Source: Streptomyces thermodiastaticus
GTDB lineage: Bacteria; Actinomycetota; Actinomycetes; Streptomycetales; Streptomycetaceae
NCBI RefSeq assembly: GCF_014656135.1
Contig: NZ_BNBV01000015.1
Location: forward strand, 1-64,000
Direction of reading: 5' to 3'
Length of the DNA stretch: 64,000 nucleotides
Shown here: positions 1-64,000 of the stretch, piece by piece
Layout: each line of letters starts with the position of its first letter
Numbering within the stretch: the first letter of the stretch is position 1
Notes under the pieces: generated by a model
Databases searched by the model: none
Told to the model about the DNA's origin: nothing
Seen by the model: the letters and a program-made list of their open reading frames with translations, nothing else
Program-made: the position numbers and the translations under genes

Positions 1-7
1 GGCGGCC

Positions 8-943
8 GTGGTGCCCGCGCAGACGGTGGCGGCCGAGCCACCGGTCGCCGGGGCGGGCGGTGCGGTGCCGCGGGAGACCGGTGTTCCCGGGGCCGGGGCG
101 GCCGGGGGCGCGGCCACACGGTCGCCGGCGCCGCCCGGCTCGCTCTCCCCGTCCCGGGCCTCGGACTTCATGCGCTGCCCGTTGCTGTACCGGTTCCGGG
201 TGATCGACCGGCTGCCGGAGAAGCCGAGCGAGGCGGCGACCCGCGGCACCCTGGTGCACGCCACCCTCGAACGCCTGTTTGACGCGCCGGCCGCGGAGCG
301 CACCGTGTCCCGGGCCAAGGCGCTGCTCCCGGACCAGTGGGACCGGCTGCGCCGCGAGCGCCCGGAACTGACGGAGCTGTTCGCCGACGATCCGGGCGGC
401 GAGCGGATGGCCCGATGGCTGGCCCAGGCGGAGCAGCTCGTGGAACGCTGGTTCGCGCTGGAGGATCCCACCCGGCTGGAACCCGCCGAGCGGGAGCTGT
501 TCGTCGAGGCGGAGCTGGAGTCGGGGCTCCGGCTGCGCGGCATCATCGACCGGGTGGACGTCGCGCCCACCGGCGAGGTGCGGATCGTCGACTACAAGAC
601 GGGCAGGGCGCCCCGGCCCGAGTACGCCGACGAGGCGCTGTTCCAGATGACGTTCTACGCCCTGGTGGTGTGGCGGCTGAAGGGGATCGTCCCGCGCCGT
701 CTGCAACTGGTGTACCTGGGCAGCGGTGATGTGCTCACCTACGACCCGGTGCCGGCCGATCTGCGGCGGGTGGAGCGCAAGCTGCTGGCGCTGTGGGACG
801 CGATCCGGCAGGCGACCGAGACCGGTGACTGGCGGCCGCGGCCGACCCGGCTGTGCGGCTGGTGCGATCACCAGGCGCACTGCCCGGAGTTCGGCGGCAC
901 TCCCCCGCCCTACCCGCTGCCGGTGACCCGGACCGGCCCGTAG
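8..943 (+). CDS. RecB/Cas4-like PD-(D/E)XK nuclease with Fe-S cluster cysteines
   Basis: Predicted single-strand DNA exonuclease of the PD-(D/E)XK superfamily, acting in DNA repair in the cytoplasm. The active-site core is visible: Asp181 and Asp184 in IIDRVD, then Asp195-Tyr-Lys197 in the VDYKTG strand. Cys57 (FMRCPL) together with Cys283, Cys286 and Cys292 (CGWC-x5-C) matches the 4Fe-4S arrangement of AddB and Cas4 nucleases. The first 45 or so residues are Ala/Pro/Gly rich and probably disordered. The frame is open to the window edge, so the true start may lie upstream; the GTG used here is only the first available. Upstream neighbours are not visible. The nuclease call is firm; the biological pathway is not shown by the sequence. 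Confidence 0.8.
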   Translation: MVPAQTVAAEPPVAGAGGAVPRETGVPGAGAAGGAATRSPAPPGSLSPSRASDFMRCPLLYRFRVIDRLPEKPSEAATRGTLVHATLERLFDAPAAERTVSRAKALLPDQWDRLRRERPELTELFADDPGGERMARWLAQAEQLVERWFALEDPTRLEPAERELFVEAELESGLRLRGIIDRVDVAPTGEVRIVDYKTGRAPRPEYADEALFQMTFYALVVWRLKGIVPRRLQLVYLGSGDVLTYDPVPADLRRVERKLLALWDAIRQATETGDWRPRPTRLCGWCDHQAHCPEFGGTPPPYPLPVTRTGP

Positions 944-1009
944 CGGCCGGGCGGCCCAGGGCAGAATGGGGCCGGACCGGTTCTCAAGGCCCCACCGAAG
1001 GAGACTCAC

Positions 1010-1681
1010 GTGGCCATCCGCGTCCTGCTGGTCGACGACCAGCCGCTGCTGCGCACCGGGTTCCGGATGATTCTGGAGGCGGAAGGGGACATCGCGGTCG
1101 TGGGCGAGGCCGGAGACGGCCTGCAGGCTCTCGACCAGGTGCGTGCCCTGCAGCCCGATGTGGTGCTGATGGACATCCGCATGCCGCGGATGGACGGCGT
1201 GGAGGCGACCCGGCAGATCACCGGGCCCGGACGGGACGGTCCGGCGAAGGTGCTGGTGCTGACGACGTTCGACCTCGACGAGTACGTGGTGGAGGCGCTG
1301 CGGGCGGGCGCGAGCGGTTTCCTGCTCAAGGACGCTCCGGCGGCCGAGCTGGTGCAGGCGATCCGCGTGGTGGCGGCCGGCGAGGCGATGCTGGCGCCCA
1401 GCGTCACACGGCGGCTGCTGGACAAGTACGCCGTCCATCTGCCGCTGAACGAGGAGCCGGTGCCGGACACGCTCAGCACGCTCACCGAGCGCGAGGTGGA
1501 GGTGCTGAAGCTGGTGGCGCGCGGGCTGTCGAACGCGGAGATCGCCGCGGATCTGTTCGTCAGCGAGACAACGGTGAAGACCCATGTCGGGCATGTGCTG
1601 ACCAAGCTGGGGCTGCGCGACCGCGTGCAGGCGGCGGTGTACGCCTACGAGAGCGGTCTGGTGCGGCCCGGCGCACAGTAG
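1010..1681 (+). CDS. NarL/LuxR-family response regulator
   Basis: Two-component response regulator of 223 residues. The receiver domain occupies about residues 1-120, with acidic Asp9/Asp10, phospho-acceptor Asp55 (VVLMD) and the conserved Lys in GFLLKDAP. The C-terminal LuxR-type helix-turn-helix spans roughly residues 155-218, with TEREVEVLKLVARG and ETTVKTHVGHVL. The GTG start follows a GAAGGAG ribosome site with a 6-base gap. No histidine kinase is adjacent in the window, so it is an orphan here and its signal is unknown. It is separated from the converging lipoprotein gene by a strong hairpin terminator. DNA targets cannot be inferred. Confidence 0.9.
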   Translation: MAIRVLLVDDQPLLRTGFRMILEAEGDIAVVGEAGDGLQALDQVRALQPDVVLMDIRMPRMDGVEATRQITGPGRDGPAKVLVLTTFDLDEYVVEALRAGASGFLLKDAPAAELVQAIRVVAAGEAMLAPSVTRRLLDKYAVHLPLNEEPVPDTLSTLTEREVEVLKLVARGLSNAEIAADLFVSETTVKTHVGHVLTKLGLRDRVQAAVYAYESGLVRPGAQ

Positions 1682-1711
1682 ACCGCGCCGGCCGGACGCC
1701 GTGTGATCGAC

Positions 1712-1750
1712 GGGGGCGCCCCTCCCGGGTCCACCGGGAGGGGCGCCCCC
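1712..1750. terminator. Bidirectional hairpin terminator
   Basis: A perfect 17-bp inverted repeat (1712-1728 with 1734-1750) and a 5-base loop lie between the converging response regulator and the peptide-binding lipoprotein. No T-run follows, as is usual in Streptomyces. Confidence 0.8.
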
Positions 1751-1780
1751 GTGTGCGGTCCGTGCGTGGCCGGCGGACCG

Positions 1781-3385
1781 TCAGCCGCTCACGCCCCGGC
1801 CCAGCTCCCACAGTTGCAGCGCGGAGGTGGAGTTGAGGGTGTAGGCGGTACCGGTGATGTCGTCGCGGGCGGCGACGTACTGCTTGCCCTGCCACAGCGG
1901 CAGCACCGGAACGTCGTCGGCGACGATGTCCTGGATCTTGGTCAGGCTGGGAGACGCGGACAGCCGGTTGGCCTCGCGGCGGGACTGCGGGATCAGCTGG
2001 TCGCGGATCTCGTCGTTGCTGTACGGCGTGCTGAGGAAGTTGTCCTTGTCGAGGAACGGCGCCAGGAAGTTGTCGGCGTCGGAGAAGTCCGGGAACCAGC
2101 CCATGCCGTAGACGTCGTACTCGCCCTTCTGCTGGGCGGGGCGGAACTCCGTCCAGGGCGTGCCCTGGATGCTGACGTCGAACAGCCCACTGGAGGTCAG
2201 CTGCTGCTTCAGGACCTCGAACTCCCGCTGCATGGCGGTGCCGTAGTGGTCGGTGGTGTAGTGCAGGGTCAGCTTCACCGGGGTGGTGATGCCGGCGCTC
2301 TCCAGCAGCGCCTTGGCCTTGGAGACGCTCGGGTCGCCGTACCTGTTGAAGAAGGAGTTGGAGTGACCGGTGATGGTCGCCGGCACGAGCGAGTAGAGCG
2401 GTTCGGCCTGGGTGCCGTAGACCTTGGAGACCAGTTCGTTGCGGTTGACGAGCTGGGCCATGGCCTGGCGGACGGCCTTGTTCTTCACCGTCGGGGCGTC
2501 GGTGTTGAAGGCCAGGTAGCGGATCTCCAGGCCGGGGCTCTCGACGAGGTCGACGGGGCCGTCGTCGGCGTTGGACAGCTTCTGGATCTGTTCCGGCGTC
2601 ATGGTCCGGGTCATCAGGTCGATGTCGCCCTTGTCCAGGGCGGCCCCCATGGCGTCGGCGTCGGCGAAGGAGCGGATCTCCACCTTGTCGTTGTTCACCT
2701 TCAACGAGCCCTTGTAGTGGGGGTTCTTGGTGAACACGGCCCGGACCAGCTCGTTGTTCTCGACCTCCGGCTTCATGGTGTAGGGGCCGGAGCCGTCCAC
2801 CTGGAAGCCGGTGCGCAGCTTGTCCTTGGGGTAGATCTTCGGGTTGACGATGCCCGCGACCGGTGTCGACAGCTTGTACGGGAAGGTGGCGTCGGCGGTG
2901 TTGAGGTGGAAAACGACCTCGCGGTCGCCCTGGGTCTCCACGGTGTCGATGGTGGAGAGCAGTCCGGCCACGCCGCTGTCGGCCTTGATGCTGCGGGCGC
3001 GGTCGATGGAGTACTTCACGTCGGCCGCGGTGACGGGGTCGCCGTTGGCGAAGGTCAGCCCCTTGCGCAGGGTGCAGGCGTAGCGCTCGTTGCCGCTGTC
3101 GGTGAAGCGGCACTGCTCGGCCGCCTCCGGTATGGGGTCGCCGTCGCCCTTCGGCATGATCATCAGGGTCTGCACGGTCTGGCGCAGGATGTTCCAGAGG
3201 CCGACGTCATAGGCGTAGGCGGGGTCGAGGGGTGCGGGGGCCGCCTTGGAGGCGGTGAACCGGTCCGTGGTGCCGACGACGATCGGGTCGGCCCCGTCGT
3301 CTCCGCTCCCGGAACCGCCGCATGCGGCGAGCACCGGCGCGAGCAGGCCGACCACAGCCGGCAGCACCAAAGTCTTGCGGTTCAT
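1781..3385 (-). CDS. ABC transporter substrate-binding lipoprotein (family 5, peptide type)
   Basis: Extracellular solute-binding protein of the SBP_bac_5 (peptide/oligopeptide) family, 534 residues. The start ATG at 3385 has a GGAGA ribosome site and gives a lipoprotein signal peptide with lipobox VLAAC and lipidated Cys22, so the protein is anchored on the outer face of the membrane. Family marks include the early TLRKGLTFANGDPVTAADV segment and the mid-protein RQAMAQLVNRNELV segment. No permease or ATPase genes are adjacent, so it is an orphan binding protein that would have to share a transporter or act as a sensor or scavenger. The reading frame extends 49 codons further upstream, but those codons lack signal-peptide character. 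Ligand unknown. Confidence 0.88.
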   Translation of the reverse strand: MNRKTLVLPAVVGLLAPVLAACGGSGSGDDGADPIVVGTTDRFTASKAAPAPLDPAYAYDVGLWNILRQTVQTLMIMPKGDGDPIPEAAEQCRFTDSGNERYACTLRKGLTFANGDPVTAADVKYSIDRARSIKADSGVAGLLSTIDTVETQGDREVVFHLNTADATFPYKLSTPVAGIVNPKIYPKDKLRTGFQVDGSGPYTMKPEVENNELVRAVFTKNPHYKGSLKVNNDKVEIRSFADADAMGAALDKGDIDLMTRTMTPEQIQKLSNADDGPVDLVESPGLEIRYLAFNTDAPTVKNKAVRQAMAQLVNRNELVSKVYGTQAEPLYSLVPATITGHSNSFFNRYGDPSVSKAKALLESAGITTPVKLTLHYTTDHYGTAMQREFEVLKQQLTSSGLFDVSIQGTPWTEFRPAQQKGEYDVYGMGWFPDFSDADNFLAPFLDKDNFLSTPYSNDEIRDQLIPQSRREANRLSASPSLTKIQDIVADDVPVLPLWQGKQYVAARDDITGTAYTLNSTSALQLWELGRGVSG

Positions 3386-3858
3386 GCGCGATTGTCTCCA
3401 AGGCTGTCGTGTCCGTGAGCCCGGCGCGCTGGGGTGGTGCGGGCCGGGCACGGGTGGGGGGCGTTGTTCTCCCGACGAGATTAGTCCGCGCCCGTCGCGC
3501 CCCTGACAGGCACCGGAGTTGTGCGCCATCACACAGCGGAATCAGGCGTGGACGCACGGAAAATGTGCCACTGGAATATATTCGTGCAGCATCTCACCAA
3601 CCGGGACACAAGGGCGGGCCGGCGACTTAGGCCGACGGGACGTTCGTACGCTCCGGTAGGTGCCCGGCCGACCGGAGGAGTGTCGAACGTCACATCATCA
3701 ACGAGGGTGGTGCGTACAGGAATTGCGCAGCCGTGCGCGACCGGGGCGTACGGGTGCGAACCGGTGGGGACCGGCGGCCCGAGGCGGCTGAGGCGCACCG
3801 TGGCCGCCCGTGAGGCCCCGTGGCCGGCCGGGCATGCGCTGGCTGAGGGGGCCGGGGC
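3386..3858. other. 473-bp non-coding interval
   Basis: This gap between the lipoprotein start and the HAD phosphatase stop holds the promoter candidate above and an AT-rich patch near 3570-3600. The open frames here have no recognisable protein features or convincing ribosome sites, so no gene is called. Confidence 0.5.
3478..3508 (-). promoter_or_regulatory. Candidate promoter of the binding lipoprotein
   Basis: Reading the minus strand, TGTCAG (3503-3508) and TAATCT (3478-3483) are separated by 19 bases, about 85 bases upstream of the lipoprotein start. The -10 box is good, the spacing is slightly long. Confidence 0.4.
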
Positions 3859-4608
3859 TCAGTTGGGGCAGGCCATCAGGCGGTGCAGGAACGGCAGGTC
3901 GACCTCTTCGAGGGAGGTGACGACGGTGCGCCGCGGGGCCGGCGGGATCGGGGCGACGGAGGGCACGGCGACAACCCGGCAGCCCGCGGCCTCGGCGGCG
4001 GCGACTCCGGTGGCGGTGTCCTCGACGACCGCGCACCGGGCGGGGTCCACACCCAGCCGGGAGGCGGCCAGCAGATAGGGGTCGGGGTGCGGCTTGGTGC
4101 GGGCCACCTCGTCGCCCGCGACCGACAGGGCGAAGTGCTGCGGGCCGATCGCGGCGAGCACCCGGTCGATGATGCGCCGGTGGGAGGCGGAGACCAGCGC
4201 GGTGGGGACGCGGTGCGCGGACAGCTCCGCCAGCAGGCGCGCGGCACCGGGCATGAGCGGCACGGCGTGGTCGATGCGGTCCTCGAAGCCCTGGTTGAGC
4301 AGGTCCGTCAGCTCGGCGAGGCTGACGGAGGCCCCGGTGGCCTCCAGCAGGAAGCCGGCGCTGCGGCTCATCGGGCCGCCGACGACCACGTGTCTCCAGG
4401 ACTCGTCGAGGGTGTGGCCGAGCGCGGCGAACACCTCGACCTCCACGTCCCACCAGAACCCTTCGGTGTCCACCAGGGTGCCGTCCATGTCGAGGAGCAC
4501 GGCCTGCAGACCGGATCCGTCGGCCGATGGGGTCGTGGCCCGCGTCGTCGCACGCGTGGAGCCGGCGGACTGGGACTGGGTGCCGAGCGCAGGGACCGTG
4601 CTGGTCAT
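3859..4608 (-). CDS. HAD-family phosphatase, beta-phosphoglucomutase type
   Basis: Haloacid-dehalogenase superfamily hydrolase, subfamily IA, 249 residues. Motif I is LLDMDGTLVDTE with nucleophile Asp40 and acid/base Asp42. The helical cap follows, then motif II (ALVSASH), the motif III Lys (ARTKPHPDPYLLA) and the motif IV acid pair (VVEDTATGVAAA). Such enzymes dephosphorylate small sugar or nucleotide phosphates; the substrate is not visible. The first 34 residues are a Thr/Ser/Ala-rich extension not usual in the family, but an AGGAGG ribosome site sits well placed before this ATG. It follows metH on the same strand across a strong hairpin, so it may be expressed separately. Confidence 0.87.
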   Translation of the reverse strand: MTSTVPALGTQSQSAGSTRATTRATTPSADGSGLQAVLLDMDGTLVDTEGFWWDVEVEVFAALGHTLDESWRHVVVGGPMSRSAGFLLEATGASVSLAELTDLLNQGFEDRIDHAVPLMPGAARLLAELSAHRVPTALVSASHRRIIDRVLAAIGPQHFALSVAGDEVARTKPHPDPYLLAASRLGVDPARCAVVEDTATGVAAAEAAGCRVVAVPSVAPIPPAPRRTVVTSLEEVDLPFLHRLMACPN

Positions 4609-4634
4609 CCGGGCGTACCTCCTCCAGGGACGAC

Positions 4635-4664
4635 CAGGCCGGTTCCCACGGGGGAACCGGCCTG
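4635..4664 (-). terminator. Hairpin between metH and the HAD gene
   Basis: A perfect 13-bp stem (4635-4647 with 4652-4664) and 4-base loop lie downstream of metH, only 27 bases before the HAD start codon. Probably the metH terminator; it could also lower read-through into the HAD gene. Confidence 0.65.
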
Positions 4665-4784
4665 AGGGGGACCGACCAGTTTACGACGCCGGCGCCGCGA
4701 ACGCCTCATCACGGCCGCGCGGCACCCCGGCCGAGCGCCCGGCGCCCGCGTCCCCGCAGGGCCCCGGGCGGCCGGGGCACCGGG

Positions 4785-7700
4785 TCACCGGGCGTTGAAG
4801 TACTTCGCCTCCGGGTGGTGGACGACGATGGCGTCGGTGGACTGCTCGGGGTGCAGCTGGAACTCCTCGGAGAGGTGGACGCCGATGCGCTCGGGCTCCA
4901 GCAGGGCGGCGATCTTGGCGCGGTCCTCCAGGTCGGGGCAGGCCCCGTAGCCGAGCGAGAAGCGGGCACCGCGGTACTTCAGCTCGAACATGCCCTGGAT
5001 CTCGTCGGGGTCCTCCCCGGCGAAGCCCAGCTCGGCGCGGACCCGTGCGTGCCAGTACTCGGCCAGGGCCTCCGCCAGCTGCACCGACAGACCGTGCAGC
5101 TCCAGATACTCGCGGTAGGAGTCGGAGGCGAACAGCCGGGCCGTCTCCTCGCCGATGCGCGAGCCGACGGTGACCACCTGGAAGCCGACCACGTCGGTCT
5201 CCCCGGACTCCTCCGGGCGGAAGAAGTCGGCCAGGCACAGCCGGCGGCCGCGGCGCTGGCGCGGGAAGGTGAACCGGGTGCGTTCGTTGCCCTGCTCGTC
5301 CAGGACGATCAGGTCGTCGTCCTTGGACACGCACGGGAAGTAGCCGTAGACCACGGCCGCCTGCAGCAGGTTGTCGGTCTGCAGCCGGTCGAGCAGGCCG
5401 CGCAGCCGGGGCCGGCCCTCGGTCTCGACCAGTTCCTCGTAGCTCGGCCCCTCGCCCGTGCGGGCCTGCTTCAGCCCCCACTGGCCCTTGAACAGGGCGC
5501 CCTCGTCGAGCCAGGACGCGTAGTCCTTCAGCGGGATGCCCTTGATCACGCGGGTGCCCCAGAACGGCGGGGTGGGCACCGGGTTGTCGGTGGCCACATC
5601 GGAGCGGACGTGCCCCTCCTCCGGCCGGGTGTCCTCCACCACGGACGCGGAGGCGCGCACCCGGCGCGGGCGCAGCTCGGGCAGCTTCGCCCCGGGCACG
5701 CCCCGCTTGACGCCGATCAGGGCGTCCATCAGGCGCAGCCCTTCGAAGGCGTCGCGGGCGTAGCGGACCTCGCCCTCGTACAGCTCGTGCAGGTCCTGCT
5801 CGACGTAGGCCCGGGTCAGGGCGGCGCCGCCGAGGATGACCGGATAGCGGGCGGCCAGACCGCGGGCGTTGAGCTCCTCGAGGTTCTCCTTCATGACCAC
5901 GGTGGACTTCACCAGCAGCCCGGACATGCCGATCACGTCGGCGTTGTGCTCCTCGGCGGCCTCCAGGATCGCCGAGACCGGCTGCTTGATGCCGAGGTTG
6001 ACCACGGTGTAGCCGTTGTTGGACAGGATGATGTCCACGAGGTTCTTGCCGATGTCGTGCACGTCGCCGCGGACCGTGGCCAGCACGATGGTGCCCTTGC
6101 CGGCCTCGTCGGTCTTCTCCATGTGCGGTTCGAGGTGGGCCACGGCGGCCTTCATCACCTCGGCGGACTGCAGCACGAACGGCAGCTGCATCTGCCCGGA
6201 GCCGAACAGGTCGCCGACGACCTTCATGCCGTCCAGCAGGGTGTCGTTGACGATGTCCAGGGCGGGGCGGTCGCGCAGCGCCTCGTCGAGGTCGGCCTCC
6301 AGGCCGTTGCGCTCGCCGTCGATGATGCGCCGCTTGAGGCGTTCCTCCAGCGGCAGCGCGGCCAGCTCCTCGGCCTTGGACGCCTTCAGCGACGTGGCGG
6401 TGGCGCCCTCGAACAGCTCCATGAGCTTCTGCAGCGGGTCGTAGCCGGGGCGCCGGCGGTCGTAGATCAGGTCCAGGGCGGTGGCCACCTGCTCCTCGTC
6501 GAAGCGGGCGATCGGCAGGATCTTGCTGGCGTGGACGATCGCGGAGTCCAGCCCGGCCTTGACGCACTCGTCGAGGAAGACGGAGTTCAGCAGGATCCGG
6601 GCGGCCGGGTTGAGGCCGAAGGAGATGTTGGACAGACCGAGGGTGGTCTGCACGTCGGGGTGCCGCCGCTTCAGCTCGCGGATGGCCTCGATGGTGGCCA
6701 TGCCGTCCTTGCGGGACTCCTCCTGGCCGGTGCAGATGGTGAAGGTGAGGCAGTCGACGAGGATGTCCTCCTTGCGGATGCCCCAGGTTCCGGTCAGGTC
6801 GGCGATGAGCCGCTCGGCGACCTCGACCTTCCGTTCGGCGGTGCGGGCCTGCCCCTCCTCGTCGATGGTCAGCGCGATCAGCGCGGCACCGTGCTCCTTG
6901 GCCAGGGCCGTCACCTTGGCGAAGCGCGACTCGGGGCCGTCGCCGTCCTCGTAGTTCACCGAGTTGATCACCGCGCGGCCGCCCAGCTTCTCCAGGCCGG
7001 CCCGGATCACGTCCACCTCGGTGGAGTCCAGGACGATCGGCAGCGTGGAGGCGGTGGCGAACCGGCCGGCCAGCTCCGTCATGTCGGCGACGCCGTCCCG
7101 GCCGACGTAGTCCACGCACAGGTCCAGCATGTGCGCGCCCTCGCGGATCTGCTCCCGGGCCATCTCCACGCAGTCGTCCCAGCGGCCCTCGAGCATGGCC
7201 TCGCGGAACTTCTTCGAGCCGTTGGCGTTGGTGCGCTCGCCGATGGCCAGGTAGGAGGTGTCCTGGCGGAACGGCACCGTCTGGTAGAGCGAGGCCGCGC
7301 CCGGCTCGGGACGCGGGTCGCGCTCCGGCGGGGTGACGCCCCGCACCCGCTCCACGACCTGCCGCAGGTGTTCGGGGGTGGTGCCGCAGCAGCCGCCGAC
7401 CAGCGACAGGCCGTACTCGCGGACGAAGGTCTCCTGGGCGTCCGCAAGGCCTTCGGGGCCGAGCGGGAAGTGGGCGCCGTCCTTGGTGAGCACCGGCAAG
7501 CCGGCGTTCGGCATGCACAGCAGCGGGATGCGGGAGTGGCGGGCGAGGTAGCGCAGGTGCTCGCTCATCTCCGCGGGGCCGGTGGAGCAGTTCAGGCCTA
7601 TGAGGTCGATGCCCAGCGGCTCCAGCGCGGTCAGGGCCGCACCGATCTCCGAGCCGAGCAGCATGGTGCCGGTGGTCTCGAACGCCATCGAGCACAGCAG

Positions 7701-8300
7701 GGGCACCTCGACGCCGGTTGCCTCCATGGCACGCCGGGCGCCGAGCACCGAGGCCTTGGTCTGCAGCAGGTCCTGCGTGGTCTCCACGATCAGCGCGTCC
7801 ACGCCGCCGGCGAGCAGGCCCTCGGCGTTGGCCTGGTAGCCGTCGCGGATCGTGGTGTAGCCGACGTGGCCGAGGGTGGGCAGCTTGGTGCCGGGGCCCA
7901 TGGAGCCGAGCACCCAGCGGACGCGGCCGTCGCGGGCGGTGTACTCGTCGGCCACCTCGCGCGCTATGCGGGCGCCGGCCAGGGACAGCTCGTGCACCCG
8001 GTGCGAGATCTCGTACTCGGCGGTGGCGGTGTGGTTGGCGCCGAAGGTGTTGGTCTCGACGCAGTCCACGCCCGCCGCGAAGTACGCCTCGTGCACCGAA
8101 CGGACGATGTCCGGACGGGTGATGTTGAGGACCTCGTTGCAGCCCTCCAGCTGCTGGAAGTCCTCCAGGGTGGGCTCCTGGGCCTGGAGCATGGTGCCCA
8201 TCGCTCCGTCGGCGACCACCACGCGGGTGGCCAGTGCCTCGCGCAGGGCGGACACGCGGGTGCGGGCGTCGGGGACGGGGATGGACGGCAACGCGGCCAT
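4785..8300 (-). CDS. metH: Cobalamin-dependent methionine synthase
   Basis: Transfers the methyl group of 5-methyltetrahydrofolate to homocysteine through a cobalamin cofactor, giving methionine. Domains in order: homocysteine-binding domain (about 15-330, zinc site ending in GGCCGT), pterin-binding domain (about 360-620), cobalamin cap and B12 domain (about 650-880, with the B12-ligand motif DVHDIGKN), and the C-terminal S-adenosylmethionine reactivation domain (about 920-1171, with the RFSLGYGACPDLED segment). The length of 1171 residues is normal for the full four-module enzyme. The ATG at 8300 has an AGGGAG ribosome site; 43 further upstream codons lack support. It is transcribed divergently from gylR. 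No cobalamin riboswitch was recognised in its leader. Confidence 0.97.
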   Translation of the reverse strand: MAALPSIPVPDARTRVSALREALATRVVVADGAMGTMLQAQEPTLEDFQQLEGCNEVLNITRPDIVRSVHEAYFAAGVDCVETNTFGANHTATAEYEISHRVHELSLAGARIAREVADEYTARDGRVRWVLGSMGPGTKLPTLGHVGYTTIRDGYQANAEGLLAGGVDALIVETTQDLLQTKASVLGARRAMEATGVEVPLLCSMAFETTGTMLLGSEIGAALTALEPLGIDLIGLNCSTGPAEMSEHLRYLARHSRIPLLCMPNAGLPVLTKDGAHFPLGPEGLADAQETFVREYGLSLVGGCCGTTPEHLRQVVERVRGVTPPERDPRPEPGAASLYQTVPFRQDTSYLAIGERTNANGSKKFREAMLEGRWDDCVEMAREQIREGAHMLDLCVDYVGRDGVADMTELAGRFATASTLPIVLDSTEVDVIRAGLEKLGGRAVINSVNYEDGDGPESRFAKVTALAKEHGAALIALTIDEEGQARTAERKVEVAERLIADLTGTWGIRKEDILVDCLTFTICTGQEESRKDGMATIEAIRELKRRHPDVQTTLGLSNISFGLNPAARILLNSVFLDECVKAGLDSAIVHASKILPIARFDEEQVATALDLIYDRRRPGYDPLQKLMELFEGATATSLKASKAEELAALPLEERLKRRIIDGERNGLEADLDEALRDRPALDIVNDTLLDGMKVVGDLFGSGQMQLPFVLQSAEVMKAAVAHLEPHMEKTDEAGKGTIVLATVRGDVHDIGKNLVDIILSNNGYTVVNLGIKQPVSAILEAAEEHNADVIGMSGLLVKSTVVMKENLEELNARGLAARYPVILGGAALTRAYVEQDLHELYEGEVRYARDAFEGLRLMDALIGVKRGVPGAKLPELRPRRVRASASVVEDTRPEEGHVRSDVATDNPVPTPPFWGTRVIKGIPLKDYASWLDEGALFKGQWGLKQARTGEGPSYEELVETEGRPRLRGLLDRLQTDNLLQAAVVYGYFPCVSKDDDLIVLDEQGNERTRFTFPRQRRGRRLCLADFFRPEESGETDVVGFQVVTVGSRIGEETARLFASDSYREYLELHGLSVQLAEALAEYWHARVRAELGFAGEDPDEIQGMFELKYRGARFSLGYGACPDLEDRAKIAALLEPERIGVHLSEEFQLHPEQSTDAIVVHHPEAKYFNAR

Positions 8301-8652
8301 GAAGGGCTCCCTGGAGGTGCGACGGCTGTCGGCTTTGCGCCTTCCGCCCGAGCGCGGACAGCCCGTTCCGAGCCGCCCGCCGGCTTCCCGGGGGAGGGCG
8401 CACGCGGCCAGAGTAGCCGGGACCGGCACCCGATGGTCAGGGCGTCCATCACCCGGACGATGATGACAACCACGTCACCTGCGCGGACGCCCGCGAGAAA
8501 TCGGGTGACGCGACGGAACTCGGTCCAGCCATTGGCGATGAGTCGGCATGGACCGGTAGTGTTCGGCATTGCCGAACGGCGGTGGAGGCTCGACGGAGGA
8601 CGGCCCCACCCGCCGCTCGGTGACGGTCGAAGGGGACGGAGGCAGGACGGCG
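8301..8652. other. metH-gylR divergent intergenic region
   Basis: This 352-bp gap holds the metH leader and the gylR promoter and operator. The metH leader (about 8301-8450) is GC rich with several short inverted repeats but shows no B12 box or SAM or SAH riboswitch consensus that I recognise. A likely gylR promoter is TTGGCG (8532-8537) and TAGTGT (8557-8562), spaced by 19 bases. Confidence 0.5.
8561..8577. promoter_or_regulatory. GylR operator candidate 1 (gylR promoter)
   Basis: Perfect 17-base palindrome GTTCGGCATTGCCGAAC (8-bp arms around one central T) overlapping the end of the gylR -10 box and its expected transcription start. A 15/17 match lies upstream of glpF at 9764-9780, as expected for an autoregulated IclR-family repressor. 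Confidence 0.7.
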
Positions 8653-9417
8653 ATGGCACGGAACATCCAGTCGCTCGAGAGAGCGGCCGCGATGCTGCGC
8701 CTGCTCGCGGGTGGCGAGCGGCGGCTCGGTCTGTCGGACATCGCCTCGTCGCTGGGCCTGGCCAAGGGCACCGCCCACGGCATACTCCGCACCCTGCAGC
8801 AGGAGGGCTTCGTCGAGCAGGACGACGCCTCCGGCCGCTACCAGCTGGGCGCGGAGCTGCTGCGGCTGGGCACCACCTATCTCGACGTGCACGAGCTTCG
8901 GGCGCGCGCCCTGGTGTGGACGGACGACCTGGCCCGCTCCAGCGGGGAGAGCGTCTACGTGGGGGTGCTGCACCAGCAGGGGGTGCTGATCGTGCACCAC
9001 GTCTTCCGGCCGGACGACAGCCGGCAGGTGCTGGAGATCGGCGCCATGCAGCCGCTGCACTCCACGGCGCTGGGCAAGGTGCTGTCGGCGTACGACCCGG
9101 TCGCGCACAGCGAGGCCGTGGACAGCGAGCGCAAGGCGTTCACCGACCGCACGGTGTGCGCCCTGGAGGACTTCGAGCAGATCCTGGACCTGACCCGGGC
9201 CCGCGGCTATGCGGCCGACGTGGAGGAGACCTGGGAGGGGGTGGCGTCCATTGCCGCACCCATCCACGACCGGCGGCGGATGCCGGTCGGCGCGGTCGGC
9301 ATCACCGGCGCCGTGGAGCGGGTGTGCCGGGAGGGCGAGCTGCGCCCGGAGCTGATCGCGGCGGTGCGGGACTGCGCCCGCGCGGTCTCCCGGGACCTGG
9401 GCGCCGGGCGGTTCTGA
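8653..9417 (+). CDS. gylR: GylR, IclR-family repressor of the glycerol operon
   Basis: IclR-family regulator of glycerol catabolism, 254 residues. An N-terminal winged helix-turn-helix spans about residues 1-70 (LGLSDIASSLGLAKGTAHG), followed by the IclR effector-binding domain. The ATG at 8653 has a CGGAGG ribosome site and gives the N-terminus MARNIQSLERAAAMLR, which I remember from S. coelicolor GylR; a longer frame from 8569 overlaps the operator and is rejected. The gene directly precedes glpF-glpK-glpD. In Streptomyces GylR represses itself and the gyl operon and is relieved by glycerol 3-phosphate (known biology, not seen here). Confidence 0.95.
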   Translation: MARNIQSLERAAAMLRLLAGGERRLGLSDIASSLGLAKGTAHGILRTLQQEGFVEQDDASGRYQLGAELLRLGTTYLDVHELRARALVWTDDLARSSGESVYVGVLHQQGVLIVHHVFRPDDSRQVLEIGAMQPLHSTALGKVLSAYDPVAHSEAVDSERKAFTDRTVCALEDFEQILDLTRARGYAADVEETWEGVASIAAPIHDRRRMPVGAVGITGAVERVCREGELRPELIAAVRDCARAVSRDLGAGRF

Positions 9418-9453
9418 GCCGGGCCGCATCCAGGCGAGCGTGCGTCTCACCGA

Positions 9454-9484
9454 GGGGCCGGTACGTCACCGACGTGCCGGCCCC
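9454..9484 (+). terminator. Terminator after gylR
   Basis: A 13-bp stem with one G-U pair (9454-9466 with 9472-9484) and 5-base loop lies 37 bases past the gylR stop codon. Confidence 0.65.
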
Positions 9485-9515
9485 TGGTCGCGCCGCGCCC
9501 CCGGCCGGTCCGCCC

Positions 9516-9578
9516 GCCGTACGCCCGGGCGCTTCGCGTTGCGCCGTACGCCCGGATGTTCCGCGCGCCGTACGCCCG
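9516..9578. repeat. Three direct copies of a 12-base repeat
   Basis: GCCGTACGCCCG occurs at 9516-9527, 9543-9554 and 9567-9578. Each copy carries the palindrome CGTACG. They lie between gylR and the glpF promoter and have no known role. Confidence 0.7.
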
Positions 9579-9726
9579 ACCCCCTCCGGCACCGCGTCCC
9601 CGGCCCGGTCCGGGCACGCCTCCCCCACCCCCTTGCGCATCCCCTCCCCGCCCCCTCGCCCACCGCGTCCCACGCGCCCCACCAGGACGATCAGTAACGA
9701 TCGTGCATTGGGCAACAGAACTCTTG

Positions 9727-9748
9727 ACGGCCACGTGACGGCCACGTG
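9727..9748. repeat. 11-base tandem repeat with doubled CACGTG
   Basis: GACGGCCACGT is repeated twice head to tail, giving two CACGTG palindromes 11 bases apart (about one helical turn), just upstream of the second GylR operator. It could be a binding site for another regulator of the glycerol operon. Confidence 0.6.
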
Positions 9749-9763
9749 AGACTCCCGTCCATC

Positions 9764-9780
9764 GGTCGGCATTGTCGAAC
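9764..9780. promoter_or_regulatory. GylR operator candidate 2 (glpF promoter)
   Basis: GGTCGGCATTGTCGAAC matches the perfect gylR-promoter palindrome at 15 of 17 positions. It lies 20 bp upstream of the TAGAGT box at 9800-9805, about where RNA polymerase would contact the -35 region of the glpF operon. Confidence 0.65.
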
Positions 9781-9908
9781 GCCTTGCGGCAATAGGCGCT
9801 AGAGTGTGACAAGGCCAAGGGACCGGCAACGCTCTCACACCGAGGGCGCCAACCCCCGGGACGACCCGGGGTTCGGCTACCCCTGGACGAAGGACAAAGG
9901 AGTCGCGG

Positions 9909-10703
9909 GTGTCCAGCTCCGACATCTTCATCGGCGAGACCGTAGGGACCGCCATACTCATCCTGCTCGGCGGAGGCGTCTGCGCCGCCGTCACCCTCAA
10001 GGCCTCGAAGGCCCGCAACGCCGGCTGGCTCACCATCGCCTTCGGGTGGGGTTTCGCCGTGATGACGGCCGCGTACATCTCCGGGCCGCTCTCCGGAGCA
10101 CACCTCAACCCGGCTGTGACGCTCGCGTTCGCCATCAAGGACGGCGACTGGACCGACGTCCCGACCTACCTCGCCGGTCAGCTCCTCGGCGCGATGATCG
10201 GTGCGGTGCTCGTGTGGGCCGCCTACTACGGGCAGTTCCAGGCTCACCTGACCGACAAGGAGATCGTCGGCGGTCCGGGGGCGCAGGCCACCTCCGCCAA
10301 GGCGGTCGAGGCCCGGGACAAGGGCGCCGGCCCGGTCCTCGGAGTCTTCTCCACCGCTCCGGAGATCCGCCACACGGTGCAGAACCTCGTCACGGAGATC
10401 ATCGGCACCTTCGTGCTGATCCTCGCCATCCTCACCCAGGGTCTGAACGACAAGGGCAACGGTCTGGGTGTCGTCGGCGCACTGATCACCGCGTTCGTGG
10501 TCGTCTCCATCGGTCTCTCGCTCGGCGGCCCGACGGGTTACGCGATCAACCCGGTCCGTGACCTCGGCCCGCGGATCGTGCACGCTCTGCTTCCGTTGCC
10601 CAACAAGGGCGGCTCCGACTGGAGCTACGCCTGGATCCCGGTGGTCGGCCCGCTGGTCGGCAGTGCGATCGCCGCCGGCGTCTACAACGCCGCGTTCGCC
10701 TGA
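9909..10703 (+). CDS. glpF: Glycerol uptake facilitator (aquaglyceroporin)
   Basis: Six-helix MIP-family channel for glycerol entry across the cytoplasmic membrane, 264 residues; called gylC in Streptomyces. The first half-helix motif is [10 protein letters not shown] and the second is [13 protein letters not shown], where the second NPA is NPV; the Asp-Leu-Gly-Pro-Arg tail is usual for glycerol-conducting members. A loop of about 45 residues (near 115-160) between helices is rich in Ala, Gly and charged residues. GTG start with an AAAGGAG site at 6 bases. It is the first gene of the glpF-glpK-glpD operon and presumably GylR repressed. Confidence 0.95.
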
Positions 10704-10792
10704 CGACCGGCGCGCCCGCGCCCCCGGGCGGCGGGCGCGCACCGCACCCGCAACCCACCGACCACGGACTTCACAGGACCGAGGAGCACACA

Positions 10793-12352
10793 GTGACCGA
10801 CGCCCACACCACCGCCATCGCCTCCCGCGGCCACGGACCCTTCATCGCCGCCATCGACCAGGGCACCACCTCCTCGCGGTGCATCGTCTTCGACCGGGAC
10901 GGCCGGATCGTCTCCGTCGACCAGAAAGAGCACGAGCAGATCTTCCCCCGGCCCGGCTGGGTCGAGCACGACGCCGCCGAGATCTGGACCAACGTCCAGG
11001 AGGTGGTCGCCGGAGCGATCGCCAAGGCCGGCATCACCCGCGACGACATCAAGGCCATCGGCATCACCAACCAGCGCGAGACCACCGTGCTGTGGGACAA
11101 GAACACCGGTGAGCCCGTCCACAACGCCATCGTCTGGCAGGACACCCGCACCGACGCCCTGTGCAAGGAGCTGGGCCGCAACGTCGGCCAGGACCGCTTC
11201 CGCCGCGAGACCGGCCTGCCCCTGGCCTCCTACTTCGCCGGCCCCAAGGCCCGCTGGCTGCTCGACAACGTCGAGGGCCTGCGCGAGCGCGCCGAGCGCG
11301 GCGACATCCTCTTCGGCACCATGGACACCTGGGTCATCTGGAACCTGACCGGCGGGGCGAACGGCGGCCGGCACGTCACCGACGTCACCAACGCCTCCCG
11401 CACCCTGCTGATGAACCTGCACACCATGCAGTGGGACGAGCGGATCTGCCAGTCGATCGGCGTGCCGCGCCAGATGCTGCCGGAGATCCGCTCCTCCGCC
11501 GAGGTCTACGGCGAGATCAAGGGCGGCCGGCTCGGCGAGCTGCTCGGCGGCGTCCCGGTCGCCTCCGCGCTCGGCGACCAGCAGGCGGCCCTGTTCGGCC
11601 AGACCTGCTTCAGCGAGGGCGAGACCAAGTCGACGTACGGCACCGGCACCTTCATGGTGATGAACACCGGTGACAAGATCATCAACTCCTACAGCGGCCT
11701 GCTGACCACCGTCGGCTACCAGATCGGCGACAACAAGCCGGTCTACGCCCTGGAGGGCTCGATCGCCGTCACCGGCTCGCTGGTGCAGTGGATGCGCGAC
11801 CAGATGGGCCTGATCTCCACCGCCGCCGAGATCGAGACGCTCGCGCTGTCCGTCGAGGACAACGGCGGCGCGTACTTCGTACCGGCCTTCTCCGGCCTGT
11901 TCGCCCCGTACTGGCGTGCCGACGCCCGTGGTGTGATCGCCGGCCTGACCCGGTACGTCACCAAGGCGCACCTCGCGCGCGCCGTCCTGGAGGCCACCGC
12001 CTGGCAGACCCGTGAGATCGCGGACGCCATGACCAAGGACTCCGGCGTGGAGCTGAAGTCGCTGAAGGTCGACGGCGGCATGACCTCCAACAACCTGCTG
12101 ATGCAGACGCTCGCGGACTTCCTGGACGCCCCGGTGGTGCGCCCGATGGTCGCCGAGACCACCTGCCTCGGCGCCGCCTACGCCGCCGGTCTCGCCGTCG
12201 GCTTCTGGAGCAGCACCGACGAGCTGCGCCAGAACTGGCGCCGCGCCGCCGAGTGGACCCCCCGCATGGACGCGGCAACCCGCGACCGTGAGTACAAGAA
12301 CTGGCTCAAGGCCGTCGAACGGACCATGGGCTGGCTCGAGGACGAGGAGTAA
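10793..12352 (+). CDS. glpK: Glycerol kinase
   Basis: Phosphorylates glycerol to sn-glycerol 3-phosphate with ATP in the cytoplasm, trapping it and producing the inducer of the operon. FGGY family, 519 residues, a normal length. The N-terminal phosphate-binding motif is [16 protein letters not shown] near residues 20-35; the second-domain ATP motif is [11 protein letters not shown] (about residue 283), and the adenosine motif is [14 protein letters not shown] near residue 424. GTG start after a GAGGAG site, 90 bases past glpF. glpD begins 9 bases after its stop codon, so the two are surely cotranscribed. Confidence 0.97.
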
Positions 12353-12361
12353 GAAACCGTA

Positions 12362-13978
12362 ATGACCAGTCAGTCCACCCTGCAGTCCGTGCCTGCCCTC
12401 GGGACGCACCCGGCATCCGGTTCGAACCCGAGCCGTGCCGAGACCCGGGAGCAGCTCTCCAAGGCGACGTACGACCTCCTGGTGATCGGCGGCGGCATCC
12501 TGGGCATCTCCACCGCCTGGCACGCCGCGCAGTCCGGCCTCAGGGTGGCCCTGGTCGACGCCGGCGACTTCGCCGGCGCCACCTCCTCCGCCTCCTCCAA
12601 GCTGCTCCACGGCGGACTGCGCTACCTGCAGACCGGTGCGGTGAAGCTGGTGGCGGAGAACCACTTCGAGCGCCGTGCGGTCTCCCGCCAGGTGGCCCCC
12701 CACCTGGCCAACCCGCTCACCTTCTACCTGCCGGTCTACAAGGGCGGACCGCACGGCGCGGCGAAGCTCGGGGCGGGCGTGTTCGCCTACTCGGCGCTGT
12801 CCGCCTTCGGGGACGGCGTGGGTCACCTGCTCTCGCCGGCCAGGGCGCAGCGGGACGTGCCCGAGCTGCGCACCGAGAACCTCAAGGCCGTGGCCGTCTA
12901 CGGCGACGACCAGATGAACGACGCCCGCATGGCGCTGATGACGGTCCGCGCGGCCGTCGAGGCCGGCGCGGTCGTGCTCAACCACGCCGAGGTCACCGGG
13001 CTGCGCTTCACCCGCGGCCGGGTGACCGGTGCGGAGGTGCGCGACCGGATCGGCGGCGAGGAGTTCGGGGTGAACGCCCGCCTGGTGCTCAACGCCACCG
13101 GCCCGTGGGTGGACCACCTGCGGAAGATGGAGGACCCGGACGCGGCGCCGTCCATCCGGCTGTCCAAGGGCGCGCACCTGGTGCTCAAGCGGACCTCGCC
13201 GTGGAAGGCGGCGCTCGCCACCCCGATCGACAAGTACCGCATCACCTTCGCCCTCCCCTGGGAGGACATGCTGCTGCTCGGCACCACGGACGAGGAGTAC
13301 GAGGGTGACCCGGCCGAGGTCGCCGTCACCGACAAGGACATCGCGCAGATACTCGACGAGGCGTCTCTCTCCGTCCGCGATCAGCAGCTGCGCCGCGAGC
13401 TGATCACCTACTCCTTCGCGGGGCTGCGGGTGCTGCCGGGCGGCCCCGGTGACACGGCCAAGGCCAAGCGCGAGACGGTGGTCACCGAGGGCAAGGGCGG
13501 CATGCTGTCCGTGGCCGGCGGCAAGTGGACCACCTTCCGGCACATCGGCAGGACGGTGATGAAGAAGCTGCAGTCCCTGCCCGGCCGGCCGCTCGGCGAG
13601 GACTTCGAGCCGGTCTCCACGCTGCCGAAGAAGCTGCCGCTGCCGGGCATCGCCAACCCGCGCGCGGTCGCCCACCGGCTGCTGGTGGACCGCCCGGCCC
13701 CCGGTCCGCGGATGGCCGCCGACACCGCCAGGCACCTGGCCACCCACTACGGCTCGCTGGCCTTCGACATCGTCCGCCTGGCCAACGAGCACCCGGAACT
13801 GGGCGAGCGGATCCACCCCGAGGCTCCGGAGATCTGGGCGCAGGTCGTGTGGGCCCGTGACCACGAGTGGGCGGAGTCGGTGGACGACGTGCTGCGCCGC
13901 CGCACGACGCTGACGATCCGCGGTCTGGACACCGACGAGGTCCGCGGCAAGGTGCAGGACCTGCTCGACCGGAAGTGA
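12362..13978 (+). CDS. glpD: FAD-dependent glycerol-3-phosphate dehydrogenase
   Basis: Oxidises glycerol 3-phosphate to dihydroxyacetone phosphate, passing electrons to the quinone pool at the membrane. 538 residues. The Rossmann FAD motif is VIGGGILGISTAWHAAQSG near residue 41, followed by the family motif ASSKLLHGGLRYLQ. The DAO-family second half includes GKWTTFRHIG, and a C-terminal DAO_C domain occupies about the last 120 residues. An N-terminal extension of about 35 residues precedes the FAD motif. Last gene of the operon; the fourth gene (gylX) that I recall from S. coelicolor descriptions was not found here. Confidence 0.96.
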   Translation: MTSQSTLQSVPALGTHPASGSNPSRAETREQLSKATYDLLVIGGGILGISTAWHAAQSGLRVALVDAGDFAGATSSASSKLLHGGLRYLQTGAVKLVAENHFERRAVSRQVAPHLANPLTFYLPVYKGGPHGAAKLGAGVFAYSALSAFGDGVGHLLSPARAQRDVPELRTENLKAVAVYGDDQMNDARMALMTVRAAVEAGAVVLNHAEVTGLRFTRGRVTGAEVRDRIGGEEFGVNARLVLNATGPWVDHLRKMEDPDAAPSIRLSKGAHLVLKRTSPWKAALATPIDKYRITFALPWEDMLLLGTTDEEYEGDPAEVAVTDKDIAQILDEASLSVRDQQLRRELITYSFAGLRVLPGGPGDTAKAKRETVVTEGKGGMLSVAGGKWTTFRHIGRTVMKKLQSLPGRPLGEDFEPVSTLPKKLPLPGIANPRAVAHRLLVDRPAPGPRMAADTARHLATHYGSLAFDIVRLANEHPELGERIHPEAPEIWAQVVWARDHEWAESVDDVLRRRTTLTIRGLDTDEVRGKVQDLLDRK

Positions 13979-14018
13979 GGAGCCACCCGCCGTCCTCGGC
14001 GGCGGGCGGCACGAGCGT

Positions 14019-14050
14019 GGGGCGGCTCCCCATACGCGGGTGGCCGCCCC
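14019..14050 (+). terminator. Candidate terminator after glpD
   Basis: An 8-bp stem (14019-14026 with 14043-14050) with 16-base loop; a smaller 7-bp hairpin lies just before it (13986-14006). Both follow the glpD stop closely. Confidence 0.4.
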
Positions 14051-14235
14051 GCCGTCGTCGGCCGGGACCGCCCCGCCCGGCGTGCGCGCCGCTCCGCGTC
14101 GGCGGCCGCGGGTGTCCGGGCGGCGTGGACGGGGCAGTGATGCGTTCACTCCCCCGGGCAAGGGGGTGCGGGCGCCCCCGCGGCACGCCGTAAGGTTGGT
14201 GGGTCAGGCGAGGGCACGTCGGAAGGAGGCACTGG

Positions 14236-15291
14236 GTGATCGAGCTCGAGGGGGTTCCCGAGCTGATCGACCCGGTCATGGTGGCCGCGTTCGAGGGCTG
14301 GAACGATGCCGGCGACGCCGCCTCCACCGCGGTCGCGCACCTGGAGCGGGAATGGAAGGGCGAGGTGTTCGCGGCGCTGGACGCCGAGGACTACTACGAC
14401 TTCCAGGTCAACCGCCCCACGGTGTTCATGGACGGCGGTGTGCGCAAGATCACGTGGCCGACGACACGGCTGTCGGTGGTGCGGGTCGGCGGCGACAACC
14501 CGCGGGACCTGGTGCTGGTCCGCGGCATCGAACCGTCCATGCGCTGGCGCTCGTTCTGCAACGAGCTGCTGGGCTTCGCGCACGAGCTGGGCGTGGAGCT
14601 GGTGGTCATCCTGGGCGCGCTGCTCGGGGACACCCCGCACACCCGGCCCGTGCCGATCAGCGGGACCACGTCGGACGCGGATCTGGCCCGGCGGATGGAC
14701 CTGGAGGAGACCAAGTACGAGGGGCCGACGGGCATCGTCGGGGTGCTGCAGGAGGCCTGCACGCACGCCGGTGTCCCGGCGGTGTCCCTGTGGGCGGCCG
14801 TCCCGCACTACGTGTCGCAGCCGCCCAACCCGAAGGCCACCCTGGCCCTGCTCAACCGTCTCGAGGACCTGCTGGACCTGCGCATCCCGCTCGGCGAGCT
14901 GCCGGAGGACGCACGCGCCTGGCAGCTGGGCGTGGACCAGCTGGCCGCGGAGGACAGCGAGGTCGCCGAGTACGTGCAGACCCTGGAGCAGGCGCGGGAC
15001 ACCGCGGAGCTGCCGGAGGCGTCGGGCGAGGCGATCGCCCGGGAGTTCGAACGGTATCTGCGGCGCCGTGACAGCGCCGGCCCGGCGGCCTCGGGCGGGC
15101 ACGCCACGGCGGACGGCGGCGAGAGCGGCTCGTTCCTGCGGGACACCCCGAGTGAGCGCACCCGGCCGCCCCGGGCGCCGAAGCCCGAGACGGACACCGG
15201 CCGCACCGCCGACACGGGCGGCGGGGAGTCCTCCGGCTCCTCGGACGGCCCGGACACCCCGGACGACTCCTCCGCGCCCTCGGAGGACTGA
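14236..15291 (+). CDS. parJ: PAC2-family protein, ParJ ortholog
   Basis: Proteasome-assembly-chaperone-2-like protein of 351 residues, an actinobacterial signature family. Residues about 10-260 form the PAC2 domain (MVAAFEGWNDAGDAAS at the start, VILGALLGDTPHTRPVP in the middle). The last 75 residues are a Ser/Thr/Pro/acid-rich disordered tail. GTG start 7 bases after a very strong GGAAGGAGG site. Position after glpD and before mshC matches S. coelicolor SCO1662, described as ParJ, which binds ParA, limits its polymerisation and influences chromosome segregation during sporulation (from memory). The symbol rests on that synteny; the PAC2 call is independent of it. Confidence 0.85.
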   Translation: MIELEGVPELIDPVMVAAFEGWNDAGDAASTAVAHLEREWKGEVFAALDAEDYYDFQVNRPTVFMDGGVRKITWPTTRLSVVRVGGDNPRDLVLVRGIEPSMRWRSFCNELLGFAHELGVELVVILGALLGDTPHTRPVPISGTTSDADLARRMDLEETKYEGPTGIVGVLQEACTHAGVPAVSLWAAVPHYVSQPPNPKATLALLNRLEDLLDLRIPLGELPEDARAWQLGVDQLAAEDSEVAEYVQTLEQARDTAELPEASGEAIAREFERYLRRRDSAGPAASGGHATADGGESGSFLRDTPSERTRPPRAPKPETDTGRTADTGGGESSGSSDGPDTPDDSSAPSED

Positions 15292-15308
15292 GCCGGTCCG
15301 CGAGACGC

Positions 15309-15343
15309 CGAAGGGGCGGTGCGCCGAGCGCACCGCCCCTTCG
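15309..15343. terminator. Bidirectional terminator between parJ and mshC
   Basis: Perfect 16-bp stem (15309-15324 with 15328-15343) and a 3-base loop between two converging genes. Confidence 0.85.
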
Positions 15344-15360
15344 TCATGCGTCCCGGACGG

Positions 15361-16590
15361 TCACAGGGCCACGCCGAGCAGCGCGTCCACGGCACGGGAG
15401 ACCAGGCCGGGGGCGCCGGTGTCCGTGCCGCCCCGCTCCTGCTGGAGCGCGACCCAGCGGTCCACCGCGGCGAGCGCCGCCGGGGTGTCGAGGTCGTCGG
15501 CGAGGGCCTCGCGGATCTCCTCGATCAGGGCGTCCGCGGCGGGCCCGTCGGGCCGGGAGACGGCCGAACGCCAGCGGCCCAGGCGGGCGACGGCTTCCTG
15601 CAGGCCCTGGTCGGTCCACTCCCAGTCGGAACGGTAGTGGTGGGCGTGCAGGGCGAGCCGGATGGCGGCGGGGTCCACGCCGTCGCGCCGCAGCTGGGAG
15701 ACGAACACGAGGTTGCCCTTGGACTTGGACATCTTCTCGCCGTCCAGCGCGACCATGCCGGCGTGGACGTACGCCTTGGCCATGGGGAACTCGCCGGTGA
15801 GCACCTGGGCGTGCGAGGCGCCCATCTCGTGGTGCGGGAAGGCCAGGTCTGACCCGCCGCCCTGGACGTCGAAGCCCATGCCGAGGTGGTCGAGGGCGAT
15901 GGCCACGCACTCGATGTGCCAGCCGGGCCGGCCACGGCCCAGCGAGCCGCCGTCCCAGCTGGGCTCGCCGTCGCGGGCTGCCAGCCACAGCAGCGGGTCG
16001 AGCGGGTTCTTCTTGCCGGGACGGTCGGGGTCGCCGCCGCGCTCGGCGGACAGCAGCCGCATCGCGGTGGCGTCGAGGCGGGAGACCTGCCCGAAGTGGG
16101 GGTCGGACTCGACGGAGAAGTAGATGTCCCCCTCCAGCTCGTAGGCCGCGCCGAGGTCGCGCAGCCGTTCCACCAGCGGGACGATGCCGGGTATCGCCTC
16201 CACGGCGCCTGTGTAGTGCTTCGGGGGCAGCATGCGCAGGGCGGTCATGTCCTCGCGGAACAGGGCCGTCTCCTGCTCGGCGAGCTTCACCCAGTCCACG
16301 CCGTCGCGCTGCGCTCGCTCCAGCAGCGGGTCGTCGACGTCGGTGACGTTCTGGACGTAGTGCACCTGCCGCTTGGTGTCGAGCCATACGCGCTGCACGA
16401 GGTCGAACGCGTTGTAGGTCGCCGCGTGACCCATGTGGGTCGCGTCGTACGGGGTGATGCCGCAGACGTAGAGACGGGCGACGGGTCCGGGGCGGAGAGT
16501 GACCCGTCCCCCGGACGCGGTGTCGTGGATCCTCAGGTCGCGGCCCTGACCTGGCAGGGCGGGGACTTCGGAAGCGGGCCAGGCATGCAT
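15361..16590 (-). CDS. mshC: Mycothiol ligase (Cys:GlcN-Ins ligase)
   Basis: ATP-dependent ligase joining cysteine to the amine of GlcN-Ins in mycothiol biosynthesis; related to cysteinyl-tRNA synthetase. 409 residues, matching MshC and shorter than CysS. The N-terminal motif [14 protein letters not shown] carries the zinc-binding Cys and a HIGH-like HMGHA; the KMSKS loop is [10 protein letters not shown] near residue 290; a helical domain follows. No ribosome site precedes the ATG at 16590, but TACGCT lies 6 bases upstream on the coding strand, suggesting a leaderless transcript. It is the last gene of a conserved actinobacterial cluster, 189 bases after the SCO1664-family gene. Confidence 0.95.
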
Positions 16591-16779
16591 GTCATGAGCG
16601 TAACCGGGGGTCGGTTCCGTCCACGAACCGGACTGTCCGAATGACCGGGAAGGCACTCTTGCCGAACGTCCGCGGATGTGATCCGCCGCTGCCGGTCTCG
16701 GGCGTTTCGCACCTGTCGCGGGGGGAACGGGCGGGTTCCGCCCGCGGGCCCCGCACCGGTACCGGGGAACCGGCGGGCC

Positions 16780-17628
16780 CTACACCGGGGGCCAGGGGAT
16801 CGCGGGCCAGGTGCCCGACGGCTCGGGGTGGACGCCGCCGGTGAGCAGGGCGGCGACCCGGGCGCGGGTGGCGTCCAGCTCGGCCGGGGTGATCAGCCGC
16901 GCCAGCCGGCCGGCGAGGGGGCCGTCGTCGCCGAGGGCGTCCTGGAGCGATTTGAGCACCTCCAGCGCCTGTGCCGGCAGGGGTTCGCCCGCCCAGCCCC
17001 ACAGCAGGGTGCGCAGCTTGTCGTCGGTGTGGAAGGTCACACCGTGGTCGATGCCGTACAGGCGGCCGTCGCGGGTGGGCAGCAGGTGGCCGCCCTTGCG
17101 GTCGGCGTTGTTGATCACCGCGTCGAGGACGGCCAGCCGGCGCAGCCGGTCGTCGTCGGCGTGCACGAGCAGCGCGGTGCGGCCCTCGCCGACCTCCGCG
17201 AACCCGATCGCCTTCCAGCCCTCGCCGGGCTCCTCGCCGTCGACGAGCGCGAGCAGCTCCGCCTCGGGCGACGCCTCGATCCACAGCTGGACCATGCCCT
17301 CGCCGTAGGGGCCGTCGCGCAGCACGGTCGGCGGGACCAGGCCCCAGCCGGTGGCCTCGGAGACCTCGTAGGCCGCCACCTCGCGGGCGGCCAGGGTGCC
17401 GTCGGGGAAGTCCCACAGCGGCCGTTCCCCGGCGACCGGCTTGTACACGCAGAGCGCCTCCTGGCCGTCCAGGGCCACCGTGCACAGCAGGGCGGCGTTG
17501 GACGCCTCACGGATACGGCCGCGGACGGTCAGCTCGCCGTGGGCGAGCAGCTCGGTCGCGGGCAGCGCCGCCTCGCGGGACGCACCGGGCGTCACGCTCC
17601 GCGGCGGTATCCGTTCTGGCGCGGGCAT
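16780..17628 (-). CDS. SCO1664-family protein, PI3/PI4-kinase-like fold
   Basis: Conserved actinobacterial protein of 282 residues (TIGR03843/SCO1664 family, recognised from memory). It resembles lipid and protein kinases of the PI4K type: an early CVYKPVAGERPLWDFP segment with the nucleotide-binding Lys, a catalytic-loop-like DAVINNADRKGGHLL and a metal-binding-like YGIDHGVTF. Substrate unknown. Its ATG at 17628 lies inside the end of the DUF3090 gene, giving a 37-base overlap that implies translational coupling. Because the family travels with mshC, a link to mycothiol or redox control is plausible but unproven. Confidence 0.8.
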   Translation of the reverse strand: MPAPERIPPRSVTPGASREAALPATELLAHGELTVRGRIREASNAALLCTVALDGQEALCVYKPVAGERPLWDFPDGTLAAREVAAYEVSEATGWGLVPPTVLRDGPYGEGMVQLWIEASPEAELLALVDGEEPGEGWKAIGFAEVGEGRTALLVHADDDRLRRLAVLDAVINNADRKGGHLLPTRDGRLYGIDHGVTFHTDDKLRTLLWGWAGEPLPAQALEVLKSLQDALGDDGPLAGRLARLITPAELDATRARVAALLTGGVHPEPSGTWPAIPWPPV

Positions 17629-18182
17629 ACGTGTCCTTCCGGGTCGAGCGGGAGGCTGCACAGCGGGCACGGCGGCCGCCCGGCGTTGACGACGTCGAGA
17701 GCGCGTTTGGCGAAGGCCCTGGCCTGGGCGCCGGTGAGCCGGACCCGCAGCATCGGGGGGCCGTTCTCCTCGTCCTGCAGCAGCCGCTCCTCGGCCTCGG
17801 CGAGGTCCTCGTCGGAGTCGGCGTCGAGTTCCACCAGGGCCTGCGCCTCGACGATCATGCGCTCGTTCTCGCCGTCCCAGGCGAGCGCCATGGTGCCGAC
17901 GCGGAACTCCTCCTCGATGGGCGTGTTCAGCGGAGCGGTGTCGGCGATGTCGGCGGGGGCCACCGCGGGCACGGCGGCGCTGCCGCCGCTGCGGCGCAGC
18001 ACCTCGTCGAGCAGCTCGTCCATGCGCTGGGCCAGCGCGGCCACCTGGGTCTTCTCCAGGGCCACACTGGTCACCCGGTTGCCGGCGGTGGCCTGGAGGA
18101 AGAACGTCCGGCGCCCGGGCAGTCCGACCGTGCCGGCCACGAAGCGGTCCGGGGAGTCGTAGAAGAACACCTGACGGGACAC
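17592..18182 (-). CDS. DUF3090 domain protein
   Basis: Actinobacteria-specific protein of 196 residues that is DUF3090 throughout. The N-terminus is VFFYDSPDRFVAGTVGLPG, with an acidic middle (DADSDEDLAEAEE). The C-terminus carries a small Cys pair CPLCSLPLDPEGHVCPR that looks like a zinc knuckle. Function unknown. It overlaps the start of the SCO1664-family gene and follows the histidine-phosphatase gene by 119 bases, in an order conserved next to mshC in mycobacteria as I remember it. No catalytic motif was recognised. Confidence 0.85.
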   Translation of the reverse strand: MSRQVFFYDSPDRFVAGTVGLPGRRTFFLQATAGNRVTSVALEKTQVAALAQRMDELLDEVLRRSGGSAAVPAVAPADIADTAPLNTPIEEEFRVGTMALAWDGENERMIVEAQALVELDADSDEDLAEAEERLLQDEENGPPMLRVRLTGAQARAFAKRALDVVNAGRPPCPLCSLPLDPEGHVCPRQNGYRRGA

Positions 18183-18301
18183 GTTCCTGTCTCCTGCAAG
18201 TCGGTCGGAAGAGAGTCGGGAGGGTTCGGGAGCGGGCTGGGGCTGGATCGTCGCCGCGGGCCGGCGGCCGGTGGCGACGCTTCACCCTACTGCGCCCGCG
18301 A

Positions 18302-18988
18302 TCACGGTGCTCCCGCTCCGCCCCCCACGGGTGCGTCCTCGTCCGCGGGTTCCTCGCGCGGGACGAGCGAGGCGAAGTCGCCGGTGTCGCCCAGCCGGAC
18401 CAGGAAGGGCCGCGTCCGGGTGTAGCGGATCGCGGTCACCGAGCAGGGTTCCACGGCGATGCGCTGGAACAGGTCCAGGTGCAGGCCGAGGGCGTCCGCG
18501 ACGAGGGACTTGATGACGTCGCCGTGGGAGCACATCAGGTAGACGGCGTCGGGGCCGTGGTCGCGCTCCACGCGCGCGTTCCATTCCCGCACCGCCTCGG
18601 CGGCCCGGGTCTGCATGGCGCGCAGGGACTCGCCGCCGGGGAACGCCGCGGCCGAGGGGTGCGCCTGCACCACCTCCATCAGCGGCTCGTCCTTCAGCTC
18701 GGCGAGCTTGCGGCCGGTCCAGTCGCCGTAGTGGCATTCGCCGATCCGCTCGTCGGTGTGGACGGTCAGCCCGGGACGGGCGTCCAGGAGAGGCTGTACG
18801 GTCTCCCGGCAGCGTTGCAGCGGACTGGTGACGACCTCGGCGACCGGCAGGCCGTCGAGCCGGCCGGGCAGCGCGGCGGCCTGGGCGGCGCCGCGTTCGT
18901 CCAGACCGACGCCGGGGGACCAGCCCGCGAGCACGCCCGCGGTGTTGGCGGTGGACCGTCCGTGCCTGACGAGGAGCAGCATGGGCAT
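18302..18988 (-). CDS. Histidine phosphatase (phosphoglycerate-mutase-like)
   Basis: Member of the histidine phosphatase superfamily, 228 residues. The catalytic phospho-histidine motif LLLVRHGRSTANT sits at the N-terminus, ECHYGDWTG carries the family acid region, and the second catalytic His is in VYLMCSHGDVIK. Like the related mycobacterial protein next to mshC, it is annotated as a phosphomutase-like phosphatase; the substrate is unknown. The start is either ATG 18988 or 18982, neither with a clear ribosome site. First gene of the four-gene minus-strand group ending in mshC. Confidence 0.87.
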   Translation of the reverse strand: MPMLLLVRHGRSTANTAGVLAGWSPGVGLDERGAAQAAALPGRLDGLPVAEVVTSPLQRCRETVQPLLDARPGLTVHTDERIGECHYGDWTGRKLAELKDEPLMEVVQAHPSAAAFPGGESLRAMQTRAAEAVREWNARVERDHGPDAVYLMCSHGDVIKSLVADALGLHLDLFQRIAVEPCSVTAIRYTRTRPFLVRLGDTGDFASLVPREEPADEDAPVGGGAGAP

Positions 18989-19049
18989 GCGGCCAGGGTA
19001 GGCGTACACGCGGAGTGTGCGTCAGCCGGGCGAAGGGAGAACACGCTCC

Positions 19050-20051
19050 GTGATCGTCGACTGTGGCATCTACCGCGACGGGCGCCGCCTTGAGGGCCCG
19101 GAGGACTTCTCAGCCGCCCTGGCCGGGGCGCGGGCGGCCGGCGGCTTCGTCTGGGTGGGCCTGCACGAGCCGAGCGCACGGGAGTTCGACCTGGTCAGCC
19201 AGGAGTTCGCGCTGCACGCCCTGGCAGTGGAGGACGCGCTGAAGGCGCACCAGCGGCCGAAGATGGAGGTCTACGACGACTCGCTGTTCGTGGTGCTGAA
19301 ATCCGTGGTGTACGAGCCGCGCCGCGACGCCGTCTCCACCGGCGAGATCATGATCTTCCTGGGTGACGCGTTCGTGGTCACCGTCCGCCACGGCGAGGGC
19401 GCCGGGCTGGCCGCGGTGCGCAGCCGGCTGGAGCGGGAGCCCGCGCTGCTCGGCAAGGGCCCGACGGCGGTGCTGTACGCGATCGCCGACACGGTCGTCG
19501 ACCACTATCTGGACGTGGCCACCGAGCTGCAGACGGACCTGGAAGAGCTGGAGGCGGAGGTCTTCTCGCCCGCCCGGGCCGGCTCGCGGCACATCGCCTC
19601 GCGCATCTACGCGTTCAAGCGGCAGATCACCGAGTTCCGGCGGGCCACGGTGCCGCTGGGGCCGCCGTTGGCCCGCCTGGGCGGCACGGGCCCGTCCGCC
19701 TTCGCCACGGCCGTGCCCTTCGTCGACGACACGGCACGGCCCTTCTTCCGGGACGTCAGCGACCACCTCACCCGGGTGAACGAGTCGGTGGAGAGCCTGG
19801 ACCGGCTGGTGTCGGACGTGCTGTCGGCGCATCTGGCGCAGACCAGCGTGCAGCAGAACGACGACATGCGGAAGATCTCCGCGTGGGCGGCCATGGCCGC
19901 CGTGCCCACGCTGATCGCCGGCGTCTACGGGATGAACTTCCAGCACATGCCCGAACTGCACTGGCTGTGGGGCTACCCGGCGGTGATCGTGCTGATGGTG
20001 GTGCTGGAGGTGCTGCTGTACCGCCTGTTCCGGCGCCGCGACTGGCTGTAG
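19050..20051 (+). CDS. CorA-family magnesium/cobalt transporter
   Basis: Divalent-cation channel of the CorA family, 333 residues. A long cytoplasmic domain with helices (about 1-270) precedes two C-terminal membrane helices joined by the selectivity motif YGMNFQHMPEL. The C-terminal tail is basic (RLFRRRDWL). The GTG at 19050 follows a GAAGGGAGA site; the upstream frame to 19017 has no support. Stand-alone gene, diverging from the histidine phosphatase by about 60 bases. Metal preference cannot be told from sequence; Mg2+ and Co2+ are usual. Confidence 0.93.
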   Translation: MIVDCGIYRDGRRLEGPEDFSAALAGARAAGGFVWVGLHEPSAREFDLVSQEFALHALAVEDALKAHQRPKMEVYDDSLFVVLKSVVYEPRRDAVSTGEIMIFLGDAFVVTVRHGEGAGLAAVRSRLEREPALLGKGPTAVLYAIADTVVDHYLDVATELQTDLEELEAEVFSPARAGSRHIASRIYAFKRQITEFRRATVPLGPPLARLGGTGPSAFATAVPFVDDTARPFFRDVSDHLTRVNESVESLDRLVSDVLSAHLAQTSVQQNDDMRKISAWAAMAAVPTLIAGVYGMNFQHMPELHWLWGYPAVIVLMVVLEVLLYRLFRRRDWL

Positions 20052-20374
20052 GGCACCGGGCGGTTCGGGGCGGGACGGGGCGGACCGGCGGACGGGGCCG
20101 GCCGCCGTGCCCGGGGCCGGGAACCGGCGGTGCGGGCCCGGGGGCGGTGGCGGGGGCGCCGAGCACGTCGCGCCGCTCGGGCATCGTCAGGGGACGGGCT
20201 GGGCCGAACGGAGCAGCTCAGGCGCACCGCGGGGGCGGCGGCCGCCCCGCGCGGCGGCGCGGGGCGTGACCGGGCGGCGCCACGGGCGTTGTTCTCCGTG
20301 ACGGCCGTGGCGGGGAAGACCCCCGAGCCCCCACCACGGCCGCGGAAAGGCTTCCCGGTGCGGTGCGAACGGCG
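20052..20374. other. Gap between converging corA and LLM oxidoreductase genes
   Basis: A 323-bp extremely GC-rich stretch without a credible gene. Its only structure is a set of nested hairpins around 20232-20266. Confidence 0.5.
20243..20266. terminator. Candidate bidirectional terminator
   Basis: A 9-bp stem (20243-20251 with 20258-20266), 6-base loop, overlapping an alternative 8-bp palindrome (20232-20248). It lies between converging genes. Confidence 0.5.
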
Positions 20375-21430
20375 TCAGGCCAGTCCCGCGCGCTCCAGGG
20401 CCTCCGCGCCGGCGCGCAGCGCGGCGATCCGCTCGTCCAGGGTGAGACCGGCGGGCGACAGGGTGAGCGTGGTGACGCCGGCCTCGGCGTAGGCCTTCAT
20501 CCGGTCGGCGATCCGGTCGACGGAGCCGAGCAGCGTGGTCTGGTCGATGAGATCCTCCGGGACGGCTGCCGCGGCACCCTGCTTGTCGCCGGCGAGGTAC
20601 TTGTCCTGGATCTCCGCGGCGGCCTGCTCGTAGCCCATGCGGCAGGCGAGCTGGTTGTAGAAGTTCTGCTTGCGGCTGCCCATGCCGCCGACGTACAGGG
20701 CGGTGTACGGGCGGAAGGTGTCGGCGAGGCGGCCGAGGTCCTTGTCGTCGCCGAGCGCGAGCGGCACGGTCGGGCAGACGTCGAAGCCGTCCAGGGTCAG
20801 CCCGGCCTTCTCGCGCCCCGCCCGCAGGTGACGGATCGCGGTCTCCTCCAGGTGGGCGGCGGAGGGGAAGATCAGCAGCGCGCCGTCGGCGATCTCGCCG
20901 GTCTGCTGCAGGTTCTTCGGGCCGATCGCGGCGATGTACAGCGGGATGTGCTCGCGCTGCGGGTGCACCGTCAGCTTCAGCGGCTTGCCGGGGCCGTCGG
21001 GCAGCGGCAGCGTCCAGTGCGCGCCGTCGTAGGTCAGCCGCTCGCGGGTCATGGCCTTGCGGACGATCTCGACGTACTCGCGGGTGCGGGCCAGCGGCTT
21101 GTCGAACTTCACGCCGTACCAGCCCTCGGAGACCTGCGGGCCGGAGACGCCCAGGCCGAGACGGAACCGGCCGTGGGACAAAGAGTCCAGGGTCGCGGCG
21201 GTCATGGCGGTCATCGCGGGCTGCCGGGCGGGGATCTGGAAGATGGCCGAGCCGACGTCGATGCGCTCGGTCTTCGCCGCGACGAAGGCGAGCACGGTGG
21301 CTGCGTCGGAGCCGTAGGCCTCCGCCGCCCAGCACACGGAGTAGCCGAGCCGGTCGGCCTCCTGCGCGACGGCCAGATTGTCCGCGTCCATCCCGGCACC
21401 CCAGTAGCCGAGGTTGATCCCGAGCCGCAT
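20375..21430 (-). CDS. LLM-class (F420-dependent) oxidoreductase
   Basis: Luciferase-like monooxygenase-fold enzyme, most like the F420-dependent oxidoreductases of actinobacteria, 351 residues. The N-terminus LGINLGYWGAG and the segments TERIDVGSAIFQIPAR and FRLGLGVSGPQ are typical of the F420 group. Substrate unknown. ATG 21430 is preferred to ATG 21436 because the AAGGGG site is 6 bases from it and touches the other. No partner gene is adjacent. It converges with corA. Confidence 0.85.
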   Translation of the reverse strand: MRLGINLGYWGAGMDADNLAVAQEADRLGYSVCWAAEAYGSDAATVLAFVAAKTERIDVGSAIFQIPARQPAMTAMTAATLDSLSHGRFRLGLGVSGPQVSEGWYGVKFDKPLARTREYVEIVRKAMTRERLTYDGAHWTLPLPDGPGKPLKLTVHPQREHIPLYIAAIGPKNLQQTGEIADGALLIFPSAAHLEETAIRHLRAGREKAGLTLDGFDVCPTVPLALGDDKDLGRLADTFRPYTALYVGGMGSRKQNFYNQLACRMGYEQAAAEIQDKYLAGDKQGAAAAVPEDLIDQTTLLGSVDRIADRMKAYAEAGVTTLTLSPAGLTLDERIAALRAGAEALERAGLA

Positions 21431-21623
21431 CCGCATCCCCTTACCGATGAGTAACGTGCTTCGTGCGCAGACCCTAGCGCGGGGCCGTCACCCGCGGCAG
21501 CTCCCGCGGGTGTGACGGCCGCCTCGCGGGCCGGGGCGGGCAGGCCGCGCGGCGTGCCGGGGGCCGGTGCGTTGCGCACGGGGTCACCCACGTGGCGGGT
21601 CACGGCCAGTAATCTCGGCATTC

Positions 21624-22607
21624 ATGGAGCAGAGGCAACTCGGCCGTACCGGCCTGCGCGTGTCCAGGATCGGCCTCGGCACTCTCACCTGGGGGCGGGA
21701 CGTCGACGAGCACGCCGCCGCGGACCTGCTGAAGGCGTTCTGGGAGGCGGGCGGCACCCTCGTCGACACGGCCGACGTGTACGGCGACGGAGAAGCGGAG
21801 TATCTGCTCGGGCGGCTCATGAAGAACCTGGTGCCGCGCCGTGATCTGATCATCTCGACGAAGGCGGGCAGCGTCCCGGACCCGGACCGCCGCTTCGACT
21901 GCTCCCGCGGCCACCTGCTGTCGGCACTGGACGCCTCCCTGGCCCGGCTGGGCACGGACTACGTCGACGTGTGGCACGTTCACGCCTACGACCCGTACAC
22001 CCCGCTGGAGGAGACCCTCCAGGCCCTGGACGTGGCCATCGGCAGCGGCCGGGTGCGGTACGCGGGGGTGTCGAACTTCTGCGGCTGGCAACTCGCCAAG
22101 GCGGCGACCTGGCAGCTCGCGGCGCCGGGCGCGCGGACCCGGCTGGCGAGCACCCAGATGGAGTACTCGCTGCTGCAGCGCGGTGTCGAGCGGGAGGTGC
22201 TGCCGGCCGCGATCGATCTCGGCATCGGCATGCTGCCGTCCTCCCCGCTCGGGCGCGGCGTGCTGACCGGCAAGTACCGCAACGGGACGCCGCCGGACTC
22301 CCGGGGCGCCTCGGAGCATCTGGCGCCGTTCGTGGAGCCGTACCTGGACGAGACCGCGGGCCGCATCGTGGACGCGGTGACGACGGCGGCGGACGGTCTG
22401 GCGGTGACCCCGCTCCAGGTCGCCCTGGCCTGGGTGCGGGACCGGCCCGGCGTGACCGCCCCGATCGTCGGCGCGCGCACGGCGCAGCAGCTCGCGGCGG
22501 CATTGTCAGTGGAGGCCCTTAATCTTCCGGAGGAAATCTGCCGGGCGCTCGACGACGTGTCGACGCCCGTGCACCGCTATCCCGATCACGACTGGAGCAC
22601 GCTGTGA
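21624..22607 (+). CDS. Aldo/keto reductase
   Basis: NADPH-dependent reductase of the AKR superfamily, 327 residues, like YajO/Tas-type members. The catalytic tetrad is visible: Asp in LVDTADVYGDGE (with Tyr of VYGDGE), Lys in IISTKAGS and His in DVWHVHAYD. The C-terminal cofactor region is APIVGARTAQQL. No ribosome site precedes the ATG, but TAATCT (21610-21615) lies 8 bases before it, so translation may be leaderless. A local AT-rich codon patch occurs at about 22500-22545. The stop codon overlaps the next start (GTGA), coupling it to the RecD2-like gene. Confidence 0.9.
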   Translation: MEQRQLGRTGLRVSRIGLGTLTWGRDVDEHAAADLLKAFWEAGGTLVDTADVYGDGEAEYLLGRLMKNLVPRRDLIISTKAGSVPDPDRRFDCSRGHLLSALDASLARLGTDYVDVWHVHAYDPYTPLEETLQALDVAIGSGRVRYAGVSNFCGWQLAKAATWQLAAPGARTRLASTQMEYSLLQRGVEREVLPAAIDLGIGMLPSSPLGRGVLTGKYRNGTPPDSRGASEHLAPFVEPYLDETAGRIVDAVTTAADGLAVTPLQVALAWVRDRPGVTAPIVGARTAQQLAAALSVEALNLPEEICRALDDVSTPVHRYPDHDWSTL

Positions 22608-25030
22608 GCACGGAGCCGGAGACCACGGAGAACGCCGAGCCGGGGGCCCGGGACACCGTGGAGCCCGGTACGGCGGACGCGGCACCGGCCGAGGACGCCG
22701 CCGGGGCGGAGGACGGCCCCGCCGGCGCGGCCCCGGACACGGACGCGACGGGAAGCGGGGCACCCTCCGGGGGCGGCGCGCCCGGCGGGGGTGAGGACGG
22801 CGGGACGACGGACGGCGGGACGGTCCCGGATGCGGACACCGGCGCCGAGGACGCCGCGGACACGGACACCGTCGCGCGGGACACCGCCGACACGGGCGAA
22901 GACGGCGGGGACGGTGCGGCCGCGTCCGAGATGTCGGAGGCGGAGGCCGAGCTGGCCGCGCAGCGGATCGAGCGGGAGCGCATCGAGCGGCGCAAGGCGC
23001 AGAAGAAGGGCCCGATCGAGAGCGGGGGCAAGCTCACCGGCCGGGCGGCCGAGCTGCTCGCGGCGGTCCGCGCGGTGGAGAGCGGGGAAGCGGCCCCGGC
23101 CGCCGTCTTCGCGCCGCCGCAGCCCGAGCCGGCGCGGCGCGCGCCCGCCCCGGAGCCGGTCCGGCGGCCGGGTCCGGTGACCGCCGGGCGAACCGGCGCT
23201 CTGCCGGTCCCCGACCCGCGGACCGTGCAGGCGCTGCGGCGGGTGCTCGCCGAGGGCGGCGCCCCGGAGGCGCTCGCGGTGCCGGCCGCCACGGTGCTCG
23301 GCGCGGGCGCGGGGGAACGGCTGCGGGAGGACCCCTGGCAGCTGCTGCGCGTCAGCGGGGTACGGCCCGAGCAGGCCGACGGCTTCGCCCGGACCCTGCT
23401 CGGCGACGCCTGCGGTCCCGGCGACGCACGGCGCGGCCGGGCCTTCACCGTCTGGCTGCTGCGGCAGGCGGCCCTGGCCGGTCACACCTGTCTGGAGATG
23501 CCCGCCCTCGTCGAGGCCCTGGCCCGGCGCGGGGTGCCGGACCCGGACGCCGCACTGCACGCGGCCGTCGCGGAGGGCGAGGCCCTGGTGTTCCAGGACG
23601 CCCTGGACGAGCCGGGCGCGGCACCTGCCGCCGTCCGCGGCCGGGACGGCACGGTGGGCGAGGAGGAGGACGACGTCCGCCCGGTCCGGGTCCTGGTCGG
23701 CCTGGAGCGGTTCGCGCTCGCCGAGGAGAGCCTGGCCGACGGACTGGTACGGCTGGTGAACTCACCGCCGCGGCCCGTCGCCGCCGAGGACTGGGAGCGG
23801 GCCGCGACGTCCGCCGGGGGGTCGGCCGCCGAGCTGATCCGGGCGGTCGCGGCCCACGGCCTGGTGCTGCACACGGGCGGGGAGGCATCCCGCGTCGACC
23901 CGGCACGGCTGCTGTGCGCGGCCCGTGCTCTCGGGCTGCGCGCCTCGGCCGTCACCCACAGCCCGCTCGGCCGGGACGCGTTCGCGCGGCTGCTGCGGCA
24001 GGAGCAGGCGCAGCAGCCGACGGACCGGTCCCCCGGCGAGGGAGCGTCGACGGATCCGGCCGGGAACGACGCGTCTCCCGTGGCCACGGTGGCCGGGCTG
24101 CTGTCGGGTGCCGAGGGGCCGGGACGGGACGCCGACGGCAGCGTCGAGGCCGACCTGCTGGTCGTGCTGGACGCCCCGCAGCTCGACGTGGAGACCGCGG
24201 CCCTTCTCGTGGAGTCGCTGCCGGACGGGGCCCGGCTGGTGCTGGCCGGGGACCCCGGTGTGCTGTGGTCCGTGGGTCCCGGGCGGGTGTTCGCGGACCT
24301 GCTGGCGGCCCGGGTGTGCCCCCAGGTGGCCTCCCGGGTGCCGGATCCGGGACCGCTGGGCGAGCTGGTCTCCGGTGTGGGCGTCGGCGAGCTGAACCAG
24401 GTGGCGGCGCCCGGCAAGGAGGTCGTGATCGTGCCGGTGCGGGACGCCGGGGAGGCCGTGCACCGCACCGTCCAGCTCGTCACGGACTCGGTGCCGCGGG
24501 CGATCGGCGTCCCGGCCGAGCACACCGTGGTGATCACCCCGGGCCACGGTGGCGCGGCGGGCACCCGCGCCCTGAACGCCGCGCTCAAGGAACGTCTCAA
24601 TCCGGGGCCGGGCCGCTTCGGCGGCTTCGACCCGGGCGACCGGATCGCCTACTCCCCCGTCCCGGGACGTACGCTGCCCGGCCATGTGGTGACGGCCGAC
24701 GCCGACGGGCTGCATCTGTCCTGTGCCGGCACCGCCGTGGTGGTGCCCCAGGAGCAGGTGGAGTCCCGGGTACGGCACGGCTGGGCGCTGACCGCGCACC
24801 AGGCCGTGGGCGGCCGGTGGCCCGCGGTGGTCGTCGTCCTGCCCGGCGATGCGACGCAGGCGCTCAGCCGTCCGTGGGTCTACACGACGTTCGGCCGGGC
24901 CGGCCGTCATCTGTCCGTGGTGCACGGTGCCGGCCAGGCGCTGCCCCGGGCCGTGGCCGAGGTGCCGGCGAAGCCGCGCACGACCCGGCTGCCCGTGCTG
25001 CTGCGCCAGCAGGAGCAGCAGGCGGCCTGA
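22604..25030 (+). CDS. RecD2-like protein with lost helicase motifs
   Basis: 808 residues. Residues 1-115 are an acidic, low-complexity, disordered region, followed by a charged helical segment (about 116-150). About 200-330 resembles the helix-hairpin-helix region of RecD2 helicases. The rest aligns by eye with the RecD2 motor, but the Walker A position reads TGGEASRVD (424-432) instead of GGxGTGKT, and the Walker B position reads LLVVLDAPQ (518-526) where VVDEAS is expected. Motif III is kept as LAGDPGVLWSVGPG (547-560), and the C-terminal TAHQAVGGRWPAVVV and YTTFGRAGR (760-768) resemble motifs V and VI. It is probably unable to hydrolyse ATP; role unknown. GTG start overlaps the reductase stop. 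Conserved codon bias argues against a pseudogene. Confidence 0.75.
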   Translation: MSTEPETTENAEPGARDTVEPGTADAAPAEDAAGAEDGPAGAAPDTDATGSGAPSGGGAPGGGEDGGTTDGGTVPDADTGAEDAADTDTVARDTADTGEDGGDGAAASEMSEAEAELAAQRIERERIERRKAQKKGPIESGGKLTGRAAELLAAVRAVESGEAAPAAVFAPPQPEPARRAPAPEPVRRPGPVTAGRTGALPVPDPRTVQALRRVLAEGGAPEALAVPAATVLGAGAGERLREDPWQLLRVSGVRPEQADGFARTLLGDACGPGDARRGRAFTVWLLRQAALAGHTCLEMPALVEALARRGVPDPDAALHAAVAEGEALVFQDALDEPGAAPAAVRGRDGTVGEEEDDVRPVRVLVGLERFALAEESLADGLVRLVNSPPRPVAAEDWERAATSAGGSAAELIRAVAAHGLVLHTGGEASRVDPARLLCAARALGLRASAVTHSPLGRDAFARLLRQEQAQQPTDRSPGEGASTDPAGNDASPVATVAGLLSGAEGPGRDADGSVEADLLVVLDAPQLDVETAALLVESLPDGARLVLAGDPGVLWSVGPGRVFADLLAARVCPQVASRVPDPGPLGELVSGVGVGELNQVAAPGKEVVIVPVRDAGEAVHRTVQLVTDSVPRAIGVPAEHTVVITPGHGGAAGTRALNAALKERLNPGPGRFGGFDPGDRIAYSPVPGRTLPGHVVTADADGLHLSCAGTAVVVPQEQVESRVRHGWALTAHQAVGGRWPAVVVVLPGDATQALSRPWVYTTFGRAGRHLSVVHGAGQALPRAVAEVPAKPRTTRLPVLLRQQEQQAA

Positions 25031-25070
25031 CCGGGCGCGTCGCTCCCGCGCCGGGCGCGCCCGCGAAGCG

Positions 25071-25112
25071 CACCCGGCGTACTCGGGCGGGGCCGCCCGG
25101 GCACGCCGGGTG
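25071..25112. terminator. Bidirectional terminator
   Basis: Outer 10-bp stem (25071-25080 with 25103-25112) enclosing an inner 7-bp stem (25084-25090 with 25093-25099), between converging genes. Confidence 0.75.
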
Positions 25113-25115
25113 TTC

Positions 25116-25838
25116 TCAGGTCCGGTCCAGCGGCTCCAGGTCGTCCTCGTCCTCGTCGCCTTCCTCGAACCCGTCGTCCTCCTCGTCCTCCTCGTCGTCG
25201 AAGTCGTCGTCCGCGTCGTCGTCGAACTCGTCGTCGTCGAAGACCGCGCTGACGTCGAAGCGGCAGACCACCTGCTCGGGGTCGACATGGTCGAAGGGTG
25301 CCTCCAGCCATTCGCCGGGGTCGGCCGCTTCGTCCGCGGCCGTGACCCACAGCGTCGAGTCGCCCTCCTCCAGGCCGAACTCCCGGTGGCGGGAGGCGAT
25401 CTCGTCCGGCTCGTACTCGCCGAACAGGACGCCGAGCGCTCCGTGCAGCGAGCCGGTGGCGCCCTCGCCGATGCCGGTGCCCGTCTCGACGTCCGCGGCC
25501 TCCACCCGCTGGGCCTGGGACAGCAGCCGCCGCGGCTCGGCGACGGTGTAGTCGCGGCGGATCAGCACGCTGATCGCGTGGGGTTCCTCCGGGCCGGTGT
25601 ACGGCGGCAGCGTGTCGTCACCGGGGATCTCGAAGGGTGTGACCTCGTCGTAGCGGTCGTAGAGCAGCTCGTCGTACGCCTCGGCGGCGGCTGCCAGCTG
25701 GTTGAACGCCTCGTAGACGGCCGGGTCGTCCTCCCCCGACCTGCGTTCGACCGCGGCGAGATGGCGGTCGAGCGCGGCCTTGACCGCCTCGGCGGCGGCC
25801 CGTACCTCGGCAGCGGTGGGCTGCGCAGCATCAGACAT
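25116..25838 (-). CDS. Conserved hypothetical protein with polyacidic tail
   Basis: 240 residues, family not recognised by function. Residues about 1-190 look globular, with helical repeats early (AAEAVKAALDRHLAAVERR). The last 40 or so residues are almost all Asp and Glu (for example DDDADDDFDDEEDEEDD). Such tails occur in proteins that bind basic partners or nucleic-acid-binding proteins, but that is only inference. The ATG at 25838 lacks a ribosome site; TAGCGT lies 7 bases upstream on its strand, so a leaderless message is likely. It diverges from the DUF5703 gene across only 47 bp. Confidence 0.75.
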   Translation of the reverse strand: MSDAAQPTAAEVRAAAEAVKAALDRHLAAVERRSGEDDPAVYEAFNQLAAAAEAYDELLYDRYDEVTPFEIPGDDTLPPYTGPEEPHAISVLIRRDYTVAEPRRLLSQAQRVEAADVETGTGIGEGATGSLHGALGVLFGEYEPDEIASRHREFGLEEGDSTLWVTAADEAADPGEWLEAPFDHVDPEQVVCRFDVSAVFDDDEFDDDADDDFDDEEDEEDDGFEEGDEDEDDLEPLDRT

Positions 25839-25845
25839 ACTGCAG

Positions 25846-25878
25846 ACGCTATCCGTACCGGGCCTCAGCCCGCACAAT
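25846..25878. promoter_or_regulatory. Overlapping divergent promoters, both apparently leaderless
   Basis: On the minus strand TAGCGT (25846-25851) is 7 bases before the ATG at 25838. On the plus strand CACAAT (25873-25878) is 7 bases before the ATG at 25886. The boxes are 21 bp apart, so each -35 region must overlap the other promoter. Confidence 0.55.
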
Positions 25879-25885
25879 AGATGCG

Positions 25886-26074
25886 ATGCCGGAATACGAA
25901 TTTGTCGACGTGTACGTACCGCGCGGGGTCTCCCGCAAGGAGACGACACGTCTGCTGACGGACCACGCCGAGTACGGACACTGGGAGTTGTACCGCCTGA
26001 GCCTGCTGCGCGACGGCAGCCGCCGGGTGCGGCTGCGACGGCGGATCATCCGCCAGGTGCGCGCCACCTGGTGA
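25886..26074 (+). CDS. DUF5703 small protein
   Basis: 62-residue protein of the DUF5703 family, found in Streptomyces and relatives. The sequence starts MPEYEFVDVYVPRGVSRKE and ends in a strongly basic stretch RRVRLRRRIIRQVRATW, so it may bind nucleic acid or another acidic partner. Its divergent neighbour carries a polyacidic tail, which makes a basic/acidic pairing tempting but unproven. No ribosome site; likely leaderless. Function unknown. Confidence 0.8.
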   Translation: MPEYEFVDVYVPRGVSRKETTRLLTDHAEYGHWELYRLSLLRDGSRRVRLRRRIIRQVRATW

Positions 26075-26130
26075 GCCCGCCCCGCCGGTGGTGAGCAGGG
26101 ACGACCGCTGACGAGCCCGTGACACGTCGA

Positions 26131-26164
26131 ACGAGCGGGCCCCGCTGCCGCGGGGTCCGCTCGT
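26131..26164. terminator. Bidirectional terminator
   Basis: A 15-bp stem with one G-U pair (26131-26145 with 26150-26164) and 4-base loop between the converging DUF5703 and chaplin genes. Confidence 0.8.
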
Positions 26165-26206
26165 CGGTGTGCCCGGCCGCCGTCGGGGCCGGCCGGGCGG
26201 TGTCCG

Positions 26207-26989
26207 TCAGGCCGACGCCCGGGCCTTGCGGTAGAGGAGGGCGCCGGCGAGGAGCGCGCCCGCGCCGGTCGGCAGCAGCACGCCGAGCGGCAGCTCGCTT
26301 CCGGTCTCGGCGAGCTGGGCCGTGTGCGGCGTGGTGACGGTCTGCGGAGCCGGGTGGTTCACGGGCACGGAGTCACCGGGCGTGCTGGTACCCGGGGTGT
26401 CCGGCGTGGTGGGCGTACCCGGGCGGCCCGGCGTGCCCGGGGTACCGGGGTGGCCCGGGTGACCGGGACGGTCCGGAGGGTTGCCGTGGTCGCCGGGCGG
26501 CGTGGTGTGGCCGCCGGAGCCGCCGTCGTTCGCGCAGCCGTTGCCCACGGCGGCGTTGCCGATGCCGATCACGTCGACGCTGTTGCCGCAGACGTTCACC
26601 GGCACGTCGACCGGGACCTGGATGTGGTTGCCGGAGCCGACGCCCGGTGAGCCCTCGCTGTGGCCGCCGGCGTGGGAGCCGCCGTCCGTCCCCCCGTGGT
26701 CGTGGCCGCCGTGTCCGGTGCCGCCCTGGTGCGCGGACGAGTCGCTGCCGCCGTTGGCGCACGCGTTGCCCACGGCCGGGTTGAGCACACCGACGACGTC
26801 CACGGTGTTGCCGCAGACGTTGACCGGCACGTGTACGGGCACCTGCACCGAGTTGCCGGACAGCACGCCCGGCGAGTGGGACGCGGCGCCGGTCGCGCCC
26901 GCGTCGGCATGGGCGGCACCGCTCGCGGCGGCGATCACGCCGGTCGCCGCCGCCACGGTCATCAGGCCCTTGCGGGTGACCTGTCGCAT
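26207..26989 (-). CDS. chpC: Long chaplin with sortase sorting signal (ChpC type)
   Basis: Cell-wall-anchored chaplin of 260 residues, part of the amyloid-like hydrophobic coat of aerial hyphae. After a Sec signal peptide (to about residue 28, ending AAHADA) come two chaplin domains, each with its Cys pair: VCGNTVDVVGVLNPAVGNAC and VCGNSVDVIGIGNAAVGNGC. A His/Gly linker and a Pro/Gly/Thr-rich wall-spanning stretch follow, then the sorting signal LAETG, a hydrophobic segment and the charged tail YRKARASA. Start ATG 26989 with an AGGGA site. Adjacent to chpH, the same order I recall for chpC-chpH in S. coelicolor. Anchored by a housekeeping sortase encoded elsewhere. Confidence 0.93.
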   Translation of the reverse strand: MRQVTRKGLMTVAAATGVIAAASGAAHADAGATGAASHSPGVLSGNSVQVPVHVPVNVCGNTVDVVGVLNPAVGNACANGGSDSSAHQGGTGHGGHDHGGTDGGSHAGGHSEGSPGVGSGNHIQVPVDVPVNVCGNSVDVIGIGNAAVGNGCANDGGSGGHTTPPGDHGNPPDRPGHPGHPGTPGTPGRPGTPTTPDTPGTSTPGDSVPVNHPAPQTVTTPHTAQLAETGSELPLGVLLPTGAGALLAGALLYRKARASA

Positions 26990-27175
26990 GTATGGAATCC
27001 CTGTCTTCGACCTTCTGGAACCTTCCGGAACGCGTGGTCGCGGGCGGCGTGCGCGCCGCCGTGACCGCGCGGAAAGACCGGCCGGCCCCGGAACGCGTGG
27101 CGCGCGCTCCAGGGCCGACGGCTTAGGACCCCCCACGGAGCCGATGGAGTCAGACCCGCTGAGCGGGGCGCGACG

Positions 27176-27409
27176 TCACTTGTTGATGCAGGTGTTGCCG
27201 AAGGCAGGGTTCAGCAGCCCGATCACGGAGATCGTGTTGCCGCAGACGTTCACCGGCACGTGCACGGGCACCTGGATGACGTTGCCGGACACGACGCCCG
27301 GGGACTGCACGGCAGCGCCCTGGGCACCCGAGTCGGCAGCAGCCAGGCCCGCACCCGCGAGAACCAGTCCACCGGTGGCAACCGCGGTCGCGACGACCTT
27401 CTTGAGCAT
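27176..27409 (-). CDS. chpH: Short chaplin ChpH
   Basis: 77-residue secreted chaplin: Sec signal peptide (MLKKVVATAVATGGLVLAG... to about residue 26) followed by one chaplin domain with the Cys pair in VCGNTISVIGLLNPAFGNTC and the terminal INK. Short chaplins self-assemble into surface-active fibrils that let aerial hyphae break the water surface. ATG 27409 has an AGGAGGA site. A promoter matching the BldN sigma-factor consensus lies upstream at 27460-27487. A weak 5-bp hairpin (27155-27167) follows the gene. Confidence 0.95.
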   Translation of the reverse strand: MLKKVVATAVATGGLVLAGAGLAAADSGAQGAAVQSPGVVSGNVIQVPVHVPVNVCGNTISVIGLLNPAFGNTCINK

Positions 27410-27459
27410 TCTTCCTCCTAGTTGGCAGGTGCGATCACATGGAGCCGATCGCATGAGAT

Positions 27460-27487
27460 GCAACGAGGCGGAGGTGATCGGGATACG
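27460..27487 (-). promoter_or_regulatory. BldN-type promoter of chpH
   Basis: On the minus strand, CGTATC (27482-27487) and CGTTGC (27460-27465) are separated by exactly 16 bases, close to the remembered sigma-BldN consensus CGTAAC-16-CGTTGA. The transcript would start about 45 bases before the chpH ATG. chpH is a known BldN target in Streptomyces. Confidence 0.7.
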
Positions 27488-27606
27488 AGCTTATGGTCAG
27501 CTTCACTCCCGCTCGTGCACTCTCGCACACCCGGCCGAATTCCGCGGTTGCGCGGGGGCCGGAATGTGCGGAAGTGCCGGACGCCGCAGGGGACTTCGGG
27601 GGCGGC

Positions 27607-28932
27607 TCAGGCGGCGTCGATGAACCGGTCGAGCACCCGGACACCGAACGTCAGTCCGTCCACCGGCACCCGCTCGTCCACGCCGTGGAACATGCCCGCG
27701 AAGTCCAGCTCCGGCGGCAGCTTCAGCGGCGCGAAGCCGAAGCTGCGGATGCCGAGGTCGTCGAAGGACTTGGCGTCGGTGCCGCCGGAGAGCATGTACG
27801 GGATGGCCTTCGCGGCCGGGTCCTCGGCCACGAGCGCCGCCTGCATGGCCTCCACCAGCGGCCCGTCGAAGGTGGTCTCGACGGCCTTGTCGGCGTGCAC
27901 GTCCTCCCGCTTGACCCGGGGCCCGAGGATCCGGTCCAGGTCGGCGAGGAACTCCTCCTCGTGACCGGGCAGGAAGCGTCCGTCGACGTGGGCGGTGGCC
28001 TCGCCCGGGATGACGTTGACCTTGTAACCGGCGCCCAGCTGGGTCGGGTTGGCGGTGTTGCTCAGCGTCGCGCCGATCAGCTTGGCGATGCCGCCGAGCT
28101 TGGCGAGGGTGCCCTCCATGTTCTCCGGGTCCAGCTCGGTGCCCAGCGCGTCGCCGAGTTCGTCCAGGAAGGCCCGCGTGGTCTTGGTCACCCGCACCGG
28201 GAACTTGTGCCGGCCCAAGCGCGCCACGGCGTCCGACAGCTCGGTGATCGCGTTGTCCCGGTGGATCATCGAGCCGTGTCCGGCCGTGCCGGCCACGGTC
28301 AGCTTCATCCAGTGCATGCCCTTCTCGGCCGTCTGGATCAGGTAGAGCCGCCTCTGTTCGCTGACGGTGAAGGAGAAGCCGCCGACCTCGCTGATGGCCT
28401 CCGTGACGCCCTCGAACAGCTCGGGGTGGTGGTCGACGAGATACCGGGCGCCGTAGGTGCCGCCGGCCTCCTCGTCGGCGAGGAACGCCAGCACGATGTC
28501 CCGCGGGGGCTTGCGGCCGCTGCGCATCCGGTCGCGCACCACCGCCAGCGTCATCGCGTCCATGTCCTTCATGTCGACCGCGCCGCGGCCCCACACGCAC
28601 CCGTCGGCGACCTCGCCGGAGAAGGGGTGGTGGGTCCAGTCTCCGGCGTTGGCCGGAACGACGTCGGTGTGGCCGTGGATGAGCAGCGCGGGCCGGGACG
28701 GGTCCTCGCCCTCGATGCGCGCCACCGTGGAGGCCCGGCCGGGGTGCGATTCGAAGATCTTCGGCTCCAGCCCCACCTCGGCCAGCTTCTCGGCGACGTA
28801 CTCGGCGGCCTTGCGCTCGCCCGGCCCCGAGTGGTCGCCGTAGTTGCTGGTGTCGATCCGGATCAGCTCGCGGCAGAGGTCCACGACCTCGTCCTCGCCG
28901 GTGACGCTCCTGGCCGTGTCCGTCTCGCTCAC
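27607..28932 (-). CDS. M20-family metallopeptidase
   Basis: Di-zinc peptidase or deacylase of the M20 family (dipeptidase, ArgE/DapE type), 441 residues. Metal ligands: His in LLIHGHTDVVP, bridging Asp in WGRGAVDMKDM, the Glu pair in FLADEEAGG and a C-terminal His in GMFHGVDERVP. The lid (dimerisation) domain sits at about 190-320. GTG start after a GGGAGGAA site. Cytoplasmic, no signal peptide. Substrate not determined; it stands alone upstream of tRNA-Leu on the other strand. Confidence 0.9.
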   Translation of the reverse strand: MSETDTARSVTGEDEVVDLCRELIRIDTSNYGDHSGPGERKAAEYVAEKLAEVGLEPKIFESHPGRASTVARIEGEDPSRPALLIHGHTDVVPANAGDWTHHPFSGEVADGCVWGRGAVDMKDMDAMTLAVVRDRMRSGRKPPRDIVLAFLADEEAGGTYGARYLVDHHPELFEGVTEAISEVGGFSFTVSEQRRLYLIQTAEKGMHWMKLTVAGTAGHGSMIHRDNAITELSDAVARLGRHKFPVRVTKTTRAFLDELGDALGTELDPENMEGTLAKLGGIAKLIGATLSNTANPTQLGAGYKVNVIPGEATAHVDGRFLPGHEEEFLADLDRILGPRVKREDVHADKAVETTFDGPLVEAMQAALVAEDPAAKAIPYMLSGGTDAKSFDDLGIRSFGFAPLKLPPELDFAGMFHGVDERVPVDGLTFGVRVLDRFIDAA

Positions 28933-29183
28933 GCTGGTTCCTCCCGGTGTGTGTGCTGGTGGCCCACCTCGGGTGCCGGTGGTCCCCCCTCATCCTCCCC
29001 CGCATTCCGGTCCCGGCAGAAGACAGCCCCCGCCACAGGCCCGGGACAGCCCCCTGCTCGTCACACGCCGTTCATACCGGGCGGCGAAGAGGGCGCGCAG
29101 GACGGCAGGTGATCGAGCACCCCCGGAAGCCTGGTAAGGTTTTCTTCGTCGCCGCGAGCGAGAAGACGAGCGGCACACACCCT

Positions 29184-29267
29184 GTCCGGGTGGCGGAATG
29201 GCAGACGCGCTAGCTTGAGGTGCTAGTGCCCGTATAGGGCGTGGGGGTTCAAGTCCCCCCTCGGACA
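29184..29267 (+). tRNA. tRNA-Leu (anticodon GAG)
   Basis: Class II tRNA. Acceptor stem GTCCGGG pairs with CTCGGAC (one G-U). The D-arm follows, and the anticodon loop TTGAGGT is closed by the stem CTAGC/GCTAG, giving anticodon GAG. A long variable arm (TGCCCGTATAGGGCGT) is diagnostic for Leu/Ser/Tyr. T-arm GGGGGTTCAAGTCCCCC. CCA is not encoded. A TAAGGT box at 29135-29140 is a likely -10 element. Confidence 0.95.
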
Positions 29268-29277
29268 CCCCACACAG

Positions 29278-29308
29278 GCGGTGCCGGCCGGTCGACGGTC
29301 GGCACCGC
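29278..29308 (+). terminator. Terminator after tRNA-Leu
   Basis: 12-bp stem with one wobble pair (29278-29289 with 29297-29308), 7-base loop, followed by TTTC. Confidence 0.75.
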
Positions 29309-29359
29309 TTTCGCATGTCCCTCGGCCGCCTCCCTTCGTTTCGTTCCGCGCCGGCGGGC

Positions 29360-30655
29360 TCACACGGTCGCGGCCGCCATGTGGTCGGTGAACCAGTCGC
29401 GGGCCAGCCCGGTCACCTGCTCCAGGGCTCCGGGCTCCTCGAACAGATGGGTCGCGCCGGGGACGATCTCCAGCCGGTTGTCACAGGTCAGCCGGGCCTG
29501 GGCCTGGCGGTTGAGGTCCAGCACGGTCGGGTCCGCGCCGCCGACGATCAGCAGGGTGGGCGCGCGGACGTGTGCCAGTCGCTCCCCGGCGAGGTCGGGC
29601 CGCCCGCCGCGGGAGACCACGGCCGCGATCGCGACGCCCGGTTCCGCGGCGGCCCACAGGGCGGCGGCCGCGCCGGTGCTGGCGCCGAAACAGCCGACGG
29701 CCAGGTGCCCGGCCCGCGGATCGCCGCGCAGCCAGCTGATCGCCCCGGTGAGCCGTGCGGCCAGCAGCGGGGTGTCGAAGACGTTGGCCCGGTCGTCCGC
29801 CTCCTCCTCGGTGAGCAGGTCGAACAGCAAGGTGCCCAGCCCGGCCCGGTTCAGTCCGCGGGCGACGAACCGGTTGCGCGGGCTGTGCCGGCCGCTGCCG
29901 CTGCCGTGCGCGAACACCACGATCCCCCGGGCACCGGCGGGCACGGTCAGCCGGCCGCCGAGCCGCACGGCCCCGGCCGTGACCCGCACCTCCTGGTCCA
30001 CCTGCTCCGCCGGTCCGGCGGCGGGCCGGTGCTGCCGCAGCAGGGCCACCACGTCCTCGTCCTGAAGCTGGGCGAAGTCGTCGTAGAACTGGCCGACGGC
30101 GAAGAAGTGACCTGGGGTGGCCAGAGCGACCAGCTCGTCGGCGGCCCCCGCGAGCCGTGCCGTCCAGTCCGGCGGCGCCACGGGCACCGCCAGCACCGTC
30201 CGCGCCGCTCCCCTGGCCCGCACCGCGTGGCAGGCGGCACGCGCCGTGGAGCCGGTGGCCACGCCGTCGTCGACGACCACCGCGGTCCGTCCGGCGACGG
30301 GAACGGGCGGGTGCCCGCCCCGGTAGCGTTCGGCCCGCCGGGCCAGCTCCCGCCGCTCCCGCTCCTCCACCCGGGCCAGCTCCTCGGGGCTGACGCGGAC
30401 CTCGCGCAGGACGCGTTCGTCGAGCACCCGAGCGCCGTCCTCGGCGACGGCTCCCATGGCCAGCTCGGGCTGGCCGGGCACGCCCAGTTTCCGCACCAGG
30501 CACAGATCCAGCGGCGCGTTCAGGGCCGCCGCGACGCCCGCGGCGACCGGCACGCCCCCGCGGGGCAGTCCGAGCACCACGACGTCCTGGCCGGCCAGGC
30601 CGGCGAGCCGGGCGCCGAGACGCCGGCCGGCTTCCTGACGATCGGAGAAGAGCAC
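29360..30655 (-). CDS. Phosphoribosyltransferase-alpha/beta hydrolase fusion
   Basis: Two-domain protein of 431 residues. Residues about 1-210 are a type I phosphoribosyltransferase-fold domain with the PRPP-loop-like motif AVVVDDGVATGST. Residues about 225-431 are a dienelactone-hydrolase-like alpha/beta hydrolase: oxyanion segment VVFAHGSGSGRHS, nucleophile Ser in CFGASTGAA, acid in GGADPTV and His in GATHLF. GTG start with a GAAGGAG site. This fusion occurs in some actinobacteria and proteobacteria (memory), but its reaction is not established. It heads a short minus-strand run with the DUF1876 gene just upstream (27-base gap). Probably cytoplasmic. Confidence 0.85.
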   Translation of the reverse strand: MLFSDRQEAGRRLGARLAGLAGQDVVVLGLPRGGVPVAAGVAAALNAPLDLCLVRKLGVPGQPELAMGAVAEDGARVLDERVLREVRVSPEELARVEERERRELARRAERYRGGHPPVPVAGRTAVVVDDGVATGSTARAACHAVRARGAARTVLAVPVAPPDWTARLAGAADELVALATPGHFFAVGQFYDDFAQLQDEDVVALLRQHRPAAGPAEQVDQEVRVTAGAVRLGGRLTVPAGARGIVVFAHGSGSGRHSPRNRFVARGLNRAGLGTLLFDLLTEEEADDRANVFDTPLLAARLTGAISWLRGDPRAGHLAVGCFGASTGAAAALWAAAEPGVAIAAVVSRGGRPDLAGERLAHVRAPTLLIVGGADPTVLDLNRQAQARLTCDNRLEIVPGATHLFEEPGALEQVTGLARDWFTDHMAAATV

Positions 30656-30682
30656 GGCGGGCTCCTTCGTCGCGGCGGGAGG

Positions 30683-30994
30683 TCACTCCCGCGCCGACCA
30701 CAGCGGGGCGGGCGGGGTCGCATCCGGTGCTCCGGCCGCCTCGATGTCGCCCGCGGCGGCGCGCAGCAGCTCACGGCCCAGGGCGACCAGGGCGCGTCCG
30801 GCGGCGAGTTCGTCGCCGATCTCGGGCACCGCGGGGTCGTAGGGATTGCGCCGCGCCTCGGCGCAGGTCTCCAGGACGTTGTCGCCGGTGTCGAGGACGA
30901 TACGGGCGGTGGTCTCCGGGTCGTGCTCGGACAGATACAGGTTCAGCCGCCATTCCTTCACGGACGCCGGCCGGCTGTCTACGGGTCGCGTCAT
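30683..30994 (-). CDS. DUF1876 small protein
   Basis: 103-residue protein with the DUF1876 fold (dsRBD-like). KEWRLNLYLSEHDPETTARI begins the domain and the family segment PEIGDELAAGRALVALGREL is clear. Function unknown; such proteins are common in Streptomyces and appear near stress-related genes. ATG 30994 follows a GGGAGAG site. It lies 27 bases upstream of the fusion gene on the same strand and is probably cotranscribed with it. Confidence 0.8.
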   Translation of the reverse strand: MTRPVDSRPASVKEWRLNLYLSEHDPETTARIVLDTGDNVLETCAEARRNPYDPAVPEIGDELAAGRALVALGRELLRAAAGDIEAAGAPDATPPAPLWSARE

Positions 30995-31138
30995 CGTCGC
31001 TCTCCCCTCGGCCTGCGTGGGGACACTGCCACATCTCCACTGTGCCTCGCACCGCTGCGGGCCGCGCGGGCGACGGCGGCCGGCCGCGCACCGGTGGGAC
31101 GACGGCGGCCCTGCGCGCGCACCGGTGCGGGCGGCCGG

Positions 31139-31180
31139 GGCCGGCACGGGCAGAATGCCGAGGCCGGCACGGGCAGAATG
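31139..31180. repeat. 19-base direct repeat before the YchJ-like gene
   Basis: GGCCGGCACGGGCAGAATG occurs at 31139-31157 and again at 31162-31180, 7 bases before the YchJ-like start codon. Each copy ends in CAGAAT, which resembles a -10 box, so promoter elements may have been duplicated. Confidence 0.75.
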
Positions 31181-31186
31181 AGGGTC

Positions 31187-31564
31187 ATGACTCCCCGTTC
31201 CTGCCCGTGCGGGCTGCCCGAGCCGTACCAGGAGTGCTGCGGCCGCTTCCACCGCGGTGTTGCCGCCGCGCCGACCGCCGAGGCGCTGATGCGGTCGCGG
31301 TACAGCGCCTTCGCGCGTCAGGACGCGGAGTATCTGCTGCGGACCTGGCATCCGCGGAACCGGCCCGCCCGGCTGGACCTGGACCCGCGGATGCGCTGGA
31401 CGGGCCTGGAGATCCTCGGCACCACCGGCGGGTCCGCCTTCCACACCACCGGGACGGTGACCTTCCGGGCGTCCTACCGGGGCGGAGTCCTGCACGAACG
31501 CAGCCGCTTCGAGCGGGTGGACGGGGCGTGGGTGTACGTGGACGGCGACTTCCTGCCCGAGTAG
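31187..31564 (+). CDS. YchJ-like (UPF0225) SEC-C protein
   Basis: 125-residue protein of the UPF0225/YchJ family. The N-terminal SEC-C zinc motif reads CPCGLPEPYQECC, followed by the family segment TAEALMRSRYSAFARQDAEYLL and an NTF2-like C-terminal half (about 50-125) ending VYVDGDFLPE. Function unknown; the SEC-C motif often mediates protein contacts. The ATG at 31187 has only a weak GAGGG upstream, and the duplicated CAGAAT boxes suggest a start site close to the ATG. Stand-alone gene, converging with the gluconate regulator. Confidence 0.88.
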   Translation: MTPRSCPCGLPEPYQECCGRFHRGVAAAPTAEALMRSRYSAFARQDAEYLLRTWHPRNRPARLDLDPRMRWTGLEILGTTGGSAFHTTGTVTFRASYRGGVLHERSRFERVDGAWVYVDGDFLPE

Positions 31565-31589
31565 GGCTCCCGCCCGAGCGAGGTCCCCG

Positions 31590-32291
31590 TTACGGCGCCA
31601 AGATGTCCAGTTCCTGCAGCGCACCCTCGGTGATCTCGCGGGTGAGCTTCTCGGCGCGGGCGGCGTCGCCCTCGCGGACGGCCTCGGCGACCTGCACATG
31701 CAGGGTGACGGCGGCCGGGTCGGGGTCCTCGAACATCACCTCGTGGTGGGTGCGGCCGGCCAGCACCTCGGCGACCACGTCGCCGAGCCGCGCGAACATC
31801 TCGTTGCCGGACGCGTCGAGGATCACGCGATGGAAGGCCACGTCATGGACGAGGTACTGCTCCAGCCGGTGCCCGCGTGAGTTGGCGACCATGCCGAGTG
31901 CGCGCTCGGTCAGCTCCGCGCACTGCTCGGGTGTGGCGTGCCGCGCCGCCAGTCCGGCCGCGACCGGCTCGACGGCCGACCGCAGCACGGTCAGCGACCG
32001 CAGCTGCCGCGGACGGTCGGCCCCGGCCAGGCGCCAGCGGATGACCTGGGGATCGTAGACGTTCCACTCCGACGCCGGCTGGACGATCACGCCGACGCGG
32101 CGGCGGGAGGCGACCAGGTGCATGGACTCCAGCACCCGCACCGCCTCGCGCATCACGGAGCGTGAGACGTCGAAACGCTGTGCCAGCTCGTCGGTGCGCA
32201 GAACGCTGCCCGGAGGGTATTCACCCGCGGTGATGGCGGGGCCAAGGGTGTCCAGTACATGGCCGTGCAGCCCCCGGCCCGGTGTGCTCAT
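31590..32291 (-). CDS. FadR-type GntR regulator of gluconate genes
   Basis: GntR-family regulator with FCD effector domain, 233 residues. The N-terminal winged helix-turn-helix (about 1-75) includes LRTDELAQRFDVSRSVMREA; the all-helical FCD domain (about 90-225) carries potential metal ligands in HDVAFHRVI and HVQVAEAV. It diverges from gluconokinase and the gluconate permease, so it is most likely their gluconate-responsive repressor; this matches the order I recall from S. coelicolor. No ribosome site is seen; TACGCT lies 6 bases before the ATG on the coding strand, suggesting a leaderless transcript. Confidence 0.87.
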   Translation of the reverse strand: MSTPGRGLHGHVLDTLGPAITAGEYPPGSVLRTDELAQRFDVSRSVMREAVRVLESMHLVASRRRVGVIVQPASEWNVYDPQVIRWRLAGADRPRQLRSLTVLRSAVEPVAAGLAARHATPEQCAELTERALGMVANSRGHRLEQYLVHDVAFHRVILDASGNEMFARLGDVVAEVLAGRTHHEVMFEDPDPAAVTLHVQVAEAVREGDAARAEKLTREITEGALQELDILAP

Positions 32292-32336
32292 GCACTCAGC
32301 GTACGGTGTGGATCACGCTTCAAAAAAGTCAGACTT

Positions 32337-32366
32337 GTATGTCACAGTCTCTTGAATTCGTCATAC
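32337..32366. promoter_or_regulatory. Candidate gluconate-regulator operator
   Basis: In the AT-rich divergent region, GTATGTC (32337-32343) and its near mirror GTCATAC (32360-32366) form an inverted pair; AGACT/AGTCT arms (32331-32350) overlap the left half. FadR-type GntR proteins bind short palindromes of this kind between divergent genes. Confidence 0.4.
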
Positions 32367-32433
32367 CTAATAGGTTTCAGTGAGGCGGACGCCGAGTGAC
32401 GGCGTTCCACGTCGAGGAAGACAGAGAGGCAGT

Positions 32434-32973
32434 ATGCGCACCCCCCACGTCGTCGTGGTGATGGGCGTCGCCGGCACGGGCAAGACCACCATCGGTCCCC
32501 TGCTCGCGGACCGGCTCGGCGTCCCGTACGCCGAGGGAGACGACTTCCATCCGCAGGCCAACATCGACAAGATGTCGGCCGGGATCCCGCTCGACGACGA
32601 CGACCGATGGCCCTGGCTGGACGCCATCGGCGCCTGGGCCCGCGGACGGGCCGGGCTCGGCGGTGTGGTGAGCAGCTCGGCACTCAAGCGCGCGTACCGG
32701 GACCGGCTGCGGGCCGCGGCCCCCGGCATCGTCTTCGTCCACCTCACGGGCTCCAGGGAGCTGATCGCGAGCCGGATGGCGCAGCGTCAGGGGCACTTCA
32801 TGCCGACGGAGCTGCTGGACTCCCAGTTCGCCACGCTCCAGCCGTTGCAGGCGGACGAGCGCGGCGTCGAGGTGGACGTCTCGGGCACGCCCGAGGAGAT
32901 CACCGAGCGTGCCGTGGCCGCGCTGGCGGACCTCGACGGCGCCACGCAGTCCGCCGAGGCACGGCCGTCGTGA
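32434..32973 (+). CDS. gntK: Gluconokinase
   Basis: Phosphorylates D-gluconate to 6-phosphogluconate, feeding the pentose phosphate pathway. 179 residues, the usual size for the P-loop gluconokinase family. Walker A is MGVAGTGKTT near residue 10; EGDDFHPQANIDKM is the gluconate-binding family motif; SSALKRAYRDRLR and RMAQRQGHFMP follow. ATG 32434 has an AGAGAGG site. It precedes the permease by about 80 bases and is divergent from its regulator. Confidence 0.95.
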   Translation: MRTPHVVVVMGVAGTGKTTIGPLLADRLGVPYAEGDDFHPQANIDKMSAGIPLDDDDRWPWLDAIGAWARGRAGLGGVVSSSALKRAYRDRLRAAAPGIVFVHLTGSRELIASRMAQRQGHFMPTELLDSQFATLQPLQADERGVEVDVSGTPEEITERAVAALADLDGATQSAEARPS

Positions 32974-33052
32974 TCCCCGGCGTCTTACCCCGCGGTCGCC
33001 GACTGCGGCACCGCTTTTCTCCCCATCCCTCTTCACCTGCAAGGGAACCCCC

Positions 33053-34450
33053 GTGACCAGACTCAGCGTCGAGATGCTGGCAGCGGACGCGCCCCCGCCG
33101 ATCACCTCGGCCGGACACGCCCAGCTGGGCATTGCCGTCCTCGTGGGCATTGCCGTCATCGTCCTGCTCATCACCAAGTTCAAGCTGCACGCCTTTCTGT
33201 CCCTGACCGTCGGCGCCCTGGTGCTCGGCGCCGTGGCCGGGGCACCGCTGGACAAGGCGATCACCAGCTTCACCGGCGGCCTCGGTTCGACGGTCGCGAG
33301 CGTCGGCGTGCTGATCGCGCTCGGTGCGATCCTGGGCAAACTGCTCGCGGACTCCGGCGGCGCCGACCAGATCGTGGACACGATCCTGGCGAAGGCCGGA
33401 GGCCGGGCGATGCCGTGGGCGATGGTGCTGATCGCCTCGGTGGTCGGACTGCCGCTCTTCTTCGAGATCGGCATCGTGCTGCTGATCCCGGTGGTGCTGA
33501 TGGTCGCCAAGCGCGGCACCTACTCGCTGATGCGCATCGGCATCCCGGCGCTGGCCGGTCTGTCCGTGATGCACGGCCTGATCCCGCCGCACCCCGGTCC
33601 GCTGGTCGCGATCGACGCGGTCAAGGCCAACCTCGGGGTGACGCTGGCGCTCGGCCTGCTGGTGGCCGTCCCGTCCGTGATCGTCGCCGGTCCGCTGTTC
33701 TCCAAGGTCGCCAGCCGCTGGGTGGACGTCCAGGCCCCGGACCGCATGATCCCGCAGCGCGCCTCGGACGACCTCGAGCGCCGCCCGAGCTTCGGCGCGA
33801 CGCTGGCCACCGTGCTGCTGCCGGTGGTGCTGATGCTGGCCAAGGCACTGGTGGACATCGTCGTCGACAACCCCGACGACGTGACCCAGCGGGTCTTCGA
33901 CGTCATCGGCTCCCCGCTGTTCGCCCTGCTGGCCGCCGTGATCGTGGGCATCTTCACCCTGGGCCTCCCGGCCGGCTTCAGCAAGGAGCGCATCAACTCC
34001 ACCGTCGACAAGGGCCTGATGCCCATCGCGGGCATCATGCTGATCGTCGGTGCCGGCGGCGGCTTCAAGCAAACGCTGATCGACTGCGGCGTGGGCCAGA
34101 TGATCCTGGACATATCCAAGGACTGGTCGATCTCGGCGATCCTGCTCGCCTGGATGATCGCGGTGGTGATCCGGCTCGCGACCGGTTCGGCGACCGTGGC
34201 CACCGTCTCCGCGGCCGGTCTGGTCGCCCCGCTGGCCGCCGACATGTCGACCGCCCACACCGCCCTGCTGGTCCTCGCGATCGGCGCCGGCTCGCTGTTC
34301 TTCAGCCACGTCAACGACGCCGGCTTCTGGCTGGTGAAGGAGTACTTCGGGCTGGACGTCGGCCAGACGGTCAAGACCTGGTCCCTGATGGAGACGATCC
34401 TGTCGGTGGTGGCGGGGGCCCTGGTGTTCGTGCTGTCTTTGATCATCTAG
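33053..34450 (+). CDS. gntP: GntP-family gluconate permease
   Basis: Gluconate:H+ symporter of the GntP family, 465 residues with about 12 predicted membrane helices. Family segments include PLFFEIGIVLLIPVV, MHGLIPPHPGPLVAID and the late FFSHVNDAGFWLVKEYFG. GTG start after an AAGGGA site. It is cotranscribed with gntK. The stop codon is the TAG of a CTAG that directly abuts the end of an insertion-sequence remnant, so the 3' end may have been shaped by the insertion. Confidence 0.93.
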   Translation: MTRLSVEMLAADAPPPITSAGHAQLGIAVLVGIAVIVLLITKFKLHAFLSLTVGALVLGAVAGAPLDKAITSFTGGLGSTVASVGVLIALGAILGKLLADSGGADQIVDTILAKAGGRAMPWAMVLIASVVGLPLFFEIGIVLLIPVVLMVAKRGTYSLMRIGIPALAGLSVMHGLIPPHPGPLVAIDAVKANLGVTLALGLLVAVPSVIVAGPLFSKVASRWVDVQAPDRMIPQRASDDLERRPSFGATLATVLLPVVLMLAKALVDIVVDNPDDVTQRVFDVIGSPLFALLAAVIVGIFTLGLPAGFSKERINSTVDKGLMPIAGIMLIVGAGGGFKQTLIDCGVGQMILDISKDWSISAILLAWMIAVVIRLATGSATVATVSAAGLVAPLAADMSTAHTALLVLAIGAGSLFFSHVNDAGFWLVKEYFGLDVGQTVKTWSLMETILSVVAGALVFVLSLII

Positions 34451-34800
34451 GGGCTGTCTCTTCGGTCCGTGCCGTGTCCGGACGAGGATGGCGGCAAGGT
34501 GGAGTGCGGTCTGGTGGGCGATCCGAGTCCGTCGGTTCGTGTTGCCAGGCCGCACCGCTGTTCCAGGCGGTCGATCCGCCGCTCGACCGCGTTGCGCTGC
34601 TTGCGAGCCTCCGCGTCGAGCCGGGCGGACGGCCGCCGCGGCGTCCTGTGCGCAGGCGGTGACCGATGTGGCCCGACGGCTGCGGGATGACCGCGGGGAT
34701 TGGCGGCGGCGCGGGCGGCTGCGGATCGCACGGGAGGAACAGGCGCAGACGCGGTTCGTGGCGACCCGACCCGGACGGCGTACACCCCGGCGCGCCGCTG
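34450..34800 (-). pseudogene. Frameshifted remnant of an IS5-family transposase
   Basis: C-terminal third of a DDE transposase on the minus strand, broken across frames. In order: SSRAIR (about 34740-34755), then IPAVIPQPSGHIGHRLRTG in a second frame (within 34627-34702), then KQRNAVERRIDRLEQ in the next (within 34530-34620), then RIAHQTALHLAAILVRTRHG in another (34452-34526). These match the usual IS5-type ending, including the catalytic-Glu segment NxVERxxxRLxQ. The element end GGGGCTGTCTCTT begins at 34450 and abuts CTAG, a target type used by IS5 relatives. The rest of the element and its other end are gone. Confidence 0.8.
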
Positions 34801-34979
34801 AACTCCTCACGCCGTCGGACGTACGGCGTACGGGCGCCCACGGACACGGCGCGCCGGCGCGGGCGCGAGGCCACGGAGTGTGCCCGATCTCATGCCGGCG
34901 GGGCGGCAGGCGGCGTCCCGGGGCGCTACAGTCGGCGATTACGACCCCGTGACCCGGCCGGACGAGCGAGGTACACAGC

Positions 34980-35873
34980 GTGTCGGTACTGGTTCTGATC
35001 CTCGCCGTGAGTGCCGCATGCTGCCTCGGCTTCGGTTTCGTCCTCCAGCAGAACGCCGCCCAGCAGGCGCCGCTCGGCGACTATCTCTCCCCGCGGCTGC
35101 TGCTGGATCTGGTGAAGGTGCCCCGCTGGCTGGGCGGACTCGGTCTGATGATCGTCGGCATGGTGCTGGGCGCGCTGGCGCTCGGTCGGGGTGAGATCTC
35201 GCTGGTGGAGCCGCTGCTGGCGACGAACCTGTTGTTCGCGCTGGTCCTCTCGCGGCGGCAGACCCGCCAGCCGCTGGGCCGGCAGGGCTGGCTGGGGCTG
35301 GTGCTGCTGGCGGGCGGGGTGACGGCGTTCCTGCTGGCCGGGCGGCCCCGCGCGGGCCACGCGGTCACCGATCCCCTGCGGCACTGGCTGATCCTCGGTG
35401 CCGTGGTGGGCGCGGCCCTGCTGCTGACCACGCTGGCCAAGCGGTTCCGGCTCAGCTGGGGGCCGGCGCTCCTGGCGCTGGCCGCGGGGCTGCTGTACGG
35501 GGTGCAGGACGCACTGACCCGGGTGAGCGGGGAACGGTTCGCCGCGGGCGGCTGGGGGGAGCTGTTCGCGGCCTGGCAGCCGTACGCCCTGGTGGTGCTG
35601 GGATTCACCGGGCTGATCCTGGTGCAGAGCGCCTTCGAGACGGCGCCGCTGCGCATGTCGCTGCCCGCGCTGACCGCGGCCGAGCCGCTGGCCGGGATCG
35701 CCTGCGGCGTGGGCTTTCTCGGCGACCGGCTGCGCACCGACGTCGGCGCGCTGACCGGGGAGGCGGCGGGCCTGGCGGCGATCGTCGCGGGCATCGTGCT
35801 GCTCGGTCTGCATCCGGCCATGCCCTGCGGCACGGCGGTCCCGCGGCAGGAGCGCGACCTGCAGCGGCGCTGA
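34980..35873 (+). CDS. DMT-superfamily transporter (EamA/NIPA-like)
   Basis: Integral membrane protein of 297 residues with about nine to ten hydrophobic helices, typical of drug/metabolite transporters. The first helix begins VLVLILAVSAACCLGFGFVL; the GEISLVEPLLATNLLFALVLS segment resembles the family core repeat. The substrate is unknown. GTG start after a GAGCGAGG stretch; TACAGT at 34927-34932 is a -10 candidate. It follows the IS remnant and precedes the Nudix gene by about 60 bases, without evidence of shared function. Confidence 0.82.
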   Translation: MSVLVLILAVSAACCLGFGFVLQQNAAQQAPLGDYLSPRLLLDLVKVPRWLGGLGLMIVGMVLGALALGRGEISLVEPLLATNLLFALVLSRRQTRQPLGRQGWLGLVLLAGGVTAFLLAGRPRAGHAVTDPLRHWLILGAVVGAALLLTTLAKRFRLSWGPALLALAAGLLYGVQDALTRVSGERFAAGGWGELFAAWQPYALVVLGFTGLILVQSAFETAPLRMSLPALTAAEPLAGIACGVGFLGDRLRTDVGALTGEAAGLAAIVAGIVLLGLHPAMPCGTAVPRQERDLQRR

Positions 35874-35931
35874 CGTCCGGCACCGCCGGCGCCCGCCCCG
35901 CCACCCCGGGGGCCGGGCCCCGCCTGCTTGG

Positions 35932-36456
35932 ATGGCCGGCATGAGCGCTGCAGACGAGATCATCGACATCGTCGACGAACAGGACCGGGTCGTCGGGCAG
36001 GCCCCGCGCGGCGAGGCCTACGCCGAGGGGCTGCGCCACCGCTGCGTCTTCGTGCAGGCCAGGGACGCCGAGGGCCGGGTCTTCGTGCACCGCCGGACCC
36101 CGACGAAGCTGGTCTTCCCCTCGCTGTACGACATGTTCGTCGGCGGGGTCGTCGGGGCCGGCGAGAGCTACGACGAGGCGGCTCTGCGCGAGGCCGAGGA
36201 GGAACTGGGGGTGACGGGGCTGCCCCGGCCCGAGCACCTGTTCACCTTCCTGTACGACGGCGGGCGCGGCCGCAGCTGGTGGTCGGCGGTGTACCAGGTG
36301 CGCTGCGACCTTCCGGTGCGGCCGCAGGCGGAGGAGGTGGCCTGGCACGCCTTCCTGCCCGAGGAGGAGGTGGAGCGCCGGCTCACGGAGTGGGAGTGGG
36401 TGCCGGACGGGCTGGCGGCCTACGAACGGCTGCGGGCACACCGTTCGGCGGGATGA
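35932..36456 (+). CDS. Nudix hydrolase
   Basis: 174-residue Nudix-fold pyrophosphohydrolase. The Nudix box starts in GGVVGAGESYDEAALREA and ends EEELGV, with the expected Gly, Glu, Arg and Glu-Glu residues, at about 72-94. The N-terminus (EIIDIVDEQDRVVGQ) and the RHRCVFV strand resemble the YfcD/isopentenyl-diphosphate-isomerase-like branch. Substrate unknown. Two ATG codons (35932 and 35941) are possible and neither has a good ribosome site. Direct repeats begin 8 bases after the stop codon. Confidence 0.88.
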   Translation: MAGMSAADEIIDIVDEQDRVVGQAPRGEAYAEGLRHRCVFVQARDAEGRVFVHRRTPTKLVFPSLYDMFVGGVVGAGESYDEAALREAEEELGVTGLPRPEHLFTFLYDGGRGRSWWSAVYQVRCDLPVRPQAEEVAWHAFLPEEEVERRLTEWEWVPDGLAAYERLRAHRSAG

Positions 36457-36464
36457 GGCGGAGC

Positions 36465-36550
36465 CCGGCGCGGATCAGGCGCGGACACGACGAGACCCGG
36501 CGCGGATCAGGCGCGTATCCGGCGCGGATCAGGCGCGTACCCGGCGCGGA
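36465..36550. repeat. Tandem direct repeats after the Nudix gene
   Basis: CCGGCGCGGATCAGGCGCG is present exactly at 36465-36483, 36497-36515 and 36519-36537, with a truncated fourth copy at 36541-36550. Spacing is 32, 22 and 22 bases. It is too irregular and short-spaced to be a CRISPR array. Confidence 0.85.
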
Positions 36551-36636
36551 CACGCAGCGTAAGCGGACCCGCGGACCCGCACAGCCGCGCCCGGTCCGGG
36601 AACCGGCCGGGGCCCGGCGCCGGTAAGGTCCCTGGC

Positions 36637-37029
36637 GTGATCCGAGTCGTACGGAACGTCCGGTTGTGGTTTGCTCCCGAGGCCGTCAGGGAGGAGGGCA
36701 GTACCCCGGACTACCGTTTCTCGCTCGCCAACGAGCGCACCTTCCTGGCCTGGCTGCGCACCGCGCTCGCGCTGATCGGCGGCGGGTTCGCGGTGGACCA
36801 GTTCCTGCCGGACCTGCCCCGTCCCTGGCGGGTCGGCCTGGCGCTGGCGCTGCTCGCGGCCGGGGTGGTGTGCGCGCTACGGGCGGTCGACCACTGGGTC
36901 CGGTGCGAGCGGGCGATGCGCCGCGGAGAGGATCTGCCGGCGTCCCGCTTCCCCGCGGTGCTGAGCCTGGTGATCGCGGTGGTGGCCGTCGCGATGGTCG
37001 TGGTCGTCCTCGCCGGCTGGGCGGGATGA
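36637..37029 (+). CDS. DUF202 membrane protein (YidH-like)
   Basis: 130-residue membrane protein of the DUF202/YidH family. The family motif RFSLANERTFLAWLRTALAL is present near residue 27, followed by two further membrane helices (about 63-85 and 108-128). Function unknown. GTG start with a weak AAGG site. Its stop overlaps the start of the next DUF202 gene (ATGA), so the pair is translationally coupled. Confidence 0.88.
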   Translation: MIRVVRNVRLWFAPEAVREEGSTPDYRFSLANERTFLAWLRTALALIGGGFAVDQFLPDLPRPWRVGLALALLAAGVVCALRAVDHWVRCERAMRRGEDLPASRFPAVLSLVIAVVAVAMVVVVLAGWAG

Positions 37030-37451
37030 GCGGGGCGCGCGGGCCGGGTGCGGGCGCCACCGACGGCGGGGACGACGGCGAGGGCGCGGGCCGCCCCCGG
37101 GACGCGGAATCGCATCAGGATCCAGGGCAGCACCAGGAACCGAGCCCGCCCCGGGATCCGGGGCTGCAGCCGGAGAGGACCCGGCTCGCCTGGCGGCGGA
37201 CCACCCTGTCCGGCACGGTCGCGGCCGTGCTCGCCGTGCGCACGGCGCTGCACGACGGGGCGACACCGGCGGGCCTGGCCGTCGGCGCCCTGTGCTGCGC
37301 CTGCTGGCTGGGCCTGGTGCTGCTCGCCGGCGCGCGAACCCGCCGCCTGGGCTCCTCGGCCGTCCCGCCGGCGCTCGCACCGCGGGCGGCCGCGGCGGCG
37401 GCCCTGTGCACGGTGGCCCTGGCGGTGGGCGCGGCGGCGCTGGTGATGTGA
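37026..37451 (+). CDS. Second DUF202 membrane protein
   Basis: 141 residues. A 45-residue Gly/Asp/Pro-rich hydrophilic leader is followed by the DUF202 motif LQPERTRLAWRRTTLSGTVA and three hydrophobic helices. It begins inside the stop codon of the first DUF202 gene (ATGA overlap). Paired DUF202 genes probably form a hetero-oligomer in the membrane; their role is unknown. Confidence 0.83.
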   Translation: MSGARGPGAGATDGGDDGEGAGRPRDAESHQDPGQHQEPSPPRDPGLQPERTRLAWRRTTLSGTVAAVLAVRTALHDGATPAGLAVGALCCACWLGLVLLAGARTRRLGSSAVPPALAPRAAAAAALCTVALAVGAAALVM

Positions 37452-37530
37452 GGACCGTCCCGCCGGTCGCGTCCCCGAGCCCCTCGGGTCCTTCGTGTCC
37501 CCGGTCACGCTCTGTCCGCACACTGGACGA

Positions 37531-37547
37531 CATACCGACTAGTCAGC
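37531..37547. promoter_or_regulatory. TetR-type operator candidate upstream of the phosphotransferase gene
   Basis: CATACCGACTAGTCAGC, centred on GACTAGTC, lies 43 bases before the phosphotransferase start. It matches the reverse complement of the palindrome at 46298-46313 (upstream of the SDR operon that encodes a TetR) at about 13 of 17 positions. Confidence 0.5.
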
Positions 37548-37589
37548 ATGATGGTCGCCGATGATGTCGTCGCGTCCCTGGGAGCGTGC

Positions 37590-38624
37590 ATGAGCGCCGA
37601 TCACCCGCCCGGTCTCGATCTCGACCGCCTGCGCGGACTGCTCGACCGTGAGCGGCCGGGCCTGGTGCAGGGACCCCTGACGGGCCGGCTCATCGAGGGC
37701 GGACGGTCGAACCTGACGTACGCGGTCTCGGACGGCACCTCCCGGTGGGTGGTGCGGCGGCCTCCGCTCGGCCATGTGCTGGCCACCGCGCACGACATGC
37801 GGCGCGAGCACCGGGTGATCAGCGCGCTGCACCCGACGCGTGTGCCGGTGCCCTCCCCGGTGCTGCTGTGCGAGGACGAGGAGGTGCTCGGGGCGCCGTT
37901 CTACGTCATGGACTTCGTCGAGGGCACGCCGTACCGCACCGCCGCGCAGCTCGCCCCGCTCGGCCCTGAGCGCACCCGCGACGCGGTGCTGTCGCTGGTG
38001 GACACGCTGGTGGAGCTGCACGCGCTGGACCCGGCCGAGGTGGGCCTCGCGGACTTCGGGCGGCCCGAGGGCTTCCTGGACCGGCAGCTGCGGCGCTGGG
38101 GCAAACAGCTGGACGCGTCCCGCAACCGCGAGCTGGAGGGGATCGACGAGCTCCACGCGGCCCTGGGCCGGCATCTGCCCGTCTCCCCCGCACCGGCCGT
38201 GGTGCACGGGGACTACCGCCTGGACAACGTCCTGCTCGGGGACGACGACCGGATCACAGCGGTGCTCGACTGGGAGATGTCCACGCTCGGCGATCCGCTG
38301 ACCGATCTCGGCCTGCTGGTGATGTACAGCACGCCGCTGGGCCTGCCCGGCTCGCCGGTGTCCACCACCGCCGAGGCTCCCGGACACCCCTCCCCTGCCG
38401 AGCTGGTTCAGCGGTACGCGGCCCGCTCGGGCCGGGATGTGACCGGGCTGTCCTGGTACACGGCGTTCGCCTGGTTCAAGCTGGCGGTGATCCTGGAGGG
38501 CATCCACTACCGCTACACGCTCGGCCAGACCGTCGGCCGCGGTTTCGACCGCATCGGCGACCTCGTGCCCGTCTTCATCCGGCACGGCCTGACCACCCTT
38601 CACGAAGGCCTCCAGGAGGGCTGA
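37590..38624 (+). CDS. Phosphotransferase family protein (ACAD10/LvaA-like kinase)
   Basis: Aminoglycoside-phosphotransferase-fold kinase of 344 residues, of the branch paired with acyl-CoA dehydrogenases. The Lys region is RSNLTYAV...WVVRRPP, the catalytic loop VVHGDYRLDNVLL (near 200) and the metal motif VLDWEMSTLGDP (near 222). ATG 37590 follows GGGAG. The acyl-CoA dehydrogenase begins 6 bases after its stop. In the human ACAD10/11 and bacterial Lva systems (known from the literature), such a kinase phosphorylates the hydroxyl of a 4-hydroxyacyl-CoA and the partner dehydrogenase removes phosphate; the same chemistry is inferred here. Confidence 0.85.
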   Translation: MSADHPPGLDLDRLRGLLDRERPGLVQGPLTGRLIEGGRSNLTYAVSDGTSRWVVRRPPLGHVLATAHDMRREHRVISALHPTRVPVPSPVLLCEDEEVLGAPFYVMDFVEGTPYRTAAQLAPLGPERTRDAVLSLVDTLVELHALDPAEVGLADFGRPEGFLDRQLRRWGKQLDASRNRELEGIDELHAALGRHLPVSPAPAVVHGDYRLDNVLLGDDDRITAVLDWEMSTLGDPLTDLGLLVMYSTPLGLPGSPVSTTAEAPGHPSPAELVQRYAARSGRDVTGLSWYTAFAWFKLAVILEGIHYRYTLGQTVGRGFDRIGDLVPVFIRHGLTTLHEGLQEG

Positions 38625-38630
38625 TCCCGC

Positions 38631-39845
<1,215 letters not shown>

Positions 39846-39854
39846 CGCCGGGGC

Positions 39855-39875
39855 CGGCCGGGGCGGCCCCGGCCG
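39855..39875 (+). terminator. Terminator after the acyl-CoA dehydrogenase
   Basis: Perfect 9-bp GC stem (39855-39863 with 39867-39875), 3-base loop, 10 bases after the stop codon. Confidence 0.65.
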
Positions 39876-39965
39876 TTGCGCAGGGAGGCCGCCCCGCCCC
39901 GGCACCTGCCGTCCGCCGCATCCCCCGTCCGTCCGGGCACAGGAATCCGGGGCCGACCGGCAGCG

Positions 39966-40478
39966 TCAGCCCAACACCTCCCGCAGCCAGGCACGTTCCG
40001 CCTCGCTTGTGGCGCGGGCGATGGTGAGCATGCCCCGGCGGTAGAGGTCGTCGACGTCCTCGGCGCGCAGCGGGCTGTCGCCGTCGTGGAAGAAACTCGC
40101 GGGCTGCTCCAGGAACTCCAGACGCCGGCGCAGCACCGCGTGCTGCTCGGCGGTGTCGGGGAGCTGGGAGAGAAAGGCCAGGACGGTGAAGTACCGGGTG
40201 CTGTCGCTGATGTCCAGGCCGTCGGCTTCCCGCAGCCGGCGCAGAAGTTCGGCACGGCCGGCGGCGGTCAGGCTCAGGGTGTTACGCCGGGCGGCCGAGG
40301 CACCGGGCTCGGTTCTGCGGTCGAGCAGCCCCGCCTTGACGAGCCGGTCGATCGCCGGGTAGAGGCTGCCGTCGCTGACCGGACGGGTGTGGCCGTTCAA
40401 GTGCGCTATCCGGTGGCGCAGTTGATAGCCGTGCAGCGGCCCTTCGGACAGAAATCCCAGGATCGCGAGTTCCAGCAT
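39966..40478 (-). CDS. PadR-family transcriptional regulator
   Basis: 170-residue PadR protein. The N-terminal winged helix starts MLELAILGFLSEGPLHGYQL and includes GSLYPAIDRLVKAGLL; the C-terminal helical domain (about 95-170) includes LPDTAEQHAVLRRRLEFLE. It diverges from the isochorismatase-family gene with 57 bp between starts, and a 26-bp palindrome lies in that gap. It therefore probably represses itself and the hydrolase. Ligand unknown. Confidence 0.92.
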   Translation of the reverse strand: MLELAILGFLSEGPLHGYQLRHRIAHLNGHTRPVSDGSLYPAIDRLVKAGLLDRRTEPGASAARRNTLSLTAAGRAELLRRLREADGLDISDSTRYFTVLAFLSQLPDTAEQHAVLRRRLEFLEQPASFFHDGDSPLRAEDVDDLYRRGMLTIARATSEAERAWLREVLG

Positions 40479-40494
40479 GCTGCTACTCTCTCAC

Positions 40495-40520
40495 ATCGAA
40501 ACGAGGTGCCTCGAATCGAT
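40495..40520. promoter_or_regulatory. PadR operator candidate
   Basis: 26-bp interrupted palindrome in the PadR/isochorismatase gap: outer arms ATCGA and TCGAT, inner arms CGAGG and CCTCG around TG. All four arms match perfectly; only the two-base spacers and centre differ. Confidence 0.65.
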
Positions 40521-40535
40521 GCAAGGGGGCTGGGG

Positions 40536-41228
40536 ATGCCGTACACCGAGGAGTGGGTGACCGCACGGGCACGTGACCTCTACGCGCACGGCCGGGCGGC
40601 CTTCGATGTCCGCCCGGAGCGGACGGCATTGCTGGTCATCGACATGCAGGACGAGTTCGTCCGGCCCGGCTGGAGCCCCTTCTGGGTGCCGGCGGCCACC
40701 CGGATGGCACCCCGCCTGCGCGGGCTCGTCGAGGGATGCCGGTCCCTCTCGGTTCCGGTGATCTGGACGATCTTCGACGACACGCATCTCGGACTGGACC
40801 GGCCGAAGGCCCTGCGCCACCTTCCGCACGGCGACACCGACTGGCGCCGGCCGGGCCCGGCCGAGGTGTGGGAGCCGATGGGCCGCCGCCCCGACGAGGT
40901 CGTGATCCGCAAGCCCTCGTACGGCGCCTTCTACGACACCCCGCTCGACACGATCCTGCGCAATCTCGGCCGGGACACGGTCGTCGTCACGGGAACGCTC
41001 ACCAACTACTGCTGCGGCACCACGGCCCGGCAAGCCTATGAGCGCGGCTACCAGGTCGTGTTCGGGTCGGACGTCACGGCCACCGACGACGAGTCCCGCC
41101 AGGAACCGGAACTGGCCGTGCTGCGCAAGGGGTTCGCGCTCGTCCTGACCGCCGAGGAGATCATGGCCCGGCTGGCCGGATCCGGCGTCCGCCTCCCCCG
41201 GGCCGCCGGCGCCGAGGACCCACACTGA
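40536..41228 (+). CDS. Isochorismatase-family cysteine hydrolase
   Basis: Cytoplasmic cysteine hydrolase of the isochorismatase superfamily, 230 residues. The catalytic triad is visible: Asp in LLVIDMQDEFV (near 34), Lys in VIRKPSYGAFYDT (near 126) and Cys in LTNYCCGTTARQA (near 158). Members hydrolyse amides, nicotinamide or isochorismate; the substrate here is unknown. ATG 40536 follows AAGGGGG. Under likely control of the divergent PadR regulator. Confidence 0.9.
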   Translation: MPYTEEWVTARARDLYAHGRAAFDVRPERTALLVIDMQDEFVRPGWSPFWVPAATRMAPRLRGLVEGCRSLSVPVIWTIFDDTHLGLDRPKALRHLPHGDTDWRRPGPAEVWEPMGRRPDEVVIRKPSYGAFYDTPLDTILRNLGRDTVVVTGTLTNYCCGTTARQAYERGYQVVFGSDVTATDDESRQEPELAVLRKGFALVLTAEEIMARLAGSGVRLPRAAGAEDPH

Positions 41229-41253
41229 TACGGCACCCGCGCCGATCGCCGAG

Positions 41254-41271
41254 GCCGGTCGCCGGACCGGC
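41254..41271. terminator. Weak bidirectional terminator
   Basis: 7-bp stem GCCGGTC/GACCGGC with loop GCCG between the converging isochorismatase-family and TetR genes. Confidence 0.4.
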
Positions 41272-41288
41272 ACCCCCTGCGGCGGGAG

Positions 41289-41338
41289 CCGCATCACGTC
41301 CTCACGGCGGACACCGCATCACGCCCTCTTAGCGGACA
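41289..41338. repeat. 25-bp tandem duplication at the end of a TetR gene
   Basis: Two head-to-tail 25-bp units (41289-41313 and 41314-41338), each starting CCGCATCACG and ending GCGGACA, with a partial third copy running into the coding region. The TetR stop codon (41319-41321) lies in the second unit. Confidence 0.8.
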
Positions 41339-41990
41339 CCGCGTCCGGGGCGATCGGGAGGCTGCGCAGGGTCAGTGCGGACGGCGGCGGCAGCGGGCGG
41401 TCGGCTGTGCCGGGGCGGAAGGAGTGGAGCAGGTAGGCGACCAGCCGCCGGGACGCCGCCTCGTCGTCCGGTGCCGCGGCCACCAGTCCGCAGTGCGCCA
41501 GCAGGACCATGACGAGGTCGGAGGGGTGGAAGTCGGCCCGCAGCGCGCCCGCCGCCTGGGCCCTGCGGACCAGGGTGGTGACGTCCCGTTCGGCCTGTTC
41601 CCGGGCGCGTGCGTGGTGCGACGTGGTCTGGGGGAAGGCGGCGGCGAACGCGGCCGGGAAGCCGCGTTCCTCCCGTTGCGCGGCGCACAGGGTCTCCACC
41701 AGGTGCTGGAAGCCCTGCCACGGGTCGGGGGCGGCCAGGGCCTCGGTGAGTGCCCTCGCGCAGGTCTCCATCTGGCGTGCGAACGCGCCGCGCACCAGGG
41801 CGTCCCGGGTCGGGAAGTGCCGGTAGAGCGTCGCGACGCCGACCCCGGCCCGGCGGGCCACGGTGGCCATCGGCGCGTCGATCCCATGCTCCGCGAAGAC
41901 CGCACGGGCGGCGACGAGGATGCGTTCACGGTTGCGCCGGGAGTCCGCCCGCACGCCGTCCCGGGGTGCGATCCGAGAAGATTCCGCCAT
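41319..41990 (-). CDS. TetR-family regulator
   Basis: 223-residue TetR regulator. The helix-turn-helix is in about residues 20-65 (NRERILVAARAVFAEHGID, then VARRAGVGVATLYRHFP). The C-terminal domain looks like the SbtR/TetR_C_33 type. ATG 41990 is chosen over an upstream TTG. It diverges from the quinone-oxidoreductase-like gene across 101 bp that contain a near-perfect 22-bp palindrome, so it is likely the local repressor of both. Its last codons lie within a tandem duplication. Confidence 0.9.
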   Translation of the reverse strand: MAESSRIAPRDGVRADSRRNRERILVAARAVFAEHGIDAPMATVARRAGVGVATLYRHFPTRDALVRGAFARQMETCARALTEALAAPDPWQGFQHLVETLCAAQREERGFPAAFAAAFPQTTSHHARAREQAERDVTTLVRRAQAAGALRADFHPSDLVMVLLAHCGLVAAAPDDEAASRRLVAYLLHSFRPGTADRPLPPPSALTLRSLPIAPDAVSAKRA

Positions 41991-42012
41991 CACTGTTTCT
42001 CGCTTCCGGCTC

Positions 42013-42034
42013 AATCGGACGAGTTCGTCCGGTT
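42013..42034. promoter_or_regulatory. TetR operator candidate in the oxidoreductase gap
   Basis: AATCGGACGA (42013-42022), GT, TCGTCCGGTT (42025-42034): 10-bp arms with one mismatch. Located between the divergent TetR and oxidoreductase genes. Confidence 0.65.
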
Positions 42035-42091
42035 CCCAGCCTACGGTCGGTGCCGGACCCCTGGAACGATCCCGATCGCAAAGGCGAGGCG

Positions 42092-43054
42092 ATGGACGAC
42101 CGCATGATGACGGCAGTGCTCTACGACCGCTACGGCGGCCCCGAGGTGCTCTGCACCACCCGCGTGCCGCGCCCCGAGCCGGCCCCCGGCGAGATCCTGG
42201 TGAAGGTGCACGCGTTCAGCGTCAACGGCATCGAGACGACCGTCCGCAACGGCCGGCTCCGTCTCCTGACCGGCCGCACGTTTCCCCAGCGCATCGGCCT
42301 GGACTTCGCCGGCGAGGTCGCCGCGACGGGCGCCGGAGTCGTCGGTTTCGTGCCCGGCGACCGGGTGTGGGGGATCCTGGGCCGCTCCTCCTTCGGCAGC
42401 GCCGCCGAGTACGTGACGGTGCCCTCCGAGCGGGCCGGTCCGGTCCCCGACGGCCTCGATCTGGTGGAGGCGGCCACGCTGCCGGTGGCCACCACGGCGG
42501 TCACCGCGCTGCGGGACAAGGCCCGGCTGCGCCCCGGTGAACGGCTGCTCGTCCGGGGCGCGGCGGGCGGGGTCGGCAACGCCGCCGTCCAGCTCGGGCG
42601 GGCGTACGGGGCCCAGGTCACGGGCCTCGCCCGCGCGGCCAACCTGGACTTCGTGCGCGCCCTCGGTGCGCACCGGGCCGTGGACCACCGCAGCGTGCGT
42701 CCGGCGGAGCTGGGCCGCTTCGACGTCGTCCTGGACACCGTGGGGACCGATCCTCGGGACTGGCGGCGCCTGCTGAGGCCCGGCGGGCGCATGGTCACCA
42801 TCGCCTTCGACACCCGCCGGCCCGTCGCGTGGCTCGGCTCGGTCGCGGCCAGCACGGTCCACGGACGCGGCCGGGTGCGCTACTTCGCCGGCAACCCGAA
42901 GCGGGAGCACTTCGACGACCTGGCCCGTCATGTCCGTCAAGGCTTGCTGCGTCCCGTGGTCGACAGGGTTTTCCCGCTCGAGGAGACGGCGGCGGCGCAC
43001 GCCGCGCTGGAGGCGGGCGGTGTCCGCGGCAAGTACGTGGTCCAGGTCGTGTGA
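42092..43054 (+). CDS. Quinone oxidoreductase-like MDR enzyme
   Basis: Zinc-independent medium-chain dehydrogenase/reductase (quinone oxidoreductase type), 320 residues. GroES-like N-terminal domain with GLDFAGEVAATGAG and GDRVWGI; Rossmann domain with the NADPH motif VRGAAGGVGNAAVQLGRA near 150-168; ending LEAGGVRGKYVVQVV. No zinc-ligand cysteines are seen. ATG 42092 follows AAGGCGAGG. Probably regulated by the divergent TetR through the palindrome at 42013. A 36-bp duplication copies its final codons and stop just downstream. Confidence 0.9.
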   Translation: MDDRMMTAVLYDRYGGPEVLCTTRVPRPEPAPGEILVKVHAFSVNGIETTVRNGRLRLLTGRTFPQRIGLDFAGEVAATGAGVVGFVPGDRVWGILGRSSFGSAAEYVTVPSERAGPVPDGLDLVEAATLPVATTAVTALRDKARLRPGERLLVRGAAGGVGNAAVQLGRAYGAQVTGLARAANLDFVRALGAHRAVDHRSVRPAELGRFDVVLDTVGTDPRDWRRLLRPGGRMVTIAFDTRRPVAWLGSVAASTVHGRGRVRYFAGNPKREHFDDLARHVRQGLLRPVVDRVFPLEETAAAHAALEAGGVRGKYVVQVV

Positions 43055-43101
43055 GGCGTCCGCCGCAAGTACGTGGTCCAAGTCGTGTGAGACGTCCGCG
43101 G
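43022..43101. repeat. 36-bp tandem duplication spanning the oxidoreductase stop codon
   Basis: Unit 1 (43022-43057) encodes the last ten codons plus stop; unit 2 (43058-43093) is a downstream copy differing at 3 of 36 positions; GTCCGCGG (43094-43101) starts a third. The copy keeps a second ten-codon tail followed by TGA. Confidence 0.9.
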
Positions 43102-43192
43102 GTCGCTCGTCACGGGCGCCCGGCGCACACGGTGGCGGGTGCGCCCGGCCCGCCCGGCCCGTGACCGCGGCGGGCGCAGCCGCCGCGGGGCC

Positions 43193-43816
43193 TCAGGGCC
43201 GCAGCGCCCGCATCAGCAGGTCGGCCAGGTGGCCGGCGACCTGCTGCGGGCTGAGCGGGCCGTCGGGGCGGTACCAGGTGGACAGGTGGTGGACGGAACC
43301 GAAGTGGTAGTCGACCACCAGGTCGGCCGGGGTCGCGGTGGAGAACACGCCCTGCCGCTGGCCCTCCTCGATGAGCGCGCGGAAGCGTTCGTGGTAGCGC
43401 CGGCGCTCGGCGCGCACCTGCTTGTTCTTCTCCGGGCTGAGGTGGTGCATGGAGCGGAAGAAGATCGCCGCGTCGTCCAGGTTCTCGATGGTGGTCACCA
43501 CCACGTCCGCCGCCGCGTCGCGCAGCCGCTGCTCCACCGGGGCGTCCAGGCCGGCGAAGTGGTCCAGCCGCTCCTGCTGGACCCGCAGCACGCGGGCGTA
43601 CACCTCGTGCAGCAGGTCCTCCTTGGACCCGAAGTAGTGGTAGAGCGCGCCCTTGGTGACGCCCGCGGCCTCGACGATCTCCTGCACCGAGGTGCGGTCG
43701 TAGCCCTGCTCGGCGAAGAGCCGGGTGGCGGCGGCCAGGAGCCGCTGGGGCACGGGGGTGCCGTCCTTGTCCGTGGTCCTGGGCACTGGCGCCACCCGCC
43801 TTTCCTCGTCGTTCAC
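43193..43816 (-). CDS. TetR-family regulator of the SDR/acyl-CoA synthetase operon
   Basis: 207-residue TetR protein. Helix-turn-helix in about 25-70 (LLAAATRLFAEQGYDRTSVQ, then GVTKGALYHYFGSKEDLL). The C-terminal domain resembles the KstR2/FadR-type TetR_C family active on acyl-CoA genes. GTG start overlaps the stop of the acyl-CoA synthetase gene (GTGA), making it the third gene of the SDR-synthetase-TetR operon. A candidate operator lies at the operon promoter (46298-46313) and a related site precedes the phosphotransferase/dehydrogenase pair at 37531. Confidence 0.92.
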   Translation of the reverse strand: MNDEERRVAPVPRTTDKDGTPVPQRLLAAATRLFAEQGYDRTSVQEIVEAAGVTKGALYHYFGSKEDLLHEVYARVLRVQQERLDHFAGLDAPVEQRLRDAAADVVVTTIENLDDAAIFFRSMHHLSPEKNKQVRAERRRYHERFRALIEEGQRQGVFSTATPADLVVDYHFGSVHHLSTWYRPDGPLSPQQVAGHLADLLMRALRP

Positions 43817-45480
43817 TGACTGTCTCGCGTGCGGGAACGCAGTTCCCGCCGCAGGATCTTCCCACTCGCCGTCTTCGGCAGATCCGGCAGGATCTCCACC
43901 TGCCGCGGATACTTGTACGCGGCCAGTCTCTCCTTGCAGTACGCGGCGAGCTCGGCCGGGTCCGCCTCGGCGCCCGGACGCAGACTGATGAAGGCCTTCA
44001 CGGTCTCGCCGCGGTAGCCGTCGGGCACACCGACGACGGCGGCCTCGCGCACCGCGGGATGGGTGTACAGGACGTCCTCCACCTCGCGCGGCCAGACCTT
44101 GAAGCCGGAAGCGTTGATCATGTCCTTCTTGCGGTCCACGACGTAGAGCCAGCCCTGTTCGTCCATGAACCCGATGTCACCGGTGCGCAGCTCGCCGCCG
44201 GGGAAGGTCTCGGCGGTGGCCTCGGGCCGCCGCCAGTAGCCGGGGACCACCTGCGGGCCGCTGACGACGATCTCCCCCTGCTCGCCGAAGGGGACCTCCC
44301 GGCCGTCGTCGCCGACGATCCGGACCACCGTGTCGGGTCCGGGCACGCCCACCGCTAGCGTCCCGGAGACCGGGTCGACGGGCGCCTCCCGGCCGGGCGG
44401 GACGGAGGCGCAGGGCGCGGTGCACTCGGTGAGGCCGTAGCCGTTGCGGATGTACGGCCCGAAACGGTCACGGAAGGACTCCACCAGGGCGGGCGGCAGC
44501 GGGGCGCCGCCGGAGGAGATGACGTGGAAGGAGGAGAAGTGGTCCGGGCCCGCCGAGGGGTGTGCGGCCAGCGCCATGAACGCGGTCGCGGGGCCCACGG
44601 TGTAGTGCGGCCGGTGCTCAAAGAACGCCTCCAGCACCACCCCGGCCTGGAAGCGGTAGGCCAGCACCAGGGTGCCGCCGCTGGTCAGGCAGGCGCCGAA
44701 CTGGCAGACGATGCCGGTGATGTGGAACAGCGGCGCCAGCGCGAAGTACACCGGTGCCGCGGGCAGGCCGAGGCCGGCGCGCTGCCGTTCGGCGTTGTAC
44801 ATGATGTTGCGGTGGGTGTTGGTGGCGCCCTTGGGGGTGCCGCTGGTGCCCGAGGTGTAGCTGATCAGCGCGATGTCGGCGGGGGCGGGGGCGCGGTCCT
44901 GCGGGGCGGGCAGGCCCGCGCGGGCGACGGCGGTCAGGTCGTCGGCGTCCGCCGCCGGACCGAGCCGTTCGAAGGCGAGGACGCGGGGATCGTCGCGGGT
45001 CTGGAAGTCCCGCTCGCACGCGGTGAGCACCACCCGTACCGGGGTGCCGGCGGCGGTGTCGCGCAGATACCCCTGCCAGGCGCGGTCCGAGCAGATCAGC
45101 GCGGCCGCCTCCGAGTCCCGCAGGACGTGGGAGACCTCGGCCGACTTGTACATCGGGTTGACCGGGACGACGCTCGCCCCGGCCTTCCAGGCGCCGAGGA
45201 CGGCCAGCACGAAGTGCGGGGAGTTCTGCAGCATGACCGCCACCCGGTCGCCGCGGACGATCCCGCGGGCGGCCAGATGACCGGCGACCGAGTCGCTGAG
45301 GGCGTCCACCTCGCGGTAGGTGAGGCGGGCGTCGAAGTAGGCGAGAAAGGTGCGGTCCGGGGTCTCGGCGGCCACCCGGCGCAGGGCGTGCACCAGGGAG
45401 TCCTCCGGGTCGACGGGGGCGCGCTGGGCGTCGGTGAGCAGGGCCAGCCAGGGCTTGGCGGCGTAGCGGGAGGCGGTCAC
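43813..45480 (-). CDS. Acyl-CoA synthetase (AMP-forming)
   Basis: AMP-dependent synthetase/ligase, FadD-like, 555 residues; activates a carboxylic acid to its CoA ester through an acyl-adenylate. The P-loop-like motif is ISYTSGTSGTPKGATNTHRN, the A5 motif NGYGLTECT, the A7 motif LRTGDIGFMDEQGWLYVVDR, and the catalytic Lys lies in PKTASGKILRREL. GTG start overlaps the SDR stop (GTGA). Chain length of the substrate cannot be told. Second gene of the operon; with the SDR and TetR it suggests fatty- or other acyl-acid metabolism. Confidence 0.92.
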   Translation of the reverse strand: MTASRYAAKPWLALLTDAQRAPVDPEDSLVHALRRVAAETPDRTFLAYFDARLTYREVDALSDSVAGHLAARGIVRGDRVAVMLQNSPHFVLAVLGAWKAGASVVPVNPMYKSAEVSHVLRDSEAAALICSDRAWQGYLRDTAAGTPVRVVLTACERDFQTRDDPRVLAFERLGPAADADDLTAVARAGLPAPQDRAPAPADIALISYTSGTSGTPKGATNTHRNIMYNAERQRAGLGLPAAPVYFALAPLFHITGIVCQFGACLTSGGTLVLAYRFQAGVVLEAFFEHRPHYTVGPATAFMALAAHPSAGPDHFSSFHVISSGGAPLPPALVESFRDRFGPYIRNGYGLTECTAPCASVPPGREAPVDPVSGTLAVGVPGPDTVVRIVGDDGREVPFGEQGEIVVSGPQVVPGYWRRPEATAETFPGGELRTGDIGFMDEQGWLYVVDRKKDMINASGFKVWPREVEDVLYTHPAVREAAVVGVPDGYRGETVKAFISLRPGAEADPAELAAYCKERLAAYKYPRQVEILPDLPKTASGKILRRELRSRTRDSQ

Positions 45481-46238
45481 CGGATCTCCTCCCACGTGCG
45501 CTGCAGGCGGTTCATGGTGGTCAGCCAGCGTTCGGGGTCGGCGGCGCGGCCCTGGTAGAAGCCGGCCACCTCCGGGTGCGGCAGGATCAGGAAGCGGTCC
45601 TCCGCGATGCCCTGGAACAGGGCGTCGGCGACATCCTCCGGCTCGATCGCGGTGGGCTTGAGCACCAGGTCGCCGGCGCTGCCCGAGGCGTCCAGCATGT
45701 CGGTGCGGACCCCCTGCGGGCAGATGGCGTGCACCTTGATCCCGCGGTGGCGGTAGGTGAGCGAGAGCCATTCGGCGAAGGCGTAGGCGCCGTGCTTGGT
45801 GACGCTGTACGGGGCGGCGCCGATCATGGTGAGCAGTCCGGCGGCGGAGACGGTGGCGACGAACCGGCCGCTGCCGCGTTCCAGCCAGCCCGGCAGCAGT
45901 GCCCGGGCGGCGCGCACGTGGGCCATGACGTTGACGTCCCAGGCGCGCTCCCACGCCTCCTCGTCGGCCGCCTCGGAACCACCGGTGCCGACACCGGCGT
46001 TGGCGCACCAGATGTCGACGGTGCCGCCGAGGGCGTCCCGGGCCTCGGGGACGATCGCGGAGGCGTCGCCGGGCAGCGCGATGCCGCCGGTCTCCTCGGC
46101 CACGGCCCGCGCCTTGTCCGCGTCGAGGTCGTTGACGACCACCCGGGCTCCCTCGGCGGCGAACCGGCGGGCCAGTGCGGCCCCTATGCCGCCTCCGGCT
46201 CCCGTGACGACGACCCCCGCTCCCTGCACGGCTTCCAC
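45477..46238 (-). CDS. Short-chain dehydrogenase/reductase
   Basis: Classical SDR oxidoreductase, 253 residues. Cofactor motif TGAGGGIGAALARRF near residue 11 and NDLDADKARAVAE at the end of the second strand, the latter implying NAD(H) preference by its Asp. The NAG motif is CANAGVGTG; active-site Tyr and Lys in YSVTKHG; the catalytic Ser lies in VATVSAAGL. GTG 46238 follows GGGAGG; a 20-codon longer frame lacks support. First gene of the operon leading to the acyl-CoA synthetase and TetR genes. Substrate unknown. Confidence 0.9.
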   Translation of the reverse strand: MEAVQGAGVVVTGAGGGIGAALARRFAAEGARVVVNDLDADKARAVAEETGGIALPGDASAIVPEARDALGGTVDIWCANAGVGTGGSEAADEEAWERAWDVNVMAHVRAARALLPGWLERGSGRFVATVSAAGLLTMIGAAPYSVTKHGAYAFAEWLSLTYRHRGIKVHAICPQGVRTDMLDASGSAGDLVLKPTAIEPEDVADALFQGIAEDRFLILPHPEVAGFYQGRAADPERWLTTMNRLQRTWEEIR

Positions 46239-46297
46239 GTTGCGCCTCCCTCGACCTCGGTGTGCGACGCGTCGCACAGCGGCTCCGCCGCGACACA

Positions 46298-46313
46298 CTA
46301 ACCGGTCGGTATG
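46298..46313. promoter_or_regulatory. TetR operator candidate at the SDR operon promoter
   Basis: CTAACCGGTCGGTATG, centred on ACCGGTCGGT, 60 bases upstream of the SDR start. Its reverse complement resembles the site at 37531-37547. Confidence 0.55.
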
Positions 46314-46453
46314 TTGTGCGGAAAGGGCGCGGCAGGGCCGGGACCGTCACCGGTGTGGACCTCAGGCGGTGCCGCCGGCGCGTTCCCAGCCGGCCGGGGC
46401 GCGCGCTAGCGTGCGTGACCACTGACCCGTGCCGGGACATCGGAGGTCACCGC

Positions 46454-47701
46454 ATGAAGCTGTCCAGACGGAGCCTGCTCGCCACCACCGCCGCGGTCGC
46501 GGCCTCCACCGTGCCCGCCGCGCAGGCCGAGGCGGCCCCGCAGGGGCACGGCCGGACGGTGCGCACCGGCTTCGAGCGTCTGGCGGCCGACGGCTACGCG
46601 CTGCTGGACGGGCAGCGGGTGGGGGTCGTCACCAACCCGACCGGCGTCACGAGGGACGTGCGTCACATCGTGGACGTGATGCACGCCGACCGCCGGGTGG
46701 ACCTGGTCGCCGTCTTCGGCCCCGGGCACGGCTTCCGCGGCACCGCGCAGGCGGGCGGCTCCGAGGGCCGCACCGAGGACCCGGCCACCGGGCTGCCGGT
46801 GTACGACACCTACCTCGTCAGCGGGCAGGCGCTCGCGGACGTCTTCACCGAGTCCGGGGTGGACACGGTCGTCTTCGACATCCAGGACGTGGGCGCCCGC
46901 TTCTACACGTACATCTGGACGCTGTACGACTGCATGGAGGCCGCCGCGCTGGCCGGCAAACGGTTCGTGGTGCTGGACCGCCCGAACCCGGTGACCGGAC
47001 GTCAGGCCCTCGGGCCGGTGCTGCACAAGGAGTTCGCCACCTTCGTGGGACGGCAGCCGATCGCCCAGGCACACGGCATGACGGTCGCGGAGCTGGCGCG
47101 GCTGTTCAACGGCGAGTTCCTGTCCCGGCCGGTGCCCCTGGAGACGGTGACGACGACCGGCTGGCGCCGCACCGACCACTACGACGCCACCGGGCTGCCG
47201 TGGGTGCCGCCGAGCCCCAACATGCCCACTTGGGACACCGCTCTGGTCTACTCCGGCACCTGTCTGTTCGAGGGCACCAATCTCTCCGAGGGCCGCGGCA
47301 CCACCCGGCCGTTCGAACTGCTCGGCGCCGAGGGCATCGACGCCCGCTGGGCGGAGGCCGCCAACGCCCTGGACCTGCCCGGGGTGCGGTTCCGCGAGGC
47401 GTACTTCGCGCCCACCTTCTCCAAGTTCGCGGGCACGACCGTCGGCGGGGTGCAGCTCCACGTCCACGACCGGGACGCCTTCGACCCGGTGCGCACGGGC
47501 ATCGCGCTGCTGGTGACGGCCAAGCGGGTCTGGAGCGGTTTCGCCTGGCGCTCGGACGACTGGATCGACAAGCTCACCGGTTCCGCCCGGGTGCGCACGA
47601 TGATCGACGCCGGGGCCGGCACCGACGAGGTGGTGGCCGCGTGGCAGGAGGAGCTGGCGGCGTTCCGCCGGGTGCGCCGGCACTACCTGCTCTACCAGTG
47701 A
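46454..47701 (+). CDS. Exo-beta-N-acetylmuramidase (NamZ/DUF1343 family)
   Basis: Secreted DUF1343-family protein of 415 residues; the family was shown to be exo-beta-N-acetylmuramidases (NamZ) of peptidoglycan turnover. The N-terminus MKLSRRSLLATTAAVAAS is a twin-arginine signal, with cleavage near AQAEA at about residue 30. Family segments include VGVVTNPTGV, VFGPGHGFRGTAQAG, FDIQDVGARFYTYIW and LDRPNPVTG. ATG 46454 follows CGGAGG. It stands alone, diverging from the SDR operon and converging with the acylase. Confidence 0.9.
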   Translation: MKLSRRSLLATTAAVAASTVPAAQAEAAPQGHGRTVRTGFERLAADGYALLDGQRVGVVTNPTGVTRDVRHIVDVMHADRRVDLVAVFGPGHGFRGTAQAGGSEGRTEDPATGLPVYDTYLVSGQALADVFTESGVDTVVFDIQDVGARFYTYIWTLYDCMEAAALAGKRFVVLDRPNPVTGRQALGPVLHKEFATFVGRQPIAQAHGMTVAELARLFNGEFLSRPVPLETVTTTGWRRTDHYDATGLPWVPPSPNMPTWDTALVYSGTCLFEGTNLSEGRGTTRPFELLGAEGIDARWAEAANALDLPGVRFREAYFAPTFSKFAGTTVGGVQLHVHDRDAFDPVRTGIALLVTAKRVWSGFAWRSDDWIDKLTGSARVRTMIDAGAGTDEVVAAWQEELAAFRRVRRHYLLYQ

Positions 47702-47715
47702 CACAGGCCGGCGGT

Positions 47716-47750
47716 GCGGCGGCGGGTTTGAGGGAGCGGCCCGCCGCCGC
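47716..47750. terminator. Bidirectional terminator
   Basis: 11-bp stem (47716-47726 with 47740-47750), 13-base loop, between the converging NamZ-like and acylase genes. Confidence 0.75.
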
Positions 47751-47756
47751 GGTGTG

Positions 47757-50549
47757 TCACCGGTGGGAGGTGAACTCCACCACCTGCTGGTAGGTGGGCC
47801 GGTTCTGCCAGCTGATCCTGTCGTGCTCGATGCCGCCCAGGGGGCGCTGGACGACCGAGTCGGCGCACCACTGGTCGCCCGCCGCGCACTGGTCGTCGCC
47901 GGGGTAGACCTCGGCCGCGGACTTGCCGGCCGCCTGCTTCAGGGTGCCGAGCAGCACGTCCCGGCAGGCGCTCAGGTCACCGTTGCCGCAGTAGGTCCGT
48001 GCCAGCGGGCCGCGGACCGGCTCGCCGAGCACCGCCCGGATGTCCTTGTCGACGTAGCTCCACCAGCCGTACTGGAAGGCGCTGCCGGCGTGCGACCCGG
48101 TCGGGCCGTGCCCGGCGGAGGGCGCCTCGTCCACGGTCAGATTCGCGGTCATGGCGTTGTACAGCTCACTGCCCAGGCCGGGTTCGAACTCGGCCTTCAC
48201 CAGCAGCGGCCACCAGGCGTCCATGATGCGGATCGCGTCGGCGTGCGCGTACGTCGTCGAGCCCGCCGAGGTCTCGGCGCGCTTGCCGCCCGCGGACACC
48301 CAGGCGTCCAGGGCGTGCACGGCCTCGGCGGCCGCGGGGTCGGTGACCGGTGCGGTGCCGATGACCTTCAGCAGCTTCGGCAGCACGTCCTCGGCGCGCA
48401 GGTCGGTCACGGCCGCGTCCGCCATGGCCCGGGTGAGCGAGGCGCGGGTGACGCCGCCGGCCGCGACGAGCTTGCCCACCCGGTCGTCCAGCAGGTCGCC
48501 GCGGTGCACCGAGCCCTCGCCCCAGGGCGCGGCGGCGTAGTCCTCGGCCTGCTTGTTGTTCCAGGAGATGTAGTAGTCCTGGTCGACGGACTGCGGGTGG
48601 GCGGAGGGCGGGGTGTAGTCGGCGGTGTTCGTGTCCGGGTCCCAGCCACGCCACTCGTACGCCGGCTCGGCCAGCACCGGGAACTCCGCGTCCACGTCGT
48701 CCGCCCGGACCGGGTTGTCGCCGCTGTTGTAGTACGCGGTGTGCTGCGCGTCGGCGTAGAACCAGTTGAACGTGAAGTTGATGTGCTGTGCGGCCTTGAG
48801 GAAGTCCTGCGGGCCCTTCACGAAACCGGGGTCGTTGAGCATCTGGAAGCCGATGATCGAGTCGGTCTCGTGCAGGTAGGAGGAGCGCAGGGTGGTGTAG
48901 GCGACCTTCTTGCCGCCGACGGTGGCCCGGTACTGCACGGGGCCGTACTTGGTGCGCCACACGCGCATCGTGTAGGAGCCGGCGGCCGTGGAGTCGGCGA
49001 CCGTGGGCTTCCAGGAGTTGGTCCGCTCGACCTGGTCCATGGCCGTGCAGGTGCCGTGGTACAGGTAGTGGTGGTCGTCCTGGCACAGCTCGACGGCGTA
49101 GGTGTCGATGACGTCCTGGCCGGAGGTGGTGGCGCTCCACGCGTAGTCCTGGCCGCGGCCGAGCTCGACGTACATGCTCAGCCCGGCGAAGGAGGCGCCG
49201 CGGGCGCTGACGCCGGGGCCCTGGATCTCCTGGAGCAGCAGCAGCTGGGGCGCGAAGTAGCCGGTCTGCGGCCCGAACACGGCGACGGGGTGGCCGCTGG
49301 CGGTGTGGGCGCCGCTGACGACGAGGGCGTTGGACATGCCGCGGCGGGCGGAGGACACGGCGGTCGTCGCGGCCGTGGCGGACGCGTCCTTCGCGCCGGC
49401 GGTCTTCGCGCTGCCGGTGCGGTCGTACACCAGGGGTTCCTCGGTGACCGAGCCGGGGTCGGGCAGCGCCCTGCCCTGCGGCTCGTCCGGCCTGGTGGCG
49501 TAGGGGAAGCTCTGCCCGTCGTGGACGGTCAGCACGGCCTCGGGGTCGTTGCGCTCACGGAAGGACTCCCAGACCCTGGTGCCCTCCTCGACGCCGTACT
49601 TCGACTGGGCGGCCAGCAGGGACAGGGCGTTGTTCACCTCGCCGCCCCCGCCGGCGCCGAACAGCGAGCCGACCACGGAGGCCAGCGCGACCAGGTCGGT
49701 CGCCGTGAAGTGCTCGATCTTCCCCGCGTTGGTGAGGGCGTCCTTGTGGCCGGTCAGGACGTACTCGCCGGGGAAGTAGCGGCCGGAGTCGGAGGCGTCG
49801 ATGTAGGCGTTGATGCCGTCCAGGTAGGCGTCGACGTCCGCGAGGGCCTGCTGCCCGCGTTCGCCGTTCGTGGCGACGACCCGGTCGATCTGGGCCTGCA
49901 GCTCGGCCTCGGTGTACGGGGCGTTGCGGTAGAACTGCTGCTCCAGGCCCTGGTTGGCGGGTGCCCCGCCCGCGAAGGAGGTCAACTGGCCGCGCCCGAC
50001 GTGCCGGAAGAGGTCCATCAGCCACAGCCGGTCCTCGGCGGCGGCGTACCCCGCGCCGAACTCGGTGCCGTAGCGGGTGGTGCCCGTGATGTGCGGCACG
50101 CCGGTTCTCTTGTCGCGGACGATGGTGACGTCGTCCCGTCCGGCGGGCTTCTCGGTGGAGGCGACCTGGTCGGCGGGGACGCCGAACGAGGCGTCGTTGA
50201 AGAAGGTGTCGATCTTCTCGTCGGTGAGGGCGGGATAGCCGGACGCCAGGTCGGCGTACGGGCCGAGCTGGTCGGCGGCGTGCGCGGGGCGGGTGCCGAA
50301 GGCCTGGTGGAGCAGGATCTGGGCGAGGGTGGCGTTGCCGTTCTCGCCGGGCGGCAGGATGTCGGAGCACCGGCCGCCGCAGTGGTCCTCCGCGGCGGCC
50401 TTCGGGGCCACGTTGGCTGCGACCGCAGGGGAAAGCGGTGACAAAAGTCCGGCAATGAGGACGCATACCGATGCGGTCTTCAGGAACCCGGTGATTCTGC
50501 GGGGAGTTCTCACTGCGTCGAGCGCGTTGCGTGGGGTGCGCCGTGACAT
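47757..50549 (-). CDS. Penicillin-acylase-family Ntn hydrolase
   Basis: Secreted N-terminal-nucleophile hydrolase, 930 residues, with a long Sec-type signal peptide (membrane segment about 20-42). The alpha chain contains TIVRDKRTGVPHITGTTRYG and GYAAAEDRLWLMDLFRHVGR. Autoprocessing should occur before the Ser of GMSNALVVSG (near residue 408), which becomes the beta-chain nucleophile. The beta chain continues with FGPQTGYFAPQLLLLQEIQG and WSATTSGQDVIDTY. Relatives cleave penicillins, acyl-homoserine lactones or cyclic lipopeptides; substrate unknown here. ATG 50549 follows GGGAGGAG. Six or so Cys residues, including an early CGGRC, suit an extracellular protein. Confidence 0.9.
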   Translation of the reverse strand: MSRRTPRNALDAVRTPRRITGFLKTASVCVLIAGLLSPLSPAVAANVAPKAAAEDHCGGRCSDILPPGENGNATLAQILLHQAFGTRPAHAADQLGPYADLASGYPALTDEKIDTFFNDASFGVPADQVASTEKPAGRDDVTIVRDKRTGVPHITGTTRYGTEFGAGYAAAEDRLWLMDLFRHVGRGQLTSFAGGAPANQGLEQQFYRNAPYTEAELQAQIDRVVATNGERGQQALADVDAYLDGINAYIDASDSGRYFPGEYVLTGHKDALTNAGKIEHFTATDLVALASVVGSLFGAGGGGEVNNALSLLAAQSKYGVEEGTRVWESFRERNDPEAVLTVHDGQSFPYATRPDEPQGRALPDPGSVTEEPLVYDRTGSAKTAGAKDASATAATTAVSSARRGMSNALVVSGAHTASGHPVAVFGPQTGYFAPQLLLLQEIQGPGVSARGASFAGLSMYVELGRGQDYAWSATTSGQDVIDTYAVELCQDDHHYLYHGTCTAMDQVERTNSWKPTVADSTAAGSYTMRVWRTKYGPVQYRATVGGKKVAYTTLRSSYLHETDSIIGFQMLNDPGFVKGPQDFLKAAQHINFTFNWFYADAQHTAYYNSGDNPVRADDVDAEFPVLAEPAYEWRGWDPDTNTADYTPPSAHPQSVDQDYYISWNNKQAEDYAAAPWGEGSVHRGDLLDDRVGKLVAAGGVTRASLTRAMADAAVTDLRAEDVLPKLLKVIGTAPVTDPAAAEAVHALDAWVSAGGKRAETSAGSTTYAHADAIRIMDAWWPLLVKAEFEPGLGSELYNAMTANLTVDEAPSAGHGPTGSHAGSAFQYGWWSYVDKDIRAVLGEPVRGPLARTYCGNGDLSACRDVLLGTLKQAAGKSAAEVYPGDDQCAAGDQWCADSVVQRPLGGIEHDRISWQNRPTYQQVVEFTSHR

Positions 50550-50821
50550 GACTGCTCCTCCCGACGGGAACGGGGCGGCACGTTACCGCCGGCATCCCCG
50601 GGTTGGAAGATGAGCATGCGTCACTTGTCCGGGAGCGGACCCGTGGCGGACGAGGCGGTCAACGAGGCCGGCGTTATGGCGGTCATCGGAAATCGGATGG
50701 AGCCGGATCGCGGCTCGGCACGTCTATGCGGCGACGTGCGTCGGGCCGTCGCGTGCGGCGGCCGGACCGCGCCGCCGAAGTGACCACAGGACAGGTGCGG
50801 GTGTGACGGAGGTGCAGACCG

Positions 50822-51424
50822 ATGGCCGGTTTCCGCAGCTTGGCGAGACAGGTGAGGGACCCACGGTGCGACCTGGCGCTGCGGCGCTACTCACTGCGCA
50901 AGTGCCTTGAGCGCTTCGCCCCCTACGGCCACCGGGCGACCTGGGACCACTTGTGCACCCACTGGGGCTTCGGCCCCGAGGACCGGTCCGCCGATCCGGC
51001 CCGGCTGGTGGCGGCACTTGAGGAGCTGGAGGAGGCGCGCGCGGTCTGGCTCGACTACGAGCAGCAGTTCGCACGGCGCCGCAGGCAGGAGAAGCACGAC
51101 GGGCTGCGCCGGCCGGGCAGCAGGGACGACTGGCACCGGATGACCTGGGGCGGGTTCGGCGTCCTGTGGTGCGACGACCCGCGGGTGCATCCGTCCGGTC
51201 CGCTGGCCGAGGTGCTGCGCCGGCTGATCGCCGCGCTGGAGCGCCCACCGGGTGCGACCTGCCCGGTGTGCGGCTGCGAGCGGCTGGAGTGGCGCCACGG
51301 CCTGCAGCATGAGCCGTCCTTCGGCCCGGTCTGCGCCCATTGCGGAATCCTGGTCCCGCGGCACATCCTCACACCGCAGGCACTGGCCGAGTCGCAGCGG
51401 GCGCCGCTGCTGGTGTCGGCCTGA
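50822..51424 (+). CDS. Conserved hypothetical protein with zinc ribbon
   Basis: 200 residues, function not recognised. The N-terminal 125 residues are rich in Arg, Trp and His and probably helical (LRKCLERFAPYGHRATWDHL). The C-terminal part has a zinc-ribbon-like pair CPVCGCERLEW and CAHCGILVP, about 23 residues apart. ATG follows GGAGG. It precedes an RNA ligase on the same strand (227-base gap), which makes a nucleic-acid role possible but unproven. Confidence 0.7.
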   Translation: MAGFRSLARQVRDPRCDLALRRYSLRKCLERFAPYGHRATWDHLCTHWGFGPEDRSADPARLVAALEELEEARAVWLDYEQQFARRRRQEKHDGLRRPGSRDDWHRMTWGGFGVLWCDDPRVHPSGPLAEVLRRLIAALERPPGATCPVCGCERLEWRHGLQHEPSFGPVCAHCGILVPRHILTPQALAESQRAPLLVSA

Positions 51425-51651
51425 GCACGCAAGGGGTGCGCCGGGGTGCCGCACCCCTCGGCAACGGGGGAACGGGGGGCACCACACCGCGGGATGGCCC
51501 ACGCGTACGGGGCCGTCACCGGTGGGGCGAGGAGCGCGAGCGGCGCTGCGCGGGGACGGTAGCAGGACGAAATCCGCTCGCTCCACCGTTTTCCGCCGCG
51601 GACAGTGAAGGCCATGACCTGCGAACCTTCCGACTGTCCACGGAGCTGCTG

Positions 51652-52719
51652 ATGTCGACGCTGCGCGTCACCGCCGAGATCCTGACCGTCCACGAGCATC
51701 CGAACGCCGACGCCCTCGAACTGGCCCAGGTGGGCCTGTACCGAGCCGTCGTCGCCAAGGGCGCCTACCGCACCGGCGACGCGGCCGTCTACATCCCCGA
51801 GCAGGCCGTGCTGCCGGACGAGCTGATCGAGGAACTGGGGCTGACCGGACGCCTCGCGGGCGCCCGCTCCAACCGGGTCAAGGCGGTACGGCTGCGCGGC
51901 GAGCTGTCGCAGGGCATCGTGTGCCGGCCGAAGGCGCTCGCGGGCGCCGACCTGGCCCGGGCGGCGGCCGAGGGGACCGACTTCGCCGAGCTGCTGGGCA
52001 TCACCAAGTGGGTGCCGCCGGTGCCGCCGATGATGAGCGGCGAGGTGGAGCCGGCGCCCGGTCTGCTGCCCTGGCTGGAGATCGAGAACATCCGCCGCCA
52101 CCCGGACGTCTTCACCGCCGGGGAACCGGTGGTGCTGACGGAGAAGGTGCACGGCTCGGCCTGCCTGCTCACCTACCACGCCGAGGACGGCCGGGTCGAG
52201 GTCTCCTCCAAGGGCTTCGGCGCCCGGTCGCTGGCGCTGAAGGAGGACGAGCGCAACCTGTACTGGCGCGCGGTGCGGCACCACGGCGTGGCGGAGGCGG
52301 CGGCCCGGCTGGCCGGGCGGCTCGGCGCCCGCCGGGTCGGCGTCTTCGGCGAGGTGTACGGGGACGGGGTGCAGGACCTGACCTACGGCGCCGACGCCCG
52401 CCGGGACACCCTGGGGTACGCGGTGTTCGACGTCGCCGCGGAGATCGACGGCACGGTGCGCTGGCTGGACCCGGCAGGGCTGCTCGACGGCGAACTGCCG
52501 CTGGTGCCGCGGCTGTACGAGGGTCCGTACGACATCGACACGGTGCTCGCCTACGCGAGCGGCCGGGAGACCGTGTCCGGGCGGGAGCTGCACCTGCGCG
52601 AGGGCGTGGTGATCCGGCCGGTCGTGGAGCGGTACAGCCCGGTGACCGGCGGCCGGGCCATCGCCAAGGCGGTCAGCTTCGCCTATCTGACCCGTAAGGG
52701 CGGCACCGAGTACGAGTGA
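51652..52719 (+). CDS. ATP-dependent RNA ligase (DRB0094/Rnl5 type)
   Basis: Seals nicks in RNA, or 3'-OH RNA to 5'-phosphate, by nucleotidyl transfer; 355 residues, similar in length to the Deinococcus DraRnl enzyme. An N-terminal OB-fold-like domain (about 1-120, with PNADALELAQVG) precedes the ligase domain. Motif I is TEKVHGSACLL with the adenylated Lys near residue 165, motif III FGEVYGDGVQDL near 234, motif IV EGVVIRPV near 321 and motif V AIAKAVSFAYL. All motifs are intact. ATG 51652 with an ACGGAG site. Substrate and trigger in Streptomyces are not known. Confidence 0.88.
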   Translation: MSTLRVTAEILTVHEHPNADALELAQVGLYRAVVAKGAYRTGDAAVYIPEQAVLPDELIEELGLTGRLAGARSNRVKAVRLRGELSQGIVCRPKALAGADLARAAAEGTDFAELLGITKWVPPVPPMMSGEVEPAPGLLPWLEIENIRRHPDVFTAGEPVVLTEKVHGSACLLTYHAEDGRVEVSSKGFGARSLALKEDERNLYWRAVRHHGVAEAAARLAGRLGARRVGVFGEVYGDGVQDLTYGADARRDTLGYAVFDVAAEIDGTVRWLDPAGLLDGELPLVPRLYEGPYDIDTVLAYASGRETVSGRELHLREGVVIRPVVERYSPVTGGRAIAKAVSFAYLTRKGGTEYE

Positions 52720-52745
52720 CGCGGGCGGGCCGCGGCCGGGCAGGG

Positions 52746-52786
52746 GGCGCGGGAGCCGGCGGTGCTACGCCGACGGCTCCCGCGCC
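52746..52786. terminator. Terminator overlapping the soxR 3' end
   Basis: Perfect 13-bp stem (52746-52758 with 52774-52786) with a 15-base loop. The right arm and part of the loop are the last codons and stop of soxR, so a single sequence serves as coding end and as terminator for the converging RNA ligase. Confidence 0.75.
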
Positions 52787-53328
52787 GTCGTCCGCCCGGG
52801 CGTCCGGGTCGCGCGTTCCGGCCTCCGGGTCGCCCCATCCGGCGTCCGGTCCTTCCGTTCCGGCGTCCGGTTTTTCCGTTCGGGCATCAGCCGGGAGCCG
52901 GTCAGGCGGGCGCCGAAGACGTCGTCCGGGTTGGACAGCACGCACGACTCCAGGGACAGGCAGCCGCAGCCGATGCAGTCGGTGAGGTGGTCGCGCAGCC
53001 GGTTGAGCTGGGCGATGCGCTGGTCCAGCTCGGCGCGCCAGGCCTCGGAGAGCCGGGCCCAGTCCTCCCGGGTCGGGGTGCGCTCCTCGGGCAGTTCGGC
53101 CAGTGCCTCACGGATCGTGGCCAGCGGTATGCCCACGCGCTGCGCGGCGCGGATGAAGGCGACCCGGCGCAGCGTGTCACGGCTGTAGCGGCGCTGGTTG
53201 CCCGGGGTGCGGCGGCTGGTTATCAGCCCTTTGGCCTCGTAGAAGTGCAGCGCGGAGACGGCGGCGCCGCTGCGCGCGGACACCTGGCCGACGGTCAGCT
53301 CGTGGATCGTCTCGGGAATCTGGGGCAC
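52765..53328 (-). CDS. soxR: SoxR, redox-sensing MerR-family regulator
   Basis: Homodimeric [2Fe-2S] regulator that responds to redox-cycling compounds; in Streptomyces it controls a small regulon tied to actinorhodin-like pigments. 187 residues. MerR DNA-binding domain in about 8-80 ([20 protein letters not shown]), dimer helix, then the cluster motif [12 protein letters not shown] near residue 117-128 (C-x2-C-x-C-x5-C). The C-terminal 40 residues are an unusual Arg/Thr/Pro tail made of heptad repeats. GTG 53328 gives the remembered SoxR N-terminus; the ribosome site is weak. Confidence 0.93.
52799..52882. repeat. Four 21-bp tandem repeats in the soxR C-terminus
   Basis: Units at 52799-52819, 52820-52840, 52841-52861 and 52862-52882, most starting GGCGTCCGG. 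On the coding strand they give heptads [21 protein letters not shown] and PERATRT. Confidence 0.88.
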
Positions 53329-53365
53329 CCCGCAGAGCCTACCCACGCCCGCCGCGCCGGGTCCG

Positions 53366-53408
53366 TTGACATCGTCTCCCCGCCCGACCATGCTAAGCAG
53401 TTGCTTAG
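53366..53408 (+). promoter_or_regulatory. maoC-like gene promoter with palindromic operator
   Basis: TTGACA (53366-53371), 17 bases, CATGCT (53389-53394) form a good promoter. The perfect palindrome CTAAGCA-GT-TGCTTAG (53393-53408) overlaps the -10 box and start site, as expected for a TetR repressor. A related half site GCTTAGAGAC lies upstream of the nearby TetR gene (near 54595). Confidence 0.7.
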
Positions 53409-53432
53409 ACACGCGAGCGAAGGGCCGGTCAC

Positions 53433-53894
53433 ATGGCAGAGCCGAGGATCTTCACGTCCGCCGACGAGCTGAAGGCGGCGGTGGGCGAGCAGCTGGGGTA
53501 CACGGACTGGCTGGAGATCGACCAGAAGCGGATCGACCTGTTCGCGGAGGCGACCGGCGACCACCAGTGGATCCACGTGGATCCCGAGAAGGCCGCGGCG
53601 GGCCCGTTCGGCACCACCATCGCCCACGGCTACCTCACCCTGTCGCTGCTCCCGCTGTTCGGGCCGCAGCTGATCCAGGTCGAGGGCGTGACGATGGGGG
53701 TCAACTACGGCACCAACAAGGTGCGCTTCCCCTCCCCCGTGCCGGTCGGCTCCCGGCTGCGCGCCACCGCCACCATCACCAAGGCCGAGGAGGTGCCCGG
53801 CGGGGTGCAGGTGACGGTCGCCTTCACCGTGGAGCGGGAGGGCGGCGACAAGCCGGTGTGCGTGGCGGAGTCGGTGTCGCGCTACTACCTCTGA
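53433..53894 (+). CDS. MaoC-family hot-dog dehydratase
   Basis: 153-residue single hot-dog-fold enoyl-CoA hydratase-like protein. The hydratase motif is [19 protein letters not shown] with the catalytic Asp and His, followed by [15 protein letters not shown]. Such enzymes hydrate enoyl-CoA or enoyl-thioesters. ATG 53433 follows AAGGG. Converges with a TetR gene 11 bases past its stop. The operator in its promoter suggests regulation by that TetR. Confidence 0.9.
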
Positions 53895-53905
53895 CGGGCG
53901 CGCGG

Positions 53906-54535
53906 CTACTTCTCGGCGGCGCCCACCATCCGCAGCACGAGGTCGGCGTAGAGCGCGCCGACCTCGTCGGGCGTGCGGGGGCCGTTCACGTTGAACCAGC
54001 GGGCCACGTCGATGCACAACGACAGCACGGCGAGCGTCGTGCCCTGCACGTCGAGCACATCGAACTCGCCCGAGCGCACACCGTCCTCGATGATGCCGCG
54101 GACCTCGGCGTCGCACTGGCGGCGCAGCGCGACGATCTCGGAGCGGGCCTCGGGGCCGAGGGCGTCGAGTTCGTACTGCACGATCCGCGCCGTGGTGCGC
54201 CGCCCGGCGTGCCAGCGGACGAAGGAGCGGACGGCCTCCGCCAGCCGCTCGGCCGCGCTCCCCTCGCTCCGGGCCGCCGTGCGCAGGATGGCGACGGCCT
54301 TCTCGTGCCCGAGCCGGCTGATGCGGTGGAGCAGCTCTTCCTTGGTCTTGTAGTGGATGTAGAGCGCGGCCGGGCTCATGCCGGCGCGGCTCGCGATGTC
54401 GCGGGTGGTCGTGGCGTGGTAGCCGCGTTCGGCGAAGGCCTCCACGGCGGCGACCAGCAGCCGGCGCGCCGCGTCCGGGGTGACCTCGGCCCACGGTTCC
54501 GCGTCGCCGCCGATCGTCTCCTCCGCCGTACTCAT
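53906..54535 (-). CDS. TetR-family regulator (probable maoC repressor)
   Basis: 209-residue TetR protein. Helix-turn-helix in about 20-65 (LLVAAVEAFAERGYHATTTR, then GMSPAALYIHYKTKEELL). The C-terminal part is of the TetR_C type seen in acyl-CoA gene regulators. ATG 54535 follows a GAGAG stretch. It converges with the MaoC gene, whose promoter carries a CTAAGCA/TGCTTAG palindrome; a matching half site upstream of this gene hints at autoregulation. Confidence 0.9.
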   Translation of the reverse strand: MSTAEETIGGDAEPWAEVTPDAARRLLVAAVEAFAERGYHATTTRDIASRAGMSPAALYIHYKTKEELLHRISRLGHEKAVAILRTAARSEGSAAERLAEAVRSFVRWHAGRRTTARIVQYELDALGPEARSEIVALRRQCDAEVRGIIEDGVRSGEFDVLDVQGTTLAVLSLCIDVARWFNVNGPRTPDEVGALYADLVLRMVGAAEK

Positions 54536-54671
54536 CGCTCTCACTCGCCCCTTCCGGTGACAGGAGCACCACCATACCGCTGCCGGTGAGCGGGCGCTTA
54601 GAGACGGGGCGCCGGCCGCCCGCCGTCCGGGGCGGGCAGGGCCGGCACCGGCGGGCGCGGGGCACGAGGGG

Positions 54672-54959
54672 TCACAGCTTCTCGAAGGGGTCGTGTTCCG
54701 CGAGCAGCTTCTCCAGACGGGCCTGGTCGACACGGTTGACGATCTGTCCCGCCTCCTGGCGGTCCCGGATCACCTTGGCGAGGGTGAAGGCCGAGGTGAC
54801 CAGGTACAGCACCGCGATGCCGAGGAAGGCCCGCACCCAGGCGTCGGCGTCCAGGCGGGCGATGCCGATGGCGGTCGCGGCCAGGGCGACGGCGAAGGAG
54901 GCGACGGCCTGACCGTAGAAAGCGGCCGTGCTCTGCTGCTTGACCGGTGTGTCGTTCAT
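54672..54959 (-). CDS. YiaA/YiaB-type two-helix membrane protein
   Basis: 95-residue inner-membrane protein with the YiaAB two-helix domain: AFYGQAVASFAVALAATAIG and AFLGIAVLYLVTSAFTLAKV, joined by a short loop, then a basic cytoplasmic tail ending DPFEKL. Function unknown. Ribosome site weak. Stand-alone gene between the TetR and acyl-CoA dehydrogenase genes. Confidence 0.85.
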   Translation of the reverse strand: MNDTPVKQQSTAAFYGQAVASFAVALAATAIGIARLDADAWVRAFLGIAVLYLVTSAFTLAKVIRDRQEAGQIVNRVDQARLEKLLAEHDPFEKL

Positions 54960-55068
54960 GCACCGAGCATCCGCGCCCCGGGCCGCCGCCGCATCCGCCG
55001 GGATGCTCAGGTGAGGTACTCATGCGCGGAGCACGCCACCGGCGGACGCCGGCCGCGCCCGGGGCGGA

Positions 55069-56223
55069 TCAGAACGCGGAGACCCCCGTGAGCGCCCGGC
55101 CGATGACCAGCTTCTGGATCTGGCTGGTGCCCTCGTAGAGGGTCATCACGCGGGCGTCGCGCAGCAGCTTGCCCGCCGGGTACTCGTCGATGTAGCCGTA
55201 GCCGCCGTGGACCTGCAGGGCGTTGTGGGCGGCGCGCACGGCGGCCTCGGAGGCGAACAGCTTGGCCTTGGAGGACTCCACGGCGAAGGGCTGCCCGCGG
55301 TCGACGAGGTCGGCGACCCGCCAGGTCAGCAGGCGGGCGGCGTCCACGTCCACGGCGATGTCGCTGATCAGCTCCTGGACCAGCTGGTGGTGGGCGATGC
55401 TCTTGCCGAACTGCTCACGCTCCCCCGCGTACCTGACGGCCGCGTCCAGCGCGGCCTGGGCTATGCCCACGCAGCCGGCGGCCACCGACATCCGCCCCTT
55501 GGCGAGGGCGGACATGGCCACCGAGAAGCCCTTGCCCTCGGGGCCGAGCATCGCGGAGGCGGGCACGCGCACGTCCTCGAGAACCAGCTCGGCGGTCGCC
55601 TGGCCGCGCAGGCCCAGCTTGCCGTGGATGGTGCGGCGGCTCAGGCCGGGGGTGTCGGCGGGGACGAGGAAGGCGGAGATGCCCTTGTGGCCGGGGGCGT
55701 CGGTGGAGCGGGCGAAGAGCAGCACCACGTCGGCCCAGGTGCCGTTGGTGATGAACATCTTGGTGCCGTTGACGACGTAGTCGTCGCCGTCGCGCACCGC
55801 CCGGGTGGTCAGGTGGGCGGCGTCGGAGCCGGTGCCGGGCTCGGTGAGCCCGAAGCAGCCGACGTACTGCCCGCTGGTCAGGCCCGGCAGCCAGGCGCGC
55901 TTCTGCTCCTCGCTGCCCCAGGCGGCGATCGTCTTGGCGACCAGGCCGAGGGAGACGGAGACGATGCCGCGCACGGCGGAGTCGCCGCGGCCCAGTTCCT
56001 CGGTGACCAGGCAGTACGCGAGGTGGTCGCCGCCCGAGCCGCCGTACTGCTCGTCGATGGTCAGCCCCAGGAAACCGACCTCGCCGAGCTTCTTGACGAT
56101 GCCGCGGTCGACCTCCTCGGCGCGGTCCCAGGCGGCCGCGTGCGGGGTGATCTCACGCTCGACGAAGTCCCGGGCCAGCTGCCGGACCGCCTCCTGCTCC
56201 TCGCTCAGCTCCAGGTTCACCAC
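55069..56223 (-). CDS. Acyl-CoA dehydrogenase
   Basis: FAD enzyme of 384 residues, of the short/medium-chain branch. Begins NLELSEEQEAVRQLARDFVE. FAD motifs CFGLTEPGTGSDAA and VVNGTKMFITNGTWAD; the catalytic Glu sits in the C-terminal segment DARVMTLYEGTSQIQ; HGGYGYIDEYPAG is the family signature. Start GTG 56223 (or the next GTG). It diverges from a TetR across an AT-rich 86-bp gap holding an operator candidate shared with the aldehyde dehydrogenase promoter. Substrate unknown. Confidence 0.93.
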   Translation of the reverse strand: MVNLELSEEQEAVRQLARDFVEREITPHAAAWDRAEEVDRGIVKKLGEVGFLGLTIDEQYGGSGGDHLAYCLVTEELGRGDSAVRGIVSVSLGLVAKTIAAWGSEEQKRAWLPGLTSGQYVGCFGLTEPGTGSDAAHLTTRAVRDGDDYVVNGTKMFITNGTWADVVLLFARSTDAPGHKGISAFLVPADTPGLSRRTIHGKLGLRGQATAELVLEDVRVPASAMLGPEGKGFSVAMSALAKGRMSVAAGCVGIAQAALDAAVRYAGEREQFGKSIAHHQLVQELISDIAVDVDAARLLTWRVADLVDRGQPFAVESSKAKLFASEAAVRAAHNALQVHGGYGYIDEYPAGKLLRDARVMTLYEGTSQIQKLVIGRALTGVSAF

Positions 56224-56262
56224 GCGTCACCCCACCGATGCCAGATCTTGAAAGTCACAGAT

Positions 56263-56282
56263 TTTAATTATCACTGCTAGTT
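56263..56282. promoter_or_regulatory. TetR operator candidate in the dehydrogenase/TetR gap
   Basis: Reverse complement AACTAGCAGTGATAATTAAA matches the site before the aldehyde dehydrogenase gene (59573-59592) at 14 of 20 positions, sharing ACTAGC and GATA. Confidence 0.5.
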
Positions 56283-56309
56283 TTTGTGCGCAGCCCTACT
56301 ATGTGCGCC

Positions 56310-56957
56310 ATGGCCCGACCGCGCAAGCCCCTGCTCAGCACCGACCGCATCGTCCAGGCGGCGCGGGATCTCGTGGACGCGGAGGGCCTCGCGGCCGTCT
56401 CCACCCGGCGTCTCGCCGCCGAACTGGGGGTGAGCGGGCCGTCGCTGTACAACCACTTCCGCACCAAGGACGAGATCCTGGAGGCGGTCGCGGACTCGGT
56501 CAGCGCACAGGTCGACCTGTCGATGTTCGAGGACGGCCGGGACTGGCGGACCGCGCTGCACGACTGGGCCGTCTCCTACCGGGCCGCCCTGCGCGACCAC
56601 CCCAACATCGTCCCGGTGCTCGCCCGCGGCCCCGGACGTCGGCCCGCCGCGCTGCGCCTGGCCGACGCCGTCTACGGCGCGATGGTCGACGCCGGCTGGC
56701 CGCCGGCCCAGGCCACCTCGATCGGCGCGCTGATGCGCTACTTCGTCATGGGCTCCGCGCTCGGCTCCTTCGCCGGCGGCTTCGTGGACGACGCCGGCGC
56801 CTACGACCCGGCCGACTATCCGCACCTCGGCCAGGCGCATCTGCTGGCCGAGCAGCAGGAGAAGATCGACGAGCGGGCGTTCGAGACCGGGCTGAGGGCG
56901 CTGCTGGACGGACTGGAGCAGCAGTACCGGCAGATCGTGCGGCCCGCCTCGGGCTGA
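56310..56957 (+). CDS. TetR-family regulator
   Basis: 215-residue TetR protein beginning MARPRKPLLSTDRIVQAARD. The helix-turn-helix includes STRRLAAELGVSGPSLYNHF. The C-terminal region resembles TetR_C_11/AcrR-type domains (LMRYFVMGSALGSFAGG). TACTAT lies 7 bases before the ATG, so the transcript is probably leaderless. It diverges from an acyl-CoA dehydrogenase and converges with the alcohol/aldehyde dehydrogenase pair. Two similar operator-like palindromes (56263 and 59572) point to control of both transcription units. Confidence 0.92.
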   Translation: MARPRKPLLSTDRIVQAARDLVDAEGLAAVSTRRLAAELGVSGPSLYNHFRTKDEILEAVADSVSAQVDLSMFEDGRDWRTALHDWAVSYRAALRDHPNIVPVLARGPGRRPAALRLADAVYGAMVDAGWPPAQATSIGALMRYFVMGSALGSFAGGFVDDAGAYDPADYPHLGQAHLLAEQQEKIDERAFETGLRALLDGLEQQYRQIVRPASG

Positions 56958-56998
56958 GGCGCCCCGGCGGGCCGTGCCCCGTCGTGGAACACCCGGTC

Positions 56999-58081
56999 TC
57001 AGAACACCACCAGGGACCGGCCGCCCTTGCCGGCCGTCATGTTCTCGAAGGCGGCCGGGATGCCGTCCAGGCCGATGCGTTCGGTGACCAGCACGCCCAG
57101 GTCCAGGCGGCCCGCGCGGACGTGCTCGGCGAGCACGGGCAGGTCCCGGGCCGGGTCGCAGTTGCCGTAGACGCAGCCGCTGAGGGTGCGGCCCCAGTGG
57201 AAGATCTCCAGGGCGTTGAAGGTGACCTGCTCGTCCTTGCCGCCGATGCCGACCACCGTGGTGCGGCCGCCGCGGCGGGTGGACTCCCAGGCGGCGCGGA
57301 TGGAGACCGCGCGGCCCACGCACTCCACGGCGGCATCGACGCCCTGCCCGCCGGTCACGGCGCGGATCTGGCGCGGGGTGGTCGCGGAGGCCACCACGTA
57401 GTCGGTGGCGCCCGCGGCGCGCGCCAGCTCCTCCTTGGCCGGGGAGACGTCGACGGCGACGATCTGCGCGGCGCCCGCGATCCGGGCGGCCTGCATCGTG
57501 GCCAGGCCCACCCCGCCGGCGCCGAACACGGCGACCGTCTCCCCCGGCCTCACGGCCGCGGCGTGGTGGACGGCGCCGTAGCCGGTGAGGACGGCGCAGC
57601 CGAGCAGGGCGGCGTCGGTGAGCGGGACGCCCTCCGGCAGCGGCAGCACGCAGGAGGCGGCGACGACGGTCTCCTCCGCGAAGGCGGCGACGTTCAGCCC
57701 CGGGTGCACCTCGGTGCCCGCGACGGTGCGGGCGTGGATGCCGGCGGCGCCGCTGAGCGCGTCGGCGCACAGCCACACCTCGCCGCGCGCGCAGGCGGGG
57801 CAGCTGCCGCAGGAGGGAGCCCAGTTGAGCACGACGGCGTCGCCCGGTGCGACATGGGTGACGCCCTCGCCGGTGGCGACCACGGTGCCGGCACCCTCGT
57901 GGCCGAGGACGGCCGGGACCGGCACGCGCATCGTGCCGTTGCTCAGCGACAGGTCGGAATGGCAGACACCGGCGGCGGCGAGACGGACGCGGACCTGGCC
58001 GGGTCCGGGAGCGGGCAGCTCGATCTCGGTGATCTCCAAGGGCGAGCCGACGGCGGGCAGGACGGCGGCACGGACGGCCAT
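56999..58081 (-). CDS. Zinc-dependent alcohol dehydrogenase
   Basis: MDR-superfamily alcohol dehydrogenase of 360 residues, close to class III/aryl-alcohol types. Catalytic zinc region CHSDLSLSNG and GHEGAGTVV; the structural zinc cysteines lie in CGSCPACARGEVWLC; NAD motif VAVFGAGGVGLATMQAARIAG with the following acidic residue (VDVS) for NAD. ATG 58081 follows GAAGGAG. It starts 14 bases after the aldehyde dehydrogenase stop, so the two oxidise an alcohol to a carboxylic acid in sequence. Substrate unknown. Confidence 0.92.
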   Translation of the reverse strand: MAVRAAVLPAVGSPLEITEIELPAPGPGQVRVRLAAAGVCHSDLSLSNGTMRVPVPAVLGHEGAGTVVATGEGVTHVAPGDAVVLNWAPSCGSCPACARGEVWLCADALSGAAGIHARTVAGTEVHPGLNVAAFAEETVVAASCVLPLPEGVPLTDAALLGCAVLTGYGAVHHAAAVRPGETVAVFGAGGVGLATMQAARIAGAAQIVAVDVSPAKEELARAAGATDYVVASATTPRQIRAVTGGQGVDAAVECVGRAVSIRAAWESTRRGGRTTVVGIGGKDEQVTFNALEIFHWGRTLSGCVYGNCDPARDLPVLAEHVRAGRLDLGVLVTERIGLDGIPAAFENMTAGKGGRSLVVF

Positions 58082-58094
58082 GGCGCGGGCTCCT

Positions 58095-59483
58095 TCAGAA
58101 CTGGAGGGACTTGGTCTGCAGGTACTCGGCCAGTCCGTGCCGGCCGAGTTCACGGCCGACGCCGGACTGCTTGTACCCGCCGAAGGGTGCGAGCGGGTTG
58201 AACCGGCCGCCGTTGATGTCGACCTGGCCGGTGTCCATGCGGCGGGCGAAGGCGACCGCCTCCGCCTCGTCGCCCGCCCAGACGGCGCCGGCCAGGCCGT
58301 AGACGGTGCCGTTGGCGATGCGCAGGGCGTCCTCCTCGTCCTCGTAGCGCAGCACGCACAGCACCGGACCGAAGATCTCCTCCTGGGCGATCGTCATCTC
58401 TGGGGTGACGTCGGCGAAGACGGTGGGGCGGACGAAGTAGCCGCGCTCGCGCGGGGCGTCGGGGCCGCCGGCGACCAGGCGGGCGCCCTCGGCGATGCCC
58501 TTCTCGATGTAGCCGCGCACCCGGGCCTGCTGCCGTGCGCTGACGACCGGTCCGATGCGGTCGCCGTACTTGCCGGCGGCGGCCGCGGCGATCTGGACGG
58601 CCTCGTCGTACTGGTCGCGGTGGACCAGCATCCGGGTCCAGGCGCTGCAGGTCTGGCCGGAGTTGGACATGACGTTGGCGACGCCGACGTTCACCGCCCG
58701 GGCCAGGTCGGCGCTGGGCAGGATGACGTTGGCGGACTTGCCGCCCAGTTCGAGGGCGACCCGTTTGACGGCCGCGCCGGCGAGGGCGCCGATCCGCTTG
58801 CCGACCGCGGTGGAGCCGGTGAAGGAGATCATGTCGGTGCCCGGGTGCTCGGCGAGGGCCTGCCCGGCGACCGGGCCGAGCCCGGTGACGAGGTTGAACA
58901 CGCCGGCCGGGATCCCGGCCTCGTGCACGGCCTCGGCGAACAGCCGGGCGGTGAGCGGGGTGTCCTCGGCCGGCTTGACGACGACGGTGCAGCCGGCGGC
59001 CAGCGCGGGGGCGACCTTGGCGACGATCTGGTGCAGGGGGTAGTTCCAGGGGGTGATCGCGCCGACCACGCCGACGGGTTCGTGGTGGATCGTGGAGTTG
59101 CCCGCCTTCTCCTCGAAGGCGTACGTGGTGGCCAGGTCGGCGTAGGAGGCGGCGACCGCGATCGGCACGGAGGCGTGCACCGCCTTAGAGAGGGCGAGCG
59201 GCGACCCGAGTTCCGCGGTCACCGTCTCGGCGATCTCGTCCTTGCGGGCTTCGAGGACGTCCCGCAGGGCGGCCAGGCGGGCGGCGCGCTCGGCGGGCGG
59301 GGTCGCCGCCCAGACGGGGAAGGCGGCGCGGGCGGCGCGCACCGCCGCGTCGACGTCCTCGGCGGTGCCGGCCGGCACGGTCGCGACGATCTGTTCGTCG
59401 ACCGGGTTCACCACCTCGATGACCTCGTCACCCGCGGCGGGGCGCCAGGCGCCGCCGATGTACATGCCGTCGTGTGCCTTCAT
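58095..59483 (-). CDS. Aldehyde dehydrogenase
   Basis: NAD(P)-dependent aldehyde dehydrogenase, 462 residues. Asn/Lys region [15 protein letters not shown] and [12 protein letters not shown]; catalytic Glu in [10 protein letters not shown]; catalytic Cys in [12 protein letters not shown]; ending near [17 protein letters not shown] 59483 follows GGAGGAG. First gene of the operon with the alcohol dehydrogenase. An inverted repeat at 59572-59590 marks the promoter region. Confidence 0.94.
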
Positions 59484-59571
59484 GGTGCTCCTCCGGGGCG
59501 GGGTGCCTCGTCGGACCGTCCGCCGCGCATGGCGGGCGGCCGTCCGCGTCACGGCCTGTCGGTGAAGCCAC

Positions 59572-59590
59572 AAACTAGCGTCGATAGTTT
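59572..59590. promoter_or_regulatory. TetR operator candidate upstream of the aldehyde dehydrogenase
   Basis: Inverted repeat AAACTA (59572-59577), seven bases, TAGTTT (59585-59590). It resembles the site in the TetR promoter at 56263-56282 and sits about 90 bases before the aldehyde dehydrogenase start. Confidence 0.55.
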
Positions 59591-59658
59591 TATGGCGCCA
59601 GAGGCTCCGCGCGCACCCCGGGGTTTCACACCTGGCGGCGCCGGCCGGGAGACGTCGT

Positions 59659-60369
59659 TCACTTCGTCGACGTCAGGTGGGAGAAGACGACGATGTTGCT
59701 GGAGTAGCCGGTGCGGCGGGTGTAGAGGCCGCCGCAGGTGATCAGATGCAGCTCGGGGCGGCGGGCCTGGCCGTACACCTCCTTGTCCGGGAAGCGGGTC
59801 TTGTCGAACACCCGCACCCGGTCCACGGTGTAGACGGCGGTGCGGCCGTCCGCGCGCCGCACCTCGATGTGGCGGCCCGGCTTCACCTGGCCCAGCGCGG
59901 CGAACACGGCGGCCCCGGTGGTGGTGTCGCGGTGCCCGACGGCGATGGCGGTGCCCGCCTCCCCCGGTGAGGGCCCCCTGTCGTACCAGCCGACCACCTT
60001 GGGCCGGTCCACCGGCGGGGTCTGCAGCTGCCGGTTCTCGTCCAGGCCGACGGCGACGACGGGTGCGTCGATCCCGAGGGAGGGGATGCGCAGATGCGTC
60101 GCCCGGGAGCGGGGCAGCGGCTCGGGCGGGGGCGCGGACGGAACAGGTCCCATCACGCCGCGTGCGGACGGTGCGGACGGCCCGCCGGCGCCGTCCGCAC
60201 CGTCCGCGGCGTGCGCGGTAGCGCCGGCGGCCCGCTCCGGGCCGGTGTGCTGGTGGAACCCCGCGCACCGGACCCCCCACACCACCAGGACGGTCGCGAG
60301 CACGGCCGTCCTGGTCAGACGGTAGGCGCGGGTCCGGTACCAGGGTCTGCGCCGGCGCCTACGCGGCAC
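59659..60369 (-). CDS. Class F sortase
   Basis: Membrane-bound cysteine transpeptidase of the actinobacterial class F sortases, 236 residues. A basic N-terminus ([15 protein letters not shown]) and one membrane helix (about 19-36) are followed by a Pro/Ala-rich spacer and the sortase barrel. Catalytic His in [10 protein letters not shown], Cys in LHLITCGG and Arg in [13 protein letters not shown] start overlaps the stop of its partner gene by 11 bases, so the two are cotranslated. The partner may be its substrate or scaffold. Confidence 0.88.
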
Positions 60370-61024
60370 GGCGGGGACGCCGGCGGACCAGCCGGAGGTA
60401 GGCGACGGTGCTGGTCACGACCAGGCCCACCGCCCCGGCCGCGGCCACCGGGGAGAAGGCCTGCGCGGTGTCGACGAGGCCGCCGCCGCCCGCGTGCACA
60501 CCGCCCTTGGGCCCGTACGGGCCGCCGTGCTCGCCCGCGCCGCCGTGCTCGCCGTGTCCGTCCTCGGTCGGCCTGTCGGAGCCGCCGTGGTGCCGGCCGT
60601 CCTGGTGGCAGTTGACGCGGAAGATCTTCTCCTTGGGGTTGCTGCCGATCGTCCAGGTCAGCCGGTACTGCCCATCCGCCAGCGTCATCTCGTCGGTGTG
60701 CCCGGCGCCGGAGTTCAGGCCGAGGGCGATGGCGCCGGTGACGGTGGCGCTGCTGGGCAGCGGCGGCTGGGCCTGGATCGTGTAGCCGACGGTGGTCAGC
60801 TCACCGAAGTTCGCCGCCTCCAGATAGAACTTGCAGACGACCGGGTCGTCCTTCGGCACTCCGTAGGGCACACCCACTCGGTGGATCCTGATGTCGCCGG
60901 CGTCTCCCGGGGCGGCCTTGGCCACCGGTGCCGCCAGCCATGTGGCACCCGCCAACGTCAGGGCCGTCAGGGCCGCGGTCGCACCGACACGGGAGCCGAG
61001 GGTGCGTGGGGTCAGGGTGGGCAT
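60359..61024 (-). CDS. Membrane-anchored secreted protein, sortase partner
   Basis: 221 residues, family not recognised. Sec signal peptide (about 1-38, ending VAKAAP). The extracellular domain (about 40-145) has two Cys residues (VVCKFYLEAANFG and FRVNCHQDG) that could pair. A Gly/His-rich linker follows, then a membrane helix (AFSPVAAAGAVGLVVTSTVA) and the basic tail RLVRRRPRR. The layout imitates a cell-wall sorting signal, but I see no LPXTG or related pentapeptide. ATG 61024 follows GGAGGAG. First gene of the operon with the class F sortase. Confidence 0.75.
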   Translation of the reverse strand: MPTLTPRTLGSRVGATAALTALTLAGATWLAAPVAKAAPGDAGDIRIHRVGVPYGVPKDDPVVCKFYLEAANFGELTTVGYTIQAQPPLPSSATVTGAIALGLNSGAGHTDEMTLADGQYRLTWTIGSNPKEKIFRVNCHQDGRHHGGSDRPTEDGHGEHGGAGEHGGPYGPKGGVHAGGGGLVDTAQAFSPVAAAGAVGLVVTSTVAYLRLVRRRPRRAA

Positions 61025-61474
61025 GGCGCGCTCCTCCGAGTCAGACGATTTTCATACAAATCGCTCGTTCACCTGACTCTCTTACACACCCCTCCATCCC
61101 GGTGCGGGACCGACACCCGACGCGCCGTCACCGATCACACGACCGGCCCAGTCACCCACCCCGGCGGCGGACACGCCGTGCCGCGCACGCGGACGGTGCA
61201 CCAGGCAGCCGCGCGGCGCGGCGTACGCCCCGTCCGGCCGCGTCCACCGTCCGGTGGTGCCCGCCCTCCGCCGGGGCGGGACGGGACAGCCGGCGGGACA
61301 CTGCGGGCGGGCAGGGCAGGGCGCGCGGCGTCAGCCCCCGCCCGTCACCGCGCGGCGCGGGAAAGGCGCAGGGGAAGAGGTGCAGGGGGAAGGCGGACAG
61401 GACAGGACAGGGCGGGGCAGAACAGGGCGGACCGGACCGGGGACGTAAGCCCGGCAGGCGGGCGGCATAAGGGG
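61025..61474. other. 450-bp gap upstream of the sortase operon
   Basis: Contains nested inverted repeats next to the sortase partner gene (61038-61079). The rest is GC rich; about 61360-61440 is purine rich with short GGACAGGACAGG-like repeats. No gene seen. Confidence 0.5.
61038..61079. promoter_or_regulatory. Nested inverted repeats before the sortase operon
   Basis: CGATTT (61046-61051)/AAATCG (61058-61063) lies inside GAGTCAG (61038-61044)/CTGACTC (61073-61079). It begins 14 bases upstream of the partner gene's start codon and includes the 5' leader, so it may be an operator or an RNA hairpin. Confidence 0.5.
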
Positions 61475-62092
61475 TCAGTCAAGGACCCGGCTCAGGTAGG
61501 CACGCAGCAGCTCCCGTGTCTCCGCGATGATCTTCTTGTCGCCCTGGGGGTCGACGCGGAAGGCGAGCTGCACGAGGGTGTCGGCGGTCTCCACGGCGAT
61601 CAGGAAGACCCGGCGCAGGTCGTCGTCGGGCTCGCGGCCCAGGCGGCCGGAGAGCAGGGAGACGAGGCGGTCGGCGACCCGGTGGTTGGGCTCGGTGTGA
61701 CGGGCGCCGAGCGGGATCTGGTTGCCGAAGTCGACGAGCGAGAAGCCGGGCGCGGTGCGCTTCATCAGCAGGTACTCGTCGAGCACGGCGTCCACGGCGG
61801 CCCGCCAGTCGCCGTTTGCGGCCGCCTTCAGCCGCTCGGTGACCCGTTCGGCGTACCGCTCCAGGTTGCGCTGGGCGAGCGCGTCGGCCATGGCGCGCTT
61901 GTTGCCGAAGAAGCGGTAGACGGAGCCGATGGGCACGCCCGCCCGGGCGGCGACGGCACGCGTGCTCAGCGCGTCGTAGCCGACCTCGTCGAGCAGATCG
62001 GCGCAGGCGTCGAGGATCCGGGTCAGCCGTTCGGCGCTGCGCCGCTGCACGGGTGCGCGGCGGAGCGGAGTCGCAGGAGGCACGGATCTCAT
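61475..62092 (-). CDS. TetR-family regulator
   Basis: 205-residue TetR protein. The helix-turn-helix includes RILDACADLLDEVGYDALS and AGVPIGSVYRFFGNKRAM. The C-terminal domain is of the TetR_C_17-like type (APGFSLVDFGNQIPLG). ATG 62092 has a GGGGCGGC stretch only. It diverges from hmgA across 253 bp; a small palindrome overlaps the hmgA -35 box, so it may control homogentisate breakdown, though an unrelated target is equally possible. Confidence 0.9.
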   Translation of the reverse strand: MRSVPPATPLRRAPVQRRSAERLTRILDACADLLDEVGYDALSTRAVAARAGVPIGSVYRFFGNKRAMADALAQRNLERYAERVTERLKAAANGDWRAAVDAVLDEYLLMKRTAPGFSLVDFGNQIPLGARHTEPNHRVADRLVSLLSGRLGREPDDDLRRVFLIAVETADTLVQLAFRVDPQGDKKIIAETRELLRAYLSRVLD

Positions 62093-62258
62093 GATGCCGC
62101 CCCGTACGTCCCCGGTGAAGCTCTCGTTCCGGGGTCTTCCGAGGTGCTCCCGGGGAGTTCCGGAGCGCTTGGGGGGTGTCTCCCCGCGCACGGCCCGGCC
62201 CGCCGAGGGGCCCCGCCCCGGGCACGGGACCGGTGGCCGACGCGTACCGCCCGGCGAA

Positions 62259-62297
62259 CAAGGTCCTCTTGCGTCCGGGTCGGCCCATTCCTACGGT
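62259..62297 (+). promoter_or_regulatory. hmgA promoter with overlapping palindrome
   Basis: TTGCGT (62269-62274), 17 bases, TACGGT (62292-62297). CAAGGTCCTCTTG (62259-62271; CAAG/CTTG arms) overlaps the -35 box and may be an operator. Confidence 0.55.
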
Positions 62298-62345
62298 GGC
62301 GCACAGGATTCAGGACGGACGTCTGGCACTGCGTGAGGAGCGACG

Positions 62346-63662
62346 ATGAGCGGGGACGCACGCAAGAGGGCGGAGGGGCTGTCCTACCTCTGCGGTTTCG
62401 GCAACCAGCACAGCTCCGAAGCGGTCCCGGGCGCCCTGCCGCAGGGCCGCAACTCCCCGCAGCGCTCTCCCCTCGGGCTGTACGCGGAACAGCTCAGCGG
62501 CACGGCGTTCACCGAGCCGAGGGCGCACAACCGCCGCTCGTGGCTGTACCGCATCCGCCCCTCGGCCGCGCATCCGCCCTTCGCCCGCACGGGGAACGGC
62601 ACCCTGCGCACGGCGCCGTTCAACCAGACCGTGCCCGACCCGAACCGGCTGCGCTGGGACCCGCTGCCCGAGCCCGGTGCGGGCACGGACTTCCTGGCCT
62701 CGCTGTGGACGCTCGGCGGCAACGGCGACGTGGCGCAGCGCACCGGCATGGCGGTGCACCTGTATCACGCCACCGCCTCGATGGAGCGCGTCTTCAGCGA
62801 CGCGGACGGCGAGCTGCTGATCGTGCCGGAGAAAGGCGGGCTGCTGCTGCACACGGAGTTCGGTCAGCTGCACGCCGAGCCCGGCCATGTGGCGCTGATC
62901 CCGCGCGGGGTGCGTTTCCGGGTCGAACTCCTCGACGCCACCGCCCGGGGGTACGTCTGCGAGAACTACGGCAGCCCGTTCCGGCTGCCCGAGCTGGGCC
63001 CCATCGGCGCCAATGGGCTCGCCAACGCCCGTGACTTCATGGCTCCGGTGGCCGCCTACGAGGACGTCGAGGGCCCGGTGGAGGTGGTGAACAAGTTCTG
63101 CGGCAACCTCTGGGCGGCGACCTACGACCACTCGCCGCTCGATGTGGTCGCCTGGCACGGCAACCATGTGCCCTACGTCTACGACCTGCGCCGTTTTAAT
63201 GTGATGGGCACCATCTCGTACGACCACCCGGACCCGTCCATCTTCACGGTGCTCACCTCGCCGTCCGACACCCCGGGCCTGGCCGGCGTGGACTTCGTGC
63301 TCTTCGCGCCGCGCTGGCTGGTGGGCGAGGACACCTTCCGGCCGCCGTACTTCCACCGGAACGTGATGAGCGAGTACATGGGCCTGATCGAGGGTGCCTA
63401 CGACGCCAAGGCGGAGGGTTTCGTGCCGGGCGGCGGCTCGCTGCACAACATGATGTCGGCGCACGGCCCGGACCGGGAGACCTGGGACAGGGCGAGCACC
63501 GCCGAGCTGCGGCCGCAGAAGCTGGACGACGGGCTGGCGTTCATGTTCGAGACTCGCTGGCCGGTCGCCCTCACCCCGCACGCGCTGCGCGCCGAGCATC
63601 TGCAGCAGCACTACGACGACGTGTGGCGGGGCTTCGAGCGGCACTTCCGCCCGGCGCACTGA
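62346..63662 (+). CDS. hmgA: Homogentisate 1,2-dioxygenase
   Basis: Non-haem iron enzyme that opens the ring of homogentisate to maleylacetoacetate in tyrosine and phenylalanine catabolism; loss causes brown pigment. 438 residues, normal for the family. N-terminus [20 protein letters not shown] and [18 protein letters not shown]; iron ligands are His and Glu in [14 protein letters not shown] and a His in the following region ([14 protein letters not shown] contains further active-site His). ATG 62346 follows GAGGAG. No maleylacetoacetate isomerase or fumarylacetoacetase is in the window. Confidence 0.97.
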
Positions 63663-63717
63663 GGGCTCCCCGGCAGCCCGGCCGCCGCCCGGGGTGCCCG
63701 ACCGGTACGGAGGGCGC

Positions 63718-64000
63718 GTGACCTGTTTCGCTCCGGACTCCATCGTTCTGAACCGCAAGCTGCCGCTGTGGTACCAGGTGTCGCAGTCGCTGCGCGCCTC
63801 GATCCTCGGCCGCTCGCCGCAGGACCCGCTGCGCCTGCCCACCGAGGAGCAGCTGGCCCGGCACTACGGGGTGAGCGTGCTGACCATGCGTCAGGCGCTG
63901 AGGGAGCTGGAGGACGAGGGGCTGATCAGCCGGCACCGGCGGCGCGGCACGTTCATCGAGCCGGCCGCCCGCCGCGGCTCCCCCGTCCGGCTGCTGGGCT
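63718..64000 (+). CDS. GntR-family regulator, N-terminal part (cut by window edge)
   Basis: Partial gene; 94 codons are visible. Winged helix-turn-helix of the GntR family: LPLWYQVSQSLRASILGRSP, then LPTEEQLARHYGVSVLTMRQ, ALRELEDEGLISRHRRRGTF. The C-terminal effector domain is outside the window; by family it is probably UTRA. GTG start with an ACGGAGGG site. It follows hmgA on the same strand by 55 bases and may be cotranscribed. Confidence 0.85.
   Translation, partial: MTCFAPDSIVLNRKLPLWYQVSQSLRASILGRSPQDPLRLPTEEQLARHYGVSVLTMRQALRELEDEGLISRHRRRGTFIEPAARRGSPVRLLG

Follow-up and report, generated by a model that had tools for sequence, protein, structure and literature searches.

Can a helicase that has lost its catalytic motifs still be a working protein, and what would such a protein do? 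The question is raised by an 808-residue RecD2-like product encoded in the window, i.e., the 64,000-nucleotide stretch of Streptomyces thermodiastaticus DNA that we analysed. The original prediction was of a pseudohelicase adapted for binding or regulation, an adaptation that would fit our results. In our reading, this RecD2-like pseudohelicase is probably, with appreciable room for doubt, kept as an ATP-independent binding scaffold and translated together with an aldo/keto reductase (AKR). A literature search, with most subscription journals outside its coverage, gave no publication on this protein among the matches listed.

Fold and helicase motifs

The gene (22604-25030, + strand) starts with GTG. 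Pfam matched the helix-hairpin-helix (HhH) region HHH_RecD2 (PF14490) at residues 209-296 (23228-23491, +; 35.7 bits for a cut-off of 27) and, narrowly over the cut-off, UvrD_C_2 (27.6 bits vs. 27.4); nothing was matched N-terminal to residue 209. The RecD2 profile TIGR01448 matched with an E-value of 4e-29 and 101 bits, without reaching the family cut-off of 500 bits. A first AlphaFold model, built from a narrow alignment of inactive Streptomyces rows alone, was poor (pLDDT 67.6) and was excluded from the fold searches. The model built from an alignment that included active and canonical RecD2 rows had a pLDDT of 94.2 and a pTM of 0.93. Its best PDB match was the RecD2 of D. radiodurans (3e1s; Z 32.4, rmsd 2.6, 487 residues), and the profile match to the 3e1s chain had an E-value of 2.5e-98. 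The model, the structure match and the profile match rule out an unrelated fold: as modelled, the protein is of the RecD2 fold, in line with the RecD2-like scaffold originally proposed.

Besides the fold, the protein shares with RecD2 (SF1B 5'-3' helicases, TIGR01448; 3e1s, 3gp8, 3gpl) the HHH_RecD2 region and the order of the motifs, and it is 25-29% identical to the 12 canonical rows of our alignment A2, which used 87 of the 103 selected loci. It differs from RecD2 in lacking the Walker A lysine, the Walker B DE pair and the motif IV RQ, and in having an additional acidic arm. The order of RecD2 features in the original prediction holds, with the correction that motif III is only partly retained.

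The former Walker A, TGGEASRVD (residues 424-432; 23873-23899, +), falls opposite the canonical TGGPGCGKS; it is shorter by two residues and lacks the lysine. In the former Walker B, LLVVLDAPQ (518-526; 24155-24181, +) aligns with LVVVDEASM, and the DE pair is lost. Motif III (546-560; 24239-24283, +) reads GDPGVLWSVGPG where the canonical form is GDVDQLPSVGAG, with Q and P lost. The former motif IV (575-590; 24326-24373, +) is a stretch of the SRxPDPGPxGEL type, where active forms carry RQ and where four alignment columns are absent from the pseudohelicase. Motifs Ia, V (724-739; 24773-24820, +) and VI (757-773; 24872-24922, +) are altered too in the alignment. Because the P-loop is short and without lysine, and because Walker B has lost its acid pair and motif IV its arginine, ATP binding or hydrolysis should hardly be possible.

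The loss of the Walker A lysine and P-loop and of the Walker B motif, both claimed for this one protein, is consistent across Streptomycetaceae when orthologues are aligned. All 81 Streptomyces sequences aligned (the window plus the best 80 of 472 relatives, a set biased to close relatives because only the best 80 were retained) are devoid of lysine at positions 420-436 and of DE at 516-530. Since these residues are missing from all 81 and purifying selection acts on the region, the erosion is not due to chance. Among 66 rows of Streptomycetaceae (f1; f codes denote families of the class), in which the window's own genome was entered twice, as Q and L088, none had a Walker A of the form GxGK(S/T), a Walker B DE, motif III or a motif IV RQ. 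The arginine pattern of motif VI was kept in 18 of the 66, the window's own row not being one of them, and many rows hold an arginine in an altered context.

Pseudohelicases are already known as a kind. One report (PMC4504706) describes the PriA of D. radiodurans as a pseudohelicase with degenerate Walker A and B motifs and without ATPase or unwinding activity, which binds DNA and contacts DnaB. The likeness to our protein is that of a bacterial helicase with degenerate Walker motifs, here read from the motifs only. PriA differs in belonging to another family, in being a known restart protein, and in having its Walker A lysine replaced by arginine, as opposed to the shortened P-loop found here.

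Active relatives and the loss of the motor

Some homologues do carry an intact Walker A at this alignment column, which had been named as a refutation of the original prediction, but all of them belong to other families, outside the eroded clade. These active RecD2-like helicases (f7, f10, f12, f14, f16, f18 and f21) are the closest homologues, and their Walker A, Walker B, III and IV motifs are intact in 26 of 26 rows. Identity across residues 196-808 is 37-42% to the rows of f7, f12, f14 and f18 in A2. Several active homologues share the chromosomal address of the pseudohelicase. An AKR gene lies upstream of the active gene in the inspected f7, f10, f12, f14 and f16 loci, and the active gene of one f18 locus (L131) adjoins MSMEG_4193, TIGR03847 and SCO1664-family genes. 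The intact homologues outside the eroded clade show the ancestral state; since they are intact, the pseudohelicase evolved from an ancestral helicase.

The eroded clade was recovered in a first tree (100/98; computed without L143-L154, L134, L141 and L142, and with f1 thinned). In a second tree, it was recovered together with the truncated forms (98/91; without L151, L141, L142 and the window row, and with f1 and canonical rows thinned). A topology joining Streptomycetaceae to f14-type rows was rejected (p-AU 0.0018). The trees favour a single inactivation of the ATPase, although long-branch joining may bias them in this direction. Full-length dead forms, in Streptomycetaceae and f17, and truncated forms, in seven families, would have followed this inactivation. 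The truncated forms retain some of the HhH region, of the stretch from Walker B to IV and of the C-terminal stretch, whereas the P-loop stretch is absent. L151 (f22), one of the 13 rows of the truncated group, ends with its contig, which leaves its P-loop region out of view; L141 and L142 stop short of motifs V and VI. At one f19 locus and one f13 locus, the gene was apparently lost from between the same neighbours, the AKR gene and a gene that we call HYP. Hence, its function would be dispensable in these genomes.

Conservation and selection in Streptomycetaceae

The three states of the gene met at one address (dead but of full length, truncated, absent) could be the stages of a slow decay, in which function was lost with the motor and the gene is disappearing. 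We consider this highly improbable, given its retention in Streptomycetaceae. The gene was present in 60 of 61 sampled genomes of the family and in all 17 genera. Six genomic matches contain an internal stop, but in the four that we inspected (L102, L103, L104 and L110) an open frame still covers the core and the stop sits at one end of the match. In 400 random pairs among the 81 sequences, dN/dS was 0.08-0.24 across the motifs and main core regions, and 0.41 at residues 301-360. The values were 0.134 for the former P-loop, 0.082 for Walker B and 0.145 for motif III. Because the dead motifs evolve this slowly (0.08-0.15), the pseudohelicase is functional rather than decaying, and these values, with the conservation of the gene, rule out a pseudogene or a false frame in GC-rich DNA. 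Decay is thus contradicted by dN/dS for Streptomyces; for the short forms it may hold. Near-universal retention and strong selection together suggest that the dead motor was recruited to a new role.

The long acidic N-terminal arm of the original prediction is there: residues 1-108 (22604-22927, +) hold 27 D/E and 2 K/R, i.e., a net charge of -25. The arm is of low complexity and probably disordered. Its sequence drifts (dN/dS 0.78 at residues 1-104) while its acidity persists, with a net charge of -5 or lower across the up to 90 residues preceding the conserved helix in 78 of 80 orthologues (the best 80 of 472 relatives). This predicted helical segment (109-160; 22928-23083, +) lies between arm and core, and dN/dS was 0.32 at residues 105-165. 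The first, poor model placed helices at 112-139 and, at low confidence, at 147-160. A search of the proteins of the same genome for this helix gave no match better than an E-value of 0.05 except itself.

Gene neighbourhood and possible roles

The AKR gene (21567-22607, +; ORF and Pfam match, likely start 21624) overlaps the pseudohelicase gene by four base pairs, GTGA, which join its stop to the next start (22604-22607, +), as expected from the translational coupling first proposed. The overlap was present in all 86 scored loci out of 91 (the own genome being counted twice; three loci were in another orientation and unscored, and L002 and L029 lacked the AKR), and it was rare outside Streptomyces. 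Since the two are translated through this overlap, the AKR would be the first candidate partner. As an obligatory partner it is less credible, being more widespread (158 of 197 class genomes at an E-value of 1e-60 or better, vs. 67 with a member of the present protein family). We found no remnant of the family in 20 AKR loci from genomes without a member (one, L226, ends shortly past the AKR), and no AKR at the eight f18 loci searched.

The surrounding block contains a divergent LLM-class F420-dependent oxidoreductase (TIGR03559; 20375-21436, -), the convergent acidic-tailed HYP (25116-25949, -; no Pfam or NCBIfam match), and three markers of synteny: the mycothiol ligase MshC (15361-16656, -), a phosphomutase of the MSMEG_4193 family (18302-19009, -) and an M20-type peptidase (PRK07906; 27607-28932, -). 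SCO1663 is mshC.

Eight PADLOC models matched the pseudohelicase (best E-value 3e-14) at residues 515-568 and 712-776. These are shared SF1 motor stretches and no match covered the whole protein, so we rejected a role in anti-phage defence. A plasmid search gave 86 records, all below 60% identity; distant RecD-like helicases were among the matches listed.

Motifs Ia and V contact DNA in helicases; with both damaged, the protein may no longer bind DNA, which also speaks against the scaffold reading preferred here. In that case the fold would serve protein binding only and adapt to the AKR, to HYP or to both. The alteration of motif IV, the contents of the short forms, and the grouping of AKR, RecD2-like gene and HYP in Streptomycetaceae (except f1g5) and most truncated lineages agree with this. 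Yet, AKR and HYP also adjoin without the pseudohelicase in the f19 and f13 loci cited above, and the HhH region and domain 2A are still well conserved, which makes such an adaptor unlikely.

Of the large regions, domain 2A is conserved best (dN/dS 0.158), which would also suit a dead motor fold that sits passively in a larger DNA-processing complex together with an active helicase. E. coli RecC has an SF1-like fold and no motor function inside RecBCD; it differs from our protein in its subfamily and in belonging to a known complex. The active helicase could be the intact RecD2 that the same genome encodes (TIGR01448, 838 bits). In a survey of the class, RecD2 exceeded the TIGR01448 cut-off in all 16 Streptomycetaceae genomes and in all eight f17 genomes with eroded forms, but in no genome with truncated forms. 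Moreover, the own RecD2 gene is on a separate contig (C25), and known recombination enzymes were absent among the identified neighbours. We regard a RecC-like use as rather unlikely.

The preferred reading remains that of a retained binding scaffold. Its ancestor would have been an active RecD2-like SF1B helicase in the mshC-linked block of the class. The ATPase would have been lost once, and Streptomycetaceae then retained the scaffold under purifying selection, with the acidic arm and conserved helix in front. The protein would most likely act as a nucleotide-independent clamp or scaffold, in which domain 2A and the HhH region may hold nucleic acid or protein in one fixed state, while arm and helix may serve to recruit a partner or to regulate it, with the AKR as the first to consider. 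Scaffold role, ligand and partner are all inferred. It is distinctly doubtful that all parts hold together, i.e., that the dead RecD2 is a core Streptomycetaceae protein, locked in a single nucleotide-free state, which clamps nucleic acid by its domain 2A and links this nucleic acid to the co-made NADPH-dependent AKR. If true, the two would form a redox- or aldehyde-responsive scaffold in a mycothiol-linked block.

Intact, full-length dead, truncated and absent forms make an unusually complete series of the loss of a helicase motor with retained use, several stages of which sit at one chromosomal address. A near-universal Streptomycetaceae protein without an assigned job is now open to direct testing, with its natural active relatives as controls.

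Fold and lost motifs of the pseudohelicase

The pseudohelicase gene (22604-25030, + strand; 808 codons) starts with GTG. Its product matches HHH_RecD2 (residues 209-296) and UvrD_C_2 (residues 725-773) above the Pfam cut-offs, and AAA_30 slightly under it. With the NCBIfam profile TIGR01448 (SF1B helicase RecD2) it scores 101 bits (E 4e-29; cut-off 500 bits). The genome encodes a separate canonical RecD2 on contig C25 (838 bits), and the pseudohelicase is thus a second, divergent relative.

The RecD2 fold suspected in the original prediction was recovered by structure prediction and comparison. The AlphaFold model of residues 196-808 (model numbering offset 195), built from 88 sequences, had a mean pLDDT of 94.2 and a pTM of 0.93, aided by active and canonical rows in the alignment; the pLDDT was 67.6 when only 35 Streptomyces rows were used. 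The top three Foldseek ranks were the three D. radiodurans RecD2 entries. VIA-align placed 3e1s first (Z 32.4, rmsd 2.6, 487 residues), followed by the RecD chains of RecBCD (Z 19.8-22.2), and 3e1s was also retrieved by sequence with an alignment profile (E 2.5e-98).

Motif positions were read by alignment to the canonical RecD2 of the same genome. The Walker A place reads TGGEASRVD (424-432), aligned to TGGPGCGKS, and the Walker B place LLVVLDAPQ, aligned to LVVVDEASM. At motif IV, a stretch of the type SRxPDPGPxGEL replaces RQ, and four alignment columns are absent. The AlphaFold model leaves around three residues at the place of the P-loop, between the end of a strand (424) and the beginning of the following helix (428). 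The losses are consistent among orthologues: none of 81 Streptomyces sequences (the window's and the best 80 of 472 relatives) has a Lys at 420-436 or DE at 516-530, while TGGEA is exact in 69 of them and DAPQLD is found in 75. Active relatives and canonical RecD2 share 110 conserved columns, which we also compared with 44 Streptomycetaceae rows. Of these columns, 51 were retained at 90% or more; many of the others belong to motifs I, Ia, II, III, IV, V and VI.

The former motifs remain under constraint. Across 400 random pairs among the 81 sequences, dN/dS was 0.134 in the former P-loop, 0.082 in Walker B, 0.145 in motif III, 0.153 in motif V and 0.084 in motif VI. Domain 2A (0.158) was the most strongly constrained large region, ahead of domain 1A (0.224) and the HhH region (0.234); values were 0.41 for residues 301-360, 0.32 for residues 105-165 and 0.78 for residues 1-104. 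Despite sequence drift, the acidic arm stays acidic: its net charge is no higher than -5 in 78 of 80 orthologues.

Active and dead forms of the family

The survey of Streptomycetaceae gave matches in 60 of 61 genomes and all 17 genera, the sole miss (G038) being an assembly of 1650 contigs. At class level, 75 of 197 genomes matched at E 1e-10, of which, by hand count, 67 have a family member and eight only a canonical RecD2. The loci of family members came from 17 bacterial families, given here as f codes.

The expectation that aligned homologues lack Walker A held for Streptomycetaceae (f1, 66/66 rows) and failed in seven other families outside the eroded clade: Walker A, Walker B, III and IV are present in all 26 rows of f7, f10, f12, f14, f16, f18 and f21, as are V and VI in 24 (the remaining two, L141 and L142, are cut by the contig end). 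In f1, Walker A, Walker B, III, IV and V are each absent from all 66 rows, and the motif VI pattern occurs in 18. The eight f17 rows lack the motifs, bar III in three and VI in four. So do 13 truncated rows (f2, f6, f8, f20, f22, f28, f31, f38), bar VI in two; for one of them, L151 (f22), the contig ends too early to tell, hence truncation is shown for seven families. P-loop remnants are graded, from GPGEEP in the genus f1g5 and GPG remnants in f1g2 and f17 to TGG-EA in most f1.

In an 87-row tree the family stands apart from canonical RecD2 (support 100/100), Streptomycetaceae and f17 form a single clade (100/98), and one change accounts for the trait. Adding the truncated forms (202 columns) gave the same outcome (98/91, one change), to be taken with caution given the long branches. 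A grouping of Streptomycetaceae with active rows of the f14 type was rejected (p-AU 0.0018), in a test subject to the same possible long-branch pull as the tree model.

A RecD2 scoring over the TIGR01448 cut-off occurs in 16/16 f1 genomes, 8/8 eroded f17 genomes and 12/13 f18 genomes with a family member. No family-bearing genome of the other active or the truncated lineages has one. Redundancy with RecD2 could have permitted motor loss in f1 and f17; it leaves the truncated families unexplained. The f17 genome G113 has, besides its canonical one, a second RecD2 above the cut-off (L205, contig C6; 722 bits), which branches basally to the canonical group and is long-branched. RecD-like proteins of f4, f26, f28 and other genomes score around 150-270 bits with TIGR01448, under the cut-off, and are unmatched there by the pseudohelicase-family profile at E 1e-10.

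Chromosomal address

The window has the order mshC, MSMEG_4193 phosphomutase, one more gene, LLM F420 oxidoreductase, the aldo/keto reductase gene (AKR; 21567-22607, +), pseudohelicase, the convergent gene HYP (25116-25949, -), two chaplin-like genes (26207-27463, -) and an M20 peptidase. HYP encodes an acidic-tailed protein unmatched in Pfam and NCBIfam at E 1 and in PADLOC at E 0.01. The presumed chaplins are one long, with a LAETG sorting-type end, and one short; small secreted-looking proteins occupy a similar place in L134 (f8). In line with the predicted coupling to AKR, a GTGA overlap is present in all 86 Streptomyces loci scored, of 91.

Across 60 loci (L095-L154), AKR shared the strand of the family gene in 49 and lay on the other strand in one; in 10 it went undetected, namely in eight f18 loci and, on short stretches, in L135 and L138. 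The gap ranged from a 4-bp overlap to around 3 kb. HYP occurred in 27 of these loci, belonging to f1 other than f1g5 and to most truncated lineages, whereas the active and f17 loci searched all lacked it; relatives lie near AKR in f13, f19 and f37 loci. The active f18 gene L131 adjoins MSMEG_4193, TIGR03847 and SCO1664-family genes, and SCO1664 lies near mshC according to PMC4255298.

AKR has the motifs DTADVY, STK and HVHA, which we take to be the D-Y-K-H tetrad found in active enzymes. The closest solved relatives of AKR are 7utf and 8hwn. AKR as sole partner of the pseudohelicase would fit their overlap, but AKR is matched at E 1e-60 or better in 158 of 197 class genomes, is missing from the eight f18 loci, and occurs without any family remnant in 20 loci of genomes lacking a family member (best E 0.039, 751 ORFs; L226 ends shortly past AKR). 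In L230 (f19) and L234 (f13), the AKR and HYP stop codons are 0 and 20 bp apart with no gene between, the arrangement that a clean excision of the RecD2-like gene would leave. The tree suggests that this is loss, not original absence.

A possible role for a motorless RecD2

Pseudohelicases as such are already known. Our literature search found no paper on inactive RecD2 in actinobacteria among the matches listed. The portion of PMC1193525 available reports RecD2 from two Streptomyces, along with an actinobacterial PriA that is small and divergent, and does not mention a dead RecD2. The nearest tested precedent is the PriA of D. radiodurans, which, according to PMC4504706, lacks ATPase and unwinding activities, retains DNA binding and has evidence of contact with DnaB.

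The pseudohelicase would have no ATP cycle, and would therefore hold a single fixed conformation. Since domain 2A is under the strongest constraint among the large regions, a nucleotide-free clamp acting via this domain is a reasonable guess, in which the arm and helix would recruit partners.
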